DNA of 64,000 nt from Spirochaetota bacterium (GTDB lineage: Bacteria > Spirochaetota > UBA4802 > UBA5368), in contig DATIKU010000041.1 of assembly GCA_035477215.1 (NCBI GenBank), forward strand, positions 1-64,000, given 5' to 3'. The first letter of the stretch is position 1; each line of letters opens with the position of its first letter. Positions 1 through 64,000 of the stretch are shown one piece after another. The position numbers and the translations under genes are program-made. The notes under the pieces were generated by a model. It was not told the origin of the DNA and searched no databases. It saw only the letters and a list, made by a program, of their open reading frames with translations.

Positions 1-2
1 AA

Positions 3-494
3 TCATAACAGCTTCTCGATATCTCCGTCAATTTTTTCCGGTATTGTGGCAGGCGCGTATCTTTTCACCACTTTCCCCGCACGGTCCACAAGAAATTTAG
101 TGAAGTTCCACTTTATTTCCCGTGTGCCCAGGATTCCCGGGGCGCTGTTTTTGAGATGCTTGTAGAGGGGGTGAGCACCAGGCCCCTTTACCTCAATTTT
201 TGAGAACATGGGAAACGTTACGTTGAAATTCACCTGGCAGAAGCCCTGTATCTCATCGTCATTCCCCGGCTCCTGTTTCATGAACTGGTTTGAGGGGAAA
301 CCCAGTATTTCGAAACCACGTCCACGATATTTTTCATACAGTTTCTGAAGGCCTTCAAGCTGGGGAGTGAAACCACACTTGCTGGCGGTATTCACTATCA
401 GGAGTGCCTTCCCTCGGTAGTCAGCCATCGATCTGTTAAAACCCGTTATCGCCTTCACTTCGAAATCATATACGCTTTCGCCTGTCGTTTTCAT
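3..494 (-). CDS. Glutathione peroxidase family protein (Cys type)
   Basis: This 163-residue protein reduces hydroperoxides in the cytoplasm, probably with thioredoxin-like donors as is usual for bacterial Cys-type members. The peroxidatic cysteine is C40 in NTASKCGFT, where selenoproteins would carry Sec; the supporting residues are Q70 in GFPSNQF and W129/N130 in IKWNFTKFL. Length matches the family. The frame is open upstream, but I chose the ATG at 494 because it has a GGAGA ribosome-binding site and lies just after a strong promoter; a longer start would read through that promoter. The gene stands alone and is probably regulated through the palindrome at 508-543. Family assignment is firm; the physiological substrate is not visible. 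Confidence 0.93.
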   Translation of the reverse strand: MKTTGESVYDFEVKAITGFNRSMADYRGKALLIVNTASKCGFTPQLEGLQKLYEKYRGRGFEILGFPSNQFMKQEPGNDDEIQGFCQVNFNVTFPMFSKIEVKGPGAHPLYKHLKNSAPGILGTREIKWNFTKFLVDRAGKVVKRYAPATIPEKIDGDIEKLL

Positions 495-507
495 CAGAGT
501 TTCTCCC

Positions 508-543
508 GTGTAAAATAATATTGTATACAATATTATTTTACAC
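508..543. promoter_or_regulatory. 36-bp perfect palindrome, putative operator
   Basis: Positions 508-543 form an uninterrupted perfect palindrome centred between 525 and 526 with core TTGTATACAA. It overlaps the -10 box and start region of the peroxidase promoter. MarR/OhrR-type and GntR-type repressors use AT-rich palindromes of similar style, so a redox- or metabolite-sensing repressor is the natural guess. No matching regulator gene is adjacent. Confidence 0.6.
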
Positions 544-557
544 AATATAATTGTCAA
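530..557 (-). promoter_or_regulatory. Sigma-70-type promoter of the glutathione peroxidase gene
   Basis: Read on the minus strand, TTGACA (552-557) is followed by a 16-bp spacer and TAATAT (530-535), placing the transcription start near 523, about 30 bases before the start codon. The -10 box lies inside the 508-543 palindrome, so a bound regulator would block RNA polymerase. Confidence 0.75.
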
Positions 558-614
558 CAAGAATTCATTCCCCGGCGCAAAACGTGCGGTCCGCAGGGAG
601 GATGCACAAGGCCA

Positions 615-704
615 TTGCCTCGTCAGTTCGTAGTCGAAAACGGAACTGAAATTACATCGAGGACATTTCTTGAATGGACTGATAGAAACCATTCCCTTTC
701 TGCC
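615..704 (+). pseudogene. Remnant of IS3-family transposase OrfB
   Basis: About 30 codons starting with TTG at 615 read PRQFVVENGTEITSRTF and then LEWTDRN. This resembles the integrase core of IS3-family OrfB around the second catalytic aspartate, normally VVDNG-E-TS; here that Asp is Glu. No other part of the transposase and no terminal repeats are recognisable nearby, so this is a decayed fragment. The rest of 560-867 holds nothing else I can support. An independent piece of an IS3 OrfA lies at 9472. Confidence 0.5.
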
Positions 705-867
705 ATCGGTGGGGTTCCGGAAATGTGGTCACCACATGGTGGGAACATTGCCATTCGCTGCGCCCTGGCAAAACACGAACATTTTTTGAACGGTTTTCAG
801 CCCGGTTTTTGAAAAAAGCTTTATTTTTTTTCAGGGCCGGTTCAGATAAACAGTCATCACGTCTCTT

Positions 868-904
868 CACTTTCTATGAAAGTGGTGTTGTTTCATGTAC
901 AACA
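868..904. promoter_or_regulatory. Two tandem inverted repeats upstream of rubrerythrin
   Basis: CACTTTC-TAT-GAAAGTG (868-884) is a perfect 7+7 inverted repeat. It is followed after one base by TGTTGT-TTCATGT-ACAACA (886-904), a perfect 6+6 repeat. They lie 120-155 bases before the rubrerythrin start in an otherwise non-coding stretch and may be operators for a peroxide or metal regulator. Neither matches a consensus I can name. Confidence 0.35.
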
Positions 905-1023
905 TATTACCATCTTTTTATGGAAATTATTTTCCGGTTTCCGGCGACATATTTCCAGAAAAGACATACAAGAAAGGTTGATTTTGCATTCGCCGTATAT
1001 TCCAAGCCACCAGGAGTATAGGT

Positions 1024-1515
1024 ATGTCCGACATTAAAAACCTGCACCACCAGGCGTACACTGGTGAAGCAAAGGCGGCCATCAGGCTGAAGATCTACGC
1101 GGATAAAGCCGACCAGGAGGGTTATGCGCAGATAGCGAAACTTTTCCGCGTTATATCATTCTCCGAGGAGATCCATGCTTCGCGCTCCCTTAGAGCGCTC
1201 AGGGAAATCAAGGGCACCGAGGAAAACCTTGCTGCGAGCTTCGAATCTGAAACCAAGGTGGCAGGTCTCGCCTATGAAGGGTTTATAAAAGCCGCTATCG
1301 AGGCAGGAGACGCTGTTTCCGAGACCATCTTCAGTCAGAGTAAGGACGTGGAAGAAACCCATGCGAAGCTGTACCAGAAAGCAATGAACCATATGCTCGA
1401 CGAAAACGAAACGGACTATTACGTTTGCAAAGTCTGCGGGTATATCTCTGACTTCATCGAACCGGATGTCTGCCCTGTATGCAACGCGAAAAGAGAGCAA
1501 TTCGTTAAAATGTGA
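1024..1515 (+). CDS. rbr: Rubrerythrin
   Basis: This 163-residue cytoplasmic diiron protein reduces hydrogen peroxide, taking electrons through its own rubredoxin-like centre, and is typical of anaerobes and microaerophiles. The N-terminal four-helix ferritin-like domain (about residues 5-130) carries the Glu and EEIH/EETH motifs expected for the diiron site. The C-terminal domain has two CxxC pairs (CKVCGY and CPVCNA) for the single iron. The ATG at 1024 has AGGAG eight bases upstream. It is monocistronic and near the glutathione peroxidase gene, so two peroxide-detoxifying enzymes sit together. Tandem inverted repeats at 868-904 may control it. Confidence 0.95.
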   Translation: MSDIKNLHHQAYTGEAKAAIRLKIYADKADQEGYAQIAKLFRVISFSEEIHASRSLRALREIKGTEENLAASFESETKVAGLAYEGFIKAAIEAGDAVSETIFSQSKDVEETHAKLYQKAMNHMLDENETDYYVCKVCGYISDFIEPDVCPVCNAKREQFVKM

Positions 1516-1615
1516 AACAATACTTTTTACCGTGCCTGTAACAACGGTTCATACCGGGTTCTATTTTCTTCTTCGCAAGATCATTGCGGACTGTTTCCGG
1601 TATCGGGAAGTGATA

Positions 1616-1711
1616 TTAAACACGGCCCGCCGAGGCGGCGATTTTACGCAGGTCGGCCGCGTGGATGTATCCCTCGCGGGCGGCTTTTAGCAGTTCGTTT
1701 CGTATGTCCAT
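1616..1711 (-). CDS. 31-residue ORF coupled to the MoaD-like gene, possible truncated NuoE-type start
   Basis: The MoaD-like stop codon overlaps this ATG (TGATG), so the 31-residue frame is positioned for translational coupling. The peptide begins MDIRNELLKAAREGYIHAAD and ends at TAA. Its helical, GY-containing look resembles the extreme N-terminus of NuoE/HoxE-like subunits, which sometimes accompany aldehyde oxidoreductases, but this similarity is weak and by eye. Sequence after the stop shows no continuation in another frame that I recognise. It is either a genuine small protein of the AOR operon or the stub of a lost gene. Confidence 0.4.
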   Translation of the reverse strand: MDIRNELLKAAREGYIHAADLRKIAASAGRV

Positions 1712-1944
1712 CAGCCCCCCCCCACGGGCGGAAAGAGCGCGAGCGTCTCACCGTTGCCGAGCACGTGGTCCATCTCATGGTGCCGGTGGTTGACCAGGAT
1801 CAGCGATACCTCTTCCTCGGGAATTCCAAGAACGCGCACCACATCGGCGACCGATGCCCCGGATACCATGTTCATAGTCCTGATATCGAACCGCCCCTCG
1901 CGCAGCGTTGCGAAGAGTTTCACCGTAACAGTGATTTCATTCAT
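1711..1944 (-). CDS. MoaD/ThiS-like beta-grasp protein
   Basis: This 77-residue protein resembles MoaD, the small sulfur carrier used to build the dithiolene of molybdopterin and tungstopterin. Evidence is the size, the pattern VTVKLFATLREGRFD at the start, and a C-terminal GG (ends FPPVGGG), which is the residue pair activated by a MoeB-like enzyme. The ATG at 1944 is chosen over one five codons upstream because it gives the usual ATGA overlap with the 212-residue gene before it. It is the third gene of a leftward aldehyde oxidoreductase cluster. No MoeB or MoaE is present in the window, so it probably works with enzymes encoded elsewhere or is specific to this AOR. Confidence 0.8.
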   Translation of the reverse strand: MNEITVTVKLFATLREGRFDIRTMNMVSGASVADVVRVLGIPEEEVSLILVNHRHHEMDHVLGNGETLALFPPVGGG

Positions 1945-2579
1945 TTCTTTCGGGCCCATTTGCCGTGGATTTTTCCTCTCGCGTTTACGGTTTCAGTCAC
2001 GGCCGGCGACCCGACGATGAGCCGCACCTCATCACCGCGCTCCGGGAGCGCCACGGCCTGGGACAGACCGTCGCGGACAAGGTTTTCAAGCACCCTCCCG
2101 AGCGAATCGGCGCGCACGACGACCCCTGCCTGAAGCAGCGAGGGCCCGATCTCGTCGAGAATCATGTTGAAAAGTTTGAGTCGTATCCTGCCCCTGTGCA
2201 AAGCCGGCCGGTTTTCGTCGGCGCGGTGGGTTATGGTGGTGCGCATCGCCGCGTAATATCCGCCGCGCCGCATCGTCGCGCCCACCAGACCCGGCATGGC
2301 CGCCGAGAGGGCGAGCACCGATCCATCGCCGATTATCGACATGTCCAGATCGTCCACGGGTTTGCCGTTCAGGAAGATGGTGCTGATTCGCTCCTCCACA
2401 TACCGTTCGTCGATCCCCAGCGACGCGCACAGGAACTCGCGGACGCTGATCCCCGTGTCGGTTTCAACCGCCACTCCCTCCTGGAAAAGTGGATGGAAAC
2501 GGGAAAGCTCATTCGTATCGATGGAGATGCATATGGCTTTTTCTTCCGCTCCACGCGCTTTCGTATTCTTCCTGTTCAT
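1941..2579 (-). CDS. Uncharacterised AOR-associated protein, possible beta-grasp domain
   Basis: I do not recognise a characterised family for this 212-residue protein. It lies between an aldehyde oxidoreductase and a MoaD-like gene and overlaps the latter by four bases, so a role with the pterin cofactor or the oxidoreductase is likely. Residues about 30-100 have the alternating hydrophobic pattern of a ubiquitin/ThiS-like beta-grasp fold (GISVREFL, then STIFLNGKPVDDLD, then GDGSVLALSAAMPGLVGA) but lack a terminal Gly-Gly. The second half is helical and charged. No signal peptide or membrane segment is seen. A hairpin terminator separates it from AOR, so it depends on read-through or its own promoter. 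Confidence 0.6.
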   Translation of the reverse strand: MNRKNTKARGAEEKAICISIDTNELSRFHPLFQEGVAVETDTGISVREFLCASLGIDERYVEERISTIFLNGKPVDDLDMSIIGDGSVLALSAAMPGLVGATMRRGGYYAAMRTTITHRADENRPALHRGRIRLKLFNMILDEIGPSLLQAGVVVRADSLGRVLENLVRDGLSQAVALPERGDEVRLIVGSPAVTETVNARGKIHGKWARKK

Positions 2580-2667
2580 CCCACCCGGACCTCCCAGCCG
2601 GCTTAAAGTACGACCCGAAAACGGCCCGTCCCCGGAATATTTTTTAATTCAACGGTCCCCTTTATAA

Positions 2668-2702
2668 AAAAAGGGAGAGGCCCCCGCGACCCCTCCCCTT
2701 CC
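2668..2702 (-). terminator. Rho-independent-type terminator after aldehyde oxidoreductase
   Basis: On the minus strand an AAGGGGAGG stem arm pairs with CCTCTCCCTT (one bulge) around a GC-rich loop, and is followed by a run of T. It begins just after the AOR stop codon and lies before the 212-residue gene, so it may attenuate rather than fully end transcription. Confidence 0.6.
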
Positions 2703-2715
2703 GGTTCTTGCCACT

Positions 2716-4452
2716 TTACCAGTTGAAGACCCGGTCCAGCTCCTCGTCCTTCATTGTCCAGGTGAGGTTATGCGGCGGCAGCTTCTCGGTGGAGAAGAAG
2801 CGCGGCAGGCGGTCGTGCCCGGCGGTGAACCCCGCCTTCGCGTTGAAGTCGCGCTCCATCGAGAGGATATTCTTGCCGAGCGCGGTGACATCGTCCCCGG
2901 TAAGCGAAAGTCCGTAGAATGCGTTGATCATGTCCACCAGGGCCTGGAAGGTTTCGGGCTGGTCGAGCACCGCGAAGGCGATGAAAAGGCACATCCCCGT
3001 TGAATCGATCGCCGCCGTGGCGATCTGCAGGTTTCGCGAGAGCTCCACCTGTCCTTCCGGCTTCAGCGGATCGACGAACCCGCCGACTTTGAGGATGTTG
3101 GTGGCCACGGCATAACCGGCCGTGTGGTCGGCGCCCATGGTGCTGGTGGCGTAGGTCACACCGATTCCCTGCACCGTGCGCGGGTCGTAGGCCGGCATCG
3201 CCTGGCCCTTGACGACCGGTATGCGCTCCACGCCAAAGGCCTTGCCCGTCACCTCCGCGCCGCTTCCGAGGATACGGCCGAGCGGTGTGCCTTTTCCGAC
3301 CTCCTCCACCAGTTTCAGCGCGCCCTCTCCGTCGCCGAAGGGTATGAGCCCCGCCTCCATGGCGACGCCGATTGCCACGCCCATCTCGATGGTGTCGACC
3401 CCGAAGTTATCGTCCATAAAATCGAGCCTTGCGATGGTATCGGGATCGCAGATGCCGCAGTTGCCGCCATGTGCCCATACGGTCTCGTACTCGGGCTGCT
3501 TGGAGATGAAGTTGCCGTCCTTGTCGACATAGGTCCCCGAACACTGGATGACGCAGCCGGTGTGGCACCCTTGAGTCGCCTTTCCTCCGCGTTTGGTCTC
3601 GATCTCGGCGAAGGTCTCGCCGCTTATCTTGGCCCCGTCCTTATACGTGCCTTCCTTGAAGTTGTAGGTGGGATATCCCCCCGCCTCGCAAAGTATGTTA
3701 GTGAGGACGTTCGTCCCGAACTTCGGCAGGGCCTGCCCTGTCACCGCGTGCGAGCGCAGCCCCTCGGTAAACTTCCTGTTGGCTTCCTTGAATTTTTCCG
3801 CGTCCTTCGGCTGGCGTATTTTGGTGTCGGCGGTGTCGATCACGATGACCTTCACGCCCTTGGCGCCCATCACTGCGCCGACGCCCCCGCGGCCCGCGTG
3901 CCTGCTCGGGCGTGTCTCCATGTCGGTGACCGCCACGGACGCCGAACCGAGCTTCATCTCCCCGGCCGGTCCGATGGAGATGCAGACGATCTTCTCGCCG
4001 AACTCGGCCTTCATTTTATTTACGAGATCGTAGTTGGGAAGCATCTTGAGGCCGTTGTCCACCGAGACCTTAACGCCCTTGCTGCTGATATGGATCTTAT
4101 ACAGGTCGTCCGTGGGGGGCTTCCCTTCCAGTATCACGGCGGCATAACCAAGACGGGCGAGCGCGATTCCGCCCTGCCCCCCCGAGTTCGCTTCCTTAAT
4201 GGTACCGGTAAGAGGACTTTTACATCCAACCGAAAGGCGTCCGGAGATAACCGCCGCCGAACCGGTGAGCATGCCCGGCGCGATAACCAGCTTGTTCTCC
4301 GCCCCCAATGCATGGCACAGGGGAGGCACTTCCTTCGATACCACGGACGAGGTCATCGCCCGCCCGCCGAGGCCCGCGTAATCGCCAAGGGGCCCTTCGC
4401 TGACTTTAGGCCCTCCCTTGGCTCCCATGTCGATCCTGAGAATCTTGTCCAT
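2716..4452 (-). CDS. Tungsten/molybdenum aldehyde ferredoxin oxidoreductase family protein
   Basis: This 578-residue enzyme belongs to the AOR family, which uses a bis-pyranopterin tungsten (or molybdenum) site and one 4Fe-4S cluster to interconvert aldehydes or other substrates with acids, passing electrons to ferredoxin. The N-terminal pterin-binding domain begins MDKILRIDMG. A cluster-binding stretch GCHTGCVIQC is present, spaced CxxxCxxxC rather than the CxxCxxxC of archaeal AOR, and a fourth Cys lies near the C-terminus (STGMCLF). I chose the ATG at 4452 because GGAGGGAG stands eight bases before it; the frame is open upstream but that part is not AOR-like. The divergent radical SAM gene and the MoaD-like gene strengthen the call. 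The substrate cannot be read from sequence. Confidence 0.9.
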   Translation of the reverse strand: MDKILRIDMGAKGGPKVSEGPLGDYAGLGGRAMTSSVVSKEVPPLCHALGAENKLVIAPGMLTGSAAVISGRLSVGCKSPLTGTIKEANSGGQGGIALARLGYAAVILEGKPPTDDLYKIHISSKGVKVSVDNGLKMLPNYDLVNKMKAEFGEKIVCISIGPAGEMKLGSASVAVTDMETRPSRHAGRGGVGAVMGAKGVKVIVIDTADTKIRQPKDAEKFKEANRKFTEGLRSHAVTGQALPKFGTNVLTNILCEAGGYPTYNFKEGTYKDGAKISGETFAEIETKRGGKATQGCHTGCVIQCSGTYVDKDGNFISKQPEYETVWAHGGNCGICDPDTIARLDFMDDNFGVDTIEMGVAIGVAMEAGLIPFGDGEGALKLVEEVGKGTPLGRILGSGAEVTGKAFGVERIPVVKGQAMPAYDPRTVQGIGVTYATSTMGADHTAGYAVATNILKVGGFVDPLKPEGQVELSRNLQIATAAIDSTGMCLFIAFAVLDQPETFQALVDMINAFYGLSLTGDDVTALGKNILSMERDFNAKAGFTAGHDRLPRFFSTEKLPPHNLTWTMKDEELDRVFNW

Positions 4453-4945
4453 TGGCTCCCTCCTGAATTGGTTTTGTGCGGCGGGTTTCTGGCGAATGAT
4501 CCGACGAACCGCCTCCCTCCCGCTCGAGGGAGCGCTCGAGACCGCCATACATCCCGCGGGACCGTCCGCCCTTGGTGAAGGGTGCGATGGAAATAGATGG
4601 GGACAAATCCCTCGTATCGCTCGAAAAGACGCGAGGGATGCGCACGCTTGATCGAATGCAGTATTGCCATCGAATTGGTCATTAGTCAAATACTTTTAAC
4701 TCAATAATTCCCGATAATTATTTTTGAAATATCAAAATGCGTTCTATATACTGGATATATTGCATCTCCCGGATATATTGGATTTTCCCCGCCTGCGGCG
4801 GGGGAAAACCGGCTTTATATCCAGCCAAGCAACAACTCTACCGTAAGCGGTTCGGTATTCCCGGCGCATGGACGTTTCCGCCCGCATCAGGCGATGGCCA
4901 TGACCGGTAAAACCAACAGGGGGAAGCGAATACCACGGAGGAATC
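4453..4945. other. Divergent intergenic region between AOR and its maturase
   Basis: This 493-base region separates two divergent genes and must hold both promoters. Its middle (about 4680-4790) is clearly more AT-rich than the surroundings. It contains the first copy of a dispersed hairpin repeat at 4787-4840. No gene is supported, although long frames cross it on both strands. Confidence 0.6.
4787..4840. repeat. Dispersed hairpin repeat, copy 1
   Basis: The 54-base unit starts with a hairpin, CCCCGCC-TGC-GGCGGGG, and continues into ACCGGCTT and ends ACTCTA. A second copy of equal length is at 25704-25757 with the same hairpin and end and about three quarters identity overall. Both are intergenic, as expected of REP-like elements. 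Confidence 0.6.
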
Positions 4946-6253
4946 GTGCTGACGCGTCCGAATCCGGCACTGAAAGAACACCCCTCGAAGCTCTTCGTCG
5001 AGATTACGACCAGGTGCAACCTGCGCTGTGCGATGTGTGTGAAGCAGAGCGGCGCCGCGTGCCTTCCTGAAGGCGACCTCTCGCGCGCGCACTTCGCCTC
5101 GCTCGAGGAGTGCATGGGGGGCCTCGATGCGCTGGTGCTTAACGGTATCGGCGAGCCGTTGCTCCATCCGGACCTCGAATACTTCATCGGCCGCGCCGGG
5201 TCGCTCATGCCGGCACACTCGTGGGTGGGATTTCAAACCAACGGATTTCTTCTGGACCAGCGGCGCGCCGATTCGATTATGGGAGCGGGCGCGCGACGCG
5301 TCTGCGTTTCGGTCGACGCCGTGTCCGCAAAGACCTTCAGCGCCGTGCGCGGCGTCGGCGACCCTTCCGTCGTCGGGAGTGCGCTCGCGGCGCTTGCAAG
5401 GGCCGCGGGCGAACAGGGGCGCGGCGACTTTATGCCGGGAATCGAGTTCGTGGCGATGCGCGAAAACATCGTAGAGCTTCCCGCGGTGATGGAGTGGGGG
5501 GCGCGCCTGGGCATACGCTTCGCCATCATCACCCAGCTTCTGCCGTACCAGCCCGCGATGCTTTCCGGAACCGCATACGACACCAGCACCGACGCGGCAC
5601 TCGTGTTTTACGAAAAATGGCGGCATCAGGCGCTCGCCGAAAAGATCGACATCTCCCGCTATTTCAACGTGTTCATGAAATTCATCCGCGATGATTCCGA
5701 GGAGCGGATCGTACGGCACGTAGACGCGATGGTCGCCGACGCCGCCGCCCACGGGATATCCCTCAACCTCAACTCCCTCATGGCGCGGGACGAAGCGATG
5801 CTCACCGGTGTGCAAAAGGCGCTGGAGCAGGCCGAACGCATCGCCCGCGAGAACGGCATCGAGCTCACGCTTCCCGGCACGGTGCCGAAAAGCGTTCGCC
5901 GCTGCGACTTCGTTGAAGAGGGCTCCGTTTTCGTATCCTGGGACGGAAAGGTCCACCCCTGCCATTTCCTCTGGCACCGCTTCCAGTGCTACCTGGGCGG
6001 TGTTGAGAACAACATTAAGCCGATGGTTTTCGGCGACCTGGGCCGCGATGGCATCCTCGCCATATGGAACGCGGCGGAATTCCGCACATTCAGGGAAAAC
6101 GTCATCCGCTACAATTTCCCCTTCTGCTACGACTGCAGCCTTGCGCTGTGCGACCTTGTCCAGACCGAAGACTTCGAACAGGACTGTTACATCACCGGAG
6201 TCCCGTGCGCCTCCTGCCTGTGGTGCACGGGCCTCTTCCACTGCCTGCGGTGA
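4946..6253 (+). CDS. Radical SAM/SPASM protein, probable tungsten-AOR cofactor maturase
   Basis: This 435-residue protein has the radical SAM cluster motif TRCNLRCAMC (CxxxCxxC) near residue 25 and a cysteine-rich C-terminal SPASM-type region (a HPC motif followed by clusters of Cys ending in CASCLWCTGLFHC) for auxiliary iron-sulfur clusters. Radical SAM/SPASM proteins encoded beside AOR genes are described as maturases of the tungsten cofactor oxidoreductase, and here it is divergent from AOR by about 490 bases. Translation appears to start at GTG 4946, preceded by GGAGGAA. The modification it performs is not known to me. Assignment to the maturase role rests on domain type plus neighbourhood. 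Confidence 0.82.
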   Translation: MLTRPNPALKEHPSKLFVEITTRCNLRCAMCVKQSGAACLPEGDLSRAHFASLEECMGGLDALVLNGIGEPLLHPDLEYFIGRAGSLMPAHSWVGFQTNGFLLDQRRADSIMGAGARRVCVSVDAVSAKTFSAVRGVGDPSVVGSALAALARAAGEQGRGDFMPGIEFVAMRENIVELPAVMEWGARLGIRFAIITQLLPYQPAMLSGTAYDTSTDAALVFYEKWRHQALAEKIDISRYFNVFMKFIRDDSEERIVRHVDAMVADAAAHGISLNLNSLMARDEAMLTGVQKALEQAERIARENGIELTLPGTVPKSVRRCDFVEEGSVFVSWDGKVHPCHFLWHRFQCYLGGVENNIKPMVFGDLGRDGILAIWNAAEFRTFRENVIRYNFPFCYDCSLALCDLVQTEDFEQDCYITGVPCASCLWCTGLFHCLR

Positions 6254-6443
6254 GGGCGGCCCCGGATACGGCCTTCCACCGCTCGTGTTTACTTTACCTC
6301 CGGCTATCGGTATATCTAATTGTCAGCATTGATCGGACGGGCATTCCGTGAATTTCGATGCATCCGTCCGGCGAAGGCGGGGGTCGGCGATATTCATCAG
6401 GCATGTGCCGCAGCTTGCGATAATCAAAGCGGGCGGTGTCATC

Positions 6444-6500
6444 ATGGAAAAGCTCGAATCGAAACACTGCACTCCCTGCAGGGCCGGTGCGCCATACAAA
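6444..6500 (+). pseudogene. N-terminal stub of pterin-4a-carbinolamine dehydratase
   Basis: The ATG at 6444 opens a frame MEKLESKHCTPCRAGAPY, closely resembling the conserved N-terminus of PCD/DcoH (the KKCVPCEGG type). After about 17 codons the resemblance ends and the frame runs on into the DUF362 gene. It appears to be the left-over start of a deleted gene. The remainder of 6254-6599 shows nothing else I can support. Confidence 0.45.
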
Positions 6501-6599
6501 AGAAATCCCGCCAATTACAATTTTTTTCTGGTTTTTAACGACGACGCCGCTATATGCTGTCGCAATCAGATAAAGATAAAAATTCGCGGGGAAACCGAT

Positions 6600-8036
6600 A
6601 TGAAAGCCACCGTCATCGTCAAAAAGCTCGACACACCGCACCAGAGGGAGCCCTTCACGCGCTTCATGCCGCTGGGTGACGGAATGCCGGGCGCGGTCCG
6701 CGACGCTGTCGGGAGTATTTTCGACGAGCTCGGCGGAGCCTCTCTCCTTAAAGAGAGCCGCGAGGTGTACATCAAGCCCAACGCCGTCGATGCCAAGCCC
6801 TACAGCCACACCAGGGTCGAGGTGCTTCGCGAGATCATATCCTACTGGAAACGCGCCGGCGCTAAAAAGATATACCTCTTCGAAAACGCCACGCAGGCGA
6901 ACTTCACCCGGCTGGTCTACCGCGCCGCGGGCTACACCCGCCTCTGCCGCGAGACCGGCACCGTGCCCGTGTTCCTCGACGAGGAGAGGGGCCACGCGCT
7001 CTCCTTCACCGGCCGCACACCGGCCTCCGCCGCCAATCCGGACGGCTACGACCTCACCTCGTTCCTTATGCCCGACACCGTCATGAAGCTCATTCGCGAG
7101 CGCGAAAGGCACCTCTACATCAACGTGCCGAAGCTCAAGACCCACTCCATGGGCGTGGTGACGCTCGGCGTTAAAAACCAGTGGGGCTTCCCTATGCAGC
7201 GCAGCCGCGGCTATGACCACAACTACAACCTGCCGCACAAACTCGTCGACATACTCGGCTACATCCGGCCCGATGTCACGCTCATCGAGGGGGTGGAGGG
7301 CACGATCCACGGCCACTACTTCGCCACGGCGCTCGCCGACCGTCAGGTCAAGCCATTTTGCGTCATGTTGGCGAGCACCAATGTCGTCGCCGCCGACATA
7401 GTGGGCGCTCGCGTCTTCGGCCTTGGCATAAAGGATGTGCCGCACCTCGCGCTCGCGATTGAGCGCGGCCTCTCGAACGGCGTAAAGAGCGAGCGTGATA
7501 TTTCCCTTAGCGGCGACCTTAAAAGCCTGAAGAACATCGACCTCATCGGCGACATGCCGGCCTCCGGGCACTATCCCTGGGACCTCTATCCGCTCTTTCC
7601 GGACGACGTGCGCATTGTGAAGGGAACGAAGCTCGCCTGCCGCGAGGGCTGCGTCAACAATCCGCTCTGCGCCATGCAGACGATGTACCTCGACACCGCG
7701 GGCAAAGGAGGCTGGACTCTCCTGATGGGAAAGGGACACGACGAGGCTACGATCGGCTCCATCAGCGGGCGGGTGCTCGTCGCCGGGCACTGCGCCGTCG
7801 GGGAGGTTTCCGAACGGCTCATCCGCCGGCTCGGCCGGAAAAATGTCTACCTGAGCGGCGAGTGCAACGACCTCTCGGCCACCGCCGAGGCACTGTTTCA
7901 TTTAATGAAGGTCAACCCGGCAACGTACGTGCCTGTGAATCCGCTCGTCACGTTTTTCGAGTACCTCACCGCGCGTCTGAAGGGCTCGACCTCGCGCGTA
8001 CCGCATCCGTTTTCGCATGTGCTGAAGCGGGTATGA
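6600..8036 (+). CDS. DUF362 domain protein
   Basis: This 478-residue protein belongs to the DUF362 family, cytoplasmic proteins of unknown function often fused to or encoded near ferredoxin-type redox enzymes. Family features visible are an early VYIKPNAV stretch, an internal NVPKLKTHSM motif followed by GVKNQWG, and a later GVKSERDI region. Cysteines occur as CREGCVNNPLC and in GHCAVGE and SGEC, which could hold a metal or iron-sulfur centre. The ATG at 6600 follows GGGGA; the frame extends upstream into a decayed PCD start, which I leave out. It follows the radical SAM maturase on the same strand with a 346-base gap, so a link with the AOR cluster is plausible but unproven. Confidence 0.8.
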   Translation: MKATVIVKKLDTPHQREPFTRFMPLGDGMPGAVRDAVGSIFDELGGASLLKESREVYIKPNAVDAKPYSHTRVEVLREIISYWKRAGAKKIYLFENATQANFTRLVYRAAGYTRLCRETGTVPVFLDEERGHALSFTGRTPASAANPDGYDLTSFLMPDTVMKLIRERERHLYINVPKLKTHSMGVVTLGVKNQWGFPMQRSRGYDHNYNLPHKLVDILGYIRPDVTLIEGVEGTIHGHYFATALADRQVKPFCVMLASTNVVAADIVGARVFGLGIKDVPHLALAIERGLSNGVKSERDISLSGDLKSLKNIDLIGDMPASGHYPWDLYPLFPDDVRIVKGTKLACREGCVNNPLCAMQTMYLDTAGKGGWTLLMGKGHDEATIGSISGRVLVAGHCAVGEVSERLIRRLGRKNVYLSGECNDLSATAEALFHLMKVNPATYVPVNPLVTFFEYLTARLKGSTSRVPHPFSHVLKRV

Positions 8037-8041
8037 GGGGG

Positions 8042-8075
8042 CACGAAGGCGCACAAGCGTTTGTGCGCCTTCGTG
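8042..8075. terminator. 15-bp perfect hairpin after the DUF362 gene
   Basis: CACGAAGGCGCACAA (8042-8056) pairs perfectly with 8061-8075 around a four-base loop, six bases after the DUF362 stop codon. There is no T run, so it is either a factor-assisted terminator, an mRNA-stabilising hairpin or a small palindromic element. Confidence 0.55.
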
Positions 8076-8140
8076 GATGCCATGCTCAATCCCACTTGCG
8101 GAAATTCCGCAATTTTCAAAATCAATAAAAGGGGGATCGT

Positions 8141-8281
8141 ATGAATAGAAAAACTGCTATTGTCATTATCATGGTGTTATTATACTATATCTTAAATTAC
8201 ATATCCGTACCGGGTGAATGTGCTTTAGATACTGATAATTCGATAAAAACCGATTCCGTGGTGGTTTTAAAAATGAAATAA
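8141..8281 (+). CDS. Small 46-residue protein with N-terminal hydrophobic segment
   Basis: The ATG at 8141 has a strong ribosome-binding site (AAAGGGGGA, spacing 5). The 46 residues begin MNRKTAIVIIMVLLYYILNY, a charged start followed by a membrane segment or signal peptide, and end with a polar tail. Base composition is strongly AT-rich compared with the DUF362 gene and matches the patchy accessory segment that follows. It may be a true small membrane protein or the surviving signal peptide of a lost secreted protein. I do not recognise it. Confidence 0.4.
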   Translation: MNRKTAIVIIMVLLYYILNYISVPGECALDTDNSIKTDSVVVLKMK

Positions 8282-8453
8282 GTTAAATCCTTACAAATTG
8301 AGGATATTATTGCAATAAATTATAAAATCCGCACATTGCATCCGGTCTGACGAAGCTATGCGTTGGCCGCAGTTGGATATGAGACTCGTTAATCTAAAAT
8401 ACTTAGGAAAGTACCCTCTCTCCAGAGCATGTTTCCTCCCGACATAAGACATG

Positions 8454-8527
8454 ATATCGGAAGTTCACACACGAAACAAGTCCCTCGCACCTGCAAAAAG
8501 CCCCTTTACAGTGGCCTTAAAATTTTC
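8454..8527. repeat. Diverged third member of the 130-bp repeat family (3' half)
   Basis: This stretch shares the block TATCGGAAGTTC and the ending AAAAAG-CCCCT then GGCCTT-AAAATTT with the 3' half of the repeats at 11814-11943 and 13191-13320, with many changes between. It ends six bases before the patatin stop codon, as copy 1 ends just after the transporter gene. The rest of 8282-8532 holds nothing I can support. Confidence 0.4.
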
Positions 8528-8532
8528 GATCT

Positions 8533-9387
8533 CTACTCTCTGCTCTTAATAAACCACTTCCCGGAATTTATTCCCGACTTATAGGCCGCGCCCAGGAGGT
8601 GAACATCCTTTGTTGCCCTGCCGACATTAAGACCTTCTGGTGGAGCTATCTCATATATTTCAACACCGGCCGGTGGATTTTTTATAAAATCAACAGCATC
8701 CATATAAACCCTGTGGCGTCTCTGCATAGCATCCGCCAAACCGGGATACTTTCTAAAAAATAATGGAAAAAGAAATGATAGAGGACTCTTTTTTTTTATA
8801 TAACTGGACGGACGGGAACGTATAATTGTAATCTCATTCGCCCCACGCTTATATGCTTCGATAACGGGTATCGGATCAGCAATTCCCCCGTCAAGTGCAG
8901 GGACAGAATCCGCATAAAGAATATTCCGGTAGAGTACAGGGAGCGAACTTGAGATCTTTATATAATGTTCAAGATTTGACCTGTCCGGCTTGAGATAAAG
9001 CGGCAATCCGGAATCGAGTGATGTTGCAGCCACTAAGTACTCTTTCCCTTTATCATAGAGCCCGCTGAAAATCCGTTCAAGATCAAGCCTGCACTCCCTG
9101 ATTGTAATATCCCAGAGCCAGTCGAGATCCATATAATGACCTCCGGAAATAAACCTCAGCGGATTTATAAATCCGGCTGTGGCGGAGTAATTTACTGTTA
9201 CGTGATAATTTCTTTCGTGCTGTTGTGCAAGATGCGCGGCCAGGTTGCATGCCCCGGCCGAGACTCCTATGTACAGATCAAAGGGATCAAATCCTGATGT
9301 GCCGAAAGAATTAAGCACTCCGGCGGAGAATACTCCCCTCATACCGCCCCCCTCAACTACAAGTGCCGATCTGTTTTTACTATTCAT
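8533..9387 (-). CDS. Patatin-like phospholipase
   Basis: This 284-residue protein is a patatin-family acyl hydrolase that uses a Ser-Asp dyad on phospholipids or other acyl esters. The oxyanion motif EGGGMRG lies near residue 12, the nucleophile serine is in the GVSAG elbow near residue 43, and the catalytic aspartate is in LDGGIADP near residue 167. No signal peptide is visible, so it is probably cytoplasmic or peripheral. The ATG at 9387 is the natural start just before the first motif, although its ribosome-binding site is weak. The gene is visibly more AT-rich than most neighbours and lies between IS3 debris and a repeat, suggesting horizontal acquisition. Confidence 0.88.
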   Translation of the reverse strand: MNSKNRSALVVEGGGMRGVFSAGVLNSFGTSGFDPFDLYIGVSAGACNLAAHLAQQHERNYHVTVNYSATAGFINPLRFISGGHYMDLDWLWDITIRECRLDLERIFSGLYDKGKEYLVAATSLDSGLPLYLKPDRSNLEHYIKISSSLPVLYRNILYADSVPALDGGIADPIPVIEAYKRGANEITIIRSRPSSYIKKKSPLSFLFPLFFRKYPGLADAMQRRHRVYMDAVDFIKNPPAGVEIYEIAPPEGLNVGRATKDVHLLGAAYKSGINSGKWFIKSRE

Positions 9388-9414
9388 TCAGTGCGCCTGT
9401 GAAAATTTTAAAAT

Positions 9415-9633
9415 TGGACCGACCCCCTGAAACCGGAGTGACAAAACCGAGGGTTTTCGGAGAATACGGACATGATAAAAAGAACGCATTACCCCGAAGA
9501 ATTCAAGATAAAATTAAGTGAACCTCTAAAAATTCCTTTTGCTGCCGGTTTTCAGAAGAAATATAACAAAATCATCCGATCGAGAATCATATCAGAAAAA
9601 TATTTTACTCTCACTGATCTGTGGTGTTCATAA
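9415..9633 (+). mobile_element. Left-end remnant of an IS3-family element with OrfA start
   Basis: TGGACCGACCCCCTG at 9415 looks like an IS3-type left terminal repeat. The ATG at 9472 opens MIKRTHYPEEFKIKL, the characteristic start of IS3/IS911 OrfA, but after about 16 codons the resemblance stops, and the frame ends at 9633 after 53 codons. No OrfB or right end follows. A 10-bp perfect inverted repeat, TGATCTGTGG (9615-9624) with its complement at 9640-9649, marks the end of the frame. The rest of the gap to 9771 holds no gene. Confidence 0.6.
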
Positions 9634-9771
9634 TGCACGCCACAGATCACCCGCTATTATCCCGCGCAGGAACAATTCTTGGAATTTTCAGAATTTATTC
9701 ATGTTTGCTTCAAAAGTCCCGGCGATCTTCAACACGGAGAAAAACATAAATCCGTGAATGGAGAATAAAAA

Positions 9772-10644
9772 ATGGAATACGAACAGCATTCGCGAATACT
9801 GGAAACCAATAGAACCGACAGCAGTATAGGGGCGCTGCTCATGCGTCCGTACATGATGCCGCTCATGGGATTCAGGGCCAAAGTAGGCCTGTTCATGGAC
9901 AAGGGAGAGTATATAGTCAAGGCCGCCGAAGACCAGCACGAGCTCGCACAGGCGCTGCGGCTCCGGCACGACGTGTTCATCGTGGAGCTCCTCGGCAGGA
10001 AAAAATTCTTCGGCATCGACATGGACCGCTACGACATGATGTGCGACCACCTGCTTGTGATGGACAAGCGGAGCGGTGAGTGTGTCGGGACCTACCGGCT
10101 CAATTCGAGCAGGTACTCTACGGAATTTTACTCGCAGACGGAGTTCGATCTGGGGACGCTGCCCGGCCTTCCGGATGAGAAGCTGGAGATCGGCAGGGCG
10201 TGCATCCGGCAGGAGTACCGCAAGAGCAACATGATGGGCCTGCTCTGGGAAGGGATTTACGCCTACCTTGCGAAGATACAGGCGCGCTACGTGTTCGGGT
10301 GCTCAAGCATCACGACCACGGAGCCTTTGCAGATCGCCCTGGTACACCGTTACCTGACAAGTTCCGGGTTCCACAGGACCGACCTGGGCATTCAGCCCCG
10401 CAAGAAATACCTGGTGAAGGATCTCGAAAGCAACATGAAGGTGATCGACCTGCTCGGGGAAGCGGCCGTCAAGGAGGCGGCAAGCAAACTGGTACCGAGG
10501 CTGATCCAAGACTATTTCACCTTCGGTGCCAGGATATGCGGTGAGCCCGCCGTCGACAAGAATTTCAAATGCATGGACGTGTTCACTATTCTGGACATGA
10601 AGAACCTTAATGACTCGTATAGGGAAGAGAGGTTTGTGAAATAG
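9772..10644 (+). CDS. GNAT-fold acyltransferase, ornithine-lipid OlsB-like
   Basis: This 290-residue protein resembles the acyltransferase family that includes OlsB, which attaches a 3-hydroxyacyl chain from acyl carrier protein to the alpha-amino group of ornithine in the first step of ornithine-lipid synthesis. Family features are LRLRHDVFIVELLG near residue 65, CVGTYRLNSS, and the LEIGRACIRQEYRKS segment followed by LWEGIYAYL. The ATG at 9772 has GGAG nine bases upstream. A long C-terminal region after residue 200 lacks motifs I can name. The next gene is an alpha/beta hydrolase in the same direction. No OlsA follows, so a complete ornithine-lipid pathway cannot be claimed from this window, and another acyl-amino acid product is possible. 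Confidence 0.72.
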   Translation: MEYEQHSRILETNRTDSSIGALLMRPYMMPLMGFRAKVGLFMDKGEYIVKAAEDQHELAQALRLRHDVFIVELLGRKKFFGIDMDRYDMMCDHLLVMDKRSGECVGTYRLNSSRYSTEFYSQTEFDLGTLPGLPDEKLEIGRACIRQEYRKSNMMGLLWEGIYAYLAKIQARYVFGCSSITTTEPLQIALVHRYLTSSGFHRTDLGIQPRKKYLVKDLESNMKVIDLLGEAAVKEAASKLVPRLIQDYFTFGARICGEPAVDKNFKCMDVFTILDMKNLNDSYREERFVK

Positions 10645-10736
10645 CGGTGATGTCCGCGTACGAAAACCGCGGCCGGTCATAAACGGTATGTTTACCGGCC
10701 TTACGAAACATCCTGATCCAAGGGAGATTGCCTGAT

Positions 10737-11780
10737 ATGCGTTCGTATATCGATGCGGTCAAATTTATTGTACACAGCCTGTTGGGCGACCGGCTGAAAG
10801 CCACCGTAAAGGAACAGCCGCTCGGCGCCGGCGATGAACTGCTGGACTCCTTCGTGTACCTGCCAAGGCGGAAAACGCCCAGGGGCACGATCCTCGCGAT
10901 CCATGGCATGGCGGCGCGCGCCCATAACGATCCGAGGCTCAGCGTGATCTGCAGGGCCTTCTCGGCCTGCGGGTACGCGGTGGTATCTCCCCTGTACCCT
11001 GATATCGCCGGTTTCAGGATCGATTCCGGAACGATCGACCGGATCGTGGACACGGTAAAGGCGGTTACGGCGGACAAAGGGCTCTGCCCCGGCGGAAAGC
11101 TGTCGATCTTCGCGCCCTCGTTCTCGGCCGGCATGGCCATGATCGCCGCTTCGCAAGCGGAGGTCCGGGATATGGTGGATTCCATCTGCTCCGTGGGTAC
11201 CTACAGCAACGTCGATTCCGCCGTGGAATACCTGCTGGCGGGACAGGATATCGACGACTACGGGCGGCTTATCATCCTCAGGAATTTTATCACCCATGCC
11301 CCCGGGTTCAGCAAAAATATACCCGATGTCCTGCATGCGGGCATCCTTGACAACGGGCTCCACCGGAGCGTTCCGGAGCTGCCTTTGCACCTGGAGCGTC
11401 TCTCCGGCAGGGAACGGCGTAAGCTAACAAGGCTCCTCGGCGAGCCCGATTTCCGCCTGATGCAGTGGCAGCGCATTCTCGAGCGTTCGCGCAAGATCCG
11501 AAAGCTACTCCGGGATCTCTCGGTGGTGTCGAGGCTCGAGGGACTCCGGGCGCCGGTGGCCCTTATTCACGGGGCAGAAGACCGGGTAATACCGCCGACG
11601 GAATCGATCCTGCTGAACGACCGTCTCAGGCACCACAAGGTGAGGTCGCGCCTGGTCATAACGCCGCTCCTCAGTCACGGCGATATTTCCATGGGACTCA
11701 ACGCGATCATGGAGATACTGCGGGTGGTATGGCTCTTCGCGTTCTTTTTCCATCACGCCTCCGCAAGGGAAGCGGCATGA
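10737..11780 (+). CDS. Alpha/beta hydrolase
   Basis: This 347-residue protein has an alpha/beta-hydrolase fold. The strand-turn GTILAIHGMAARAHNDPR supplies the oxyanion region, FAPSFSAGMAM carries the nucleophile elbow (SFSAG instead of a strict GxSxG), HGAEDRVIPP holds the acid and LLSHGDISMG the histidine. A TTG at 10728 is in frame, but AGGGAG at 10721-10726 is correctly spaced only for the ATG at 10737, so I use that. It follows the OlsB-like gene by about 90 bases and may share its transcript, hinting at lipid or ester turnover, but the substrate is unknown. A hydrophobic C-terminal segment (VVWLFAFFF) may touch the membrane. Confidence 0.75.
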   Translation: MRSYIDAVKFIVHSLLGDRLKATVKEQPLGAGDELLDSFVYLPRRKTPRGTILAIHGMAARAHNDPRLSVICRAFSACGYAVVSPLYPDIAGFRIDSGTIDRIVDTVKAVTADKGLCPGGKLSIFAPSFSAGMAMIAASQAEVRDMVDSICSVGTYSNVDSAVEYLLAGQDIDDYGRLIILRNFITHAPGFSKNIPDVLHAGILDNGLHRSVPELPLHLERLSGRERRKLTRLLGEPDFRLMQWQRILERSRKIRKLLRDLSVVSRLEGLRAPVALIHGAEDRVIPPTESILLNDRLRHHKVRSRLVITPLLSHGDISMGLNAIMEILRVVWLFAFFFHHASAREAA

Positions 11781-11813
11781 ACAGGAAGCGCGGCCTTATC
11801 CGTTAAACTTAAA

Positions 11814-11943
11814 AATATCCAGTAAACTGCGTCACCCCTGCGGCGCAAGGTTCCGCGGCATAATACCGCTTATCGGAAGTTCCCCCTTTGAAAAAGCCTT
11901 CTCCTGCCAACAAAAAGACCCCTGTCCGGGGCCTTTAAAATTT
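11814..11943. repeat. 130-bp direct repeat, copy 1 (downstream of the transporter)
   Basis: This unit matches 13191-13320 over its full 130 bases without gaps, with 11 differences counted by eye (about 92% identity). It contains CGGCATAATACCG and further short inverted repeats, and ends with a GGCCCC-GGACA-GGGGTC hairpin plus T run that reads as a terminator on the minus strand, just after the transporter stop codon. Confidence 0.85.
11918..11943 (-). terminator. Terminator hairpin inside repeat copy 1
   Basis: On the minus strand GCCCC-GGACA-GGGGTC is followed by TTTTTG, a plausible Rho-independent terminator 27 bases beyond the transporter stop codon. The same hairpin is present in copy 2. 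Confidence 0.55.
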
Positions 11944-11970
11944 AGAATAATTTTTTATTTAACTTCTAAC

Positions 11971-13173
11971 TTAACTTTCCTTTAGTTGCGGCTTGTTGAC
12001 AAAAAAAGCCATAACAACTGCAATCAGGCATAAGACAAAAGCAATTGTAAATGCTTGAGTAAATTCGAATTTACCGGCTAAACGGGTTCCTACTATACCT
12101 GCGACCCCGAAAGCAAATATAACAGCGCCGTAGTTTTTCCCCATATTTTCAGTGCCAAAATAATCTGTCGTAAGCGCTGGAAAAGTTGCCAAAAACCCTC
12201 CGAAGCAAAAACCTACCAATGAACCCAGAGCTAAAAAGCTTACATAATTCATTTCGATATGGCTCATCAAAAACATTGCCAATGCCATCAAAGCAAACAT
12301 TGCCGTTAATGCCCGGATTCTGCCAATTTTGTCTGAAATAGCACCCCAAATAATTCTTCCCATTGAATTAAATAAAGCTATTGCGACTACAACATTAGCG
12401 GCAACAACCGCATCCAGTTTAACTAAATCCGTTCCAATATTTACGGCTACACTGATTACCAGAAGACCCGCTATACAGCCAAAATGAAACATAAGCCAAA
12501 TTAAATAGAACTGTTTAGTTTTGACCATCTGCCCGGTTGTAAAATTCACGTTTTCAGCCACTGCCGATCCAACTGGCGGTGTCCAGCCCGAAGGCCTGTA
12601 ATCGACTGGGGGCGTGGTCAGCAATTGAGCTGCTACCAGAAGAATGATAAAATACGCTATACCTAAATACAAAAAGGTACTGCCCACCCCATAACTTGCT
12701 ATGAGAGATAAGACTATAGGTTTTGATAACATTGCACCAGCGCCGAAGCCTGTAACAGCTATTCCACTGATTAAACCGCGTTTATCCGGGAACCATTTTA
12801 TACAGGTTGCCAATGCAGGACCATAAATCAGGCCTGTCCCCAAACCGGCTAAAACACCATAGTATAAATATAGTTGCCACATTTGTGCAACAGTACTGGA
12901 TAACATTAACCCGATACCAAATAATATCGCACCTGCCGTAGCAACCTTTCTGGGGCCTACCTTATCATAGATCCCGCCACCAATTATTCCCGCTATACAC
13001 ATAAAGATAATAGTAATCCCGAAAGTTAAGGCTACACCTCCCAAATCCCAACTCGGATTCGCTTTTAATAAAGGAATATTATACAAGCTCCAGGCGTAAA
13101 CTCCCCCTACGCACAGCATCATAATAAATGCTACTAAAACCATACCCCAACGATTGATTAATTTTTTCTCCAC
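11971..13173 (-). CDS. MFS transporter of the oxalate/formate antiporter (OFA) type
   Basis: This 400-residue integral membrane protein has about twelve hydrophobic segments and the start typical of OFA-family members (NRWGMVLVAFIMMLCVGGVYAWSLYN). The MFS loop motif appears as GGGIYDKVGPRKVA after segment two and again as WGAISDKIGRIRA in the second half. OFA members exchange or take up small carboxylates such as oxalate, formate, lactate or pyruvate; the substrate here is unknown. Translation starts at GTG 13173 with AGGAG seven bases upstream. The gene is markedly AT-richer than its surroundings and is flanked by two 130-bp direct repeats, so it looks recently acquired. Confidence 0.88.
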   Translation of the reverse strand: MEKKLINRWGMVLVAFIMMLCVGGVYAWSLYNIPLLKANPSWDLGGVALTFGITIIFMCIAGIIGGGIYDKVGPRKVATAGAILFGIGLMLSSTVAQMWQLYLYYGVLAGLGTGLIYGPALATCIKWFPDKRGLISGIAVTGFGAGAMLSKPIVLSLIASYGVGSTFLYLGIAYFIILLVAAQLLTTPPVDYRPSGWTPPVGSAVAENVNFTTGQMVKTKQFYLIWLMFHFGCIAGLLVISVAVNIGTDLVKLDAVVAANVVVAIALFNSMGRIIWGAISDKIGRIRALTAMFALMALAMFLMSHIEMNYVSFLALGSLVGFCFGGFLATFPALTTDYFGTENMGKNYGAVIFAFGVAGIVGTRLAGKFEFTQAFTIAFVLCLIAVVMAFFVNKPQLKES

Positions 13174-13190
13174 TTTAGCTCTCCTTTTTT

Positions 13191-13320
13191 AATATCCAGG
13201 AAACTGCGTCTCCCCTGCGGCGCAAAGCTCTTCGGCATAATACCGCTTATCGGAAGTTCCCCCTTTGGAAAAGCCTTCTCCTGTCGACAAAAAACCCCCT
13301 GTCCGGGGCCTTTAAAATTT
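13191..13320. repeat. 130-bp direct repeat, copy 2 (upstream of the transporter)
   Basis: Direct-orientation partner of 11814-11943, with its end at the same TTTAAAATTT. It lies just upstream of the transporter ribosome-binding site and 130 bases beyond the end of the IS91 remnant, so each member of the family follows the 3' end of a leftward gene or gene remnant. Confidence 0.85.
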
Positions 13321-13450
13321 CGCCCCGCTCAAAATCGCGGCATTTTAATGCCCCATGAATGCGCATATCACTGCAGTTTATCATATGATGCAACCAGCAG
13401 AAAAAAGTCAATAATTATATTCTTTTGGCAAGTAACGATATTCGTGAGTT

Positions 13451-14013
13451 TCACGGCCCTCGTATCATGGGCCTGAAATAGCCTTTGTAGAGGCAGTATT
13501 CCCTCCTCATACGGTGCCAGACCTGCTCGGCGTTATAGCCATACACCACCGACGGGTGCATTTCCGTTCCGCAATCCGGGCATTTTTCAGGATCTGCATC
13601 GTAACTGTGTTCAATCGCCGACTTTTAGGTGGCGCTGGTACTCGTTTGGAGTTTCTCCACGACTCCGTGCGCGTAGATGCCGTAGTAGCGGATCATCTTC
13701 TGGTGCTTTTTCGGCAGAAAGTGGAGCATTTTGGCCATGAACTCGTATACATCCATGGTGACGGTTTTGTAGCTTTTCTCCTTGGCGCGTACATCGAGCC
13801 AGCTCTTGTAGCGGAACATGACGGTCTTCTTCGCGTGATTCACGGCCGTAATCTGGCTCTTATGGAAATAGCCGGATGCAAGATACTCCGCGGTGCAGAA
13901 AAATACTTCGCTTTCCGTACCGATAATCGGCTTAAAGTCGTCGGTAACGCCCATGTGGAGGGCCCTGTTGTCGGCGTTTGTCACAATATATACATAGCAG
14001 ATTTACCCGACAT
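13451..14013 (-). pseudogene. Chimeric remnant: GIY-YIG start joined to IS91-type transposase end
   Basis: An ATG at 14013 with AAAGGAG before it opens MSGKSAMYI; after a frameshift near 13985 the text continues VTNADNRALHMGVTDD, the opening of a GIY-YIG endonuclease domain. From about 13918 onward the reading changes to the C-terminal part of an IS91/Y2-type transposase (FRYKSW, then LHFLPKKHQKMIRYYGIYAHG). A TAA at 13625-13627 interrupts it in frame, and the same frame continues with EHSYDADPEKCPDCG and a tail ending at 13451, as IS91 transposases do. It is a fusion of two decayed genes. Assignments are by motif resemblance. Confidence 0.6.
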
Positions 14014-14483
14014 ACGCGCTCCTTTCCGCTTTTCCGCGCATCGTCTTTCTTTTCTTCTGTCTTTCCATTGAATGCGGGAGGGGGCCTGGGCTCAAAAAAG
14101 AACTTCGACCGGCTTTACGGGCTCGCGGGGCTCCTCGGCGGCGAAACGGGCGCCACGCGCGTGCACGGGCACAGAGGGCACGCCCATCTTCCAAACGCGC
14201 TATTCCGGCTTCCCTCCTCCGAGATGGAGACGTACAGTTGAGCGTTTTCATGATTACGGCCTTTTGCCTCATGAGACCGCCACCTCGCTCGGCTCCCCGC
14301 GATGAACCGGTTCAGTTCTCCACCTTTTCGCTTTGCTCTCTTCTTCCTTATTTCCAGAGCCAAAATATTTCTTTGGCTCCACCATAGGATGGCACAGGTA
14401 CACCCGGATTTCGCAACCCTCCGGATCCCCGTAAAAATTCCCAAATTAATATTGACAGGCAGGCCCCTCCGGGGCATAGAACG
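14014..14483. other. Intergenic region without supported genes
   Basis: About 470 bases between the transposase remnant and the transhydrogenase operator. Frames on both strands are open but lack starts with ribosome-binding sites and recognisable protein sequence. A second TTGACA occurs at 14452-14457 but has only CATAGA at the proper -10 distance, so I do not call a promoter there. Confidence 0.5.
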
Positions 14484-14501
14484 AGTGAGCGCTTACTCAC
14501 T
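14484..14501. promoter_or_regulatory. Inverted repeat upstream of the transhydrogenase promoter
   Basis: AGTGAG-CGCTTA-CTCACT is an 18-bp element with perfect six-base arms, lying 13 bases before the -35 box. Its GAGTGAGC-GCTTACTC style resembles TetR-family operators. No tetR gene is adjacent. Confidence 0.45.
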
Positions 14502-14514
14502 TTAGTTTGTGATA

Positions 14515-14543
14515 TTGACCGGCGAACAGCGCTCGTATATACT
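14515..14543 (+). promoter_or_regulatory. Sigma-70-type promoter of the pnt operon
   Basis: TTGACC (14515-14520), a 17-bp spacer and TATACT (14538-14543) precede the pntAA ATG at 14567, giving a leader of roughly 15 bases that contains the CGGAGG ribosome-binding site. Confidence 0.7.
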
Positions 14544-14566
14544 TATTGATAGATCGGAGGACGGCA

Positions 14567-15754
14567 ATGAATTTCAGCGGACTGACCGTGGGCATACCAA
14601 GGGAAATAATGGAGCATGAATTCCGGGTGGCCGCGATACCCGAGACCGTTAAAAAACTCGTCTCCGAAGGCGCGAAGGTGCTGGTCGAGGCCGGAGCGGG
14701 AAGCGGCGCCCACTTTTACGACGATGAATATCGCGCCGCCGGCGCCGAGATCGTGGACGACTGCGAGAAACTTTACGCCCAGGCCGACATCGTCATGAAG
14801 GTCAAGGAGCCGCTCTACAACGAGGCGAAAAAGAAGCACGAGGTCGCCCTGATGAAGAAGGGACAGCTCCTCGTCACCTTCCTGCACCCGGCCTCGCCCT
14901 CCAATCATGGCATGATAGGCGATCTCGCCCGCCAGGGAGTCACAGGTCTCACGCTCGACGGCATTCCGCGCATCACGCGCGCGCAGTCCATGGACGCGCT
15001 CACCTCCATGAGCACGGTGGCCGGCTACAAGGGCGTCATAATGGCCGCGGACGACCTCACCAAGTTCCTGCCCATGGTGGGCACGGCGGTGGGCGTCCTC
15101 CAGCCCTCGCAGGTCTTCGTTGTGGGCGCGGGCGTGGCGGGACTCCAGGCGCTCGCCACCGCCAAGCGCCTCGGCGCGATGGTCTTCGCCGCCGATATTC
15201 GGCCCGAGGCGGCCGAGCAGGCCAAAAGCCTCGGCGCGAAGATCGTGGACACGCTCGTCCCCCGGGACATGGCGGTCGGCACGGGCGGATACGCGCTCGC
15301 ACTGCCCGACGAGTGGCTCGAAAAGGAGCGCGCGGCGATCCGCGAGACGGTCAAAAAGTCCGATATCGTCGTGCTCTCTGCGCTCGTTCCCGGCAAGATC
15401 GCGCCCATACTCGTCACGGAAGAGATGGTTAAAGAGATGAAGTCCGGCTCGGTGATCGTGGACATCGCCGTGGACCAGGGCGGCAACTGCGAGGCGACCG
15501 ACCCCGGCCGCACCAGCGTAAAGCACGGCGTGACGATCATCGGCACCAAGAACATTCCCGGCTACGTTCCGACGAGCTCGACATGGATGTTCGCGCATAA
15601 CATCTACAACCTCGTTTCGTATCTCGTAAAGGATGGAAAGATACGCATCGACCGGAGCGACGAGATCGTGGCCTCAACGCTCGTAACGATCGACGGCAAA
15701 CTGGTGCACGCCGGTGCGCTCGAGGCGATGGCGGCCCCGAAGAAGGGGGCCTGA
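14567..15754 (+). CDS. pntAA: NAD(P) transhydrogenase, alpha-1 (NAD-binding) subunit
   Basis: This 395-residue subunit is domain I of the proton-translocating transhydrogenase, which transfers hydride between NADH and NADP+ at the expense of the proton gradient to supply NADPH. It is homologous to alanine dehydrogenase, with the RAQSMDALTSMSTVAGYKG segment and a Rossmann motif VGAGVAGLQALATAKRLGA near residue 185. The ATG at 14567 follows CGGAGG; a TTG seven codons upstream is too close to the promoter. The stop is two bases before pntAB. The split into three polypeptides is the arrangement found in many bacteria other than enterics. Confidence 0.95.
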   Translation: MNFSGLTVGIPREIMEHEFRVAAIPETVKKLVSEGAKVLVEAGAGSGAHFYDDEYRAAGAEIVDDCEKLYAQADIVMKVKEPLYNEAKKKHEVALMKKGQLLVTFLHPASPSNHGMIGDLARQGVTGLTLDGIPRITRAQSMDALTSMSTVAGYKGVIMAADDLTKFLPMVGTAVGVLQPSQVFVVGAGVAGLQALATAKRLGAMVFAADIRPEAAEQAKSLGAKIVDTLVPRDMAVGTGGYALALPDEWLEKERAAIRETVKKSDIVVLSALVPGKIAPILVTEEMVKEMKSGSVIVDIAVDQGGNCEATDPGRTSVKHGVTIIGTKNIPGYVPTSSTWMFAHNIYNLVSYLVKDGKIRIDRSDEIVASTLVTIDGKLVHAGALEAMAAPKKGA

Positions 15755-15756
15755 CC

Positions 15757-16035
15757 ATGGGCTTCCTGGTGCTCGTCGGGGTATTCCTTGTTTCGGCCGC
15801 GGTCGGCTACAGGCTCATCAGCAATGTCCCCTCCCTGCTGCACACGCCGCTGATGTCGGGCATGAACGCCCTCTCGGGCGTTACGGTGCTCGGCGCGCTC
15901 GTCGCGGCGGCGCTCGCGCTTCACTCCGGAAGCAGGATACTGGGCATCGCCGCGATCGTACTCGCCACTATAAACGTCGTCGGCGGCTTCCTCGTCACCG
16001 ACCGGATGCTTCGCATGTTCAGACAGGGGAAGTGA
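15757..16035 (+). CDS. pntAB: NAD(P) transhydrogenase, alpha-2 membrane subunit
   Basis: This 92-residue membrane protein supplies the first part of the transmembrane domain II of the transhydrogenase. Three hydrophobic segments are visible (GFLVLVGVFLVSAAVGY, GVTVLGALVAAALAL, GIAAIVLATINVVGGFLV), with the family sequence around HTPLMSGMNALSG between the first two. It lies two bases after pntAA and four bases before pntB, so the three subunits are co-translated from one message. Confidence 0.93.
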   Translation: MGFLVLVGVFLVSAAVGYRLISNVPSLLHTPLMSGMNALSGVTVLGALVAAALALHSGSRILGIAAIVLATINVVGGFLVTDRMLRMFRQGK

Positions 16036-16039
16036 GGCC

Positions 16040-17455
16040 ATGACATTCGGCATATATGAAATAACCGGCATCGCCGTCATCCTCGCCATGCTCGCGGGCA
16101 TACGGCTCATGAGCTCGGTCGGGCGCGCGGCGCTCGGAAACAGGCTGGGGGCGCTTTCGATGCTCGCGGCGATCGCGCTCGTCCTGTGGCACAACGGCAT
16201 CGTCGACGCAAGCACGCTCTACATCGCCATGGCGGTCGGCGCGATCGTCGGCGCGATCATGGCCTTCCGCGTGACGATGATCCGCATGCCGCAGATGGTC
16301 GCGCTCCTGAACGGCCTCGGCGGCGGGGCGTCGCTTCTGGTGGCGCTCTCGGTGATACTCGAAAGCCACGACGCCATGGAGCTCTCCGCGCGCCTCACCG
16401 GTCAGCTCGCGCTCATTATCGGCTCCCTCACCCTTTCCGGAAGCATGGTCGCGGCCGGGAAGCTCCAGGGCGTTCTCCCGCAGCGGCCGGTGCGCTTTCA
16501 CGGCGCGGGCGCGGTTTCGGTCGTGCTTTTGGCTACGCTCGGCGCGCTGGCCGCGTACGCGACGGTCGCCGACGGGCACACCGCCGCGATCGCGTCGCTC
16601 GTCGTCCTCGCGCTCGCGCTCGGCTTCGGTGTGCACTTCACACTCCCCATCGGCGGGGCGGACATGCCGGTGGCCATCTCGCTCCTCAACTCGTACTCCG
16701 GGCTCGCCGCCTCGATCTGCGGCTTCGCCGTGGGCGACATCCTGCTCGTCTCGGTCGGGGCCGTGGTGGGCGCGGCGGGCCTCATCCTCACACGCATCAT
16801 GTGCCGCGCCATGAACCGATCGCTCATCGACGTGCTGACCGGAAGCGCCGCCCGAGCCGGCGGCTTTGCCCCGGCCTCACCTGCGGCCGACACGGCGCCG
16901 GCCGCACGGCAAACGGCGCGCGGGATGGACCCCGCGTCGATACTCGCCTCCGCGTCGAGCGTCATCATCATCCCCGGATACGGAATGGCGCTCGCGCAGG
17001 CGCAGTCCCAGGTGCGAGCGCTCTACGACCTGCTCGAATCGCGCGGAGCGACCGTCCGTTTCGCCATTCACCCGGTTGCGGGCCGCATGCCCGGGCACAT
17101 GAACGTGCTCCTGGCCGAGGTGGACATCCCCTACGAGCGCCTGATCGACATGGAGACCATCAATCCCGAGTTCGCCGGCACCGACGCGGCGCTCATCGTG
17201 GGCGCGTGCGACGTGGTGAACCCGGCCGCCAACAGCGCCGAGGGCACGCCGATTGACGGCATGCCGGTGCTTCGCGCCGAGGACGCGCGAAGCATAATTA
17301 TTTGCAACATGGACCGAAAGCCCGGATATTCCGGGGTGGAAAACACCCTCTACGGCAGGCCCGGCGTGTGCTTTATGGAGGGGAACGCGGCGGATACGCT
17401 CAACCGCTTGATTGAACGCATCAGCGGCTGGGCGGGCGGGACGGCAAACCGATAA
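16040..17455 (+). CDS. pntB: NAD(P) transhydrogenase, beta subunit
   Basis: This 471-residue subunit contains the remaining membrane helices (about residues 1-260, with the conserved RMPQMVALLNGLGGGAS and PIGGADMPVAISLLNSYSGLA stretches that form the proton path) and the cytoplasmic NADP-binding domain III. Domain III shows VIIIPGYGMALAQAQ, then PVAGRMPGHMNVLLAEV, and the NADP-contacting GACDVVNPAAN and NMDRKPGYSGVENTLY segments. The linker around residues 275-300 is Ala-rich. It is the last gene of the pnt operon. Nothing unusual is seen. Confidence 0.95.
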   Translation: MTFGIYEITGIAVILAMLAGIRLMSSVGRAALGNRLGALSMLAAIALVLWHNGIVDASTLYIAMAVGAIVGAIMAFRVTMIRMPQMVALLNGLGGGASLLVALSVILESHDAMELSARLTGQLALIIGSLTLSGSMVAAGKLQGVLPQRPVRFHGAGAVSVVLLATLGALAAYATVADGHTAAIASLVVLALALGFGVHFTLPIGGADMPVAISLLNSYSGLAASICGFAVGDILLVSVGAVVGAAGLILTRIMCRAMNRSLIDVLTGSAARAGGFAPASPAADTAPAARQTARGMDPASILASASSVIIIPGYGMALAQAQSQVRALYDLLESRGATVRFAIHPVAGRMPGHMNVLLAEVDIPYERLIDMETINPEFAGTDAALIVGACDVVNPAANSAEGTPIDGMPVLRAEDARSIIICNMDRKPGYSGVENTLYGRPGVCFMEGNAADTLNRLIERISGWAGGTANR

Positions 17456-17533
17456 GTACGATTTCCCAAAGGGTGTAACCGTTTTTATCGGAATTTTACC
17501 TATTTTTTTATACGTATCCGGACTAACGGAGGT

Positions 17534-17734
17534 ATGGTGACCGCAAGGAAAAAACACGGTGAAAGAATACATCAGAACGAGTACGAGATCATCTCAAAGC
17601 ACTGCCCGAAGTGCGAATCGCTGGTTATGGCCGCCGTGGTGCGCACCTCAAGCGGCGCCATCTACAAGTACCGCGACGTAAAGTGCTCACGCTGCGACTG
17701 GAACACATCTTCGGCGGGGGCCCCGGAATCGTGA
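17534..17734 (+). CDS. Small zinc-ribbon-like protein
   Basis: This 66-residue (or 65-residue) protein has two cysteine pairs, CPKC at about residue 24 and CSRC at about residue 51, separated by a beta-rich stretch, the arrangement of a rubredoxin-knuckle or zinc ribbon. A strong GGAGG at 17527-17531 is better spaced for the GTG at 17537 than for the ATG at 17534. I do not recognise a named family. It lies 78 bases after pntB on the same strand. DNA, RNA or protein contact is possible; nothing in the context settles it. Confidence 0.6.
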   Translation: MVTARKKHGERIHQNEYEIISKHCPKCESLVMAAVVRTSSGAIYKYRDVKCSRCDWNTSSAGAPES

Positions 17735-17837
17735 CGGGCCTCACGACACGGCGATAGCGCGCCCCGCTTCGGGCGCCACTACACGCGCGCCGGGACACGG
17801 CGTTGCGGTCGTCCTTAAAACCCCCACGCCGGCCGCC

Positions 17838-18809
17838 CTACAGCCAGCCCTGGCGGAAGATGTCGCGCGCGTGGTACGAGATCACCATGTCGGCGCCCGC
17901 GCGGAATATTCCCGTAAGTATCTCGGTTACCAGCATGCGCTCGTCGGCGTACCCGAGCTTTGCGGCCGCCTTCACCATCGAGTACTCGCCGCTCACGTTG
18001 TAGGCGCACACCGGCACGTTGACGATCTCGCGCACGCGCCGGATGATGTCCAGGTACGCGAGCGCCGGCTTCACCATCACGATGTCCGCCCCCTCGTCGA
18101 TGTCGAGCATAACCTCCTTCTCCGCCTCGAGGGCGTTGCGGCAGTCCATCTGGTAGCTCCGCCTGTCGCCGAACTGCGGCGCGCTCCCGGCGGCGTCTCG
18201 GAAGGGCCCGTAGAAGGCCGAGGCGTATTTGGCCGCGTACGAGAGTATGGGCGTGTCGACAAGGCCGTTTTCATCCAGCGCGTCGCGAATGGCGGCCACG
18301 CGCCCGTCCATCATGTCCGAGGGGGCGACGATGTCGGCGCCGGAGTCCGCGTGCGAGACCGCGGTGCGCGCGAGGAGCTCGAGGGTCGGGTCGTTAATGA
18401 CTTTCCCATCATTCACGATTCCGCAGTGTCCGTGGCTCATGTACTCGCACAGGCACACGTCGGTAATGACGCAAACCTCGGGCGTCCTTTTCTTGATCTC
18501 GCGCACCGCGCGCTGGACCACGCCGTCGGCCGCGTACGCCCCCGAGGCCGCCTCGTCCTTCGCCGCCGGTATGCCGAAGAGGAGGCAATGGGCAATTCCC
18601 AGTTTAAGATCGGCCTCCACGTCGCGCACCAGGGTATCGACCGAAACACGCTCGATGCCCGGCATGGAGGTTATCGGCTCGCGATCGGGGCCGCTTTCGG
18701 TGACGAAATGGGGCATGATGAGGCGCTTTTTATCGACGGCGGTCTCCGCGGCCAGGTCTCTTATGGCCGCGCTCGCGCGCAGCCTTCGGGGACGTATATC
18801 GGGATACAT
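17838..18809 (-). CDS. hemB: Porphobilinogen synthase (delta-aminolevulinate dehydratase)
   Basis: This 323-residue cytoplasmic enzyme condenses two 5-aminolevulinate molecules to porphobilinogen in tetrapyrrole synthesis. The two Schiff-base lysine regions are visible as SYAAKYASAFYGPFRDA and MVKPALAYLD. The metal site is the zinc type with three cysteines, DVCLCEYMSHGHCG. Length is as expected. It is separated by about 10 kb from hemC and the cobA/hemD fusion, and no hemA or hemL is in the window. Confidence 0.96.
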   Translation of the reverse strand: MYPDIRPRRLRASAAIRDLAAETAVDKKRLIMPHFVTESGPDREPITSMPGIERVSVDTLVRDVEADLKLGIAHCLLFGIPAAKDEAASGAYAADGVVQRAVREIKKRTPEVCVITDVCLCEYMSHGHCGIVNDGKVINDPTLELLARTAVSHADSGADIVAPSDMMDGRVAAIRDALDENGLVDTPILSYAAKYASAFYGPFRDAAGSAPQFGDRRSYQMDCRNALEAEKEVMLDIDEGADIVMVKPALAYLDIIRRVREIVNVPVCAYNVSGEYSMVKAAAKLGYADERMLVTEILTGIFRAGADMVISYHARDIFRQGWL

Positions 18810-19254
18810 GCGTTTTCTCCGGACGTGTCGTTACGCGGCGCCTGCCGCTCGTGCAGTGTGGCCCATTCGACCGCAGAGTCAACCATTTTAGGATGGAGGA
18901 TCACACCTCAGGCGCGCGGCGGCAAAGGGTCTCGCCCAGGGTCGGACGGGCAATTCGCACGATGACATGGACGCCACCACCCACCCAGGGCAAGTGTCCG
19001 CCTCTGGCATCGCACGGCAAGGGGTTACAGCCCCTTGCAGCCGCCGCCGACGGTGACCGACCGCTTCGCCGCGCAGAGCTTGGGGGCGGTATAAATAATT
19101 GCGTTTGCGCTCACCTATGCTACAATTCCATCATCAATCCAAGCGGAAACTTTATTGCCATAAATAGCCTTAAATGGAAACATTGTTTTCGTCTTGACGG
19201 GAGCGCGGACGGGGAGATCATATCCCCATCCTACTAAAAACGAAGGAGCATGCT
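18810..19254. other. Intergenic region before the acyl-CoA dehydrogenase
   Basis: No gene is supported here. It holds a hairpin CAAGGGG-TTACAG-CCCCTTG at 19018-19037 and a possible promoter for the next gene, TTGCGT (19099-19104) with a 16-bp spacer and TACAAT (19121-19126), which would give a leader of about 120 bases. Confidence 0.45.
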
Positions 19255-20952
19255 ATGATCCTACTCAATCCGAAGAAGTTCGCCACCACCTACCCGGACG
19301 AAAAGACGAAGCGGATCATGTTGAAGACGATTGAGTTTTTCGAGAAAAAGGGCCTCGCCAAGGTGCTCGACGACGACCACAAGTATGTGTGGTACGAGGA
19401 CTTTCTGGAGTTCCAGAAGAAGGAGGGCATTTTCAAGACGCTCTTCACGCCCTCCGGCTACGGCGACGCCGATTCCCGCTGGGACACCTCTCGCATCACC
19501 GATTACGCCGAAATCCTCGGTTTCTACGGCCTGGCCTACTGGTACACCTTCCAGGTATCGGCGCTGGGACTGGGGCCGATCTGGATCGGCAAGAACGAGG
19601 AGATCAAACAGCGCGCGGCGAAGCTCCTTGAAGAGGGCGCCATCTTCGCCTTCGGCCTTTCGGAGAAGGAGCACGGCGCCGATATCTACTCCAGCGACAT
19701 GATGCTCTACCCCCAGGGCGACGGCACATACCGCGCCAACGGCGACAAGTACTACATCGGCAACGGCAACAAGGCGGCCATGGTCTCCACCTTCGCCAAG
19801 ATGGCCGACACCGGCGACTACGTTTTCTTCGTGGTCGACTCGCAGCACGAGAAATACGAGTGCGTGAAGAATGTAATCGAAAACCAGTCGTACGTGGCCG
19901 AATACCTGCTGCACGACTATCCAATCACCGAGGCTGAGATAACCGATAGGGGCCGCGATGCGTGGGACGCCTCCCTGAATACGATCAACGTCTGCAAGTT
20001 CAACCTGGGCTGGGGCTCAATCGGCATCGCAACGCACAGCTTTTACGAGGCCATGGAACACGCCGCCAACCGCAACCTCTACGGCATGTACGTGACCGAT
20101 TTCCCGCACATCAAGCAGCTCTTCACCGACGCCTACTGCCGTCTTACGGCGATGAAACTCTTCGCGCTGCGCGCCACCGACTACATGCGCTCGGCAAACG
20201 CCACAGACAAGCGCTACCTCCTCTTCAATCCCATGGTGAAGATGAAGGTCACCACCCAGGGCGAAGAGGTCATCAACCTCCTCTGGGACATCATCGCCGC
20301 CAGGGGCTTCGAGAAGGACACCTATTTCCACATGGCCGCGCGCGACATCAGGGCGCTTCCGAAGCTCGAAGGCACGGTGCACGTGAACATGGCGCTCATC
20401 ATCAAGTTCATGGCGAACTACTTCTTCAACCCGGGCCGGTTCCCCGAGGTGCCGCAGCGTCGCGACGCGAAGAACGACGACTTCCTCTTCGACCAGGGCC
20501 CCACGAAGGGACTGGGCAAGATCCAGTTCCACGATTACAACATCGCCTATAGCGGCGTGGACATCCCCAATGTCGGGGTCTTCAAGAATCAGATCGGGGT
20601 GCTGAAGGAGTTTCTGGCCGTGGCGACGCCATCCGAGGCTCAGAGCAAGGACATCGACTTTCTGCTCATCATCGGCGAGCTCTTTACGCTGGTGGCATAC
20701 GGACAGCTCATCCTTGAAAACAAGAAGTTCTATATCGTGGAAGACGACCTCATCGACCAGATCTTCGATTTCATGGTGCGCGACTTCTCCAAGTTCGCCC
20801 TGCAACTGTATTCCAAGCCGTCGGCGAGCGACAAGCAGCAGGAAATCTGCCTGAAGATGATCATGAAGCCCGTCGTCAACGCCGCGCGTTTCGACAAAAT
20901 CTGGAAGGAACACGTGTACGCGATGAAGGGACAGTATAAAATGAGCGACTGA
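19255..20952 (+). CDS. Acyl-CoA dehydrogenase family protein
   Basis: This 565-residue flavoprotein belongs to the acyl-CoA dehydrogenase superfamily, which introduces an alpha-beta double bond and passes electrons to ETF. The FAD and substrate region FAFGLSEKEHGADIYSSD sits near residue 135, and LEGTVHVNMALI near residue 375 carries the Glu in the position of the usual catalytic base (EGT). It is longer than the typical 380-400 residues, with N- and C-terminal extensions as in the larger family members. The ATG at 19255 follows AAGGAG. No ETF or enoyl-CoA hydratase genes are adjacent, so the chain length and pathway are unknown. Confidence 0.87.
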   Translation: MILLNPKKFATTYPDEKTKRIMLKTIEFFEKKGLAKVLDDDHKYVWYEDFLEFQKKEGIFKTLFTPSGYGDADSRWDTSRITDYAEILGFYGLAYWYTFQVSALGLGPIWIGKNEEIKQRAAKLLEEGAIFAFGLSEKEHGADIYSSDMMLYPQGDGTYRANGDKYYIGNGNKAAMVSTFAKMADTGDYVFFVVDSQHEKYECVKNVIENQSYVAEYLLHDYPITEAEITDRGRDAWDASLNTINVCKFNLGWGSIGIATHSFYEAMEHAANRNLYGMYVTDFPHIKQLFTDAYCRLTAMKLFALRATDYMRSANATDKRYLLFNPMVKMKVTTQGEEVINLLWDIIAARGFEKDTYFHMAARDIRALPKLEGTVHVNMALIIKFMANYFFNPGRFPEVPQRRDAKNDDFLFDQGPTKGLGKIQFHDYNIAYSGVDIPNVGVFKNQIGVLKEFLAVATPSEAQSKDIDFLLIIGELFTLVAYGQLILENKKFYIVEDDLIDQIFDFMVRDFSKFALQLYSKPSASDKQQEICLKMIMKPVVNAARFDKIWKEHVYAMKGQYKMSD

Positions 20953-20966
20953 CGCGCTCCGCGGTG

Positions 20967-20990
20967 CGCCGCGGTTTCATCGCCGCGGCG
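20967..20990 (+). terminator. GC hairpin after the acyl-CoA dehydrogenase
   Basis: CGCCGCGG (20967-20974) pairs perfectly with CCGCGGCG (20983-20990) around an eight-base loop, 14 bases after the stop codon. It is followed by TTCC rather than a long T run. Confidence 0.5.
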
Positions 20991-21058
20991 TTCCGTCGCT
21001 CACCCCTCCGATGTCTTCCGCTGCCGCCGCCACCGCCCCGCCGCTGGCAAATATTAAT

Positions 21059-21086
21059 TTGACATTGTTTTCGACGCGTCTACAAT
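21059..21086 (+). promoter_or_regulatory. Sigma-70-type promoter of the GGDEF-EAL gene
   Basis: TTGACA (21059-21064), a 16-bp spacer and TACAAT (21081-21086) lie 70 bases before the start codon at 21157. Confidence 0.65.
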
Positions 21087-21156
21087 AAAGAATCCGGACG
21101 TACGGTTCGCGCCACCGGAACGCCGGAACAATCATCGAAACCCCGAGGACATTCGA

Positions 21157-24000
21157 ATGCACGACCGGGAAGACTCGCCGGGGAGAACGCCCGAGTTGGA
21201 ACAGATCCGCATTCTGATAGTAGAGGACGAAGCGCTCACCGCGGAGGACCTCAGGCACACCCTGACAGGCTTCGGCTACCAGATCAGCGGCGTCATCGGC
21301 TTGGGAGAGGAGGCGGTGCGTGCCGCCCGCGAAGACAACCCTTCCCTGGTGCTGATGGACATCATGCTGCAGGGCGAGATGGACGGTATTGAGGCCGCCC
21401 GCCTCATACAGGCCGAGTCCCGCGTTCCCGTCATCTTTCTGACCGCGTATTCCGACACCGAAACAATCGAAAAACTCAAATTCGCGGGCTCATACGGCTA
21501 TATACTCAAGCCCTTCGAGCGACGCGAGCTTCTGGCGAATATCGGCATCGCACTCCACAAGCACCGTCTCGAAATGCGGGTGATGGAAAGCGAAGAGCGC
21601 TACCGCACGCTCTTCGAAAATTCCGTCGTAGGCATTTTCCAGATTACCGCCGCGGGCGGTCTGATTACGGCGAATTCCACGCTTGCGAATATGCTCTACT
21701 ACGAGTCGGTCGATGAACTCGCGACGGCCGTCACGAACATCGGCACGCACCTTTTCGCCGAGGACAAAAAACGGCGCGAATTTCTGAAAAGACTGATCTA
21801 CAACTCCTCGGTCGAAAATTACGAGACGGAGCTTCTGCGGCGCGATTCAAGCAGGATATGGGTTTCCATTACGGTGCGGGTGGTCGGCAAGGGAAAGCGC
21901 GAGCGTATATACGAAGGCATCGTGTTCGACATCTCCGGACGCAAGTCCGCGGAGCACAACCTCCACGAGCTCGAGCTCGGCCGGGCGGCCATTCTCCGGT
22001 CGGCGCTCGACGCGATCATCACCTTCAGCGGCGACGACGGCATGATCCTCGAGTTCAACCCGGCCGCTTCGATGATGTTCGGATACAGGCCGGAAGAGAT
22101 CATCGGCGAGCATGCGGCGCAGCTTTTCAACCGGGCTCGCGACGAAGCCGGAGCCGATGAAGACCGGCGGGACTGGATCGAACATGCCACAGTCTTTTTC
22201 CTGAACCGGCGGGCGGAGACCGGCGCGTACCGCTCGGACGGGAGCGTATTTCCGGCCGAGCTCAGTCTGTCGCGGATCAACCGCGACGGCACCCCGATCT
22301 ACGCCGGCTTCGTACGCGACATCACCGAACGGCTCGCCGCAGAAAAAGAAATGCGGAAACTCTCCATGGTCGTGGAACAGTCCAGCGACTGGATTGTCAT
22401 CACCGACAGCACCGGCACCATCGAATACGCCAACGATACCGTTTGCGCGCTGACCGGCTTCTCCCGCGATGAGCTCATTGGCGGGACCCCTCGCCTGTGG
22501 AAATCCGGGGTACACGACGAGGTGTTCTACCGGGCCCTGTGGGAAACGGCGCTTTCGGGGCAAAATTACACCGCGCTGTTCACAAACAGAAAAAAAAGCG
22601 GCGAGCTCTTCCACCTCGACACGACAATCTCACCGATCAGGGACCCGGGGGGCGCCATCCTCCAATTGGTCGCAAGGGGCAGTGACGTCACCGAAAAGCT
22701 CGCCATGGAAGAGCGGCTCAATTTTCTTTCCTTTTATGACCTGCTCACGGAGCTCCCCAACCGCAATCTCTTCATCGACCGGCTGGGGCAGGCCATCGCG
22801 CGGGCCGAATACAAGGAACGCGTGGTGGCGGTGATACTGCTCGACATCGACCGCTTCAAGTTCCTCAATGATGTCTTAGGCATGAGCGCCGGTGACGAAA
22901 TCCTCCGCGTGATGTCCAAAAGGATCGGCGCCGCCATACGCGAAGGTGACACCCTGGCGCGTTCAGGCAGCGACGAGTTCGCCCTCATCCTCGACGACAT
23001 GGCGCACCGGGACGACCTCATTCTCATGACCGAGAAGCTCCGTAACATCATCTCCGAGCCCATGAGCATCAACGAAAAGGACATTGTCCTGACGGCGAGC
23101 ATGGGGGTTTCGATATGCCCCGACGACAGCGACGACGCGCGTGTCCTTTTACAGAACGCCGACATCGCGATGGCTCGGGCGAAGAACCAGGGCAACACCT
23201 ACCGGTTTTATACGACCGACCTCAACGAAAAGGCCTACGAGTTTCTAAACATGGAGGCACTGCTTAGAAACGCCATCGCTTCCGACGAGTTCGAGCTACA
23301 TTATCAGCCCTATTTCTCAGCGTCGACCGAAGAAGTCGCCGGCATGGAATCCCTGCTCCGCTGGAACAGCGGCGAGCTCGGCTCGGTGCCGCCGGCCCGT
23401 TTCATTCCGGTGCTCGAGGAATCGGGGCTCATCCTCCGGGTGGGTTATATGGTGATGGAAAAGACGTGCCGCCAGATACGAGAGTGGCGCGACCGGGGCT
23501 GCCGTGATGTGCCTGTTGCGATAAACATTTCGCCGCTACAGTTCAGGCAGAAGGATTTTGCGGAGAGGCTGGTCGCCCTGGTCGGCGAGTGCGGCGTGAG
23601 CCCCTCGATGCTGACCCTCGAGATCACCGAGAGCACCTTCATGAGGGATCCGGAATTCACGCGGAAGACTCTCGAGGCCTTTCGCGAGGCCGGCTTTACG
23701 GTCTCGATAGATGACTTTGGAACCGGCTATTCCTCTCTCGGCTACCTCAAGCGATATCCGCTTGACACCCTTAAAATAGACATTTCGTTCACGAAGGATG
23801 TAGCCACCGACACGGACAGCCGCGCAATCGTTTCGGCGATCATTTTGATGGCGCACTCGCTCAATCTGCGCACAATCGCCGAGGGTATCGAAACGCGCGA
23901 GCAGCTCGAAATCCTCCGCGAACTGGGATGCGACCTCATCCAGGGGTACTATTACAGCAGACCGATCCCGCCCGCGGAACTTGAAAAGAAATATCTGTAA
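21157..24000 (+). CDS. Response regulator with PAS, GGDEF and EAL domains (cyclic di-GMP turnover)
   Basis: This 947-residue cytoplasmic protein has, in order, a receiver domain (phospho-Asp D68 in LVLMDIML, late KPFE lysine), three PAS-type sensor domains (about 145-265, 275-395 and 400-520), a GGDEF domain and an EAL domain. The GGDEF domain keeps DLLTELPNR and the inhibitory RxxD site (REGD), but its signature is SGSDEF, with Ser for the second Gly. The EAL signature is ESL in GMESLLRW, while the remaining phosphodiesterase motifs are intact: INISP, LEITES, DDFGTGYSSL, KIDISF, AEGIET and QGYYYSRP. I therefore infer c-di-GMP hydrolysis as the main activity. It stands alone, with no partner kinase adjacent. 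Confidence 0.93.
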   Translation: MHDREDSPGRTPELEQIRILIVEDEALTAEDLRHTLTGFGYQISGVIGLGEEAVRAAREDNPSLVLMDIMLQGEMDGIEAARLIQAESRVPVIFLTAYSDTETIEKLKFAGSYGYILKPFERRELLANIGIALHKHRLEMRVMESEERYRTLFENSVVGIFQITAAGGLITANSTLANMLYYESVDELATAVTNIGTHLFAEDKKRREFLKRLIYNSSVENYETELLRRDSSRIWVSITVRVVGKGKRERIYEGIVFDISGRKSAEHNLHELELGRAAILRSALDAIITFSGDDGMILEFNPAASMMFGYRPEEIIGEHAAQLFNRARDEAGADEDRRDWIEHATVFFLNRRAETGAYRSDGSVFPAELSLSRINRDGTPIYAGFVRDITERLAAEKEMRKLSMVVEQSSDWIVITDSTGTIEYANDTVCALTGFSRDELIGGTPRLWKSGVHDEVFYRALWETALSGQNYTALFTNRKKSGELFHLDTTISPIRDPGGAILQLVARGSDVTEKLAMEERLNFLSFYDLLTELPNRNLFIDRLGQAIARAEYKERVVAVILLDIDRFKFLNDVLGMSAGDEILRVMSKRIGAAIREGDTLARSGSDEFALILDDMAHRDDLILMTEKLRNIISEPMSINEKDIVLTASMGVSICPDDSDDARVLLQNADIAMARAKNQGNTYRFYTTDLNEKAYEFLNMEALLRNAIASDEFELHYQPYFSASTEEVAGMESLLRWNSGELGSVPPARFIPVLEESGLILRVGYMVMEKTCRQIREWRDRGCRDVPVAINISPLQFRQKDFAERLVALVGECGVSPSMLTLEITESTFMRDPEFTRKTLEAFREAGFTVSIDDFGTGYSSLGYLKRYPLDTLKIDISFTKDVATDTDSRAIVSAIILMAHSLNLRTIAEGIETREQLEILRELGCDLIQGYYYSRPIPPAELEKKYL

Positions 24001-24018
24001 ATATAACGCATAACGGCC

Positions 24019-24195
24019 TTATCGGAAAACGCGGGCACCGCCGATCCCCTCGGCGACATTGAAGGCGTGGTCGCCTGCCTTCTCGAAGCCCGCGAGCGTG
24101 TCGATGACGATGAGGCCGGAAGTCACGTCGCAAAGACACTGATTGGGGCATTTGATATGGCCCTTCTTTAAATCCCGGCGCAGCCCGGTGATACG
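24019..24195 (-). pseudogene. C-terminal remnant of a PhoU-domain protein
   Basis: On the minus strand the last ~58 codons before a stop at 24019 read LRRDLKKGHIKC and then SGLIVIDTLAGFEKAGDHAFNVAE, the pattern of the final helices of PhoU domains such as those at the end of Na/phosphate cotransporters (LERIGDH-NIAE type). Upstream the frame is open to about 24366 but loses resemblance, and no transporter part is present. It looks like the tail of a deleted gene. Confidence 0.5.
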
Positions 24196-24378
24196 CGACG
24201 TCGCCCGGTGCGAAAAATGCGCGTACCCGCCCCTTAACGAAAAGATGGCGGCGTATCTGAAAGCGAACCCCCGCCCCCAGCGCCACTCATATTCCGAATG
24301 GCGGTCCCTTATGTACGCGGGGATCTTTATGCGCTTCATCCCCGGCAAAAGCTTCGATGAAATCAAGGCGCCCTTTAG

Positions 24379-25641
24379 TCAGCCGCCGCGACGCGTCTTC
24401 ATGAAAACTGCAAGCGCGTCGCGGATACCGCCGGCGAAACCGGCAACCGCGCGGGCGGCATCGATCGACTCGCGCGCCATCGAAAGATTTTCCTTGAACA
24501 GGGCGTTAATGCCGTTAACATTCACCAACACATCGTAGATCGCGATCTTCTGCTCGGTTGTGGCATCGTCGATCTCCTCGGACTTTCCGCTGATCATCTG
24601 CGCCTGTTGAGCCACGATCGAATTGAGCTGCGCCTGATCCTTGACGGTATTGGCCACTTTTTTGACGTCATCGCCGATCCGCTCGATCGTCTCCATGATT
24701 CCGCCGGCCGATTTCACCGCTTCCTGGATTGTAACGGTGTTCCCTTCGAGGATTTTTACCCGTCCCGCTATCATCTCGCCGATGTCGCGCGCGCTCGAGA
24801 AGGTGCGGTCGGCGAGCTTCGACACCTCGTCGGCCACCACGGCGAATCCCCGGCCCGCGTCGCCGGCCCGCGCCGCCTCGATCGCCGCGTTGAGCGAAAG
24901 CAGGTTGATGCGGTCGGAAATTTCGCCTATCACTTCAACCACTTCGTTGATCGCTCCCGAATCCTTCATTATCTGGAGCATGCCCTGCGAGGCCTCGTTG
25001 AGCCGCTCACGCCCCCGTTCTGCGTTTTCGGCGACCTCGTGAGTCGATGAGACCGCCTCCTCGATCCGCTGCGCCAGCGCCTCCGCCGTCTCCATGAGAC
25101 TCCGTATGAGACCCACGAGCGTCTGCAGACCCTCCGCCTGATAGGCCGCATTATCGGCCACCGAGTTGATGCCGACGGCGACCTTCTCGACCGAGGCGGC
25201 GATATTGACGACCGACACGCTCTGCGATTTCGCGTTTTCGAACACTTTCGAAGCGGTTTCGGACAGGCTGCCCGCCGCGGTGGAGAGCCCTTCGGCGGCA
25301 TGCGTCAGAGTGCTCATCATTGCATCGATGCGTTTCGAGAAATCATCACAGACCGCAAGCACCGGCACGTCTCCACGTCCCGCGGCTTCGGCATCCCCGC
25401 CCGCAATCCTTGCGAGGCGTACGGCCACCTCGCGCTCGCGCCCGAGCAGGCGGCCGATGATAATGAAGCCGAGAAGCCCCTGTGCGGCAATCAATCCAAG
25501 CGCGAGCGCGAGGACACCCGTCGTGCCGGCCCCAAGCCCGCCGACGCCGGCCAGAACGAGCGCCACGGCGCCGCCAAAAAACGACAAAAGCACGGGCAGC
25601 ATCCGCAGTACCGAAATCCGTTTTCCAGTATTATCCGGCAT
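24379..25641 (-). CDS. Methyl-accepting chemotaxis-type protein without large periplasmic domain
   Basis: This 420-residue protein has two closely spaced membrane segments (about residues 14-36 and 43-63), a short linker, then a long coiled-coil signalling domain. The signalling hairpin tip is [35 protein letters not shown], the part that binds CheW and CheA. With almost no loop between the membrane segments it probably senses an internal or membrane signal. No C-terminal CheR/CheB-tethering pentapeptide is seen. The ATG at 25641 has AAGGAAGGGA before it; the open frame upstream runs through a repeat and is discarded. CheW, CheR and CheD are encoded some 30 kb away. Confidence 0.9.
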
Positions 25642-25703
25642 TCCCTTCCTTATCTCACTTTTAGGAATAGACCTGTTGCAAATCTTTGTGATATCGTCCT
25701 TCC

Positions 25704-25757
25704 CCCCGCCTGCGGCGGGGGGGACCGGCTTAATTTCCCAGTTACGCCACGACTCTA
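25704..25757. repeat. Dispersed hairpin repeat, copy 2
   Basis: Second copy of the element at 4787-4840, with identical CCCCGCC-TGC-GGCGGGG hairpin, ACCGGCTT and terminal ACTCTA. It lies upstream of the chemoreceptor gene and downstream of the DUF1761 gene. Confidence 0.6.
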
Positions 25758-25820
25758 ATGATCGGCAACTGTCGTTTGATATAAAATCCGAAACACCGAA
25801 AAAAGTTCCGCCCGATGCCT

Positions 25821-26225
25821 TCATCTCCAGACCGAAAGGATCGCCCCCATCGCAAGAAATGATGCCAGCTGGTTCCCGGTATCGATGAGGTAAGCCTTGA
25901 ATGATTTTCCGGCGAATCCCATTTCAAGCGCCATCACCGTCGCCACAAAACCCAGCCATATCCAGAAGGCCACGGCAAGCCCCCTCTGCAGAGACCGGGC
26001 GTCGAGGATATCCACGAAATGTGCCAGCACATACGACGCCGCAAGGGCCGAGACGGCGGCAATGGCCATCGCGCGCCCCTTGCCCTTCATGTCCTCGGGC
26101 CGCAGTCCGCTCTGCGCCATCCATATCTTACCGAAAATGAACGGCGAATACCAGACGGCCCCTATGGCCATACTCACGATCGCGGAGGCGAGTACCGCCA
26201 GGTGGTTGATGTCGGCTTCCAGCAT
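25821..26225 (-). CDS. DUF1761 family membrane protein
   Basis: This 134-residue protein has four hydrophobic segments and the DUF1761 pattern: an N-terminal NHLAVLASAIVSMAIGAVWYSPFIFGKIWM stretch and a later FWIWLGFVATVMALEMGFAGKS segment. The function of the family is unknown. The ATG at 26225 is preceded by AAAGGGGG. It lies between a chemoreceptor and a secreted protein gene on the same strand but with gaps of 100 bases or more, so an operon is uncertain. Confidence 0.75.
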   Translation of the reverse strand: MLEADINHLAVLASAIVSMAIGAVWYSPFIFGKIWMAQSGLRPEDMKGKGRAMAIAAVSALAASYVLAHFVDILDARSLQRGLAVAFWIWLGFVATVMALEMGFAGKSFKAYLIDTGNQLASFLAMGAILSVWR

Positions 26226-26325
26226 GATTCCCCCTTTACATCGTATAATCGCGTGCCATTCTGTTTACCGCGAATCCCAGGCACGCAGACGCCTCCACTC
26301 GTTACGGTTATGCGGCAAAACTATT

Positions 26326-28437
26326 TCATTCGTAGGCGCGAAGCAGCTTAAAATAGAGCCAGCCGATCCGCGCCATCGCCCTGTACTTTACGAATATCTT
26401 TCCGATACCGTCCTCGAAGTGATCATACCTGATTTTATCCAGCCGCAGGCGCCAGAAATACGCGTGCATGAGTTCGAAATTATCGCGATAGGCCGATCCG
26501 GTGATGCCCTCCCGCCTCCAGTCGAAGACTGCGTTCATAGCTTTTTCGGCGGCCCCGTGGCGGCGCAGCAGTTCATCTTTCGGGACTCCGCCGGAGAGCC
26601 CCGCGTAGAGGCCCACCCTCGCGGCATCGAAGCTCAGCCAGGCCTTCATCAGCTCGAACGATTTTCGCTCCAGGCGCCACGCGAGCGGCAGTGCGCTGTC
26701 GCGGACGGATTCCATGTCCTCCTCCGCCCTCATTATAAGTGCGTAGATGTCCTTTACCCGCGCCGCCTTTTTCTCGAGTTCCGCCGGCGGTTCGAAGAAT
26801 GGATCGCCCAGGTCGACCGGCGGCGAATCGAAGAGCCGGAGCATCGGCGTCTGTTCCTCGGCGAGCTTCATGGCCGGGCTGATCTCAAGCGCCAGGGCGA
26901 AGGCCTTCTCAAGCGACGAATAATACGACGTCATCGCCGCCGCGGCGTCTTTTCCGAACGTGGAGGCGCAAAAGTCCATGAGGAGCGAACCGGAATCCTC
27001 GTCGGCGTTCCACGCAAGGCGGGCGAAAATCCACGCGTTGGGCTGGGCGCTCACCCATTGAAAGCCTCCCGTCATGAGGGCCTGCACCGTATGGGCACCG
27101 GCCGCACGGTAGAAGGCAAGATCGCGCCGCATCACCACGGCAAGCGGGGGAAGCACCGATTTGAACAGTATCGCATCGAGGTAATACTCGAAGACGCGTG
27201 CCGGTTGTCCTCCCCGTGCACGGAAATAATTTACCTGGGCCTCGAAACCTTTTGTATAGCGCGGCGCGTTTACCCCGCAGGCATCGACCGAAAGCGCGTG
27301 CGCATAGCACCGCTTGCGGGGGGCCCAGAGCATGCAGATATTCGGAAGCGGCTTCACCTTCCGGGGGACCTCCTCCGTATCGTAATATGAAAGAAATGAA
27401 AGCTGTGCGCGCGGATTCACCTTCTGCAATACGGCGGCGACGGCGTTGACGGCCAGCAGCGCCTGTTCGGACGGCGTGTAGCGCGCGCAATTCGGGCACG
27501 AGCACCAGCCGCCGCCGAGTATGTCGTCGGGCCAGGCATGGAAGATGTCCGCATACGGATGTTCGCAGAAGTATTCCTTCGCGTTCCGCTGAATAACGGC
27601 AAGGGCCTCCAGGCTTGAGGGGCACAGGTTGAAATCGGCCGTACGCTCCCCGCCGGCCATCCTGAACATGCCGGGGCTTTTTTTAAAAAGCTCCCGCGGG
27701 AGGAAGGATGCCAGACGGTGCCCTCCGTACTCAATCATCATCCCCCGGTCTTTCATCAACTCGAGCGCGGCGTCGCGTTTTTTCTCCCACTGTTTTTCCG
27801 GGGCGGCACCGAACGCGAGCGCCTCGGTGGTGACGTGAACGAATACGGTATTCATGCGGTTGCGCGCGGCCCAGACGGTCCACCCGTCCGCGTCGGACAA
27901 AAAGGCCGCGTGACCGATGACGAGGCAGCGCCCCTTGAACGAGGGGGCCTGGCGTGAGAACGACCGCGCAAGCGTGAGCGAGGTCCCGGAAGGCAGGCGT
28001 TCGCCGCGAATCCCCGGCTCGACCCACCGGCAACCCAGCGCCTCGAGGAAATCGTACACGCCGTACAGGAGGCCCCTTGCCCCGTCGCCACTTATCTCCA
28101 CGCGATCGGCCGCGGCGCGCCAGCGGAAGGCATCCCCGTCCCTGCCGTGCGACAAAACGACGGCCGGACCTCCGCGGTCGCCCGACGAAATAACAGGAAA
28201 CCGTTTTCGCGTAATACGCCCGAGCGCCTGGGCGAGCTCCGCCGCGGCGCAGCGCGCGACCCGGTCGTGCGACGGGGCGACGATGCGCCAGTCGCCCGTC
28301 AGATCCAGCCGGACGCCCGCCGCACCGGCCTGCCGCACCACGGACGGCGCCGCATCCTCAGCGATCACCGGACCCGTCCCCGAAAGCAGCGCAAACAGCG
28401 CCGCCGCCGCGATTTGCCGTATGTGCCATCCGGACAT
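26326..28437 (-). CDS. Secreted DUF4838 family protein (glycoside-hydrolase-like)
   Basis: This 703-residue protein starts with a signal peptide (cleavage probably after VIAEDA near residue 28). Residues about 40-150 resemble the N-terminal domain of GH67-type enzymes (RCAAAELAQALGRITRKRFPV, then GLLYGVYDFLEALGCRWVEPG), and the central region matches the DUF4838 layout, including a CSCPNCARYTPSEQALLAVNAVA motif. DUF4838 proteins are predicted carbohydrate-active enzymes; I cannot assign a substrate. The ATG at 28437 follows GGTGAGGA. No other carbohydrate genes are adjacent, which is unusual for this family. Confidence 0.75.
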   Translation of the reverse strand: MSGWHIRQIAAAALFALLSGTGPVIAEDAAPSVVRQAGAAGVRLDLTGDWRIVAPSHDRVARCAAAELAQALGRITRKRFPVISSGDRGGPAVVLSHGRDGDAFRWRAAADRVEISGDGARGLLYGVYDFLEALGCRWVEPGIRGERLPSGTSLTLARSFSRQAPSFKGRCLVIGHAAFLSDADGWTVWAARNRMNTVFVHVTTEALAFGAAPEKQWEKKRDAALELMKDRGMMIEYGGHRLASFLPRELFKKSPGMFRMAGGERTADFNLCPSSLEALAVIQRNAKEYFCEHPYADIFHAWPDDILGGGWCSCPNCARYTPSEQALLAVNAVAAVLQKVNPRAQLSFLSYYDTEEVPRKVKPLPNICMLWAPRKRCYAHALSVDACGVNAPRYTKGFEAQVNYFRARGGQPARVFEYYLDAILFKSVLPPLAVVMRRDLAFYRAAGAHTVQALMTGGFQWVSAQPNAWIFARLAWNADEDSGSLLMDFCASTFGKDAAAAMTSYYSSLEKAFALALEISPAMKLAEEQTPMLRLFDSPPVDLGDPFFEPPAELEKKAARVKDIYALIMRAEEDMESVRDSALPLAWRLERKSFELMKAWLSFDAARVGLYAGLSGGVPKDELLRRHGAAEKAMNAVFDWRREGITGSAYRDNFELMHAYFWRLRLDKIRYDHFEDGIGKIFVKYRAMARIGWLYFKLLRAYE

Positions 28438-28679
28438 TCCTCACCTCGTTGATATGCGCGACCGCCGGAAAATCGAATAACCACCCGGAGAAACGACATA
28501 ATCCCCGTCGGCATACGGGCGCCCTCCCGCGCGCGCGGCCGGCCTATTCGCGCGAAGACCCACCGATCCCTAAACCGGCATCCATCCCCGGAAAAGCCGT
28601 CACTCTTTACAATGTGCGGGGGATCGACGATATGCAAGCACAGTTTAAACATCAGGGCAATTAAAAAAACGGGGACGGA

Positions 28680-30167
28680 TCATCCGAACGCGCGAACGAG
28701 CGCGTCCACCAGGCCGTCGATGGTGTACTCCGACGCCTCAATGTCCACGTTATGTCCCGCATCGCGGACCGCACCGGATGTGATCGGCCCTATGCTCGCG
28801 TGCACCGCGCGTGATTCTTTTACCATTGCGAAATAATTCCTCGCCGTCGACGAGCTCGTAAAGGTGACGACATCGGCGGTGCTCAACTTCTCGAGGATGT
28901 CCCCGGCCGGCGGCTCCGGACGCACCGTGTCGTACACGGCGATCCTTCGCACCTCTGCGCCGAGGGCGGAAAGGCCGTCCCTCAGCGCGTCGCGCGCCTC
29001 CTCGGCGCAGGGCAGAAGCACCCGCGCCCCCGAAACGCCCGCCTCACCCATCGCCGACACGACCGCTTCGGCGATATATTCGGCGGGAACGAGGTCCGGG
29101 CGGACCGAATGCCGCTCTATCTCGCGCGCGGTCGCCGGCCCGATGGCCGCAATCCGCGCCGCGTGGAGGCAGCGCGCGTCTTTTCCCAGCTCGGACAGTC
29201 GATCGAAAAATATTTTAACCGCGTTCTGCGAGGTAAAGACGATCCAGTCGAAGGAGTCGATCGAGCCGATGGCGGCGTCGAGGTGCTCCATGTCGGCCTT
29301 CGGCAGTATACGGATCGTCGAAAATTCCATAACGTCCGCGCCCAGCTCGGTGAGCTTTCGGGAGAACGCCGAGGCCTGCTCGCGGGTTCGCGTCACCACG
29401 ATCTTTTTCCCGAACAGCGGGAGCGCATCGAACCAGCGCAGCCGCTCGCGGAGCTCCACCACGCCGCCCACCACTATGATCGCCGGCGGTTTCAGCCGCT
29501 CCCGCTCCACGGCATCGGCTATGGTCGCGAGCGTGCCTGTCGCGACGCGCTGGCGCGGCGTCGTCCCCCAGCTCACCGCCGCCGCCGGCGTGTCTTCAGG
29601 GAATCCCCTTTCGCCGGCAAGCGTCGCGGCAATGCGGGCCAGGTTCTTCATCCCCATCAAAAAGACGAACGTCTTGTCCGGATCGTAATCGGGATAATTG
29701 ATGTCCTCGTCCACGGAGGCGTCGTCGCGCCGGTGGCCGGTGATCACCTCGAACGCGTTCGCGTGGTCCCGGTGCGTGACAGGTATACCCGCGTAAGCGG
29801 GGGCCGAATAGAACGACGATACGCCGGGGATGATGGAAAAGCGAATGCCCGCCTTCACAAGCTCCTCGGCCTCTTCGCCGCCACGACCGAAGATAAAGGG
29901 ATCACCCCCCTTGAGGCGCACCACTGTCTTTCCCTCGGAGGCCTTCCTCACGAGGAGATCATTTATCTCCTCCTGCGAGAGGGCGTGGTCTCCCCCCTGC
30001 TTGCCGACATATATTTTTTCGCAGTCAAGCCCGTTTACAATCGCCGGGCTCGCCAGGTAGTCATAGATTACGCAGTCCGCCCGCTCGAGCGCACCGAGCG
30101 CCTTCAGCGTCAGGAGATCCGGGTCGCCCGGGCCCGCGCCCGCCAGATACACCATGCCCTTTTTCAT
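28680..30167 (-). CDS. cobA-hemD: Uroporphyrinogen-III C-methyltransferase / uroporphyrinogen-III synthase fusion
   Basis: This 495-residue protein joins two enzymes. Residues 1-250 are a SUMT-type methyltransferase that makes precorrin-2, with LAGAGPGDPDLLTLKA at the start, GDPFIFGRGGEE and the VITGHRR segment. Residues about 255-495 are uroporphyrinogen-III synthase, which closes and inverts ring D of hydroxymethylbilane (VFTSQNAVKIFF, then FTSSSTARNY). Its ATG overlaps the hemC stop by four bases, so the bilane passes to the next enzyme in the same operon. The product feeds siroheme, cobalamin and haem. Such fusions are known in several phyla. Confidence 0.95.
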   Translation of the reverse strand: MKKGMVYLAGAGPGDPDLLTLKALGALERADCVIYDYLASPAIVNGLDCEKIYVGKQGGDHALSQEEINDLLVRKASEGKTVVRLKGGDPFIFGRGGEEAEELVKAGIRFSIIPGVSSFYSAPAYAGIPVTHRDHANAFEVITGHRRDDASVDEDINYPDYDPDKTFVFLMGMKNLARIAATLAGERGFPEDTPAAAVSWGTTPRQRVATGTLATIADAVERERLKPPAIIVVGGVVELRERLRWFDALPLFGKKIVVTRTREQASAFSRKLTELGADVMEFSTIRILPKADMEHLDAAIGSIDSFDWIVFTSQNAVKIFFDRLSELGKDARCLHAARIAAIGPATAREIERHSVRPDLVPAEYIAEAVVSAMGEAGVSGARVLLPCAEEARDALRDGLSALGAEVRRIAVYDTVRPEPPAGDILEKLSTADVVTFTSSSTARNYFAMVKESRAVHASIGPITSGAVRDAGHNVDIEASEYTIDGLVDALVRAFG

Positions 30168-31063
30168 AGCAGGCCGTCGGCCCCCTCCTGTTTGAGTAAC
30201 TCCGCGAGCCTTTCCCCTATCAGGGCGGGATCGCCGCCGTCGACCGACCTCCTGATCAACCGCGTACCATCGATCGAGGCGACAAGGCCCGTCAGATGCA
30301 GCACGTCGCCGGACCGGTAGGCGAGCGCCCCCAGCGGCACATGGCAGCCGCCGCCGAAATGTTCGAGGAAGCGCCGCTCCGCCGTGACGGAATCCTCGGT
30401 CGCGTGGTCGTTCAGGCCGCGCATCACACGGTATAAATCGTGATCGTCCTCGCGCACCTGTACGGCAAGCGCGCCCTGCGCGGGCGCCGGAAGAAAATAG
30501 CTGTACGGCAGGGTAAACTCGACAAGTCCGAAGGTATCGATCTCGAGGCGCGCCAGTCCCGCCCTGGCCAGCACGATCGCATCGAATCTCCCCTCGCGAA
30601 GCCGCCGGATGCGGGTCGTGACGTTTCCCCGAAGCGGCCTGATCTCGAGGGACGGCAGTATGTTGCGAAGCTGCGCGGCACGGCGCAGGGAACTGGTCCC
30701 CACCACCGCGCCGTTGGAAAGCGGGAGAACATTCCCCTCCAGATAGCGTTCCGCGCGCACCAGGAGCACGTCCGAGGGGTCTTCCCGCCGGATGACCGCG
30801 GCGATGGCGAGCCCCGGCGTGTGCTCCGTCGGCAGGTCCTTCATCGAGTGAACGGCCGCGTCCACCCCGCCGGAGAGGAGCGCATCCTCGATCTCCCTGG
30901 TGAAAAAGCCCTTTCCTTCCATTTTATCGAAGGAGATATTCTGGATACGGTCTCCCTTCGTCTTTATCACGATAATCCGCGAGCGTTCTTTTCCAACCAG
31001 TTCGGCCACGTGATTGGCCTGCCAGAGCGCGAGCTCGCTTCCACGCGTTCCAATCCGTATCAT
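30164..31063 (-). CDS. hemC: Hydroxymethylbilane synthase (porphobilinogen deaminase)
   Basis: This 299-residue enzyme polymerises four porphobilinogen units to hydroxymethylbilane. Visible features are IGTRGSELALWQA at the start, AAVHSMKDLP, GTSSLRRAAQL, RGNVTTRIRRL and the dipyrromethane-cofactor cysteine in FGGGCHVPLGA. An ATG at 31090 lies in frame nine codons upstream, but the promoter at 31096-31124 would start transcription at about that point, and family members begin near IRIGTR, so I prefer the ATG at 31063. It is translationally coupled to the cobA/hemD fusion. Confidence 0.95.
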   Translation of the reverse strand: MIRIGTRGSELALWQANHVAELVGKERSRIIVIKTKGDRIQNISFDKMEGKGFFTREIEDALLSGGVDAAVHSMKDLPTEHTPGLAIAAVIRREDPSDVLLVRAERYLEGNVLPLSNGAVVGTSSLRRAAQLRNILPSLEIRPLRGNVTTRIRRLREGRFDAIVLARAGLARLEIDTFGLVEFTLPYSYFLPAPAQGALAVQVREDDHDLYRVMRGLNDHATEDSVTAERRFLEHFGGGCHVPLGALAYRSGDVLHLTGLVASIDGTRLIRRSVDGGDPALIGERLAELLKQEGADGLL

Positions 31064-31095
31064 GTTTCGTTCGTCCGGCTTTTTTTGCATACCGC

Positions 31096-31124
31096 ACCCT
31101 ATGCGGCGACGCCCCGCTTGTCAA
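31096..31124 (-). promoter_or_regulatory. Sigma-70-type promoter of the hemC operon
   Basis: On the minus strand TTGACA (31119-31124), a 17-bp spacer and TAGGGT (31096-31101) place the transcription start near 31088, about 25 bases before the chosen hemC start. Confidence 0.6.
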
Positions 31125-31246
31125 GTGCTTATGAACGGTCTGCCGGCCCAAATAGTAATTGCAAAAGAGGCCGTCATTATACATGTTTGATACAAGCCAT
31201 CCCGCCCCTGCGAGGTTGGATGGCGCAATGGAGGCACGAGCGTATC

Positions 31247-31555
31247 ATGGACCACATTCGAGTCTGGAGCGAGGTCGACCTCGCCGAGATACAGAGCCAT
31301 ATCATCACCGTCGACGACAAGTTCGGCTTCTGCCCGGGCTGCAGAGAGATGGGCATAAGGCTCGAGGGATTGAAAAAATGCCCCAAATGCGACAGGGAAT
31401 TCAAGTATGTCACCGCCCACGAATCCAGGGGGGCGAAGGGCTTCGAGATGGTCGGCCGCATACGGAAGAAACTGCCACATCTCGTTTTCGTCGACTATGA
31501 CGACTACGAGCGTATCAGCGGGAAGAAAAAGGCCGAGAGCCTGTTTAACGTATGA
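31247..31555 (+). CDS. Small protein with paired CxxC motifs
   Basis: This 102-residue protein contains CPGC (about residue 29) and CPKC (about residue 44), a zinc-ribbon-like pair, followed by a basic stretch and a conserved-looking PHLVFVDYDDYERI segment. I do not recognise the family. The ATG at 31247 is chosen because the protein sequence becomes regular there; an ATG nine codons upstream at 31220 is possible. It is divergent from hemC and 50 bases upstream of a beta-barrel gene, so it may be the first gene of the envelope operon. Confidence 0.65.
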   Translation: MDHIRVWSEVDLAEIQSHIITVDDKFGFCPGCREMGIRLEGLKKCPKCDREFKYVTAHESRGAKGFEMVGRIRKKLPHLVFVDYDDYERISGKKKAESLFNV

Positions 31556-31605
31556 AGCCCGAATATTCTTCTTGACGTAAAGGGCTCGAGGGTGCACAAA
31601 AAGGC

Positions 31606-32283
31606 GTGCTTTCGACGCGGAATGACATAGCCCGTGCCGTACCCAGGTGGCTTGCCGTCTGCTGCGCGGTCGTCGTTTTTCTTTTTCCGGCGGGCGCGCG
31701 CGCGCAGCAGTATCTCGGCGTGGGGTTTCACGTGGGCGCGCACCACGATGTCGGCAACATGTCATCCTACAATTCGAAATTCGAGGTCGAACCGCAGACG
31801 AGCTATATTCTGGGCGTTTCGTTCAAGGCGAACCTTGACTTCCTGTTTCTTCGCACCGGCGTCGACATAGCCTTCCCACTGATCGAAGGCGACGTGATCG
31901 AAAACTATGACGCGACCGATCCGATCGAGAAATACTCCATCAGCTATACTGGCCTGCCCCTCTTTGTCGGAGTCAATTTTCCGGTATTCGACATCGGCGA
32001 GTTCTATCTCGGCGGCGGCATCGCGTATTTTCTCGCCACGGGCACCGTTACGCACGGCGGCACCGAGGATGACATCTCCGCCTCGGCGCTCGGCTTCGGA
32101 TTCATCGCCGGCATGCAGCTGCGCCTTACGGCGTCTATGCGGCTCTACATGGAATGGGAGTACCTTGACGCGCGCTCCGGGGCATCCATGAACACCGTAA
32201 CCGGACCGCATGCCTGGGACAACCTGTACATCGACTTTACGGGACACCGCATTCTCCTGGGGATCATGTATTATGCCATGTAA
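31606..32283 (+). CDS. Outer-membrane beta-barrel protein 1
   Basis: This 225-residue protein has a signal peptide (VFLFPAGARA, cleavage before QQY near residue 34) and then alternating amphipathic strands with Gly/aromatic patterns (YLGVGFHVGAHH, YILGVSFKANLDFLFLRTGV, FYLGGGIAYF, LGFGFIAGMQLRL), ending in HRILLGIMYYAM. This is the form of an eight-stranded OmpA/OmpW-like barrel. Translation starts at GTG 31606. It is followed almost without gap by two further proteins of the same design, so the three may be paralogues forming one outer-membrane unit. The function is unknown. Confidence 0.72.
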   Translation: MLSTRNDIARAVPRWLAVCCAVVVFLFPAGARAQQYLGVGFHVGAHHDVGNMSSYNSKFEVEPQTSYILGVSFKANLDFLFLRTGVDIAFPLIEGDVIENYDATDPIEKYSISYTGLPLFVGVNFPVFDIGEFYLGGGIAYFLATGTVTHGGTEDDISASALGFGFIAGMQLRLTASMRLYMEWEYLDARSGASMNTVTGPHAWDNLYIDFTGHRILLGIMYYAM

Positions 32284-32287
32284 CCGA

Positions 32288-33028
32288 ATGGACATCCTGC
32301 GCGCGGCGCTCCTTGTAGTCCTTGCCCTGGCGGCCGGACCGCTGCGTGCAGCGACGAGCTTCTCGGTCGGCGTGCAGGCGGGCTTCATGCCCTCCCTCGG
32401 CGGCAACCTGCATTCCTCCACGCACGAATCGATCGGGGTGTACAACGGCATCGACGGCATTAACAAAACGCTCGACGGCTATGATACCGGCACCATCGAC
32501 CGGCTCCTGGGCGCGAGCGGTGGAATCGTACTCAAGGCGACCCTTTTCGACTATTTCCTCGTGCGCCTGGGCGGCAGTTTCACCATGGATGTGCGGGGCG
32601 GCAAGGGAACAACTGTTTATGATAACGCGGGCGCACCCGCGCTCCTCGACTGCACGTACTCAATGCATGTAATAGACGCGCCGCTCACCGTGGGGCTTGC
32701 CGTCCCGTTCTGGAAGGATGTACGCATTGCCTTCAGCGTCGGCGCCGCCTTCGCCTACGGGAACTACAAGAATTCGTTCAGGCCGGAATCGGGTGGCGAC
32801 GCCAAGGGGAAGTTCCGGGGATACGGGTTTCCGCTCGTGCTCCTTGTCGAGGGCGATTATTTCCTGAACGAGAGAGTATCCATCACCGCGTCGCTCGCCC
32901 ATTACCGGGGTTCGACCGATATACGTAAAGATCGGCACCGTACCGACGGCGACATCGACTACGCCCGGATCGATTTTACCGGGTACCGTTTCGGCATGGG
33001 AGCGAGCCGGCATTTTTATTCGCGATAG
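32288..33028 (+). CDS. Outer-membrane beta-barrel protein 2
   Basis: This 246-residue protein has a signal peptide (LLVVLALAAGPLRA, cleavage before ATSF) and a beta-barrel pattern with alternate hydrophobic residues to the end (FTGYRFGMGASRHFYSR). The gene starts at or within a few bases of the preceding stop; an in-frame ATG at 32273 overlapping that stop is an alternative to the ATG at 32288. Its layout matches proteins 1 and 3, including a central stretch with fewer loops (LTVGLAVPFWKDVRIAFSVGAAFAYG). The function is unknown. Confidence 0.7.
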   Translation: MDILRAALLVVLALAAGPLRAATSFSVGVQAGFMPSLGGNLHSSTHESIGVYNGIDGINKTLDGYDTGTIDRLLGASGGIVLKATLFDYFLVRLGGSFTMDVRGGKGTTVYDNAGAPALLDCTYSMHVIDAPLTVGLAVPFWKDVRIAFSVGAAFAYGNYKNSFRPESGGDAKGKFRGYGFPLVLLVEGDYFLNERVSITASLAHYRGSTDIRKDRHRTDGDIDYARIDFTGYRFGMGASRHFYSR

Positions 33029-33097
33029 ACGGCGCATCATGCGGCATCCGAAGGCCGCAATAATGAATAGAAGTTGCGACGATACGCACGCGGCATT

Positions 33098-33844
33098 ATG
33101 AATACGACAAGAAAGATCATCCTGCATACCCTTCTCATTGCGGCGATCGCGGCGGTGCCCGGCGGCGCGTACGCCATCGGCGAATTCGGCATCGGCTTCA
33201 ACCTGGGCCTCACCTATGCGCCCAATAACACTGATGATATAATCGCCCGCTATAACGGCGAAATGATGACGACCGCGGGCGCCGATGTCAATCAGCTCAA
33301 CACTCCGTATGTGCCGGTGGTGGGTATCAACCTTCGGTACCAGTTCAACTATCTGCTCTTCCGTATCGGATGCCACCTCGCCACTCCAGTCGTGCCGACG
33401 AAGGGAAGCATCACCGTCGGCGGTAATAAAAACACCATACGAATCTCGGCCTTCCAGAATTCCATCCCGGCCACGATCGGACTCCTCATGCCGGTAAAAA
33501 AGCGCACCTATTTTTACATCGGAGGCGGCGGGACCCTGCACCAGGCATATATAAAGATCAGCCAGTCCGCACCAGACGCGGCCGGCATCGACATAGGGGA
33601 CGACAACCGCAAGGACAGCTACTTCAAGACCTTTGTCGGTTACCACCTCCTTCTCGGCGCGGAGGTCCCGCTTTCGGAAAAGGTGACGATGACCACCGAG
33701 TGGATACACCAGGAAGGCCGCTCATACCCCATCAACAACCACGGAACGGACTCCGCCGGAAATCCCACGAGTTCCCCCAAAAAGGCCATCAGCGTAAAGG
33801 GCGACGTACTCCTCTTCGGCGTAAGTTATTATATCCAGATATGA
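33098..33844 (+). CDS. Outer-membrane beta-barrel protein 3
   Basis: This 248-residue protein has a signal peptide (LHTLLIAAIAAVPGGAYA, cleavage before IGEF), then barrel-type strands (FGIGFNLGLTYAP, VVGINLRYQFNYLLFRIG, RTYFYIGGGGTLHQAYI, YHLLLGAEVPLS) and an aromatic end DVLLFGVSYYIQI, where the terminal strand resembles a Bam-recognised signal. I use the ATG at 33098; an earlier start at 33074 would give a long charged head. It is the third barrel gene in a row. Confidence 0.7.
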   Translation: MNTTRKIILHTLLIAAIAAVPGGAYAIGEFGIGFNLGLTYAPNNTDDIIARYNGEMMTTAGADVNQLNTPYVPVVGINLRYQFNYLLFRIGCHLATPVVPTKGSITVGGNKNTIRISAFQNSIPATIGLLMPVKKRTYFYIGGGGTLHQAYIKISQSAPDAAGIDIGDDNRKDSYFKTFVGYHLLLGAEVPLSEKVTMTTEWIHQEGRSYPINNHGTDSAGNPTSSPKKAISVKGDVLLFGVSYYIQI

Positions 33845-33869
33845 ACCCACCGGTGCGAGGGAACCAGAA

Positions 33870-35360
33870 GTGAAGGCCGTCGTTATTCGCAGGAGCGGGA
33901 AGTTCATTGTCGCCGCGCTCGGCTGCGCGATTCTTGTTCTCGCCGCCGTCGCGGGCGGCCTGCTTACGGGCGGGTATGACAGGACGGCAACCATACTCAA
34001 CGATGAGCTTGTCCGCGGTCTTCCCGTCGCGCGCCCCCTGCGGGTACTGGTGCCGGCCGGCGCGCTCTACGCGCCGGCGATCGTCGCAAACGCAGGCACG
34101 GGCCTGCACGATGAAAGCCTTTTCGGCAAAAACCACGGCGTTTCGGTGGTGCTCGAGGTGGAGGAGGATTTCGACGTCTGTCTGAAGCGCCTCGTCTCAG
34201 GCGGAGCCGATATCGTCTGGGCGGGCGCGGACTCCTTCGCCCGGGCTTACCCCCGCATGCGTTCAGTCAATCCGGTCGCCTTCCTCCTGTGCGGCTATTC
34301 GCGCGGTGACGACCTGCTCGTCGCCCGCAAGGCCCCGTCGTCACCCGACGACTACCGGGGCGCAACCATTGCCTGCGCGGCCAACACGCCTTCGCACTTC
34401 ATGGCGCTGTACCTTCTGTCGCTCTCGGGCGTAAAGCCATCGGAGGTCGACTGGTCTTTCACGCGCACACCGGTTGACGCGGTGCGTCTTTTCGCGCGGG
34501 GAAGGGCCGACTTTTGCGCCGCCCCCCGTTACGCGCTGGCTCCGGCAATTGACGGCAAAACGGAAATAACCATGGTCTCGTCCACGGGCGAGGCGGCAAG
34601 GCTTGTTGCGGGACTGTTCATCGCCCGTGAGTCCACTCTCCTCTTCCGGCGCGACCAGGTAGGCAAATTCATCATGGGCTGGTTCGACGGCCTCGCGTCG
34701 CTGCTGCGCGATACGGAGGCGTCCGCCGCGCTGCTTGCCCGTGAACTCGGCACGGACGCGGTAGAAGCGCGCGCCGAGATCGGGCGTTACGCGTTTGCCG
34801 GTTACGCCGAGAACCGCATGTTCTTCCTGATCGACGATTCGGAGTGGGGGGGCTTCCCGCACCTCTTCGACACGGCATATACCCTGCACCACGGCGATGC
34901 CGCCGAGGGCCCGGCGATCTCCGGCTTCGCGCGCAACACCGATCTCCTTGTCGCGCTCGAAGGCGATCTTAAAATGTTCTCCGCACCAGGGCGTGATAAA
35001 CCTGCCGCGCCCGTTCCGGGCGGGACGGCGCTCCCGGGAAGGCATTCGTTCTATTTTCCGGAAAACCGTTCCGTTCCCGGTTTCGCCTCCAGGGGACGCC
35101 TGGCCCGATTCGCCAGGGACGCCCATGTTTTCCCGGGCTGCGCGATCGCGCTCTACGGCGGCGAAGATACCGGCGAGGAAAGATGGCGAAACCTTTCCGC
35201 TCAGCGGGTGCGTGAAGTGGCCCGCCTCCTCGTCTCCGAACACCGCATACCGGTCTCGCGGATCATACTACCGAATGACCGCGGCATCGGCGCAGGCGGG
35301 AAAGAAGAGACCGCGCGGAGGGTCGACGCCTTTCTCGTGGCCCCGCTGCGGGAACGGTAA
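33870..35360 (+). CDS. Membrane-anchored substrate-binding protein fused to an OmpA-like domain
   Basis: This 496-residue protein has an N-terminal membrane segment (residues 9-34), a periplasmic solute-binding fold of the NMT1/SsuA type (about 55-340; PLRVLVPAGALYAPAI, ADIVWAGADSF, FARGRADFCAAPRYALAP) and a C-terminal OmpA-like peptidoglycan-binding domain (about 385-496). In the latter, EDTGEERWRNLSAQRVREV supplies the Asp and Arg that normally hold diaminopimelate, followed by ISRIILPNDRGIGA-type sequence. It begins at GTG 33870 after GAGGGAA. The fusion suggests a ligand sensor or scaffold tied to the cell wall and acting with the three barrels. It is co-directional and closely spaced with them. 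Confidence 0.7.
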   Translation: MKAVVIRRSGKFIVAALGCAILVLAAVAGGLLTGGYDRTATILNDELVRGLPVARPLRVLVPAGALYAPAIVANAGTGLHDESLFGKNHGVSVVLEVEEDFDVCLKRLVSGGADIVWAGADSFARAYPRMRSVNPVAFLLCGYSRGDDLLVARKAPSSPDDYRGATIACAANTPSHFMALYLLSLSGVKPSEVDWSFTRTPVDAVRLFARGRADFCAAPRYALAPAIDGKTEITMVSSTGEAARLVAGLFIARESTLLFRRDQVGKFIMGWFDGLASLLRDTEASAALLARELGTDAVEARAEIGRYAFAGYAENRMFFLIDDSEWGGFPHLFDTAYTLHHGDAAEGPAISGFARNTDLLVALEGDLKMFSAPGRDKPAAPVPGGTALPGRHSFYFPENRSVPGFASRGRLARFARDAHVFPGCAIALYGGEDTGEERWRNLSAQRVREVARLLVSEHRIPVSRIILPNDRGIGAGGKEETARRVDAFLVAPLRER

Positions 35361-35363
35361 AAG

Positions 35364-36143
35364 ATGCCGGTCGCTTTCGGCCCGTGGGCCTGGTTCGCAG
35401 TCGCGCTCCTTGGCGCCGTATGGGGGAGCTTTTCGCATACGCTCGCTCTCCGTATCGCCGGCGGAGACTTCGCCGGCAGCCCGCTCGGTGCGCTCGTCTC
35501 CCGCTCGCGCTGTCCCGCCTGCACCGAACCCATCCCGGCCATCGCGCTCGTTCCGCTGGCCGGGTACGCGTTCGCGCGCGGCAGGTGTATGCACTGCGGC
35601 GCCTCCATATCCCCGCTCTATCCGCTTTCCGAGCTGTTCCACGCGGCGCTCCTTGTGTTCGTCGTGCGCCATTTCGGACCCGGCGCGTATTCGGCGGTCG
35701 TCTTCATCGCCCTTTCCGCGAGCGCGACGATCTCGTTAGTCGACATCAAAACGCTCACCATACCCGGGGCGCTTGTCGTCGCAATCGCCCTTCTCGCTTT
35801 CTACCCCGCGATCGCCTTCGGACCCATCGTCGATCATCTCATCGGCGCGGCCGGGATGTTCGGTTTTTTTGCGATAATACTGCTCGCTTTCCCGGGCGGT
35901 TTCGGCGGCGGTGATTTAAAGTTCGCTTCCGCCATCGGGCTTTTCTGCGGATGGGAGCTGTCAATCGTTGCGGTCGAGGTGGCGCTTATTACCGGCGCGG
36001 TCGCGGGTGCGGCATACGCCCTTATAACGCGAAGGGGCCTGAGGATCCGTTTCCCCTTTGCCCCGTTTCTCGCGCTTGGTTTCGGCGTTGCCGTGCTCTA
36101 CGGCAGGGAGATCATTCTGCTGTATAAAAGCCTTGTGTGGTGA
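35364..36143 (+). CDS. pilD: Prepilin leader peptidase / N-methyltransferase
   Basis: This 259-residue membrane aspartic protease (family A24) cleaves and N-methylates type IV prepilins or type II secretion pseudopilins. Two cysteine pairs in the N-terminal cytoplasmic domain (CPAC and CMHC, about 28 residues apart) form the zinc knuckle of the methylating version. The catalytic aspartates are in LVDIKTLTIPG and GGGDLKFA. About seven membrane segments follow. It starts three bases after the fusion protein gene, so it belongs to the same operon, yet no pilin or secretion genes lie next to it. Confidence 0.92.
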   Translation: MPVAFGPWAWFAVALLGAVWGSFSHTLALRIAGGDFAGSPLGALVSRSRCPACTEPIPAIALVPLAGYAFARGRCMHCGASISPLYPLSELFHAALLVFVVRHFGPGAYSAVVFIALSASATISLVDIKTLTIPGALVVAIALLAFYPAIAFGPIVDHLIGAAGMFGFFAIILLAFPGGFGGGDLKFASAIGLFCGWELSIVAVEVALITGAVAGAAYALITRRGLRIRFPFAPFLALGFGVAVLYGREIILLYKSLVW

Positions 36144-36246
36144 AAAGCGGGAAACGGAGCCTGACCGGCCCGCACCCCGTATAAGCCGTTTCCGGGATCG
36201 TTACCAGTTAAATCGACGATGGCTTACCCCCATGCGAATGCGTACA

Positions 36247-37272
36247 TCAGAAGAACTCCCCTATTCCCCTACCGGCGGGTTTCTCGATCACTCCCTTTTC
36301 CGTGATGATCGCCGTGATGTTCGCCGCGGGCGTTACGTCGAACGCGGGGTTCTTGATGAACACCCCCTCGGGCGCAACCTGGATTCCCGCGAAATACGCG
36401 ACCTCGTCGACCGCGCGCTCCTCAATAGGAATCGCGTTTCCGTCCGGAGTCGCCGGGTCTAGCGTCGAAAGAGGCGCCGCCACGTAGAACGGGATGCCGT
36501 GTTCGCGGGCCAGCACGGAATGGGTGTAGGTGCCGATCTTGTTAGCGGTATCGCCGTTGGCCGCCACGCGGTCGGCGCCGACGACGACCTTTTTCACCAC
36601 GCCCGCGCGCATGAAATATCCCGCCATGTTGTCGGTTATCAGGGTCACCCGTATGTCATCTTTCAACAGCTCCCAGGCGGTAAGGCGCGCTCCCTGCAGG
36701 TAGGGACGCGTTTCGCAGGCGTACACCTCAATTCGCTTGCCCTCCTCAACCGCCGCGCGGATGACGCCAAGCGCGGTACCATAGCCCCCGGTGGCGAGCG
36801 CCCCGGCATTGCAGTGCGTCATCACGACGTCGCCGTCATCAAGATAGCGCGCGCCGTTCTTTCCGATCAGCCTGTTGATCTTCACGTCCTCTTCAAGGAG
36901 CCTGACCGCTTCGGCCTCCAGGATTTGCCTGATCTCTCCGATATCGTTTTTTCCCTCGATGATGCCGCGCATCCGGTCGATGGCCCAGAAGAGATTGACC
37001 GCGGTGGGTCGCGTTTTCCCGAAAACCGTAAAGACGCCCTCCATCCCCTTTTTAAAGGACGCGATGTCGGACACTTCCATTTTCTTCGCGGCCAGGGCTA
37101 TTCCCATGCCGGCCGCGATGCCGATCGCAGGCGCCCCGCGGATAACCATGTCGGTGATCGCCTCGGCGACGTCGTGGTAATTCGGGTAGGTGCGGTACGC
37201 CTCTTCCATCGGGAGCAGCCGCTGATCGAGCATCGAAACGGAATCGCCATTCCACTTTATCGTATAATACAT
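36247..37272 (-). CDS. mtnA: S-methyl-5-thioribose-1-phosphate isomerase
   Basis: This 341-residue cytoplasmic enzyme converts methylthioribose-1-phosphate to methylthioribulose-1-phosphate in methionine salvage. Diagnostic stretches are [20 protein letters not shown] near residue 48, [19 protein letters not shown] with the catalytic Cys, and [17 protein letters not shown] with the catalytic Asp. It belongs to the eIF2B-like fold family. It is the last gene of a leftward operon with ribBA and a regulator. No other methionine-salvage genes are seen. Confidence 0.95.
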
Positions 37273-37284
37273 ATCGCTTCTCCT

Positions 37285-38208
37285 TCAAGCTCCGTTGTTT
37301 CGCGCGATCCTGTACTTTCTCATCCGGATACGGTTTCCCTTCGCGTTCCATTCAACCTCGTCCATATGTATCCGGATGATGAGCAGCCCTCTTCCGCTGT
37401 CCTTGAAGAAATTCTCCGGGTCGCGCGGGTCGGGAAGGTCGCGGTAGTTGAATCCCGGGCCCTCGTCCTCGATTCCGTATTCAACGTATTCCGGGGTAAG
37501 ATCGTAGTCCACCAGAACCGTCCGGGCGCCAAGGGCGGGATCGCCCTTCCTGCGCTCGACCTCCTCGTTGAACCCCTTGACGCCCGCCTCTTCCCTGAGG
37601 CGCGAGGGGATTTCGAGATTGCCATGGAACATGGCGTTCGACAGCGCCTCGCGGAGCGCCAGCGCGAGGTTCTCGGCGGTGGTATGGTTGCACATGCCTG
37701 CAGGCGCCAGGTTTTTGGTCAGGATATAAGATATGACATTGCACAGCGTGGCGTCGATGGGTATTCTGTAACAGCTCTTTTCCCGAAGAAGGTATTTTGC
37801 CGAGCTGCCGACAAGCTTCTGTTCCTGCTTGCGCCGCAATATTCCGCGCACGGCGGACGCCACCTCGTTGATGTCGAAGGGTTTGCGGATGAAATCGCAG
37901 GCACCGTAGCGCAGGGCCCTTATGGCGTCCTCGATATTGCCCTGGCCGGTGATGACGAGCACGGGGATTGGGTTCTCGAGCGCGTTGATGTGGCGCAACA
38001 GCTCGATACCGTCCATCTTCTTGAGCTTGACGTCGGTTATGATGAGATCCACCTCTCTATCCTCGTTTTTCAAGAGGTAGATCATGTCTTCCGCGCGCTC
38101 GAGCGAGATGACGTTATATCCCATTCTCGAGAGCTTTTTCTGAAGGGTGTAGCGGATCACCTCGTCGTCGTCGATGATGACAACCGATCGCGGGACGCCG
38201 GTTTCCAT
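37285..38208 (-). CDS. Response regulator fused to a serine-kinase-type ATPase domain
   Basis: This 307-residue protein has an N-terminal receiver domain (acidic pocket IIDDDE, phospho-acceptor D59 in LIITDVKL, KPFD lysine) and a C-terminal HATPase domain of the RsbW/SpoIIAB type, with ALREALSNAMFHGN as N-box, DEGPGFNYRDLPDP and SGRGLLIIRIHMDEV as G-boxes. Such proteins usually phosphorylate or sequester anti-anti-sigma factors or sigma factors, here under control of a histidine kinase not in the window. Its ATG overlaps the ribBA stop (TGATG) and it is followed 12 bases later by mtnA, an unexpected place for a regulator. Confidence 0.88.
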   Translation of the reverse strand: METGVPRSVVIIDDDEVIRYTLQKKLSRMGYNVISLERAEDMIYLLKNEDREVDLIITDVKLKKMDGIELLRHINALENPIPVLVITGQGNIEDAIRALRYGACDFIRKPFDINEVASAVRGILRRKQEQKLVGSSAKYLLREKSCYRIPIDATLCNVISYILTKNLAPAGMCNHTTAENLALALREALSNAMFHGNLEIPSRLREEAGVKGFNEEVERRKGDPALGARTVLVDYDLTPEYVEYGIEDEGPGFNYRDLPDPRDPENFFKDSGRGLLIIRIHMDEVEWNAKGNRIRMRKYRIARNNGA

Positions 38209-39431
38209 CAGGATTCGATTTCCTTGTCGTACTTGCCGGAGAGGATGTGCCCCATCTTCTCTTTTTTGGTTCTCAGATAACTGAGGTTCTCTTTGACCGG
38301 CGGTATTTCGAGCGGGACGCGCCCGACTATCTCGAGCCCGTATCCCTCGAGGCCGATGACCTTTTTCGGATTATTGGTGATGAGGCGGATGGTGTGCAGA
38401 CCCAGGTCAACCAGAATCTGCGCGCCTATGCCGTAATCCCGGAGGTCGGCGGGGAAGCCCAGTTTGATGTTCGCCTCGACGGTATCGAGCCCCTGCTCCT
38501 GCAGGTGGTACGCCTTGAGCTTGTTCCCCAGGCCTATACCGCGGCCCTCCTGGCGCATGTAGAGCACCACGCCCACGCCCTCGGCATTCACCATCTCGAG
38601 CGCGCGGTGGAGCTGAGACCCGCAGTCGCACCGGAGCGAGCCGAAGACGTCGCCGGTAAGGCACTCGGAATGCACGCGTATCAGCACGTTCTCGCGTCCG
38701 GTCACGTCGCCCTTTACCATGGCCACATGCGTGGCGCTGTCTACGTCAGTTTCGTAAGCGAAGATTTTAAAGTCGCCGAAATCGGTGGGAAGCTGCGCCT
38801 CCGAAACGCGCCTGACCAGGCGCTCCTTGTGCTGCCTGTACTTGATGAGGTCGGCAATGGTGGCTATCTTGAGTGCGTGTTTTTCGGCGAATATATCGAG
38901 GTCGGGGCGGCGCGCCATGCTTCCGTCGTCGTTCAGGATTTCGCAGATAACCGCGGCGGACTTGAGCCCTGCCAGACGGGCCAGATCGAGCGATCCCTCG
39001 GAATGGCCGGCCCGGACGAGCACCCCGCCTTTCTTGGCCGCCAGTGGAAAGATATGGCCGGGCCGGTTCAGATCGTCGGGCCCGGACATTTCGTCCATGA
39101 GTACGCTTATGGTGCGCGCCCGGTCGAAGGCCGAAATGCCGGTCGTGGTCCCTTCTTTCGCGTCGACCGACACGGTGAACGCCGTGCAAAACTTGTCGGA
39201 GTTCTCGGGCACCATGAGCGAAATGCCCAGCGCCTCCAGCCGCTCCAGCGTCATAGACACACAGACGAGCCCCCTGCCGTAGGTCGCCATGAAGTTGATG
39301 ATTTCGGGCGTACATAACTCGGCCGCCACCACAAGGTCGCCCTCGTTTTCGCGGTCCTCGTTGTCGACCAGGATGATCATCCGTCCGCTGCGGATTTCTT
39401 CGATGGCTTCACTGATTGTGCAGGTATTCAT
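38208..39431 (-). CDS. ribBA: Bifunctional 3,4-dihydroxy-2-butanone-4-phosphate synthase / GTP cyclohydrolase II
   Basis: This 407-residue enzyme starts both branches of riboflavin synthesis. Residues about 1-205 are the RibB part, with [15 protein letters not shown] and [19 protein letters not shown]. Residues 206-407 are the RibA part, with the zinc-binding [25 protein letters not shown] and RLITNNPKK. The ATG at 39431 is chosen because it follows GGGAG and a good promoter; the frame is open further upstream. I see no FMN riboswitch, since the leader would be only about 37 bases. Confidence 0.96.
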
Positions 39432-39474
39432 GTAGCGGCTCCCGGAGGTATCGGCTTTCCCGATTGATGGGTGC

Positions 39475-39503
39475 ATTAAAGGAAGCACCCCGGTGATAGT
39501 CAA
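39475..39503 (-). promoter_or_regulatory. Sigma-70-type promoter of the ribBA operon
   Basis: On the minus strand TTGACT (39498-39503), a 17-bp spacer and TTTAAT (39475-39480) would start transcription near 39468. Confidence 0.6.
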
Positions 39504-39559
39504 GATTTTTATGCCCGCTTTTACTTGACAGATTCCCGGCGAGCGAGGCTAATGATGGC

Positions 39560-40411
39560 ATGGATCGGCCTCGCACCACACGCGCGCGATACGCCGGCCC
39601 CCGGGCGGCTTTCAGGGTCGTCTGCCTCGCGCTGGCCCTGGTATTCGCCGGCGCCTGCGCGCGTCCGGTAGTGGAACGGGAGGCCGACGATATAACCTTC
39701 GCGCTTACGGGAAACACCCTGCCCGAATCACCCTACGGAAAGATGAGTCCCCGCGTCGCTGACGCGTTCGCACGCATCAACAACGACAATCCGGTTTTCA
39801 CCGTGCACCTGGGCAACATCGTATACGGCGGGAAGCAGTGGATGGGCATAAAGGAAAGCGACGTCGCCCGCCAGTATCGCGAGTTCGTCGCCGCCTGCCG
39901 CGCCTTACGCTCCATTGTCTACACCGTAAAGGGCGACATGGACACCTATAACGACACCGCCGACCTCTACCGCAAACACCTCCGGCGCGCGCCCTATTAC
40001 TCGTTCAACTACGGCAACGTCCATTTTATCGTACTCGATACGACCGACCCCATACCCGGAGCCATAAGCCCCGGCCAGCGCTCCTGGCTCGAGGCCGATC
40101 TGGAGCGGTATCGCCACGCCCCGGCTATTTTCGTCTTCTCGCACCACTCAATGCTTCCGCCGAAACACGAGGCTTCCACGCCGGTGCAGGGGGCCGCGGA
40201 AATACTGTCGCTCTTCGCGAAGTATCCCGTAAAAGCGGTATTCTCCGGGCAGCCGGCACTCGCCCACACGGCGCGAAGCGGCGATATACTCTGCATAACG
40301 GCGGGAAGCGGCGGATTCAACCGCGAGGACCAGTTCCGCAAAAAGAACCAGTACTACATGGTCTATTTCATCGCGGGCAGTGTGCGGATTTCGAAACGAC
40401 AGGCCAATTAA
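39560..40411 (+). CDS. Degenerate calcineurin-like phosphoesterase, probable lipoprotein
   Basis: This 283-residue protein has a hydrophobic leader ending in VFAGAC (Cys33), a lipoprotein-type signal, followed by the metallophosphoesterase fold pattern. The metal-binding motifs are mostly lost: TGN (50-52) replaces DxH, HLGNIVYG (83-90) replaces the GD box, KGDMD (124-128) replaces GNHD, and SGQPALAH (229-236) replaces GHxH; only SHHS (194-197) remains. It therefore probably has no classical phosphatase activity and may bind rather than cleave. The ATG at 39560 is weakly supported by a GAGG 11 bases upstream; TTGACA at 39535-39540 may be part of its promoter. It precedes two genes in the same direction. 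Confidence 0.72.
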   Translation: MDRPRTTRARYAGPRAAFRVVCLALALVFAGACARPVVEREADDITFALTGNTLPESPYGKMSPRVADAFARINNDNPVFTVHLGNIVYGGKQWMGIKESDVARQYREFVAACRALRSIVYTVKGDMDTYNDTADLYRKHLRRAPYYSFNYGNVHFIVLDTTDPIPGAISPGQRSWLEADLERYRHAPAIFVFSHHSMLPPKHEASTPVQGAAEILSLFAKYPVKAVFSGQPALAHTARSGDILCITAGSGGFNREDQFRKKNQYYMVYFIAGSVRISKRQAN

Positions 40412-40449
40412 GACCATTGGCGGCGCCTCAACGCCGCCGGGAGGATGAT

Positions 40450-40731
40450 ATGCAGCGTGAAATATGCTACGATAAACTGGAACATTTTCTGGAAAATATA
40501 AAACTCCTCGGCATAACGAAACTCGCCTTCGCCGAAACGAGGGAGAAACGCCCCATGCAGGTTGGGCCCGAACTTCTTCAAGTTGTCGACATCGCCCTGC
40601 TCGAAATACTCGCCTATAACAGACCGACCATATACAAGTGTAAACTGTTTGATGCGGACTTCGACGGTATCCACGACCGGCTCGTCGCCGAAGGCTTCGA
40701 GATAGCCCGGCGCAGCAGAAATATCACATGA
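40450..40731 (+). CDS. Uncharacterised small protein
   Basis: This 93-residue protein has no motif, signal peptide or membrane segment that I recognise. The ATG at 40450 has GGGAGG upstream. Its composition is that of a soluble mixed alpha/beta protein. The stop overlaps the start of the following ABC ATPase by four bases, so the two are translationally coupled, and it follows the degenerate phosphoesterase by 38 bases. Confidence 0.65.
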   Translation: MQREICYDKLEHFLENIKLLGITKLAFAETREKRPMQVGPELLQVVDIALLEILAYNRPTIYKCKLFDADFDGIHDRLVAEGFEIARRSRNIT

Positions 40732-41747
40732 AAAACGCCCTTAAAACCCCCGGAAAAACCGGAACCGTAAAAGATCAGGACCATCGCAAAGCGCTCCCCA
40801 TCCTGAGCATAGACACGCTCAACGTCCATTTCGACCTGCGGGGAGGACGGCTCCTCGCGGTGAGGGACCTCTCCTTTTCGCTCGGGGAGGGCCGGACCAT
40901 GGGACTTGTCGGCGAGTCCGGCTGCGGGAAGTCCGTCACCGCCCATTCGGTCCTGCGCCTGATACGCCCTCCGGGCGTTATCGCGTCCGGGCGCATTGAA
41001 TACGATGGGCGGGATGTACTCGCGCTGCCCGAGGAGGATATGACGGCCATTCGGGGCCGGGAGATCGCCATGATCTTCCAGGAACCCATGACATCCCTTA
41101 ACCCGGTGCTCACGGTGGGCTACCAGATCGCAGAACCGCTGCGCATACATCTGGGCATGTCCGATACCCAGGCGCGGGAAAGGGCCGTCGATCTGCTCGA
41201 GAGCGTCGGAATCGGCGACCCTGCCCGGCGCTATGCGGCATATCCGCACGAGCTTTCAGGCGGCATGCGCCAGCGCGTGATGATCGCGATGTCGCTCTCC
41301 ACATCCCCGTCAGTCCTCATCGCCGACGAGCCCACAACGGCGCTCGACGTGACCATCCAGGCCCAGATACTCGACCTGCTGCTCGGCCTCCAGCGGGAGC
41401 GGAGGATGTCGCTCCTGCTGATCACCCACGACCTCGGCGTCGTCGCGAACATCGCCGACGACGTCGCGATCATGTACGCCGGCGAGATTGTCGAGTCCGG
41501 CGCGGTGAAGCGATTGTTCGAATCCCCCCTCCACCCTTACACGATAGGCCTGTTCGAGGCCATCCCGCGCATCGGCAAACGCGTGCGGCGCCTGGCCACC
41601 ATCCCGGGCATGGTGCCGACCTTCTCAGAGCAGCCGAGAGGGTGTGCGTTCCATCCCCGCTGCTACAACGCGGCCGACGAATGTCTCCGCGCCCCCATCC
41701 CGCTCGTCCAGCGCAAAGGACATGCCGTGCGCTGCATTAGAGTCTGA
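40728..41747 (+). CDS. Peptide/nickel-type ABC transporter ATP-binding protein (OppD/DppD-like)
   Basis: This 339-residue ATPase has Walker A GESGCGKSVTAHS, a Q-loop FQEPMTSLNPV, signature LSGGMRQRV, Walker B VLIADEPTTALD and the H-loop THDLG, followed by the oligopeptide-transporter C-terminal region with a cysteine cluster (CAFHPRCYNAADEC) characteristic of OppD/DppD. It would energise uptake of peptides or related solutes. No permease, binding protein or OppF gene is adjacent, so it is an orphan that must pair with subunits encoded elsewhere. Confidence 0.92.
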   Translation: MKNALKTPGKTGTVKDQDHRKALPILSIDTLNVHFDLRGGRLLAVRDLSFSLGEGRTMGLVGESGCGKSVTAHSVLRLIRPPGVIASGRIEYDGRDVLALPEEDMTAIRGREIAMIFQEPMTSLNPVLTVGYQIAEPLRIHLGMSDTQARERAVDLLESVGIGDPARRYAAYPHELSGGMRQRVMIAMSLSTSPSVLIADEPTTALDVTIQAQILDLLLGLQRERRMSLLLITHDLGVVANIADDVAIMYAGEIVESGAVKRLFESPLHPYTIGLFEAIPRIGKRVRRLATIPGMVPTFSEQPRGCAFHPRCYNAADECLRAPIPLVQRKGHAVRCIRV

Positions 41748-41884
41748 TCCTCACAGCCGACACCATCACCTCCGCGCATAACGTTTTACGATAAGAACCG
41801 ACACCATGCCGAACTTTCATGCGCGGCACGAAAGCCGGCATACCCTGTTAAATTGAGATCCCCCGCGCATTATAATGCTTGACA

Positions 41885-41921
41885 TATAGTTGATACCTAA
41901 ATATTTGAGATATCAACTATA
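41885..41921. promoter_or_regulatory. MarR-type operator overlapping the marR promoter
   Basis: TATAGTTGATA (41885-41895) and its perfect complement TATCAACTATA (41911-41921) flank a 15-base AT-rich centre. The left arm directly abuts TTGACA at 41879-41884, and the element would cover the -10 region, a typical autoregulated layout 18 bases before the marR start codon. Confidence 0.65.
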
Positions 41922-41938
41922 AACCGGGGGGCTGAACA

Positions 41939-42358
41939 ATGGAAGACCGGCTGCTCTATCTTCTCTCGCGCGCCCAGCACAGGCTGAAAAACCACCTCAA
42001 ACGGGAATTCGCGTCTGCGGGCGTGGGCGTCTCACCCGCCCAGATGGGCATACTCTTTCTGCTGAAGCAGCGCGACGCGCGGCCGATGAACGAGCTGGGC
42101 CGCATGCTTGACATCGACAATTCCGCAATAACCGGACTGGTCGACCGCATGGAGCGCCAGGGTCTCGTGCGGCGCACGCCGAATCCGGAAGACCGGCGCC
42201 AGTCGCCGATCGCCATAACCAGACAGGGAATGGACGAGGCCGCCAGGGCGGCGAAAGTCGCAAGGAAGACCAACGAGGCGATCAGGGAGGGCTTCAGCCC
42301 GGAGGATGTAGCGGTATTCGTGCGAATACTCTCCGCCTTCTTCGACAAATTCAGATAG
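41939..42358 (+). CDS. MarR family transcriptional regulator
   Basis: This 139-residue winged-helix regulator has the MarR layout: GVSPAQMGILFLLKQRD as entry to the DNA-binding domain, MNELGRMLDIDNSAITGLVDRMERQGLVRR as recognition helices, and the wing PNPEDRRQSPIAITRQG. It probably binds the inverted repeat in front of its own gene and controls the DUF4442 gene downstream. The inducer is unknown; many relatives respond to phenolic acids, acyl-CoA or oxidants. Confidence 0.93.
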   Translation: MEDRLLYLLSRAQHRLKNHLKREFASAGVGVSPAQMGILFLLKQRDARPMNELGRMLDIDNSAITGLVDRMERQGLVRRTPNPEDRRQSPIAITRQGMDEAARAAKVARKTNEAIREGFSPEDVAVFVRILSAFFDKFR

Positions 42359-42397
42359 ACGCACGCGGCGACCAGAACGAATGGAGGAAAATAAATC

Positions 42398-42856
42398 ATG
42401 AGCAGCTCACTGTCCCTGTACGACCGTTTCGCGAGGCTGCCTCTCGGAAAATCACTTTTTTCACGGCTCGTATGTTTCAAGGCGCCCTACTTCGGCACGA
42501 TCAGTCCGCGCTTCGCGGAGCTTCGGCCGGGGTACGGCGAGATACGAATGAGGAAACGCCGCCGCGTGCAGAACCATCTCGGCACGGTGCACGCGCTCGC
42601 CATGGGCAACCTTTGCGAACTCGCCGCCGGCATGACGCTCGATGTCACCCTTCCGCCGAAGATGCGCTGGATTCCGCGGAGCATGAACATCGAGTACCTC
42701 AAGCTCGCGCGCGCCGACCTCACCGCCCGCTGTTCGATCGGGACCGAAGGCCTTGACGTAAAGAAAGACTTCCCGGTTATCGTCAGTGTTACCGACACTG
42801 CCGGGACCGAGGTCGTTCGCGCGACGATCACCATGTATATCTCGCCGAGGGAGTGA
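42398..42856 (+). CDS. DUF4442 hotdog-fold protein, thioesterase-like
   Basis: This 152-residue protein resembles DUF4442/PaaI-like hotdog-fold proteins, with GYGEIRMRKRRRVQNHLGTVHALAMGNLCELAAG corresponding to the substrate-pocket and long helix of that fold. Relatives are acyl-CoA thioesterases or binding proteins. The ATG at 42398 follows GGAGGAA and lies 40 bases after marR, so the two form a small operon; the regulator may respond to its substrate. The gene ends exactly where the convergent comM gene ends. Confidence 0.75.
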   Translation: MSSSLSLYDRFARLPLGKSLFSRLVCFKAPYFGTISPRFAELRPGYGEIRMRKRRRVQNHLGTVHALAMGNLCELAAGMTLDVTLPPKMRWIPRSMNIEYLKLARADLTARCSIGTEGLDVKKDFPVIVSVTDTAGTEVVRATITMYISPRE

Positions 42857-44374
42857 CTATACGTCGTAGTGCCGCTGAAGGTTCTTGTACGATAGCGCTT
42901 CGAGAAGATGGCTTTTAGTTACGGAAAGGCTCGCGGAGAGGTCCGCGATGGTGCGCGCGACCTTGAGCACCCTGAAGAACGAGCGCGCCGAGAGGTTCAT
43001 AGTCTTTACCGCCGATTCGAAAATCCTTTCGCTTTGGGCGTCGATGGCGCAGTGTTCCTTTATTTCATCATTGGTCATGCGCGAATTGTAGACGGTCCGC
43101 CCGCCGGCGAAGCGGCCGCGCTGAATCTCCCGCGCGCGGTCGACGCGCTCGCGGATGGCGGCCGAAGGCTCGCCTCGTCCGTCATCGAGCAGGTCGCGGC
43201 AGGGGACCCGGGGAACCAGCACCTCGATGTCGATGCGGTCCAGGATGGGGCCCGCGATCTTCTTGAAATAGCCCTCCACCCGCAGCGGAGAGCATTTACA
43301 CGAGATCTCCGGATCGAAGAGGTACCCGCACTGGCAGGGATTGCTCGCGGCGACCAGCATGAAGTCGGCCGGATAGGTGGCGCTCCCCGAAGCGCGCGAA
43401 ACGGTGATCTCGCAATCCTCGAGTGGCTGCCGGAGCGCCTGCAGCACGTTGCCGGGGAACTCGGCGAACTCGTCGAGGAACAGGACCCCGTTGTGCGCCA
43501 GCGAGACCTCACCCACCGAAGGCAGGCGCCCCCCTCCCACCAGCGCGACATCGGAGGCCGTGTGGTGCGGCGAGCGAAATGGCGGCGAGAGGATGAGCCC
43601 CGTGCCCGGCGAAAGCGCCCCTCCCACCGAATGGATCATCGTGGTGACGATCGCCTGGTCGCGCGTTATCTCCGGAAGAAGCGAAGGCAGGCGCTTCGCC
43701 AGCATGGTCTTGCCCGCGCCGGGCGGCCCGTATAACAAAACATTATGATGCCCCGCGGCGGCAATTTCGAGCGCACGCTTGGCGGTTTCCTGCCCGCGAA
43801 CGTCGCCGAAATCGTAGCGATGGCGACGCGGGGGGGGGTGCTCGTCGTTCGCCGTAAAGGGCGCGAGGCCGCCCCTGCATATTTCCATGGCCTCGATGAT
43901 GGTCCGCGCCGGGTAAACCTCAATGCCCTCGATCGCCGCGGCCTCTTGGCGATTGTCGAAGGGGACGATGACGCGCCGGTATCCCGCCCGGTAGAGCCCG
44001 ATCGCCATGGCGATCGCCCCTCGCACGGGCTTGATCCTTCCGTCAAGAGAAAGCTCGCCCACCATGGGGATGGAGGAGTGATCGCAGTCGGCCTGGCCGG
44101 TCGTCGCGAGAATGGCCATGGCGATGGGAAGGTCGAAATTGGCGCCCTGCTTTCGAAAACCGGCCGGCGCCAGGTTCACCACGAAGTTCCTCGGCGGGAA
44201 CTCAAAACCTGAATTCTCGACGGCCGAACGGATGCGCTCGCGCGCCTCTTTTATAGTTGAATCCGGCAGGCCCACGATGGTGAAGCCGGGCAGGCCCTTT
44301 ACGATATCGACCTCGACCTCGACGATCACCGCGTCGATACCCTGCACCGCGACCGAAACAGCACTGGAAAGCAT
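42857..44374 (-). CDS. comM: YifB/ComM family Mg-chelatase-like AAA ATPase
   Basis: This 505-residue protein is a ComM-type helicase that promotes branch migration during natural transformation and recombination. The N-terminal domain reads GIDAVIVEVEVDIVKGLPGFTIVGLPD, the AAA core has Walker A GPPGAGKTMLAKR and Walker B VLFLDEFAEF, and a cysteine-bearing SNPCQCGY segment precedes the lid. The C-terminal Mg-chelatase domain has LSARSFFRVLKVARTIADL. Length is standard. It is monocistronic. Confidence 0.94.
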   Translation of the reverse strand: MLSSAVSVAVQGIDAVIVEVEVDIVKGLPGFTIVGLPDSTIKEARERIRSAVENSGFEFPPRNFVVNLAPAGFRKQGANFDLPIAMAILATTGQADCDHSSIPMVGELSLDGRIKPVRGAIAMAIGLYRAGYRRVIVPFDNRQEAAAIEGIEVYPARTIIEAMEICRGGLAPFTANDEHPPPRRHRYDFGDVRGQETAKRALEIAAAGHHNVLLYGPPGAGKTMLAKRLPSLLPEITRDQAIVTTMIHSVGGALSPGTGLILSPPFRSPHHTASDVALVGGGRLPSVGEVSLAHNGVLFLDEFAEFPGNVLQALRQPLEDCEITVSRASGSATYPADFMLVAASNPCQCGYLFDPEISCKCSPLRVEGYFKKIAGPILDRIDIEVLVPRVPCRDLLDDGRGEPSAAIRERVDRAREIQRGRFAGGRTVYNSRMTNDEIKEHCAIDAQSERIFESAVKTMNLSARSFFRVLKVARTIADLSASLSVTKSHLLEALSYKNLQRHYDV

Positions 44375-44579
44375 CCAACCTCGTCCGGTAACTCAGGATT
44401 GACCGGTGCGGGAAAAAACAGCCGCGGAGAGAACCCGGCATCCGGCGGGCCAACCCTGGAGACCCGGGACGTACCCGGCATTCCCCACGGTAACCCACGG
44501 AACGCACGGCTTTCCCGCGGCAAAACTACGCACCCTGCAATTAATACGAACGGGCGGGGCGGTTTATTAAAATTTTTTC

Positions 44580-46511
44580 CTATTTCCTAAATTTTTTAAT
44601 AAAAAACCTCGTGGTAAAGGCGGTCAATGACAGAATCAGCACGAAAATCCCGAATATCACCCAGGTAACGGCCGTCCCCCTCGACAGCAGATTGAACGGA
44701 TTGAGGCTGGGCGCTTTTACGATCCGTCCCAGGGCGCCCCGGTATTTTTCGGGAACGTCCGCCAGCCCGTCGCTGTTGAGGTCGGGAAATCTTTTAATGA
44801 ACTCCATCAAGCCGACCCACTCCTTGAGCTCCTGTATGCCGGGTTTGCGCTTATCCGCGTCGACACGGTGGGCGACGAGGTCGCTGATGGGATTTCCCTG
44901 GCGGTCCTTGGGGATAATGGTGAGAATATTGAACGTAAACCCTCCGATCACCTTGAGGAAGGTCGTATCGTAGATGTTCGCCGCGATGCGGTACAGGGTC
45001 TTGTTCGACGACGAATAGTCCAGGGGCACGTATCCATCCTCCTCGGAGCCGATCCAGATCTCGGTTACGCGGTCGAATATGGCGCGTCGGGGATTATAGC
45101 TGAAACGTATGCCCGATATCTGGAGAAAATAGGCGCTCCCCTTGAGAGGATAAACGCTTGTGAGTATCTCCATGGCCTTCTTTAACTCGGATCCGTAGAG
45201 GTAGCACGAAACAAGCGGATACGCCATGGTGTCGTCCATTCCGATGCCGAGCGGAATGGTCCGGAAGATGTCTGCCACGGCGAGATTCCCGGTCTTGCCC
45301 TTGAACAGGCTGTCGCGGATGACGCCGTTCGCCTCGATGGAGGCCACCACCTTCGTAACCGGATCGGCGGGATCGTAATCGTATTTGTTCACGTACCAGC
45401 GGATGGAGTCGGCGATGAGGTTTCCCAGCGGCGATTCATCCTCGATGATCGGCATGTCGAAGCCGGTGCGGGCGATTATCTTCCAGTAGGAAAGGCCGTA
45501 TTCTTTCAGGACCCTGCGGTCTATGTCGCCAATATACGAATCGATCCTTCGCTGGATGTCCCGATCGGCGGGGATTGAGTCGTCGACCGTTATCATCTTA
45601 TAGTTCTTGATGGCGGCTTTGCCGTCGTTCCAGGCCACATCGAGTACGCCCACCCGCGTGCCGTGCTCCCAGGCCTGTACGATGATGGTATTATTCACCA
45701 CCAGGGGCTTTTCTAACAGGGTATGGGTATGGCCGCTCACGATAATATCGATGCCCTTTACCTCCCTGGCGAGCACCTCGTCCTCGGACTTGCTGCCCAG
45801 ATACAGCCCGCTGTGCGAGAGGCAGATCACCATGTCGACCTTTTCCTTCTCACGGAGCACCTTTACCATCTCCCGAGCGGCCTCGAGCGGCGGGGTAAAC
45901 TTAACCGGCGATGCGAACGGCGCGTCACCGATCGCCACTTCGCCCATGATTCCGAAAAAGCCTATCTTAATGCCATTGACGATCCTGACGCTGTAGGGTT
46001 TGACCAGTCCCTTTTTGAACGCCGCCTCGAGCGTGTCGTCTTTTGCGCTCTCGGCGCTGAATTTCGCCGACGAAAATACGATCTCGGGCATACCTTTACG
46101 CACGCCCGCGGCGAGAATCCGGGCGAGCCCCCCCGGCATGAGGTCGAACTCGTGGTTGCCGAGCGTGACCATGTCGTATCCAATGCGTTTCATGAGGGAA
46201 AGCTCGATCGCCTCCTCGCGGGCCAGCATGTGGAACAGGGAACCCATGGTGAAGTCGCCGGCATCCAGCACCAGCGAGGGGTTGGTCCGACCGGCGCGCT
46301 CGCGCTTGATGACGGTCGCCATGCGGGCCCAGCCGCCCAGCGTGGCGTCGTCGCCGGTTTTATCGGCCGTATAATCGAGTTCGGGCGGAAAGCCCATGAG
46401 GTGCGAATGCAGATCGTTGGTATGGATGATCGTTAAAAGCTTCTCCCCGGCGTACAGCGGCAGGGCGAGAAGGATGATTACGGCCGCCAGAAGTGACTTT
46501 AGTATTTTCAT
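44580..46511 (-). CDS. Surface 5'-nucleotidase / UDP-sugar hydrolase family protein
   Basis: This 643-residue protein is exported by a signal peptide (LLAAVIILLALPLYAG) and anchored by a C-terminal membrane segment (VTWVIFGIFVLILSLTAF followed by basic residues). Residues 25-300 form the metallophosphoesterase domain with intact motifs HTNDLHSH, DAGDF, GNHEFD, SHSGL and GHTHT. Residues about 330-530 are the substrate-binding 5'-nucleotidase domain (SPLGNLIADSIRWYVN, EANGVIRDSL). It probably hydrolyses extracellular nucleotides to salvage nucleosides. The ATG at 46511 follows GAGGAG with good spacing; the longer frame is rejected. A C-terminal membrane anchor is less common than soluble or lipid anchoring. 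Confidence 0.92.
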   Translation of the reverse strand: MKILKSLLAAVIILLALPLYAGEKLLTIIHTNDLHSHLMGFPPELDYTADKTGDDATLGGWARMATVIKRERAGRTNPSLVLDAGDFTMGSLFHMLAREEAIELSLMKRIGYDMVTLGNHEFDLMPGGLARILAAGVRKGMPEIVFSSAKFSAESAKDDTLEAAFKKGLVKPYSVRIVNGIKIGFFGIMGEVAIGDAPFASPVKFTPPLEAAREMVKVLREKEKVDMVICLSHSGLYLGSKSEDEVLAREVKGIDIIVSGHTHTLLEKPLVVNNTIIVQAWEHGTRVGVLDVAWNDGKAAIKNYKMITVDDSIPADRDIQRRIDSYIGDIDRRVLKEYGLSYWKIIARTGFDMPIIEDESPLGNLIADSIRWYVNKYDYDPADPVTKVVASIEANGVIRDSLFKGKTGNLAVADIFRTIPLGIGMDDTMAYPLVSCYLYGSELKKAMEILTSVYPLKGSAYFLQISGIRFSYNPRRAIFDRVTEIWIGSEEDGYVPLDYSSSNKTLYRIAANIYDTTFLKVIGGFTFNILTIIPKDRQGNPISDLVAHRVDADKRKPGIQELKEWVGLMEFIKRFPDLNSDGLADVPEKYRGALGRIVKAPSLNPFNLLSRGTAVTWVIFGIFVLILSLTAFTTRFFIKKFRK

Positions 46512-46799
46512 CGAGCATCTCCTCGTGTGGGATGGTGGGGTAGAGCAGACCCATGCGCATCGGGCGCGCTTCTTTCTATGCCACATGCCCGACTATTGCA
46601 AGAAAAATACCCCGGTCTCACGGTAAAGCGACGGACGGTTTCCGGCGGGCTATCGCATGCCCGGTGGACGGAACAAATATCTTCACCGTGAAAATTTACT
46701 ACATCTCTATAATAATTTGTCGAACAAATAAAGTGAGATGCTTCGAGATGAAAAAAATGAAAAAAAATTTCCATTTCGCGCCCGAAGAGAGAATACAAG
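46512..46799. other. Divergent intergenic region before kamA
   Basis: No gene of confidence lies here. A TATAAT at 46708-46713 lacks a good -35. ATTTGT-CGA-ACAAAT at 46715-46729 is a short perfect inverted repeat. A 23-codon frame beginning MKKMKKNFHF at 46748 has no ribosome-binding site and overlaps the kamA promoter, so I do not call it. Confidence 0.45.
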
Positions 46800-46828
46800 T
46801 TGACATATTGGGATTTTAATAGTAATGC
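46800..46828 (+). promoter_or_regulatory. Putative promoter of the kamA operon
   Basis: TTGACA (46800-46805), a 17-bp spacer and TAATGC (46823-46828) lie about 75 bases before the kamA start codon. The leader contains CCTTG-TGAA-CAAGG (46879-46892), a small hairpin whose right arm overlaps the AAGGAG ribosome-binding site. Confidence 0.5.
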
Positions 46829-46901
46829 ACTTTCGACTCGATAAAAAAAGGTGGATTTTTGCGTTATGTCGCAAAAAACCTTGTGAACAAGGAGCAAGTG
46901 A

Positions 46902-48266
46902 ATGCAGGATACGCCCTCACTTTTAGAGACTGAAATCTCCGGAGAAGCGGGAGAACCTCCAAGCGCGTTTGTCGCGCACTCCGAGGGAAAGGAGGAAGAA
47001 CAGTGTGACGTGGAGGAGCCTCCCTCCCTATCCGCACTTTCACTCATAAACGACTCCGGAAGCCTTGTTCCGGAACCCGCCAGGCCGGTAATCCAATACA
47101 CCAGGTTCATATCCAGTCCCAAAACCCGAAGCTTCCGAAAGAAACACTTTCCAAACGCCACGGCCGCGGAGTGGAACGACTGGAAATGGCAGCTTCGCAA
47201 CCGAATTCGGGACGCTTCCGCGCTGTCGGACATCCTGAAGCTGTCTGAAGACGAGCGCCATGCCCTCAATTCGCGCAACGGGGCCATGCCGCTGTCAATC
47301 ACTCCCTATTACTCAAGCCTTCTCGAACATGATAACCCGGCGCAGCCCCTGCGAAGGTCGATCGTACCCGTTACGGCGGAGCTTTTCAAGTCCCGCGGCG
47401 AGTCCGAAGACCCGCTCGGCGAGGAATCGGACAGCCCCGTACACGGCATCGTACACCGTTATCCGGACCGTGCGCTCTTTCTGGTAACCGATTTCTGTTC
47501 CACCTACTGCCGCTATTGCACCCGTTCGCGCATGGTGGGCCGTTCTGACGGCAAATCGTGCTCAAAAAGACAGTGGGAAAAATCCCTGGCGTATATCGAG
47601 GCGATGCCGCAGATCCGAGATGTGCTCCTTTCCGGAGGCGATCCCCTCACCCTGCCCGACGACGATCTCGAATGGCTCCTCATCCGCCTTCGCCGCATTC
47701 CGCACGTGGAGATTGTTCGGATAGGGACCAAGGTACCCATGGTCCTGCCCCAGCGCATCACCGCCAACCTGACAAGAATGCTCAAGCGCTATCATCCGCT
47801 GTGGATGAACATACACTGCACGCACCCCGACGAGCTAAGCATCGAGGCTGTGGAGGCCCTGGCGCGGCTCTCCGAAGCGGGAATCCCGCTCGGAAGCCAG
47901 ACTGTACTGCTGGCCGGGATCAACGACAGCATAGAGATCCTGCGCGCGCTGTACCACGGTCTGCTGCGCGCCCGCGTCCGCCCCTATTACCTTTACCAGT
48001 GCGACCCCATTGTCGGCTCATCACACTTTCGCACCACCGTCGAGAAGGGAATAGACATGATTCGGGGCCTGCGAGGCCATACCACGGGGTTCGCCGTTCC
48101 CACGTACGTGATCGACACGCCCGGCGGCGGCGGCAAGATACCGCTTTTACCGGAATACCTGGCCGGACGCCAGGGTGATGATATACTGCTTCGCAACTAC
48201 GAGAATATTCTTTTCCGGTATCCCGATACCGCCGAAACGGGGGTATGCAGCATGGAGAACCGCTAA
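46902..48266 (+). CDS. kamA: KamA family lysine 2,3-aminomutase
   Basis: This 454-residue enzyme is a radical SAM and PLP aminomutase that moves the alpha-amino group of lysine to the beta carbon. The cluster motif is C199-C203-C206 (CSTYCRYC) and the PLP lysine is K412 in DTPGGGGK. D368 (YQCD) and D405 (YVID) match, at a constant offset of 75, the aspartates D293 and D330 that bind the lysine side chain in the clostridial enzyme; glutamate 2,3-aminomutases have Lys and Asn there. Lysine is therefore the likely substrate. The first ~65 residues are an unusual acidic, low-complexity extension. It is the first gene of a coupled run with two ATP-grasp and two GNAT genes. Confidence 0.92.
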   Translation: MQDTPSLLETEISGEAGEPPSAFVAHSEGKEEEQCDVEEPPSLSALSLINDSGSLVPEPARPVIQYTRFISSPKTRSFRKKHFPNATAAEWNDWKWQLRNRIRDASALSDILKLSEDERHALNSRNGAMPLSITPYYSSLLEHDNPAQPLRRSIVPVTAELFKSRGESEDPLGEESDSPVHGIVHRYPDRALFLVTDFCSTYCRYCTRSRMVGRSDGKSCSKRQWEKSLAYIEAMPQIRDVLLSGGDPLTLPDDDLEWLLIRLRRIPHVEIVRIGTKVPMVLPQRITANLTRMLKRYHPLWMNIHCTHPDELSIEAVEALARLSEAGIPLGSQTVLLAGINDSIEILRALYHGLLRARVRPYYLYQCDPIVGSSHFRTTVEKGIDMIRGLRGHTTGFAVPTYVIDTPGGGGKIPLLPEYLAGRQGDDILLRNYENILFRYPDTAETGVCSMENR

Positions 48267-49276
48267 TGCGCATCGCTCTTGCCTACGATCTTCGAGACGA
48301 CTACCGGGCGATGGGATACGGAGAGGAGGAGGTCGCCGAGTTCGACAGCATCGAGACGATCGACGCCATCGACTCGGCGCTTCGTGAATTGGGCTTCCGG
48401 ACCGAGCGGATCGGGCACCTGGGAGCGCTCATTCCTCGCCTCCTCGATGGCAGTCGCTGGGACATGGTGTTCAACGTCACCGAGGGCCTGTACGGCATCG
48501 CCAGGGAGGCCCAGGTTCCGGCGCTGCTCGACGCGTACCGCATCCCCTATACCTTCTCCGACACCTCCGTGCTCGCGCTCACCATGCACAAGGCGCTCTG
48601 CAAGCGGGTGGTCCGCGACCTGGGGATCCCCACGCCGGATTTCGTCAGCATTGCCTCGCCCCGCGAAATCGATTCCATCGACCTGCCCCTTCCGCTTTTC
48701 GCCAAGCCACTTGCCGAGGGCACCGGTAAGGGAGTAAGTGCAGCCTCGGTGATAACCGACCGCCATGCGCTTCGGGAGGTCGTTACCGGGCTTCTGGCCC
48801 GTCACCGCCAGCCTGTTCTCGTCGAGACCTATCTTCCCGGCAGGGAGTTCACCGCGGGGATCGTCGGCACGGGAGAGGAAGCCCGCGTTATCGGCGTGGC
48901 CGAGATCATCCTCAACCACAATGCCGAAGCGGCGGTGTACTCGCTTTCGAACAAGGAGCTCTGCGAGGAGCGCGTAAGCTACCGGCTGGCCGACGATCCC
49001 GAAGCCTGCATGGCCGCGGAATTCGCCCTTGCCGCGTGGCGCGGGCTGGAGTGCCGCGACGCCGGAAGAATCGACCTGCGCTCAAACGCCGACGGCGTGC
49101 CCGGCTTCATGGAGGTCAACCCGCTCGCGGGTCTGCACCCCACTCATTCAGACCTTCCCATCATCGCAACGCTCGCCGGAATGGACTACAACGAACTCAT
49201 CCGATCGATAATGGACTCGGCTCTCTTGCGCCTCGGCCCGGCCGCCCCCTCTCACATCAACCGGGCACGCGCCTGA
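48266..49276 (+). CDS. ATP-grasp ligase, D-Ala-D-Ala-ligase-like (1)
   Basis: This 336-residue protein has the D-alanine--D-alanine ligase type of ATP-grasp fold: an N-terminal domain (IALAYDLRDDYRAMGYG, MVFNVTEGLYGIAREAQVPALLDAYRIPYT), ATP-binding lysines in ALCKRVV and FAKPLAEGTGKGV, VETYLPGREFTAGIVG, and a metal site ending in GFMEVNPLAGLHPTHSDLP. It forms an amide or related bond between two amino compounds with ATP. The start ATG shares a base with the kamA stop (TAATG), indicating tight coupling. A role in peptidoglycan is unlikely given the neighbours; ligation of a KamA product is my inference. Confidence 0.85.
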   Translation: MRIALAYDLRDDYRAMGYGEEEVAEFDSIETIDAIDSALRELGFRTERIGHLGALIPRLLDGSRWDMVFNVTEGLYGIAREAQVPALLDAYRIPYTFSDTSVLALTMHKALCKRVVRDLGIPTPDFVSIASPREIDSIDLPLPLFAKPLAEGTGKGVSAASVITDRHALREVVTGLLARHRQPVLVETYLPGREFTAGIVGTGEEARVIGVAEIILNHNAEAAVYSLSNKELCEERVSYRLADDPEACMAAEFALAAWRGLECRDAGRIDLRSNADGVPGFMEVNPLAGLHPTHSDLPIIATLAGMDYNELIRSIMDSALLRLGPAAPSHINRARA

Positions 49277-49289
49277 AGCGGGTGATTGC

Positions 49290-50270
49290 ATGAGAAAGGC
49301 AGTCATACTCCGCGCGGAGATATCGCCCGGCGCCCCTCCCGACGAGCATGACACCCTCATCCAGGCCGGTTCCGTCTCAGCCGCCCTGGCGAACCTTGGA
49401 TACGATCCTATCCCCGTGGAATTCGGCCTCAACATGCACGAGGTGCGCACACGCATCGCGGAAATATGTCCGGAATTCATATTCAACCTCGTTGAGGCGG
49501 TGGACGGACAGGACCGCCTGATCCATCTCGCCCCGGCCCTCCTCGATGTAACGGGGCTCCCCTATACCGGCTCGTCGACCGAGGCGATTTTTCTTACATC
49601 GCACAAGGTCCTTGCAAAGCGCCTCATGCGTGCGCAGGGCCTTCCCACCCCTTCTTACGTCACCATCGAGGAGGATGGGGAGACACTGTTTCACCCCGGC
49701 GCGTACATCATAAAATCGATCCGGGACCATGCCTCCGCAGGCATTACGGACGATTCGGTGGTACACGCCGAAAACCACTCGGAGCTCCTTGCCCACATGA
49801 AGCGTCGCGCGCCTTCACACGGGAGCGGTTGTTTCGCTGAGGCCTACATAGACGGCCGCGAATTCAACCTGTCGGTACTCGCGGGCCCGGACGGGCCCGT
49901 TGTTCTCCCGCCGGCGGAGATCGTATTCAGAAACTATCCGCCTGAAAAGCCGAAGATCGTCGATTATCGCGCCAAATGGCAGGAAGACAGCTTTGAATAC
50001 GTTAATACGCCGCGCACCTTCGATTTCCCTCCGGAAGACCGTACCCTCCTCGCAAAGCTTGATACGATGGCGCTCGACTGCTTTCGCTTCTTCCATATGC
50101 GCGGATACGCCCGGGTGGATTTCCGTGTTGACCCGGACGGCACGCCGTGGATACTGGAGGTCAACGCGAACCCGTGCCTTACGCCCGACGGCGGCTTTAC
50201 GGCGGCGGCGCTCGCGGCCGGGCTCTCGTACGACGCGATGATCGGCCGGATCATCGGCGACCTTTATTAA
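49290..50270 (+). CDS. ATP-grasp ligase, D-Ala-D-Ala-ligase-like (2)
   Basis: This 326-residue protein is a second ATP-grasp ligase of the same type, clearly distinct from its neighbour. It shows FIFNLVEAVDGQDRLIHLAPALLDVTGLPYTG in the first domain, YIIKSIRDHASAGI for the ATP lysine and loop, FAEAYIDGREFNLSVLAG and the metal site WILEVNANPCLTPDGGFTAAA. It begins 13 bases after the first ligase. Two different ligases after an aminomutase suggest that two bonds are made, for example in a short beta-lysine-containing peptide or conjugate. Confidence 0.85.
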   Translation: MRKAVILRAEISPGAPPDEHDTLIQAGSVSAALANLGYDPIPVEFGLNMHEVRTRIAEICPEFIFNLVEAVDGQDRLIHLAPALLDVTGLPYTGSSTEAIFLTSHKVLAKRLMRAQGLPTPSYVTIEEDGETLFHPGAYIIKSIRDHASAGITDDSVVHAENHSELLAHMKRRAPSHGSGCFAEAYIDGREFNLSVLAGPDGPVVLPPAEIVFRNYPPEKPKIVDYRAKWQEDSFEYVNTPRTFDFPPEDRTLLAKLDTMALDCFRFFHMRGYARVDFRVDPDGTPWILEVNANPCLTPDGGFTAAALAAGLSYDAMIGRIIGDLY

Positions 50271-50300
50271 CCACACGGGACATATTGACGGAATCGCACA

Positions 50301-50783
50301 GTGTTTCGCATCAGACGCATATACGACACCACCACCGATATCGACCTGAAGGCCGTGGAGCAGGTTCCGGAGATTCTGCGCGCACGGTTCGGCGGCATCG
50401 GCGAGGAGGCGATCGATCGCCTTTTGCGGGAGATTGAGAATTCGCTCGAGTATCGATTCCGCTCCATTATCTTCGTCGCGGACGATACGCGCGGAACCGT
50501 CAAGGGATTCGCCCTTCTCCAGCACGCTTTGGACATCGGATTCTGTTTCCTCGATTTCATATCCGTCCGGAAGGGCGGCAGCGGTGGTGGGTTAGGCGGG
50601 GTCCTGTACCAGCGCGTTCGCGACGAGGCGTTGCCGCTCGACGCTGAAGGTTTGTTTTTGGAATGCCTTCCCGGCGGCATCAAACTCGTCACCAGCCCCG
50701 GCAACATGTGGGAAGGCGCCTGCGCCGGAAAAATCGGGCGGACCCGGGCGCTCGACGGGGAGAACGGTTCCAATGGCGACTGA
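50301..50783 (+). CDS. GNAT-like protein, probably C-terminally truncated
   Basis: The first ~125 residues look like a GNAT acetyltransferase core: RFRSIIFVADDTRGTVKGFALLQHA for strands 2-4, FCFLDFISVRKGGSGGGLGGVLYQRVRDEA as the acetyl-CoA pyrophosphate loop and helix, and GLFLECLP for strand 5. After that the sequence turns into a Gly-rich tail with no GNAT motif B and no extra domain. I infer that the 3' part was lost by deletion. It starts at GTG 50301 and its end overlaps the next GNAT gene by 11 bases. Whether the product is functional is uncertain. Confidence 0.6.
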   Translation: MFRIRRIYDTTTDIDLKAVEQVPEILRARFGGIGEEAIDRLLREIENSLEYRFRSIIFVADDTRGTVKGFALLQHALDIGFCFLDFISVRKGGSGGGLGGVLYQRVRDEALPLDAEGLFLECLPGGIKLVTSPGNMWEGACAGKIGRTRALDGENGSNGD

Positions 50784-51285
50784 TCTGAATACAACCGCAA
50801 CATTCCGTCGGGAGGTCCGCGCGACGGATCCGGCGGAAATCCGAAAAATCGTCGAATCCTCGGGTTATTTTTCGCGCGCGGAGATCGAAATAGCGGCGGA
50901 GCTCATCGACGAACGCATTGCGCGTGGGGACGCGAGCGGATATCATTTCCTCTTCGCGGATTCTCCTTCCGGAATGCTGGGCTACACCTGCTTCGGCCCA
51001 ATACCCGCAACCGAGTCGAGCTACGACCTGTACTGGATCGCCATAAATGAAGGGCTGCGCAGGCGCGGCCTCGGACGGGAACTCCTGACGCGGACCGAAA
51101 AGATCATCGGAAAGATGGGGGGGCGGCGCCTTTATATTGAGACCTCGTCGCGCGCCCAGTACGCATCCACACAGGGCTTTTATGCCCGCTGCGGCTACCG
51201 CCGCGAGGCTTTTTTAAGAGACTTCTACTCTCAGGGGGACGGCAAGTTCATCTATGTCAGGGAGCTCCCCGGGGAGCTCGCGTGA
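50773..51285 (+). CDS. GNAT family N-acetyltransferase
   Basis: This 170-residue protein is a GNAT enzyme: LGYTCFGPIPATESSYDLYWIAINEGLRRRGLGRELL contains strand 4 and the RRRGLG acetyl-CoA loop, and TQGFYARCGYRREAFLRDFYSQGD is motif B. It transfers an acetyl group to an amine. In methanogens and some bacteria a GNAT enzyme (AblB) acetylates beta-lysine made by a KamA homologue to the osmolyte N-epsilon-acetyl-beta-lysine, so this gene may do the same, but it is not an obvious AblB orthologue by eye. Its stop overlaps the dusB start (TGATG). Confidence 0.85.
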   Translation: MATDLNTTATFRREVRATDPAEIRKIVESSGYFSRAEIEIAAELIDERIARGDASGYHFLFADSPSGMLGYTCFGPIPATESSYDLYWIAINEGLRRRGLGRELLTRTEKIIGKMGGRRLYIETSSRAQYASTQGFYARCGYRREAFLRDFYSQGDGKFIYVRELPGELA

Positions 51286-52223
51286 TGAAGCCGCCCGATA
51301 TTACGGGAAGGCTGGTGCTTGCCCCAATGGCCGGTTTCACCGACTCGCCGTTTCGCCGCATCGCCCGCCGGCACGGCGCCGCCCTTGTGTATACCGAGCT
51401 TATCAGCGCCGAAGGCATAGCACGCGGCAACAGGAAGACCCACGAGCTCATGCGTTTTCATCCGGAAGAGCGCCCGATCGCCATCCAGATATTCGGCAGG
51501 GAAGCGAGCGTAATGGCCGAGGCCGCCAAACGCGTGGAGCAACTCGGCCCTGACGTCATCGATATCAACATGGGGTGCTGCGCACAGCGGGTATGCATGG
51601 GCGGATCGGGCGCCGGACTTTTGCGGAACCCGGCGCTCGCCGAGGATATCGCCGCCGCGGTTGCCGGGGCCGTTGCGCTTCCGGTATCCGTGAAGATCCG
51701 AATCGGCTGGGACGATTCGTCCAGGAACTACCGCGAGCTCGTCCCGCGGCTCGAGAACGCGGGCGTATCCCTTATCGCCGTGCACGGACGGACGCGCGCG
51801 CAGAAATATACAGGAAGCGCCGATTGGGACGCGATCGCCGCCATAGCAGACGCGTCGAAGCTGCCAGTTATCGGAAACGGTGACATTCATTCATACGGGG
51901 AGGCGCTCGACCGCCTTAATACCTCCGGGTGTGCGGCGGTGATGATCGGTCGCGCCGCGGTGGGCAATCCCTGGATCTTCAGCGGAACGGTTCCATCGAG
52001 CAAAGGACTGGCCGAAGAGGTTCGCGTCCACCTGCGGCTTATGAGGGAGTTTTACGGCGAACGGGGGATTGTGCTCATGCGCAAGCACCTGGCCAGGTAT
52101 TTTCACGGTTTTAGAAACGCGGCGCGACTTCGCGGCGAGCTGGTGCGTTCCAAGTCATTCGACGAGGCGATCGACCTGGTCGGCCGCTTCGAGGACGGTG
52201 AATTCGACGGCCAGGAAGACTGA
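51285..52223 (+). CDS. dusB: tRNA-dihydrouridine synthase
   Basis: This 312-residue flavoenzyme reduces specific uridines in the D-loop of tRNA. The FMN/TIM-barrel features are LAPMAGFTDSPFR at the start, the catalytic cysteine region DINMGCCAQRV, VKIRIGWDD, VHGRTRAQKYTGSADW and PVIGNGDI, then GRAAVGNPWIF. The residues after the catalytic Cys (CCAQRVCMGGSGAGLL) depart from the common CPVPKV-KNGAGA sequence. The start overlaps the GNAT stop, so it is translated with the kamA operon although functionally separate. Confidence 0.92.
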   Translation: MKPPDITGRLVLAPMAGFTDSPFRRIARRHGAALVYTELISAEGIARGNRKTHELMRFHPEERPIAIQIFGREASVMAEAAKRVEQLGPDVIDINMGCCAQRVCMGGSGAGLLRNPALAEDIAAAVAGAVALPVSVKIRIGWDDSSRNYRELVPRLENAGVSLIAVHGRTRAQKYTGSADWDAIAAIADASKLPVIGNGDIHSYGEALDRLNTSGCAAVMIGRAAVGNPWIFSGTVPSSKGLAEEVRVHLRLMREFYGERGIVLMRKHLARYFHGFRNAARLRGELVRSKSFDEAIDLVGRFEDGEFDGQED

Positions 52224-52287
52224 AGAACAGACAGGCGCAAACAACGCCGCCAGGGCAGGCGCGGTAAAAAGGAGCGGGAGGACTTTA

Positions 52288-53001
52288 ATGGGAAAAGCGG
52301 TACGTAAAACGGGAACGCTCTATATCATCGCCTCCCCGATCGGCAATCTCGAAGACATTACACTCAGGGCGCTGCGCATCATGAAAGAGGAGGTCTCGTA
52401 CATCTACTGCGAGGACACCCGCCAGACCAGAAAGCTCCTCAATCACTACGGCATAACCATCCCCACGCTCTCCCTTCATGCCCACTCGTCCGACGAACGG
52501 ATAACGGGCGCCATAAGCCGCATGCATGAAGGCGCATCGATCGGCTATTTGACCGATTCAGGCACACCGGCCGTTTCCGACCCCGGCAGCCGCCTCGTGG
52601 CGACGGCCAGGGAACACGGAATCGACATAGTCCCCGTACCGGGCCCCTCGGCCCTTTCAGCCATTGTCTCGGTTGCCGGATTTCCAGAAAAATCGGTGAT
52701 CTTCGCCGGTTTTCTCAGCAAAAAGGACGGCAGGCGCCGTCGCGAACTGGAAGGGCTCCGTCGGCACCGGGGGATAATCGTAATTTATGAATCGCCCCAC
52801 CGTATCGGGCGCCTGCTCGCCGCCGTCGCCGAGGTTTTTCCGGACGAAAAAATGGTGATGGGCAGGGAGATGACCAAGGTGCACGAGGAATTACTGAGCG
52901 GACCGGTAAAGGATATGGCCGATCGTTCCGATAGTATTATCGCAAAAGGCGAATTCACCGTCGCGATATGGAACAGGGGCGGGGGTGATGATACGGAATG
53001 A
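52288..53001 (+). CDS. rsmI: 16S rRNA (cytidine1402-2'-O)-methyltransferase
   Basis: This 237-residue SAM-dependent enzyme of the tetrapyrrole-methylase fold methylates C1402 in the decoding centre of 16S rRNA. Key stretches are TLYIIASPIGNLEDITLRAL, EDTRQTRKLLNHYGI, TDSGTPAVSDPGSRLV, VPGPSALSAIVSVAGFP and IYESPHRI. It is somewhat shorter than average, with a reduced C-terminal region. The ATG at 52288 follows GGGAGGA. It lies 64 bases after dusB, giving a pair of RNA-modification genes at the end of the kamA run. Confidence 0.95.
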   Translation: MGKAVRKTGTLYIIASPIGNLEDITLRALRIMKEEVSYIYCEDTRQTRKLLNHYGITIPTLSLHAHSSDERITGAISRMHEGASIGYLTDSGTPAVSDPGSRLVATAREHGIDIVPVPGPSALSAIVSVAGFPEKSVIFAGFLSKKDGRRRRELEGLRRHRGIIVIYESPHRIGRLLAAVAEVFPDEKMVMGREMTKVHEELLSGPVKDMADRSDSIIAKGEFTVAIWNRGGGDDTE

Positions 53002-53054
53002 CGGGACCCGGCCGCGTCGCCCCGGAGCCGGATTGCTAAAAAGTAAAATATTTC

Positions 53055-53083
53055 TTGCTCTATTCGGGTCTTTTTTGTATAAT
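53055..53083 (+). promoter_or_regulatory. Sigma-70-type promoter upstream of flgM
   Basis: TTGCTC (53055-53060), a 17-bp spacer and a perfect TATAAT (53078-53083) lie about 80 bases before the flgM ATG. This looks like a housekeeping promoter rather than a flagellar sigma-28 one. Confidence 0.7.
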
Positions 53084-53165
53084 TTACCCGGGCGTATGCG
53101 AATTGATTAAAGGTTGGACCGATTATACCGATATTAGAAACAGAATACCGTAAAGGATAGAGATC

Positions 53166-53462
53166 ATGGTTATAGATAAAATCGGGAACGTAAACAATAT
53201 CGTCGAGCCGAAGGCAGGCAAATCGGTATCGCGAACCAGAGAGACGACCCGTATTGACTCGATCCAGATATCTTCCGAGGGGAAAAAGGCCGCCGAAATA
53301 GGTCTCTATACCCAGATCGTGAGGGAAACCCCCGATATTCGCACGGAAAGGGTGCGGGAAATAAAGGAGCAGATCCAGAACGGGACCTACGACAAGTTCG
53401 AGGACGACAAGATATTGTCCATGGTGGCCGATAAAATCGCGAGGAATCTGCTTCGAAAATAG
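53166..53462 (+). CDS. flgM: Anti-sigma-28 factor
   Basis: This 98-residue protein binds and inhibits the flagellar sigma factor FliA until the hook-basal body is complete. The N-terminus is unstructured and polar (SVSRTRETTRIDSIQIS), followed by the sigma-binding helices with RTERVREIKEQIQNGTY and ILSMVADKIARNLL, the standard FlgM pattern. It has its own promoter and terminator and no flagellar neighbours in the window. Confidence 0.9.
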   Translation: MVIDKIGNVNNIVEPKAGKSVSRTRETTRIDSIQISSEGKKAAEIGLYTQIVRETPDIRTERVREIKEQIQNGTYDKFEDDKILSMVADKIARNLLRK

Positions 53463-53494
53463 ACCCGTCGAATCAAATCTGATCGACATGGAGG

Positions 53495-53528
53495 AAAAAA
53501 GCGGAGAGGCGAGAGGTCCGCTTTTTTT
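53495..53528 (+). terminator. Rho-independent terminator after flgM
   Basis: AAAAAAGCGGA pairs with TCCGCTTTTTT around an 11-base loop and ends in seven T residues, 32 bases after the flgM stop. Confidence 0.85.
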
Positions 53529-53540
53529 GCATATACTGAA

Positions 53541-54713
53541 ATGCCCACCAGCGCAACAACGAGCCTGAGCCCCGAGTTGCATGTGCCGTCGGAGATATAC
53601 GTCCGGCAGGACATCATTTCCTCAATCGGCACAGTCCTCAAGACCATCGGATCGCGGATACTCCTTATAACAACATCCAAAGACCTTACGCTGTATCATG
53701 ACACCATAGATATCATGGCGAAGAGCGCGGCCGAGGCCAACCTTGGCTTTATCATCTACGACGAGATGGCGGACTCCCCCAACACCGAGGACATCGATAC
53801 CGCCGCAAGCTACGCCCGCAAGACCCACTGCGACGTCATCGCCGGCTTCGGCGGGACCGATTCTCTCAACGCCGCCAAGGCCGTGGCGGTGCTTGCGGGC
53901 AATTATTTATTCTGCGAGGACCTCTTCGAAAACCCATCGATACAGCCCCCGGTTGCGCTGATCACCATACCGGCGTTTCCATCTTTCGGCTTTGAGGTCA
54001 TACCCATGTTTTTCATTACGGACATACGCCAGAATATACAGAGGGTTTACAGCCACCGTTACCTGTATCCCAGAGCCACCATCGTCGACCCGCGAATCAG
54101 CGCCCGGATCGATGAGGAAACCACCGCGCAAGTAAACACGGCGACCCTTTCAATCGCGACCGAGGCGGTAATCTCAAAAAGCACCAACAGCTTCGTAAAC
54201 ACCTATGCGCTCAAATCGATCGACCTTATATTTAAAAACCTCCCCGCCGCCTACCGGGATCGGCAAAACATCACCGCGAGGGGACATCTGTCCTACGCCT
54301 CCGTAATGACCGGCATCGCCTTTTCGGTCTCGCGTCTTTCCCTTTCGCTCGCGCTGTCGCTCGCCCTCTCATCGCGGACGCGAATCCCGGTCCACCGGGC
54401 GATGGGAGTGTTTCTGCCGCATGTAATGGAATACAACCTTACCGCCAGTCCCGGCAAGTACGTTCAGATGTCGAAGGTGATGGACGAGGACGTCCGGGAA
54501 ATTACCGTAATCGAGGCGGCCATTAAAGCGGTTGAGGGAGTGCGCAAACTGGAGTTCGACATTGACATCCCACAGCGCCTGTCGCTGTTCGATATCTCGA
54601 AAACCGAGTTTTCCCGCATCGCGGAGATAGCGATCGGTTTCCCCTTTGTCGAGAACGCTCCGCGCCCCCTGAACCGCGACGAGTTCGAAACCATTCTGAT
54701 TGCCGCTTATTGA
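53541..54713 (+). CDS. Iron-containing alcohol dehydrogenase homologue lacking metal ligands
   Basis: This 390-residue protein has the overall pattern of group III iron-dependent alcohol dehydrogenases: an N-terminal dinucleotide-binding half with GFGGTDSLNAAKAVA (the GGGSxxDxAK box, altered) and a helical C-terminal half. Aligned by eye with FucO, the metal ligands are largely missing: A201 and I205 stand for the Asp and first His, A271 for the second His, and only H285 remains. It is therefore unlikely to be a normal Fe-ADH. It is followed four bases later by larB, so it is tied to nickel-cofactor genes. The ATG at 53541 has a poor ribosome-binding site. Confidence 0.75.
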   Translation: MPTSATTSLSPELHVPSEIYVRQDIISSIGTVLKTIGSRILLITTSKDLTLYHDTIDIMAKSAAEANLGFIIYDEMADSPNTEDIDTAASYARKTHCDVIAGFGGTDSLNAAKAVAVLAGNYLFCEDLFENPSIQPPVALITIPAFPSFGFEVIPMFFITDIRQNIQRVYSHRYLYPRATIVDPRISARIDEETTAQVNTATLSIATEAVISKSTNSFVNTYALKSIDLIFKNLPAAYRDRQNITARGHLSYASVMTGIAFSVSRLSLSLALSLALSSRTRIPVHRAMGVFLPHVMEYNLTASPGKYVQMSKVMDEDVREITVIEAAIKAVEGVRKLEFDIDIPQRLSLFDISKTEFSRIAEIAIGFPFVENAPRPLNRDEFETILIAAY

Positions 54714-54717
54714 GATC

Positions 54718-55488
54718 ATGGGAAACGAAAACCTCAGACAACTGCTCGAAAACTATAAAAACGGCTCGATCTCCGAAGACGAGGCGCTCGCCTATCTGAA
54801 ACACCTGCCGTTTGAGGATATCACCTTCGCCAAGGTCGACCACCACCGCGAGCTTCGCTGGGGCTTCCCCGAGGTCATCTTTTGCCAGGGGAAGACGTCC
54901 GTCCAGGTGGCGGCTATCGCACGCTCGATCGTGGAGCGAGGGTCGAATCTCCTGGCCACCCGTGCTGACGCCGACGCGTTCGACGCCGTCGCCAGGGTGA
55001 TCCCTGAAGCGCGCTATAATGAAGAGGCGCGAACAATCAGCCTTGTGAAAAACACGCCCGTAATCCTTAAAGGCAGGGTGCTCGTCGCGACCGCCGGAAC
55101 CGCCGACCTCCCCGTGGCGGCCGAATCGCTCGAGACCGGGATAATGCTGGGGCTCGATATCTCCATGACCCAGGATATCGGGGTCGCGGGAATCCACCGC
55201 GTCATGAATCATCGCGAGGAAATACTCGAGGCGGCGGTCATCATAGTCGTCGCCGGCATGGAAGGGGCGCTGGCTTCGGTTATAGCGGGCATGGTGACCT
55301 CGCCGGTAATCGCCGTTCCCGCATCGACCGGTTACGGCGCCGCCTTCGGCGGTCTCGCCTCACTCCTGGGAATGCTGAACTCCTGCGTACCGGGCGTGGC
55401 GGTGATGAATATCGACAACGGTTTCGGCGCGGCCTTTCTTGCGTTCAAGACACTCAAGACCCTGGAAAGACTGGCGCAAACGCCATGA
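54718..55488 (+). CDS. larB: Nickel-pincer cofactor biosynthesis protein LarB
   Basis: This 256-residue enzyme carboxylates and hydrolyses nicotinic acid adenine dinucleotide to pyridinium-3,5-biscarboxylate mononucleotide, the first step to the nickel-pincer cofactor of lactate racemase. It is related to PurE: the C-terminal half has GTADLPVAAESLETGIMLGLDI, VVIVAGMEGALASVIAGM-type sequence and PVIAVPASTGYGAAFGGLASLLGMLNSC. The ATG at 54718 follows the preceding stop by four bases; a TTG at 54700 is also in frame. Its stop overlaps the larC start. Confidence 0.95.
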   Translation: MGNENLRQLLENYKNGSISEDEALAYLKHLPFEDITFAKVDHHRELRWGFPEVIFCQGKTSVQVAAIARSIVERGSNLLATRADADAFDAVARVIPEARYNEEARTISLVKNTPVILKGRVLVATAGTADLPVAAESLETGIMLGLDISMTQDIGVAGIHRVMNHREEILEAAVIIVVAGMEGALASVIAGMVTSPVIAVPASTGYGAAFGGLASLLGMLNSCVPGVAVMNIDNGFGAAFLAFKTLKTLERLAQTP

Positions 55489-56657
55489 ATTATACGCTTG
55501 CGTTCGATTTGCAATTCGGCGCCTCGGGCGACATGTTGCTCGGCGCCCTGTTCGACCTGGGACTGAATTACGACAAGCTGGTGACTGAACTTTCAAGGCT
55601 CTCCCTTCCCGGCTGGAGCATCTCGCCGGAAAAGATAAACAAATACCATATGGCCGGCACCGCTCTCCGTGTTCGTTGCGAGGAGGCCGAAACAGAGCGC
55701 CGCTATGGCGACATCGAGACAATCATCGGATCGAGCGCACTCGACCGACCGGTGAAGGAGCGCGCCATGCGGGTGTTCACCCGCCTTGCGGAAGCGGAAG
55801 CGGCCGTGCACGGCATAAGCAGGGAAGAGGTCCATTTCCACGAGGTCGGGGCGATCGACAGCATAATCGACATCGTCGCATTCTGTGTCGCTCTCGACAT
55901 GATCGGCGTACAGCGCGTCTTCTTCAGTGACTTTTACTTCGGGGCCGGGACCGTACGGACGCGCCATGGCGAGATACCCGTACCCGTCCCGGCGGTGGTC
56001 AGGCTGGCGGAAGGCTTCAGGTGCCGGTTTACGGGCAGGGAAGGCGAACTGGTGACTCCCACGGCGGCGGCCCTGCTTACCGCCCTTGGCTCTCAGCCGG
56101 CATTTTCATCCGCGTCGGTGATCCGTGGGACAGGAATCGGCTTCGGCTCGAGGAACTACCCGTTTCCCAGCTACACGCGAGTGCTGCTGCTGGACGCCGG
56201 AGAAACCGGGATCGAGGAAGTCTATCAGATCGAATGCAACATCGACGACATGAATCCGCAGATTTACCCCTATCTCGTGGATCTTCTGCTGCAAAGGGGT
56301 GCGCTCGACGCGTACCTTGCCTCCGTCAACATGAAGAAAGGCCGGCCGGGAACCGTGCTTACCGTCATCGCCCCGGTGGGGGCGCTCGACGCGATACGCG
56401 GAACCATCTATGCCGAGACAACCACGCTGGGACTACGGGTGCAGACGGTCGGCCGCGAAAAACTCGAGCGATCTTTCACAACGGTGGTGGTCGACGGACA
56501 TGAGATCAGGATTAAAAGGGGATGTTTCCTTGACGGAGAGGTCAGCGCACAGCCGGAATACGAAGACTGCGCGACGGCCGCCCGCGAATCGGGCGCACCG
56601 CTCAAGCTTATAATGGCGCAGGCACTGGACGAATACAGGAGGAAGTGCGGCCTATAG
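55485..56657 (+). CDS. larC: Nickel-pincer cofactor cyclometallase LarC
   Basis: This 390-residue protein inserts nickel into the sulfur-containing pincer precursor in a CTP-dependent reaction. The family start is FDLQFGASGDMLLGALFDLG, with HFHEVGAIDSIIDIVA, VPVPAVVRLAEG, GELVTPTAAALLTAL and ECNIDDMNPQIYPYLVD further on. In Lactobacillus plantarum LarC is produced from two frames by a ribosomal shift; here it is one uninterrupted frame. No larA racemase or larE sulfur transferase is in the window, so the cofactor is probably used by a LarA-like enzyme elsewhere. It ends overlapping the convergent cheW by six bases. Confidence 0.95.
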   Translation: MNYTLAFDLQFGASGDMLLGALFDLGLNYDKLVTELSRLSLPGWSISPEKINKYHMAGTALRVRCEEAETERRYGDIETIIGSSALDRPVKERAMRVFTRLAEAEAAVHGISREEVHFHEVGAIDSIIDIVAFCVALDMIGVQRVFFSDFYFGAGTVRTRHGEIPVPVPAVVRLAEGFRCRFTGREGELVTPTAAALLTALGSQPAFSSASVIRGTGIGFGSRNYPFPSYTRVLLLDAGETGIEEVYQIECNIDDMNPQIYPYLVDLLLQRGALDAYLASVNMKKGRPGTVLTVIAPVGALDAIRGTIYAETTTLGLRVQTVGREKLERSFTTVVVDGHEIRIKRGCFLDGEVSAQPEYEDCATAARESGAPLKLIMAQALDEYRRKCGL

Positions 56658-57113
56658 GGATGTAAGCTCTTCCACTGTCAGTATCTGCTCGATATCGAGC
56701 ACGATAACAAAACCCTCGGCGAGCTTGGCGATTCCGACGATATACCGCCCGGAAATCCCTTTTACAATGGGGGGAGGCGGCTCGATGTCCTTGCCGTCGA
56801 CCTTGACCACATGGCTTACCGAATCTATCGCGAGCCCCACCCGCTTGTTCCGAATGTCCACCACGATGGCCCGTTTCCCCACCCCCGCGCTGCCGTTCTC
56901 AATGCGGAAGCGCTTGCTCAGGTCGATGATCGGGATCACCTTGCCGCGAAGGTCCATCACTCCCATGATGAAGTCCGCAGACTTGGGCAGCCGTGTGATT
57001 TTCGGGAGCTTCAATATCTCCTGCACCTTCAGGATATCGATTCCGTATTCTTCCTTCCCGACCTTGAAGCAGACGATCTGCAGCGCGGACACTGACTTAT
57101 CGATTTTTTCCAT
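56652..57113 (-). CDS. cheW: Chemotaxis coupling protein CheW
   Basis: This 153-residue protein couples chemoreceptors to the CheA kinase. The two SH3-like subdomains are evident: IVCFKVGKEEYGIDILKVQEIL, the conserved VMDLRGKVIPIIDLSKRF and VGLAIDSVSHVVKVDGKDIEPPP. It is the last gene of the long leftward run that begins with cheR at the right end, though 278 bases separate it from the gene before, so it may have its own promoter. Confidence 0.95.
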   Translation of the reverse strand: MEKIDKSVSALQIVCFKVGKEEYGIDILKVQEILKLPKITRLPKSADFIMGVMDLRGKVIPIIDLSKRFRIENGSAGVGKRAIVVDIRNKRVGLAIDSVSHVVKVDGKDIEPPPPIVKGISGRYIVGIAKLAEGFVIVLDIEQILTVEELTSL

Positions 57114-57391
57114 CGGAGTTTCCCCTGGCCGCGTTTTTTTACTTTTACGGACTATTCCTCAAACGCGACGGTTTTCCTTTGTGCGATTGCAATCCGCAAT
57201 AACCGCGGAGCATTGATACTTTCGGCCGATATTGAAGGCTCATCGCCTGGCCTGTTGCGCAGACATAAAACCCAACGATCACCCCCGAACCGGCGTGGCA
57301 TGATCGGTAACTTCACAATCCTGCTGCAACCGGCATACAGTATACAGCACGCAGTCGATAATTCAAGAATAAAAACCGCGACCGCACGACT

Positions 57392-58120
57392 CTATAAAAA
57401 GTAATATCCGTATACGTACAGCGCGGCTCCCGCGCCGACAAAGAAAAGCATCTTTATAACCGAGGGGTCACGCCCCCGGAGAAAAATCTCGATGATGCCG
57501 ACAAATACCCCGAAAAAGGCGGCGGCGACTCCCGCCGCGATAAAACTGTGATAATATAGAAAGACCGCGACGGTGAGTAAAATGCCGACAACGTAATCGA
57601 GCAATCCCCTGAAGAAAGCCCCCATCGTCATGGCCCCGCCCGCGGCCGAAGCCCCGGGCAGAGTCTCGTCGGTACGAAAATACCGCTTGCGGGTGCGGGC
57701 CAGTACCTCTTTGCGCGTCTCGGTGCGTTCTGATTTTTCGGCGGGAGGGGCGTCTTCGAGCTTCAAAGCCACCGTAACGATTCTACGCACCTCCTTGTTG
57801 GAGATGGTCCGTAATGAATCCCCACGCAGCTTGAGTTTCTCTACTACCTGGTGGGCCCTGCCGGTGGTGACATTCCGCTGCGCGCTGACCCTCCCACCGG
57901 AAAAGACGGCGTAATAGGGGTTTCCCCCCTCTTCCGCGTCTTCCATATAGATACGAATTTTCCTGTCCTTCAGGTTGTAATCCACCCGAAGGTAATCACC
58001 CCCGTCCGTGGTGGTATACAGCGCCGCCTGGTACCCCCGAATCTCCGAAGGTCTCCGCTTCCAGGAGGCTTTTTTCCCTTCACCGCCGGGTTTACTTCCC
58101 CGGGAAAGGCTTTTTCTCAT
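57392..58120 (-). CDS. Uncharacterised membrane protein with basic cytoplasmic head
   Basis: I do not recognise this 242-residue protein. It begins with a highly basic 35-residue stretch, followed by a compact beta-rich domain (residues 40-85; YLRVDYNLKDRKIRIYMED and PYYAVFSGGRV) and three C-terminal membrane segments (about 172-192, 196-214 and 222-241). No enzyme motif is visible. It sits in the leftward run between cheW and the small basic ribosomal-type gene. The basic head could contact membrane lipids or nucleic acid. Confidence 0.6.
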   Translation of the reverse strand: MRKSLSRGSKPGGEGKKASWKRRPSEIRGYQAALYTTTDGGDYLRVDYNLKDRKIRIYMEDAEEGGNPYYAVFSGGRVSAQRNVTTGRAHQVVEKLKLRGDSLRTISNKEVRRIVTVALKLEDAPPAEKSERTETRKEVLARTRKRYFRTDETLPGASAAGGAMTMGAFFRGLLDYVVGILLTVAVFLYYHSFIAAGVAAAFFGVFVGIIEIFLRGRDPSVIKMLFFVGAGAALYVYGYYFL

Positions 58121-58214
58121 TGTGTGCCGGTATTCCCCGTTTGATAAACAAAGGAGACTGGCTTCGGATAAAAACCAATCCCCCCCGCTTTTCGGTCGCT
58201 CTTACGGAAACCGC

Positions 58215-58304
58215 CTATTTCTTCTTGTGACGGTTCTGTCTGCGGCGTTTTTTCCTCTTGTGGTTGGCGATCTTCGCCCTTTTCTTTTTTCTACCGCACG
58301 GCAT
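58215..58304 (-). CDS. 29-residue basic protein of ribosomal/AURKAIP1-COX24 type
   Basis: This very short gene encodes a peptide starting MPCGRKKKRAKIANHKRKKR and made almost wholly of Lys, Arg, His and Asn to the end. It has a perfect AGGAG six bases before the ATG at 58304. I recall near-identical 29-33-residue MPCGKKRKRHKI-type proteins in several phyla, annotated with the AURKAIP1/COX24 domain and thought to be small ribosomal proteins. It lies in the hfq-miaA-rpoZ run, suitable for a translation factor. Its size means most gene finders would miss it. Confidence 0.75.
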   Translation of the reverse strand: MPCGRKKKRAKIANHKRKKRRRQNRHKKK

Positions 58305-58346
58305 ACGCATCTCCTTTAATTAAAAATGACATCAGCGAAGAACGGC

Positions 58347-59243
58347 CTATCTGAGATTGTCGATCTCGCCCTTCCTCTTTCCCACCGTCTTTTCTTCATC
58401 AAGCGAAAGTCCAAGGGGCATTCCCGATTTTTCCGGCGCCAGTATCACTCTTACGTCGTTGCCCAATCTGTCAATATAAATATACTTTAAAAGGTCCGGA
58501 TTGGACTTTACCAGTCTGGATACGTCTGAAAGCTTCTCGAGGTATTCCTTTTTCCTCAGCTTTTCCCTTTCAAGCTGGTTCTGAAGCACAATTAGCTCTT
58601 TCTTATTGTTATGCTCAATCTCGCGCAGGTCCGCGAGAAACGCCAATCCCTGCAGATATGTCCCCCGTTCCGGAAGCACCATGGGGCCTGAAAGTTCCAG
58701 ACCGAGAACCGAAATGCCCGCTTTGGCCGCACGGCCTTTCACCAGTTCCGCGGCTTCTGCGGCGATTCGATCGCGGTCGCGTATAACTGCGTTGCGGTCA
58801 TATCCCTGCGCCAGATAGGCCCCGAGACTCGCCGAAAAGGCCTTCTCGATAAAATCGTTCATAAAGGCCGAGCCGGGATGTCCCTCGCGTCCCGCCGGGA
58901 CCGAGCCGGGCCTGAAGCTCTCGGGGACGATCTCGTACACGGCATTAACCGGTACCCTTATCGCGTAATAATCGCTTTCGAGCTCGCCCAGCGGCGGGAC
59001 GGCCACGCGCGCCTCGATGAATTCCGAAACCCTCAGCGCGTATCGCGCGACTTCAAGCCGCCGCCAAACGGCCCCCTGCCATACGAAACCGAAACCCGGA
59101 CCCAGAACCAGGCGCTCGCCGGATTCACGGTCGCGCGCCAGCGCGAATTCACCGGAACCGATCCTGAATACGCAGGTACAATACAGATACACCGCGGCCG
59201 ACAGCAACAGGATCGCAAATACTTTCCGTCCGGATATTCTCAT
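58347..59243 (-). CDS. SPFH/band-7-like membrane protein
   Basis: This 298-residue protein has one N-terminal membrane segment (residues 8-27), then a band-7-like domain (FRIGSGEFALARDRESGE, GPGFGFVWQG, YAIRVPVNAVYEIVPES) and a long charged helix (about 215-255). This is the layout of HflK/HflC, stomatin and prohibitin relatives, which form membrane microdomain rings and modulate proteases such as FtsH. It directly follows hfq, mirroring the hfq-hflX-hflK-hflC order of proteobacteria, though no hflX is present. Sequence similarity is distant. Confidence 0.65.
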   Translation of the reverse strand: MRISGRKVFAILLLSAAVYLYCTCVFRIGSGEFALARDRESGERLVLGPGFGFVWQGAVWRRLEVARYALRVSEFIEARVAVPPLGELESDYYAIRVPVNAVYEIVPESFRPGSVPAGREGHPGSAFMNDFIEKAFSASLGAYLAQGYDRNAVIRDRDRIAAEAAELVKGRAAKAGISVLGLELSGPMVLPERGTYLQGLAFLADLREIEHNNKKELIVLQNQLEREKLRKKEYLEKLSDVSRLVKSNPDLLKYIYIDRLGNDVRVILAPEKSGMPLGLSLDEEKTVGKRKGEIDNLR

Positions 59244-59264
59244 GGCGTTTCGATTAAAGGCCCC

Positions 59265-59498
59265 TTAGGCCTCATCATCGCGATACTGAATCGGTTTTAT
59301 CGGAACGATGGTGGACACCGCGTGTTTGTAGATCAAGTTATGCTTTTTATCGACTTCAACCAGAACGGTGAAATTGTCAAAGCTGAGCACTCTGCCCTTA
59401 ATGGGGACGCCATTCATGAGGTAAATCGTAATCTCCACCTTTTCTTTTCGCACGACATTTAAAAAACTGTCCTGAAGATTTTTAGTCTGATTTCCCAT
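59265..59498 (-). CDS. hfq: RNA chaperone Hfq
   Basis: This 77-residue Sm-like protein forms a hexamer that pairs small RNAs with mRNAs. The Sm1 motif includes LQDSFLNVVRKEKVEITIYLMNGVPIKGRVLSFDNFTVLV, and Sm2 has the diagnostic YKHAVSTIVP. The ATG at 59498 has AAGGAAGG before it; the frame is open upstream but that part is not Hfq-like. It follows miaA, the order seen in many bacteria. The C-terminal tail is short. Confidence 0.97.
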   Translation of the reverse strand: MGNQTKNLQDSFLNVVRKEKVEITIYLMNGVPIKGRVLSFDNFTVLVEVDKKHNLIYKHAVSTIVPIKPIQYRDDEA

Positions 59499-59566
59499 TG
59501 CACCTTCCTTTTGTTTACTGCCCCGATCGTCGTATTCTACACCGCCGGCGCGCCGACATGGCACGC

Positions 59567-60457
59567 TCACCCCACCCTGCAAGTATACAGCAGTTTTTCT
59601 ATTTTTTCAATCTCAAAACCCTCAAACCAGGTTATCCTTCCATTTCGCCCGAACCACGTCATCTGCCGTTTCGCATAATGCCTGGTCTGGAGCTTGGCGG
59701 CTCTGACCGCCTCATCGAGTGGAAGTTTCCCATCGAGGTGCATATTAAGCTCGCGGTACCCGATGGACCTCATCGAACCGAGTTCCGGCCCGTAACCGCT
59801 TTCGCGCAGCGAACGCACCTCATCCAGGAAACCTTCATCCATCATCCTGTCGAACCTGCGCTCGATGCGGCCGCGAAGATCCTCTCGCGACGGGTTGAGG
59901 CCGATAAAAACCGTCTTCTCCGAGCCGGCACCCCTCTTCTCGCCGAAATAATCGCTGAGGGGCCTTCCGGTGCTCCTGTACACCTCCAGTCCGCGCGCAA
60001 TCCGCTGGCGATCATTCGGATGAATGCGCAGGGCGAAGGCCTCATCGACGCGCTTAAGCTCCGCATACAGGTCCGCCGGGCCGCGCTGTTCGAGTTCGTC
60101 TTTTATCGCCGCGTTCACCAGCGGATCTACCGGCGGAATGCCCGAAAGACCGCCGAAAAACGAATCGATATACAGGCCTGTACCTCCCACGAAAAGCGGA
60201 ACCTTCCCCCGCCTCTCGATGTCCTGGGCGGCGAGTCGCGCCTCCCTGCAGAAGTCCCCCGCGGTAAACTTGCGGTCCGGGTCGACGATATCGATGAGAT
60301 GGTGCCGCACGGCCCCCCTTTGGGTCCGAGAGGGCTTACCGCTTCCGATGTCGAGACGACGGTACACCTGCACCGAATCGGCGGAGATGATTTCAAAGAT
60401 ATCGCCGGCAAGTCCCAGGGCAAGGTCCGTTTTCCCGGACGCGGTGGGCCCCACCAA
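59567..60457 (-). CDS. miaA: tRNA dimethylallyltransferase
   Basis: This enzyme adds a dimethylallyl group to A37 of tRNAs reading U-starting codons. It shows the P-loop GPTASGKTDLAL, SADSVQVYRRLDIGSGKP, HLIDIVDPD, VGGTGLYIDSFFGGL and RQMTWFGRN. A TTG at 60457 gives 296 residues but cuts into the first beta strand (KAAVLVGPTASGKT). The frame opens only 27 bases further up, and the one codon correctly spaced after GAGG is an ATT at 60470-60472, giving 301 residues; initiation at ATT is possible. The gene precedes hfq. Confidence 0.93.
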   Translation of the reverse strand: MVGPTASGKTDLALGLAGDIFEIISADSVQVYRRLDIGSGKPSRTQRGAVRHHLIDIVDPDRKFTAGDFCREARLAAQDIERRGKVPLFVGGTGLYIDSFFGGLSGIPPVDPLVNAAIKDELEQRGPADLYAELKRVDEAFALRIHPNDRQRIARGLEVYRSTGRPLSDYFGEKRGAGSEKTVFIGLNPSREDLRGRIERRFDRMMDEGFLDEVRSLRESGYGPELGSMRSIGYRELNMHLDGKLPLDEAVRAAKLQTRHYAKRQMTWFGRNGRITWFEGFEIEKIEKLLYTCRVG

Positions 60458-60535
60458 TACAGCCGCTTTAATGGGCGGAAACCTCGCTTATATAATGAAC
60501 GTGGACTCTATCATAAACGGAGGACACTCGCGGCG

Positions 60536-60745
60536 TTAATCGTCGGTTTCCGGTCCTTCTTTGACTTCGAACTTCAGCTTGTCGTCGAAAATCATATTCA
60601 GTATGTTTGGAACCACTTTCCAGTTGTGGTCTTTTTCAGGATACCCTTCGATATTTCCGATCCTGTCTACATACTTCATCGCGGCCCTTGTAAAAACATA
60701 TCTGTTTTCGTTAAATGCGATCAGTTTGTTCAGCGGAATTATCAC
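60536..60745 (-). CDS. rpoZ: RNA polymerase omega subunit
   Basis: This 69-residue protein matches the omega subunit, which helps fold and retain the beta-prime subunit. ENRYVFTRAAMKYVDRIG resembles the conserved N-terminal helix (RY-L-V--AA-RA type). It starts at GTG 60745 with a GGAGGGA ribosome-binding site inside the 3' end of gmk; the gmk-rpoZ order is common. The C-terminal half is divergent. Confidence 0.8.
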   Translation of the reverse strand: MIIPLNKLIAFNENRYVFTRAAMKYVDRIGNIEGYPEKDHNWKVVPNILNMIFDDKLKFEVKEGPETDD

Positions 60746-61355
60746 TATCCGTCCCTCCGGGTCGTAAAAGTCTCGATTTAATTCTGTGCATCCTGCACGC
60801 CTCGGCGCCGACGATGTTGCGCACGCTTTCCACCGAGGCCTCCACTGTATCGTTGATTATTACGTAATCGTACAATACATAATCCTGCAACTCCTTTATT
60901 GCGTTACTCAGCCGCAGTTCGATCTGCTCGGTGGATTCGGTATCTCGTTTCACCAGCCGTTCCCGCAGCGAGTCCACGGAAGGTGGCGCGATGAAGATGA
61001 AGACGGCGTCGTCGATTCTGCCTTTAAGCTGACGGGCGCCCTGCACATCGACGTCGAATAGGGGGATTCTCCCGGTCGATTTTATCCTGTCAACCTCTTT
61101 TTTTGTGGTCCCATAGTAGTTTTGATGAACCTGCGCCCATTCGACAAATTCCCCCCTGCGCACCATTTCATGAAACTCCTCGATCCCGACGAAATTATAG
61201 CTTCGTGCTGACTTTTCGCCCTTCCGGGAAGGGCGGGTGGTCGTGGAGACTGAGAACTCGAAGCGATCGTCGACGGCGACCAGGCTTTTAATAATGGTGG
61301 TTTTCCCGGCTCCCGACGGCGCGGAAACCACGATCGAAAAACATTCACTCGGCAT
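60711..61355 (-). CDS. gmk: Guanylate kinase
   Basis: This 214-residue enzyme phosphorylates GMP to GDP. It shows [17 protein letters not shown] (P-loop), [14 protein letters not shown] (GMP binding), YNFV-type and [14 protein letters not shown] segments, and [13 protein letters not shown]. The last ~35 codons overlap rpoZ. Its start overlaps the end of remA, so the genes are tightly coupled. Confidence 0.96.
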
Positions 61356-61593
61356 TGCTTGTCAGCCTTCCGGCAAGGGTTTCAGGCTGCATGGCGGAAA
61401 GTACGACATGGTTGGAGTCCATTACGATAATCGCCCGCGTCTTCCTGCCGTGCGTCGCGTCGATCAGGAGGCTGTTCCCCCTCGCCTCCTCCCGTATCCT
61501 CTTTCCCGACGCTGACTGGGGAGTAATAACCGCTATAACCCGTTCGGCGACCACGGCGTTTCCAAAGCCGATATTGATAAGGTTTGTCCTCAT
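61345..61593 (-). CDS. remA: RemA/DUF370 family DNA-binding regulator
   Basis: This 82-residue protein belongs to DUF370, which includes Bacillus RemA, a ring-forming DNA-binding regulator of matrix genes. The family opening [20 protein letters not shown] is followed by [34 protein letters not shown]. Its ATG overlaps the yicC stop (ATGA). The yicC-remA-gmk-rpoZ order is conserved in several phyla. Confidence 0.92.
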
Positions 61594-62456
61594 GCTATGT
61601 TCCTGCACTGCTCGCGGATTTTGTCGATGAAGTTTTTGATCTCCACCACCAGATGAGCTATCTCCGAGCTCGCCGACTTCGACGAAATCGTGTTGATCTC
61701 CCGGAACATCTCCTGGGCCAAAAAGTCGAGCTGCTTGCCCGTCTGCCCCTCGCCCGCGGCAAGCTGCCTGAATTTATCGACATGATCACGCAGGCGCTGC
61801 ACCTCCTCGTTGATGTCCTGCTTGTCGGCCAGGATTGCCACCTCCGTGTAGAGGCGCGTGTCTTCGGGGCGCGTCTTCATGAGATGCTCGATACTCGCGC
61901 TGAGCTTTTCGTACAACGCCCTGGAAACATTCTTTGAAAGCTTTTCGACGCGGGCAATGGAGCGGGAAATCGCCGCGAGCGATTTCAACAGGTCCTTTCT
62001 GGTGGCATCCCCCTCGCGCAGACGCATTTTAATATGTTTTCCAACCGCAAGATCAATACCCGCGAAAATATCGGCCCGCGACTTTTCCGAGAGCGTTGAG
62101 CGTTCCTTCTGCACGACACCGTCCAGTGCGAGGAGGGCGTCGATGGAAAACCGCTCGTTTACGCCGAGTTCATCGGTTACCGCCCTGACCTCGCGGTAAT
62201 ATTTTCCGAGCAACTCCCTGTTTATCATGACGGGTCGCGATTCAAGCCAGTCATGGATGTCGATGGACAATTCGATCTTGCCCCTTGCGTATCGCTTTTT
62301 CAAGAGAAGCTCTATCTCGTATTCATCGTCTTTCATGAAACGCGGCAGGTTGAGATATGTCTCCACATACTTGGAGTTGACCGATTTTATCTCGACCGAA
62401 AAGGAAAACTGTTCGGTTGATTTTTCGACCATGGCATAACCGGTCATGCTTTCCAT
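61590..62456 (-). CDS. yicC: YicC family endoribonuclease
   Basis: This 288-residue protein belongs to the YicC/YloC family of endoribonucleases associated with small-RNA and stress control. It starts with [15 protein letters not shown], then [16 protein letters not shown] near residue 25, and ends with [35 protein letters not shown], the strongly conserved C-terminal signature. It is seven bases after cheD and overlaps remA. Confidence 0.95.
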
Positions 62457-62463
62457 CGGTCCC

Positions 62464-62943
62464 TCACAGTGACTTCTCGGGCTTTCCGAGCGATTTTATT
62501 TTCAGACGGCCGTCCTCGGCGTAAAAATCGATGGTCCTGCCGTAGTCTCCGCCCACGTCTTCGGCGACGATGCGAATGCCGATCTCATCAAGGACCTCCC
62601 TGACCTTTTTAACGTTGTTTCTGCCTATTTCTCCCATTATGCTGTTTTCCGCCATCTTGAACATCGTTGAGCCACCCACGATCTTGGCGACCATTCTCGA
62701 TTTTAACGCCCCCTTTTTCGCCATCTCCTCGACAAGCAGCGGAAGCGCCGAATCCGCGTATTTTCTATCATTGGAGTTGCGGTCGCTCTTGGAGGGAAGC
62801 ATGATGTGCGAAAGGCCCGCCATCGACGCGCCCGGGTCGTACAGGCAAACCCCGACACACGATCCCAGAATGGTCCGCAGTATATCCGGACTCGAAGCCA
62901 GGCCGAGATCGGCGATTCCGACGTTAACCAGTTTAAAATTCAT
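62464..62943 (-). CDS. cheD: Chemoreceptor glutamine deamidase CheD
   Basis: This 159-residue protein deamidates glutamines of chemoreceptors and can act with CheC. The catalytic cysteine and histidine are in LGSCVGVCLYD and AGLSHIMLP, and IVGGSTMF and NVKKVREVLDEIGIRIVAEDVGGDYGRTI complete the family pattern. The ATG at 62943 has AAGGAG seven bases upstream and overlaps the cheR end by 11 bases, so receptor methylation and deamidation genes are coupled. Confidence 0.95.
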   Translation of the reverse strand: MNFKLVNVGIADLGLASSPDILRTILGSCVGVCLYDPGASMAGLSHIMLPSKSDRNSNDRKYADSALPLLVEEMAKKGALKSRMVAKIVGGSTMFKMAENSIMGEIGRNNVKKVREVLDEIGIRIVAEDVGGDYGRTIDFYAEDGRLKIKSLGKPEKSL

Positions 62944-63793
62944 TTGCACGCTCCTTCGGAACATATACCGGGGAATCCAGAAGCTTCACATAAACGAAAT
63001 CCTCGGAGATGGAGTGGAGGGTTTCCGAATGTCCGATGAAAAGATAACCGCTTTTTGAAAGTACGCCGGTGAAACCCGCGACCAGCCGCCGCTGGTATTC
63101 GCGGTCGAAGTATATCATGACGTTTCGACAGAAAATGATGTCGAGGTCCCGGGGGTACGGGTTTTTAAAAAGATTTAGATAATGAAAGGTAACGAGCTTT
63201 CTGGCCCGCTCCTTGACGGTAAAAAGCTCCGGGTATTGCCGGTCCTGAGTGAAATGTTTTTCGAGGATTACCGGCGCGACCTTTTCGATCCTCCTGCCGG
63301 AGTACTCGCCTTTCCGGGCGAAATCGAGCACCGATGGTGCAATGTCGGTGGCTATGATCTCGACCTCCCATCCTGGGAAAAGGTGCATGATTTCGAGAAC
63401 ACAGATGGCTATCGTATACGGCTCCTCGCCGGTCGAGCACCCGGCGCTCCATATTCGCAGCTTTTTATTCGCCTTTTTTTTTGCAATATCCGGAAGACAG
63501 TGCTGAATCAGGGCATCGAACTGCCGTTCGTTTCGGAAGAAATACGTTTCGTTTGTGGAAACGACATCGATAAGCTGCTCCAGCTCCTTTGCCTTGTCCG
63601 GCAGGCGCTGTATATGGTCGTAATAATCGGAAAACGATTCGAGGTTGAGCGCCTGGAGCCGTTTCCTCAGGCGGTTGGAAAGCAGAGTGATTTTTGTGTC
63701 TTTTAAAAATATACCGCTCTCCGCGTAAATGAGCTTCGCGAAACGGTGAAACTCATCCTCGTTGAGGCGCTTGATGTTACCGAAATCTATCAT
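62933..63793 (-). CDS. cheR: Chemotaxis protein methyltransferase CheR
   Basis: This 286-residue enzyme methylates glutamates on chemoreceptors with S-adenosylmethionine. The N-terminal helical domain ends in STNETYFFRNERQFD; the SAM site is RIWSAGCSTGEEPYTIAI, followed by IIATDIAPSVLDFARKGEYS, IIFCRNVMIYFD and LFIGHSETL. The ATG at 63793 is preceded by AAGGGA; the open frame upstream is not CheR-like. It heads the cheR-cheD pair. Confidence 0.96.
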   Translation of the reverse strand: MIDFGNIKRLNEDEFHRFAKLIYAESGIFLKDTKITLLSNRLRKRLQALNLESFSDYYDHIQRLPDKAKELEQLIDVVSTNETYFFRNERQFDALIQHCLPDIAKKKANKKLRIWSAGCSTGEEPYTIAICVLEIMHLFPGWEVEIIATDIAPSVLDFARKGEYSGRRIEKVAPVILEKHFTQDRQYPELFTVKERARKLVTFHYLNLFKNPYPRDLDIIFCRNVMIYFDREYQRRLVAGFTGVLSKSGYLFIGHSETLHSISEDFVYVKLLDSPVYVPKERANEF

Positions 63794-63861
63794 GGCATTC
63801 CCTTCTATAATCGGTAAAGAAAGCGTCAATGAAAAAAGCGCGAGATACGGTAAGGGCCGCG

Positions 63862-64000
63862 TTATTGTTTTCCTTGTAAATTCAGCACGAGCCGTATTTC
63901 CCCCGCGGGGATGCCCGAGCCGCGGGATATCAGCTCTATCGGACACCCCTTACCATGGAGGTCCGAAATAAGGGCGTATTTATCGTCCGATTCGCCGAAA
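63862..64000 (-). CDS. 3' end of a gene with a C-terminal helix-turn-helix-like segment (partial)
   Basis: Only the last ~46 codons are in the window. They read KYALISDLHGKGCPIELISR and then GIPAGEIRLVLNLQGKQ before TAA, a helix-turn-helix-like end resembling the C-termini of some flagellar-cluster coiled-coil proteins of unknown function. It is on the same strand, 68 bases upstream of cheR, and probably in the same transcript. The rest lies beyond the right edge. Confidence 0.5.
   Translation of the reverse strand, partial: FGESDDKYALISDLHGKGCPIELISRGSGIPAGEIRLVLNLQGKQ

Follow-up and report, generated by a model that had tools for sequence, protein, structure and literature searches.

The mobilisation of adjacent genes is attributed to rolling-circle elements such as IS91, ISCR and Helitrons, chiefly on the basis of clinical plasmids. 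Canonical IS91 uses two catalytic tyrosines in a Y-x3-Y arrangement (Y249 and Y253), and the IS91 family inserts next to GAAC/CAAG-type tetranucleotides without target duplication. In IS91 and IS801, transposition by an HUH transposase with an IS91 zinc-binding domain starts at the 3' (ori) end, which is constant and essential. Termination can fail or come early, leaving 5'-truncated fragments, and DNA 5' of the element can travel, with up to 1.4 kb of the immediately upstream DNA carried along (PMC3189936, PMC5714925). ISCR elements have an oriIS/terIS layout, outward signals in the oriIS region and passenger genes attributed to rolling-circle transposition (PMC13393415, PMC6218425). Gene carriage by rolling-circle elements is already known.

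The spirochaete elements described here share with IS801 and IS91 the type of transposase, the 5'-truncated derivatives and the constant 3' end, and resemble ISCR in the features listed above. Unlike in IS801 and IS91, the approximately 130-bp 3' end recurs alone in many copies, is sharply delimited on its inner side and, in arrays of uniform orientation, bounds single genes; unlike in ISCR, the arrays consist of solo ori ends, not of whole elements beside resistance genes. A search of titles and abstracts in the open-licence literature returned no paper on arrays of solo IS91-type ends bounding single genes. We consider it probable that IS91-type rolling-circle elements of a spirochaete lineage have this repeat as their 3' terminus (oriIS position), and that the two copies around a transporter gene bound a passenger unit of one-ended transposition.

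The locus lies in a 64-kb stretch of spirochaete DNA, which as a whole is referred to as the window. Two 130-nt direct repeats (11814-11943 and 13191-13320) are 92% identical, and the BLAST match between them (E 4.9e-48) excludes chance. A preliminary description had reported two full-length copies of this identity, each with a minus-strand terminator, framing an AT-rich transporter gene. The coordinates and identity were reproduced, both copies are predicted to contain a GC hairpin with a T-run after it, and the GC content of the transporter gene is about 0.42, against about 0.6 in the flanks. A third, diverged copy had been overlooked; 7 bp separate it from the end of a patatin-like gene, likely a passenger (Table 1). 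The order is thus transposase remnant (13984-13454), ori, transporter, ori, further genes ending with the patatin gene, ori. The acyltransferase and alpha/beta-hydrolase-like genes between copies 2 and 3 may each be either cargo or resident; homologues of the latter are scattered among the relatives. For the region 11700-13500, Rfam yielded no family match up to E 1. RNAalifold on an alignment of 20 copies predicted no pairs, and covariation analysis of the repeat was swamped by subfamily signal. The repeat-transporter-repeat unit was unmatched in plasmid and phage collections.

The transporter, of 400 aa, scored 430 bits against NF049980, the curated NCBIfam model for L-lactate MFS transporters (cut-off 320), and fell below the cut-offs of the oxalate/formate models. 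The earlier label of OFA transporter therefore holds for the wider group and not as a specific name; judged by these models, the protein is best named a putative SfMCT-type L-lactate MFS transporter of the OFA superfamily. Its closest same-genus match is only 36% identical.

Table 1. Features of the repeat array in the window and, in the last row, a segment from loci L252 and L258
Feature	Location	Strand	Remarks
OriIS-like repeat copy 3, diverged	8397-8525	minus	nhmmer E 1.7e-9 initially, E 3.9e-24 after iteration of the profile
Patatin-like phospholipase gene	8533-9387	minus	Pfam Patatin PF01734 and DUF6363; GC 0.45
Acyltransferase gene, OlsB-like (below curated cut-off)	9772-10644	plus	between copies 2 and 3
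Alpha/beta-hydrolase-like gene	10728-11780	plus	between copies 2 and 3; weak Pfam Hydrolase_4
OriIS-like repeat copy 2	about 11813-11943	minus	terminator hairpin just past the transporter stop codon
MFS transporter gene, passenger, AT-rich	11971-13173	minus	PF07690; NF049980 above cut-off
OriIS-like repeat copy 1	about 13190-13320	minus	adjoins the transposase remnant
Spacer, transposase stop to repeat	13321-13453	minus	similarity to other transposase-bearing copies spans the spacer (blastn)
IS91-type (HUH) transposase remnant, 5'-truncated	13454-13984	minus	Pfam Y2_Tnp PF04986, E 2e-11
TerIS-like stem-loop segment and solo copies	L252 5784-5850, 4676-4723, 11040-11087; L258 9818-9865		

Other remnants were noted in the window. 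Upstream of the patatin gene, a short stretch (9473-9530) appears by eye to be the start of an IS3-type OrfA (MIKRTHYPEEFKIKL). Beyond the transposase remnant, 14074-14376 is a remnant of etfA, of which the first 89 bp (14074-14162) are 97% identical to etfA of genome G004. The rest of etfA and its etfB/acyl-CoA dehydrogenase neighbours, present in G001, are missing beside pntA.

BLAST detected few copies of the repeat. Using a sequence-only profile built from 20 copies (profile A2), 17 copies were found in the window's own genome and at least one copy in 20 of the 59 related genomes; all of the genomes compared are drafts, mostly MAGs. The counts were 26 in G004, 29 in G005, 42 in G007, 18 in G010 and 28 in G023, so that well-populated genomes hold 17-42 solo copies, and 112 copies were located across 50 fetched loci. 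The profile is sharply bounded, by about TTAATATCCAGGAAA on one side and CCTTAAAATTT on the other. Many copies are isolated, and some lie at the end of resident genes or cut them (L029, L088). Such solo copies, sharp-ended on both sides and carrying a terminator, are what would be expected of MITE- or REP-like non-autonomous IS derivatives that insert alone, for example as terminators behind genes; the genes would then be bystanders and the arrays a coincidence or hot spots. REP/BIME sequences with their TnpA-REP (RAYT) enzymes are likewise hairpin-rich repeats linked to an HUH enzyme and spread genome-wide. Unlike in those systems, the transposase here belongs to the Y2_Tnp/Zn_Tnp_IS91 type, the repeat forms the 3' end of an IS, and co-oriented copies have genes between them.

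The link to a transposase emerged from the flanks of the repeat. Segments beside its TTAAAATTT end match each other at many loci, and what they have in common turned out to be the 3' portion of a gene for an IS91-type transposase. The repeat lies just 3' of this gene at all 19 loci that have the transposase 3' end, the window included; the distance from stop codon to repeat is 129-159 bp at 18 of them and 63 bp at one with a truncated repeat. This fixed place makes the repeat the element's 3' terminus, at the oriIS position, and the case for its identity as an IS end is strong. Two full elements (L075 and L169, 80% identical) align from approximately 60 bp before the start codon to the repeat end. 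Many copies of the transposase have lost their 5' part, so that they begin at residues 237-374, and keep the 3' end; this supports the assignment and resembles the one-ended transposition of IS801 (PMC3189936). The remnant in the window is 76% identical to residues 237-412 of a 412-aa full-length transposase (L085:5888-7123). The repeat and Y2_Tnp also co-occur by genome (14 of 20 versus 9 of 39; Fisher p 7e-4). The window's own genome yielded two transposase fragments and no intact transposase, and supply in trans is therefore assumed. Two other candidates were set aside. A Xer/dif-like core (CATAA-N6-TTATC), suggested by the alignment near the centre of the repeat, is not conserved among diverged copies and was dropped given the transposase link, and a composite transposon would comprise two complete IS copies, where the window has only 130-bp ends and one truncated transposase.

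The full-length transposase scored 141 bits against the IS91 model NF033538 (cut-off 125), and both PF04986 and PF14319, the IS91 zinc-binding domain, exceeded their cut-offs. Its match to the ISCR model, which covers clade Ia only, was marginal (26 bits versus a cut-off of 925), unlike that of an ISCR element. The HUH motif PHVH is invariant in the alignment, as is Y269 in the motif EYLAAGYFHNS. Unlike in IS91, the second catalytic tyrosine is not conserved: its position is an invariant glycine, and the tyrosine one residue beyond that glycine is not conserved. As the second tyrosine of IS91 is absent, we call the element IS91-like and not a canonical Y2 IS91. The canonical arrangement, YLSRY, is present in an unrelated Y2 element (L131). 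At that locus (G013:C68, 359-2456), the canonical IS91-type transposase adjoins a 290-aa tyrosine recombinase on the same strand, and integrase-like proteins of roughly 360 aa, similar to this recombinase, occur in many of these genomes. No GAAC/CAAG-type target was seen at the ori junction. Outside the ori end there is no conserved tetranucleotide, and a TTAA-like string at the ori edge may belong to the target or to the ori. The empty sites are too diverged for base-exact junctions.

Among 60 neighbouring pairs less than 6 kb apart, 58 were co-oriented; the other two both involve weak or truncated matches. The loci for this count had been chosen for having several copies, not for orientation. 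From the orientation of genes relative to the repeat (63:36), about 54% co-orientation would be expected, and the observed 58:2 gives p 2e-13. Repeat-bounded segments are lower in GC than their flanks at 28 of 32 loci (p 3e-7). Between neighbouring copies there are usually one or few genes, although several units hold more than one gene in mixed orientations. The cargo varies from unit to unit: a penicillin amidase, an amidohydrolase, a membrane transporter, a TPM-domain protein, a homologue of the 2-hydroxyglutaryl-CoA dehydratase D-component, an RND efflux pump with its outer-membrane channel, hybrid histidine kinases and an AAA ATPase. In four pairs the repeats are directly adjacent, separated by -1 to 3 bp, which looks as though a unit had inserted precisely where its neighbour ends. 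At a further locus (L072, 5537-8695), a tandem duplication of approximately 1 kb (87% identity) lies between two co-oriented repeats and is very AT-rich (GC 0.38). Independent insertion of MITE- or REP-like repeats should give random orientation, contrary to the 58:2 count, and would not make the bounded segments compositionally distinct; we regard that explanation as unlikely. The co-oriented arrays with single foreign genes suggest instead that the element collects and moves other genes. The search of the genome and its relatives that the preliminary description had proposed thus uncovered many co-oriented units of gene plus repeat. Its alternative of an ordinary terminator scattered without relation to gene gain does not agree with copies that are tied to transposase 3' ends, are co-oriented and flank lower-GC genes.

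Roughly one foreign gene per unit between co-oriented sites of approximately 130 bp, in arrays, is also the layout of integrons and of CALINs, the attC clusters without integrase. Nevertheless, it is very improbable that the array is a chromosomal integron cassette array with the repeat as its attC site. The IntI integrase model (TIGR02249) exceeded its cut-off only in G015, G020 and G055, none of which has repeat matches, and thus in no repeat-bearing genome. In the alignments, the repeat ends are without RYYYAAC/GTTRRRY core boxes, and the whole site forms no strong single-strand hairpin (mean folding z -0.6 to -1.3). Instead of a tyrosine recombinase, the enzyme linked to the repeat is an HUH transposase. 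The proteins of G015, G020 and G055 (L056-L058) are true integron integrases of three related spirochaete genomes.

For 13 sites, the two flanks were joined and compared with genomes of the same genus. One site showed a clean gain. In G000:C47 (L087), about 1.7 kb lies between a permease gene and a convergent nitrilase gene, comprising one radical-SAM gene (4687-5757) with one repeat behind it (5845-5977). The permease and nitrilase genes are adjacent, 50-80 bp apart, in G001, G003 and G004. This insert is the predicted unit of gene plus ori. The C-terminus of the nitrilase is altered only in G000, which favours gain in that genome. Approximately 37 bp between repeat and nitrilase and an uncertain stretch on the 5' side remain unaligned, so the junctions are not base-exact. 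A gene present with a single repeat where three relatives are without both argues further against solo MITE- or REP-like insertion and contradicts the scattered-terminator alternative. It also refines the earlier idea of a mobile unit: the direction was right, and the unit appears to be a gene with one repeat and not a segment excised by recombination between two.

In G004:C171 (L103), a repeat-TPM gene-repeat segment replaces about 270 bp, with an antitoxin-like ORF, of G001 and G002, and homology to these genomes resumes at the inner end of the repeat. In G000:C14 (L088, about 6130-6229), the place of a cyclase gene that adjoins a flagellar-type gene cluster in G001, G002 and G004 is taken by a single repeat; repeats therefore mark losses too. 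At the same boundary in G004, a transposase remnant and a repeat are inserted. A translocation of segment X, considered for this site, was rejected as the relatives show the lost cyclase gene instead. Single repeats also occur at deletion or rearrangement junctions. A joined-flank search in G005, G007, G010 and G023 turned up no other clean empty site. Among the relatives there was neither an empty site for the transporter nor a strain with one copy and no transporter, because the island is missing in its entirety from their corresponding region and most of etfA has been lost from the window.

The loss in G000:C14 bears on a further explanation, in which the repeats spread first as IS remnants and homologous recombination then brought in, duplicated and deleted genes between them. 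Some pairs are long and similar enough for this, such as the two repeats around the transporter and three near-identical copies at L066, and a deletion between copies, as the preliminary description had envisaged, is possible by analogy with the cyclase gene; no such case was seen for the transporter. On the other hand, many neighbouring copies are only about 70-76% identical and are thus poor substrates for homologous recombination, and recombination by itself leaves the gene with only one repeat in G000:C47 unexplained. We judge this origin of the arrays to be improbable, somewhat more so than insertion of solo MITE- or REP-like repeats.

The same layout recurs with diverged ends. Searched with the transposase alignment, GTDB contigs yielded 23 loci. 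Their hosts are spirochaetes, Turneriella and Leptospiraceae MAGs among them, plus a single Latescibacterota MAG. At the Turneriella locus L252, a 126-bp segment 3' of the transposase (7361-7486) is repeated co-directionally at 10693-10818 (98%), 3.2 kb away with three ORFs between. A Leptospiraceae locus (L253) has a 127-bp end (7488-7614), one ORF (7742-8305), a second copy (8640-8764) and a tandem third (8762-8888). In G008, a further spirochaete (L263), a 126-bp end occurs again at 5856-5981 (100%) and 6240-6348 (96%). These independent lineages each repeat a different end of their own co-directionally; the window-type profile did not detect L253 and had no match in L252, so that the layout recurs with ends of diverged sequence. 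Turneriella also carries a GC-rich, terIS-like stem-loop segment 5' of the transposase, with solo copies of approximately 48 bp (Table 1). Finally, at a Leptospiraceae locus (L256), a palindromic 130-bp CACAGAG-type repeat (1355-1484 and 5054-5183, 98% identical) lies behind a transposase fragment. It may be a separate repeat family, and was left out as a further example of repeated ends since by eye it resembles a common palindromic repeat.

Returning to one-ended transposition from the IS91-like 3' terminus, the arrays could arise as follows. An HUH transposase supplied in trans would nick the outer end of a solo ori. Replication would displace a strand that spans the ori and the gene on its 5' side (in the orientation of the transposase), and this strand would be cut at the next ori or at another terminator. 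The single-stranded unit of gene plus ori would then insert elsewhere, often right at the outer end of another ori. Repeated insertion at ori ends would produce tnp-ori-gene-ori-gene-ori arrays, matching the order in the window, and integron-like arrays would thereby be built without an integrase. The scheme draws on the anatomy of the element, the co-orientation and lower GC of the units, the exact tandem oris and one polymorphism of a gene with one ori, all of which were observed directly. From these we infer where the nick falls, in which direction the strand is transferred, that the intermediate is single-stranded and that the transporter arrived by one-ended transposition; the units would also be actively mobile. 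The sharp inner boundary common to the solo copies, at AAATTTTAA, is not explained by one-ended transposition alone, and the 130-bp segment may itself contain a termination signal. A more far-reaching possibility, which we put forward tentatively, is that spirochaetes hold an HUH-based, integron-like platform for gene capture. A portable ori of approximately 130 bp would both start and stop transfer, the genes between co-oriented copies would be cassettes, and new ones would enter at the ori behind the transposase.

In natural environmental spirochaete genomes, numerous events of this kind are seen next to one another, and their compact ends lend themselves to comparison between lineages. If the proposed mechanism is correct, it would represent a second, integrase-free route to gene-cassette arrays, and where rolling-circle transposition stops and how genes are picked up would become testable questions.
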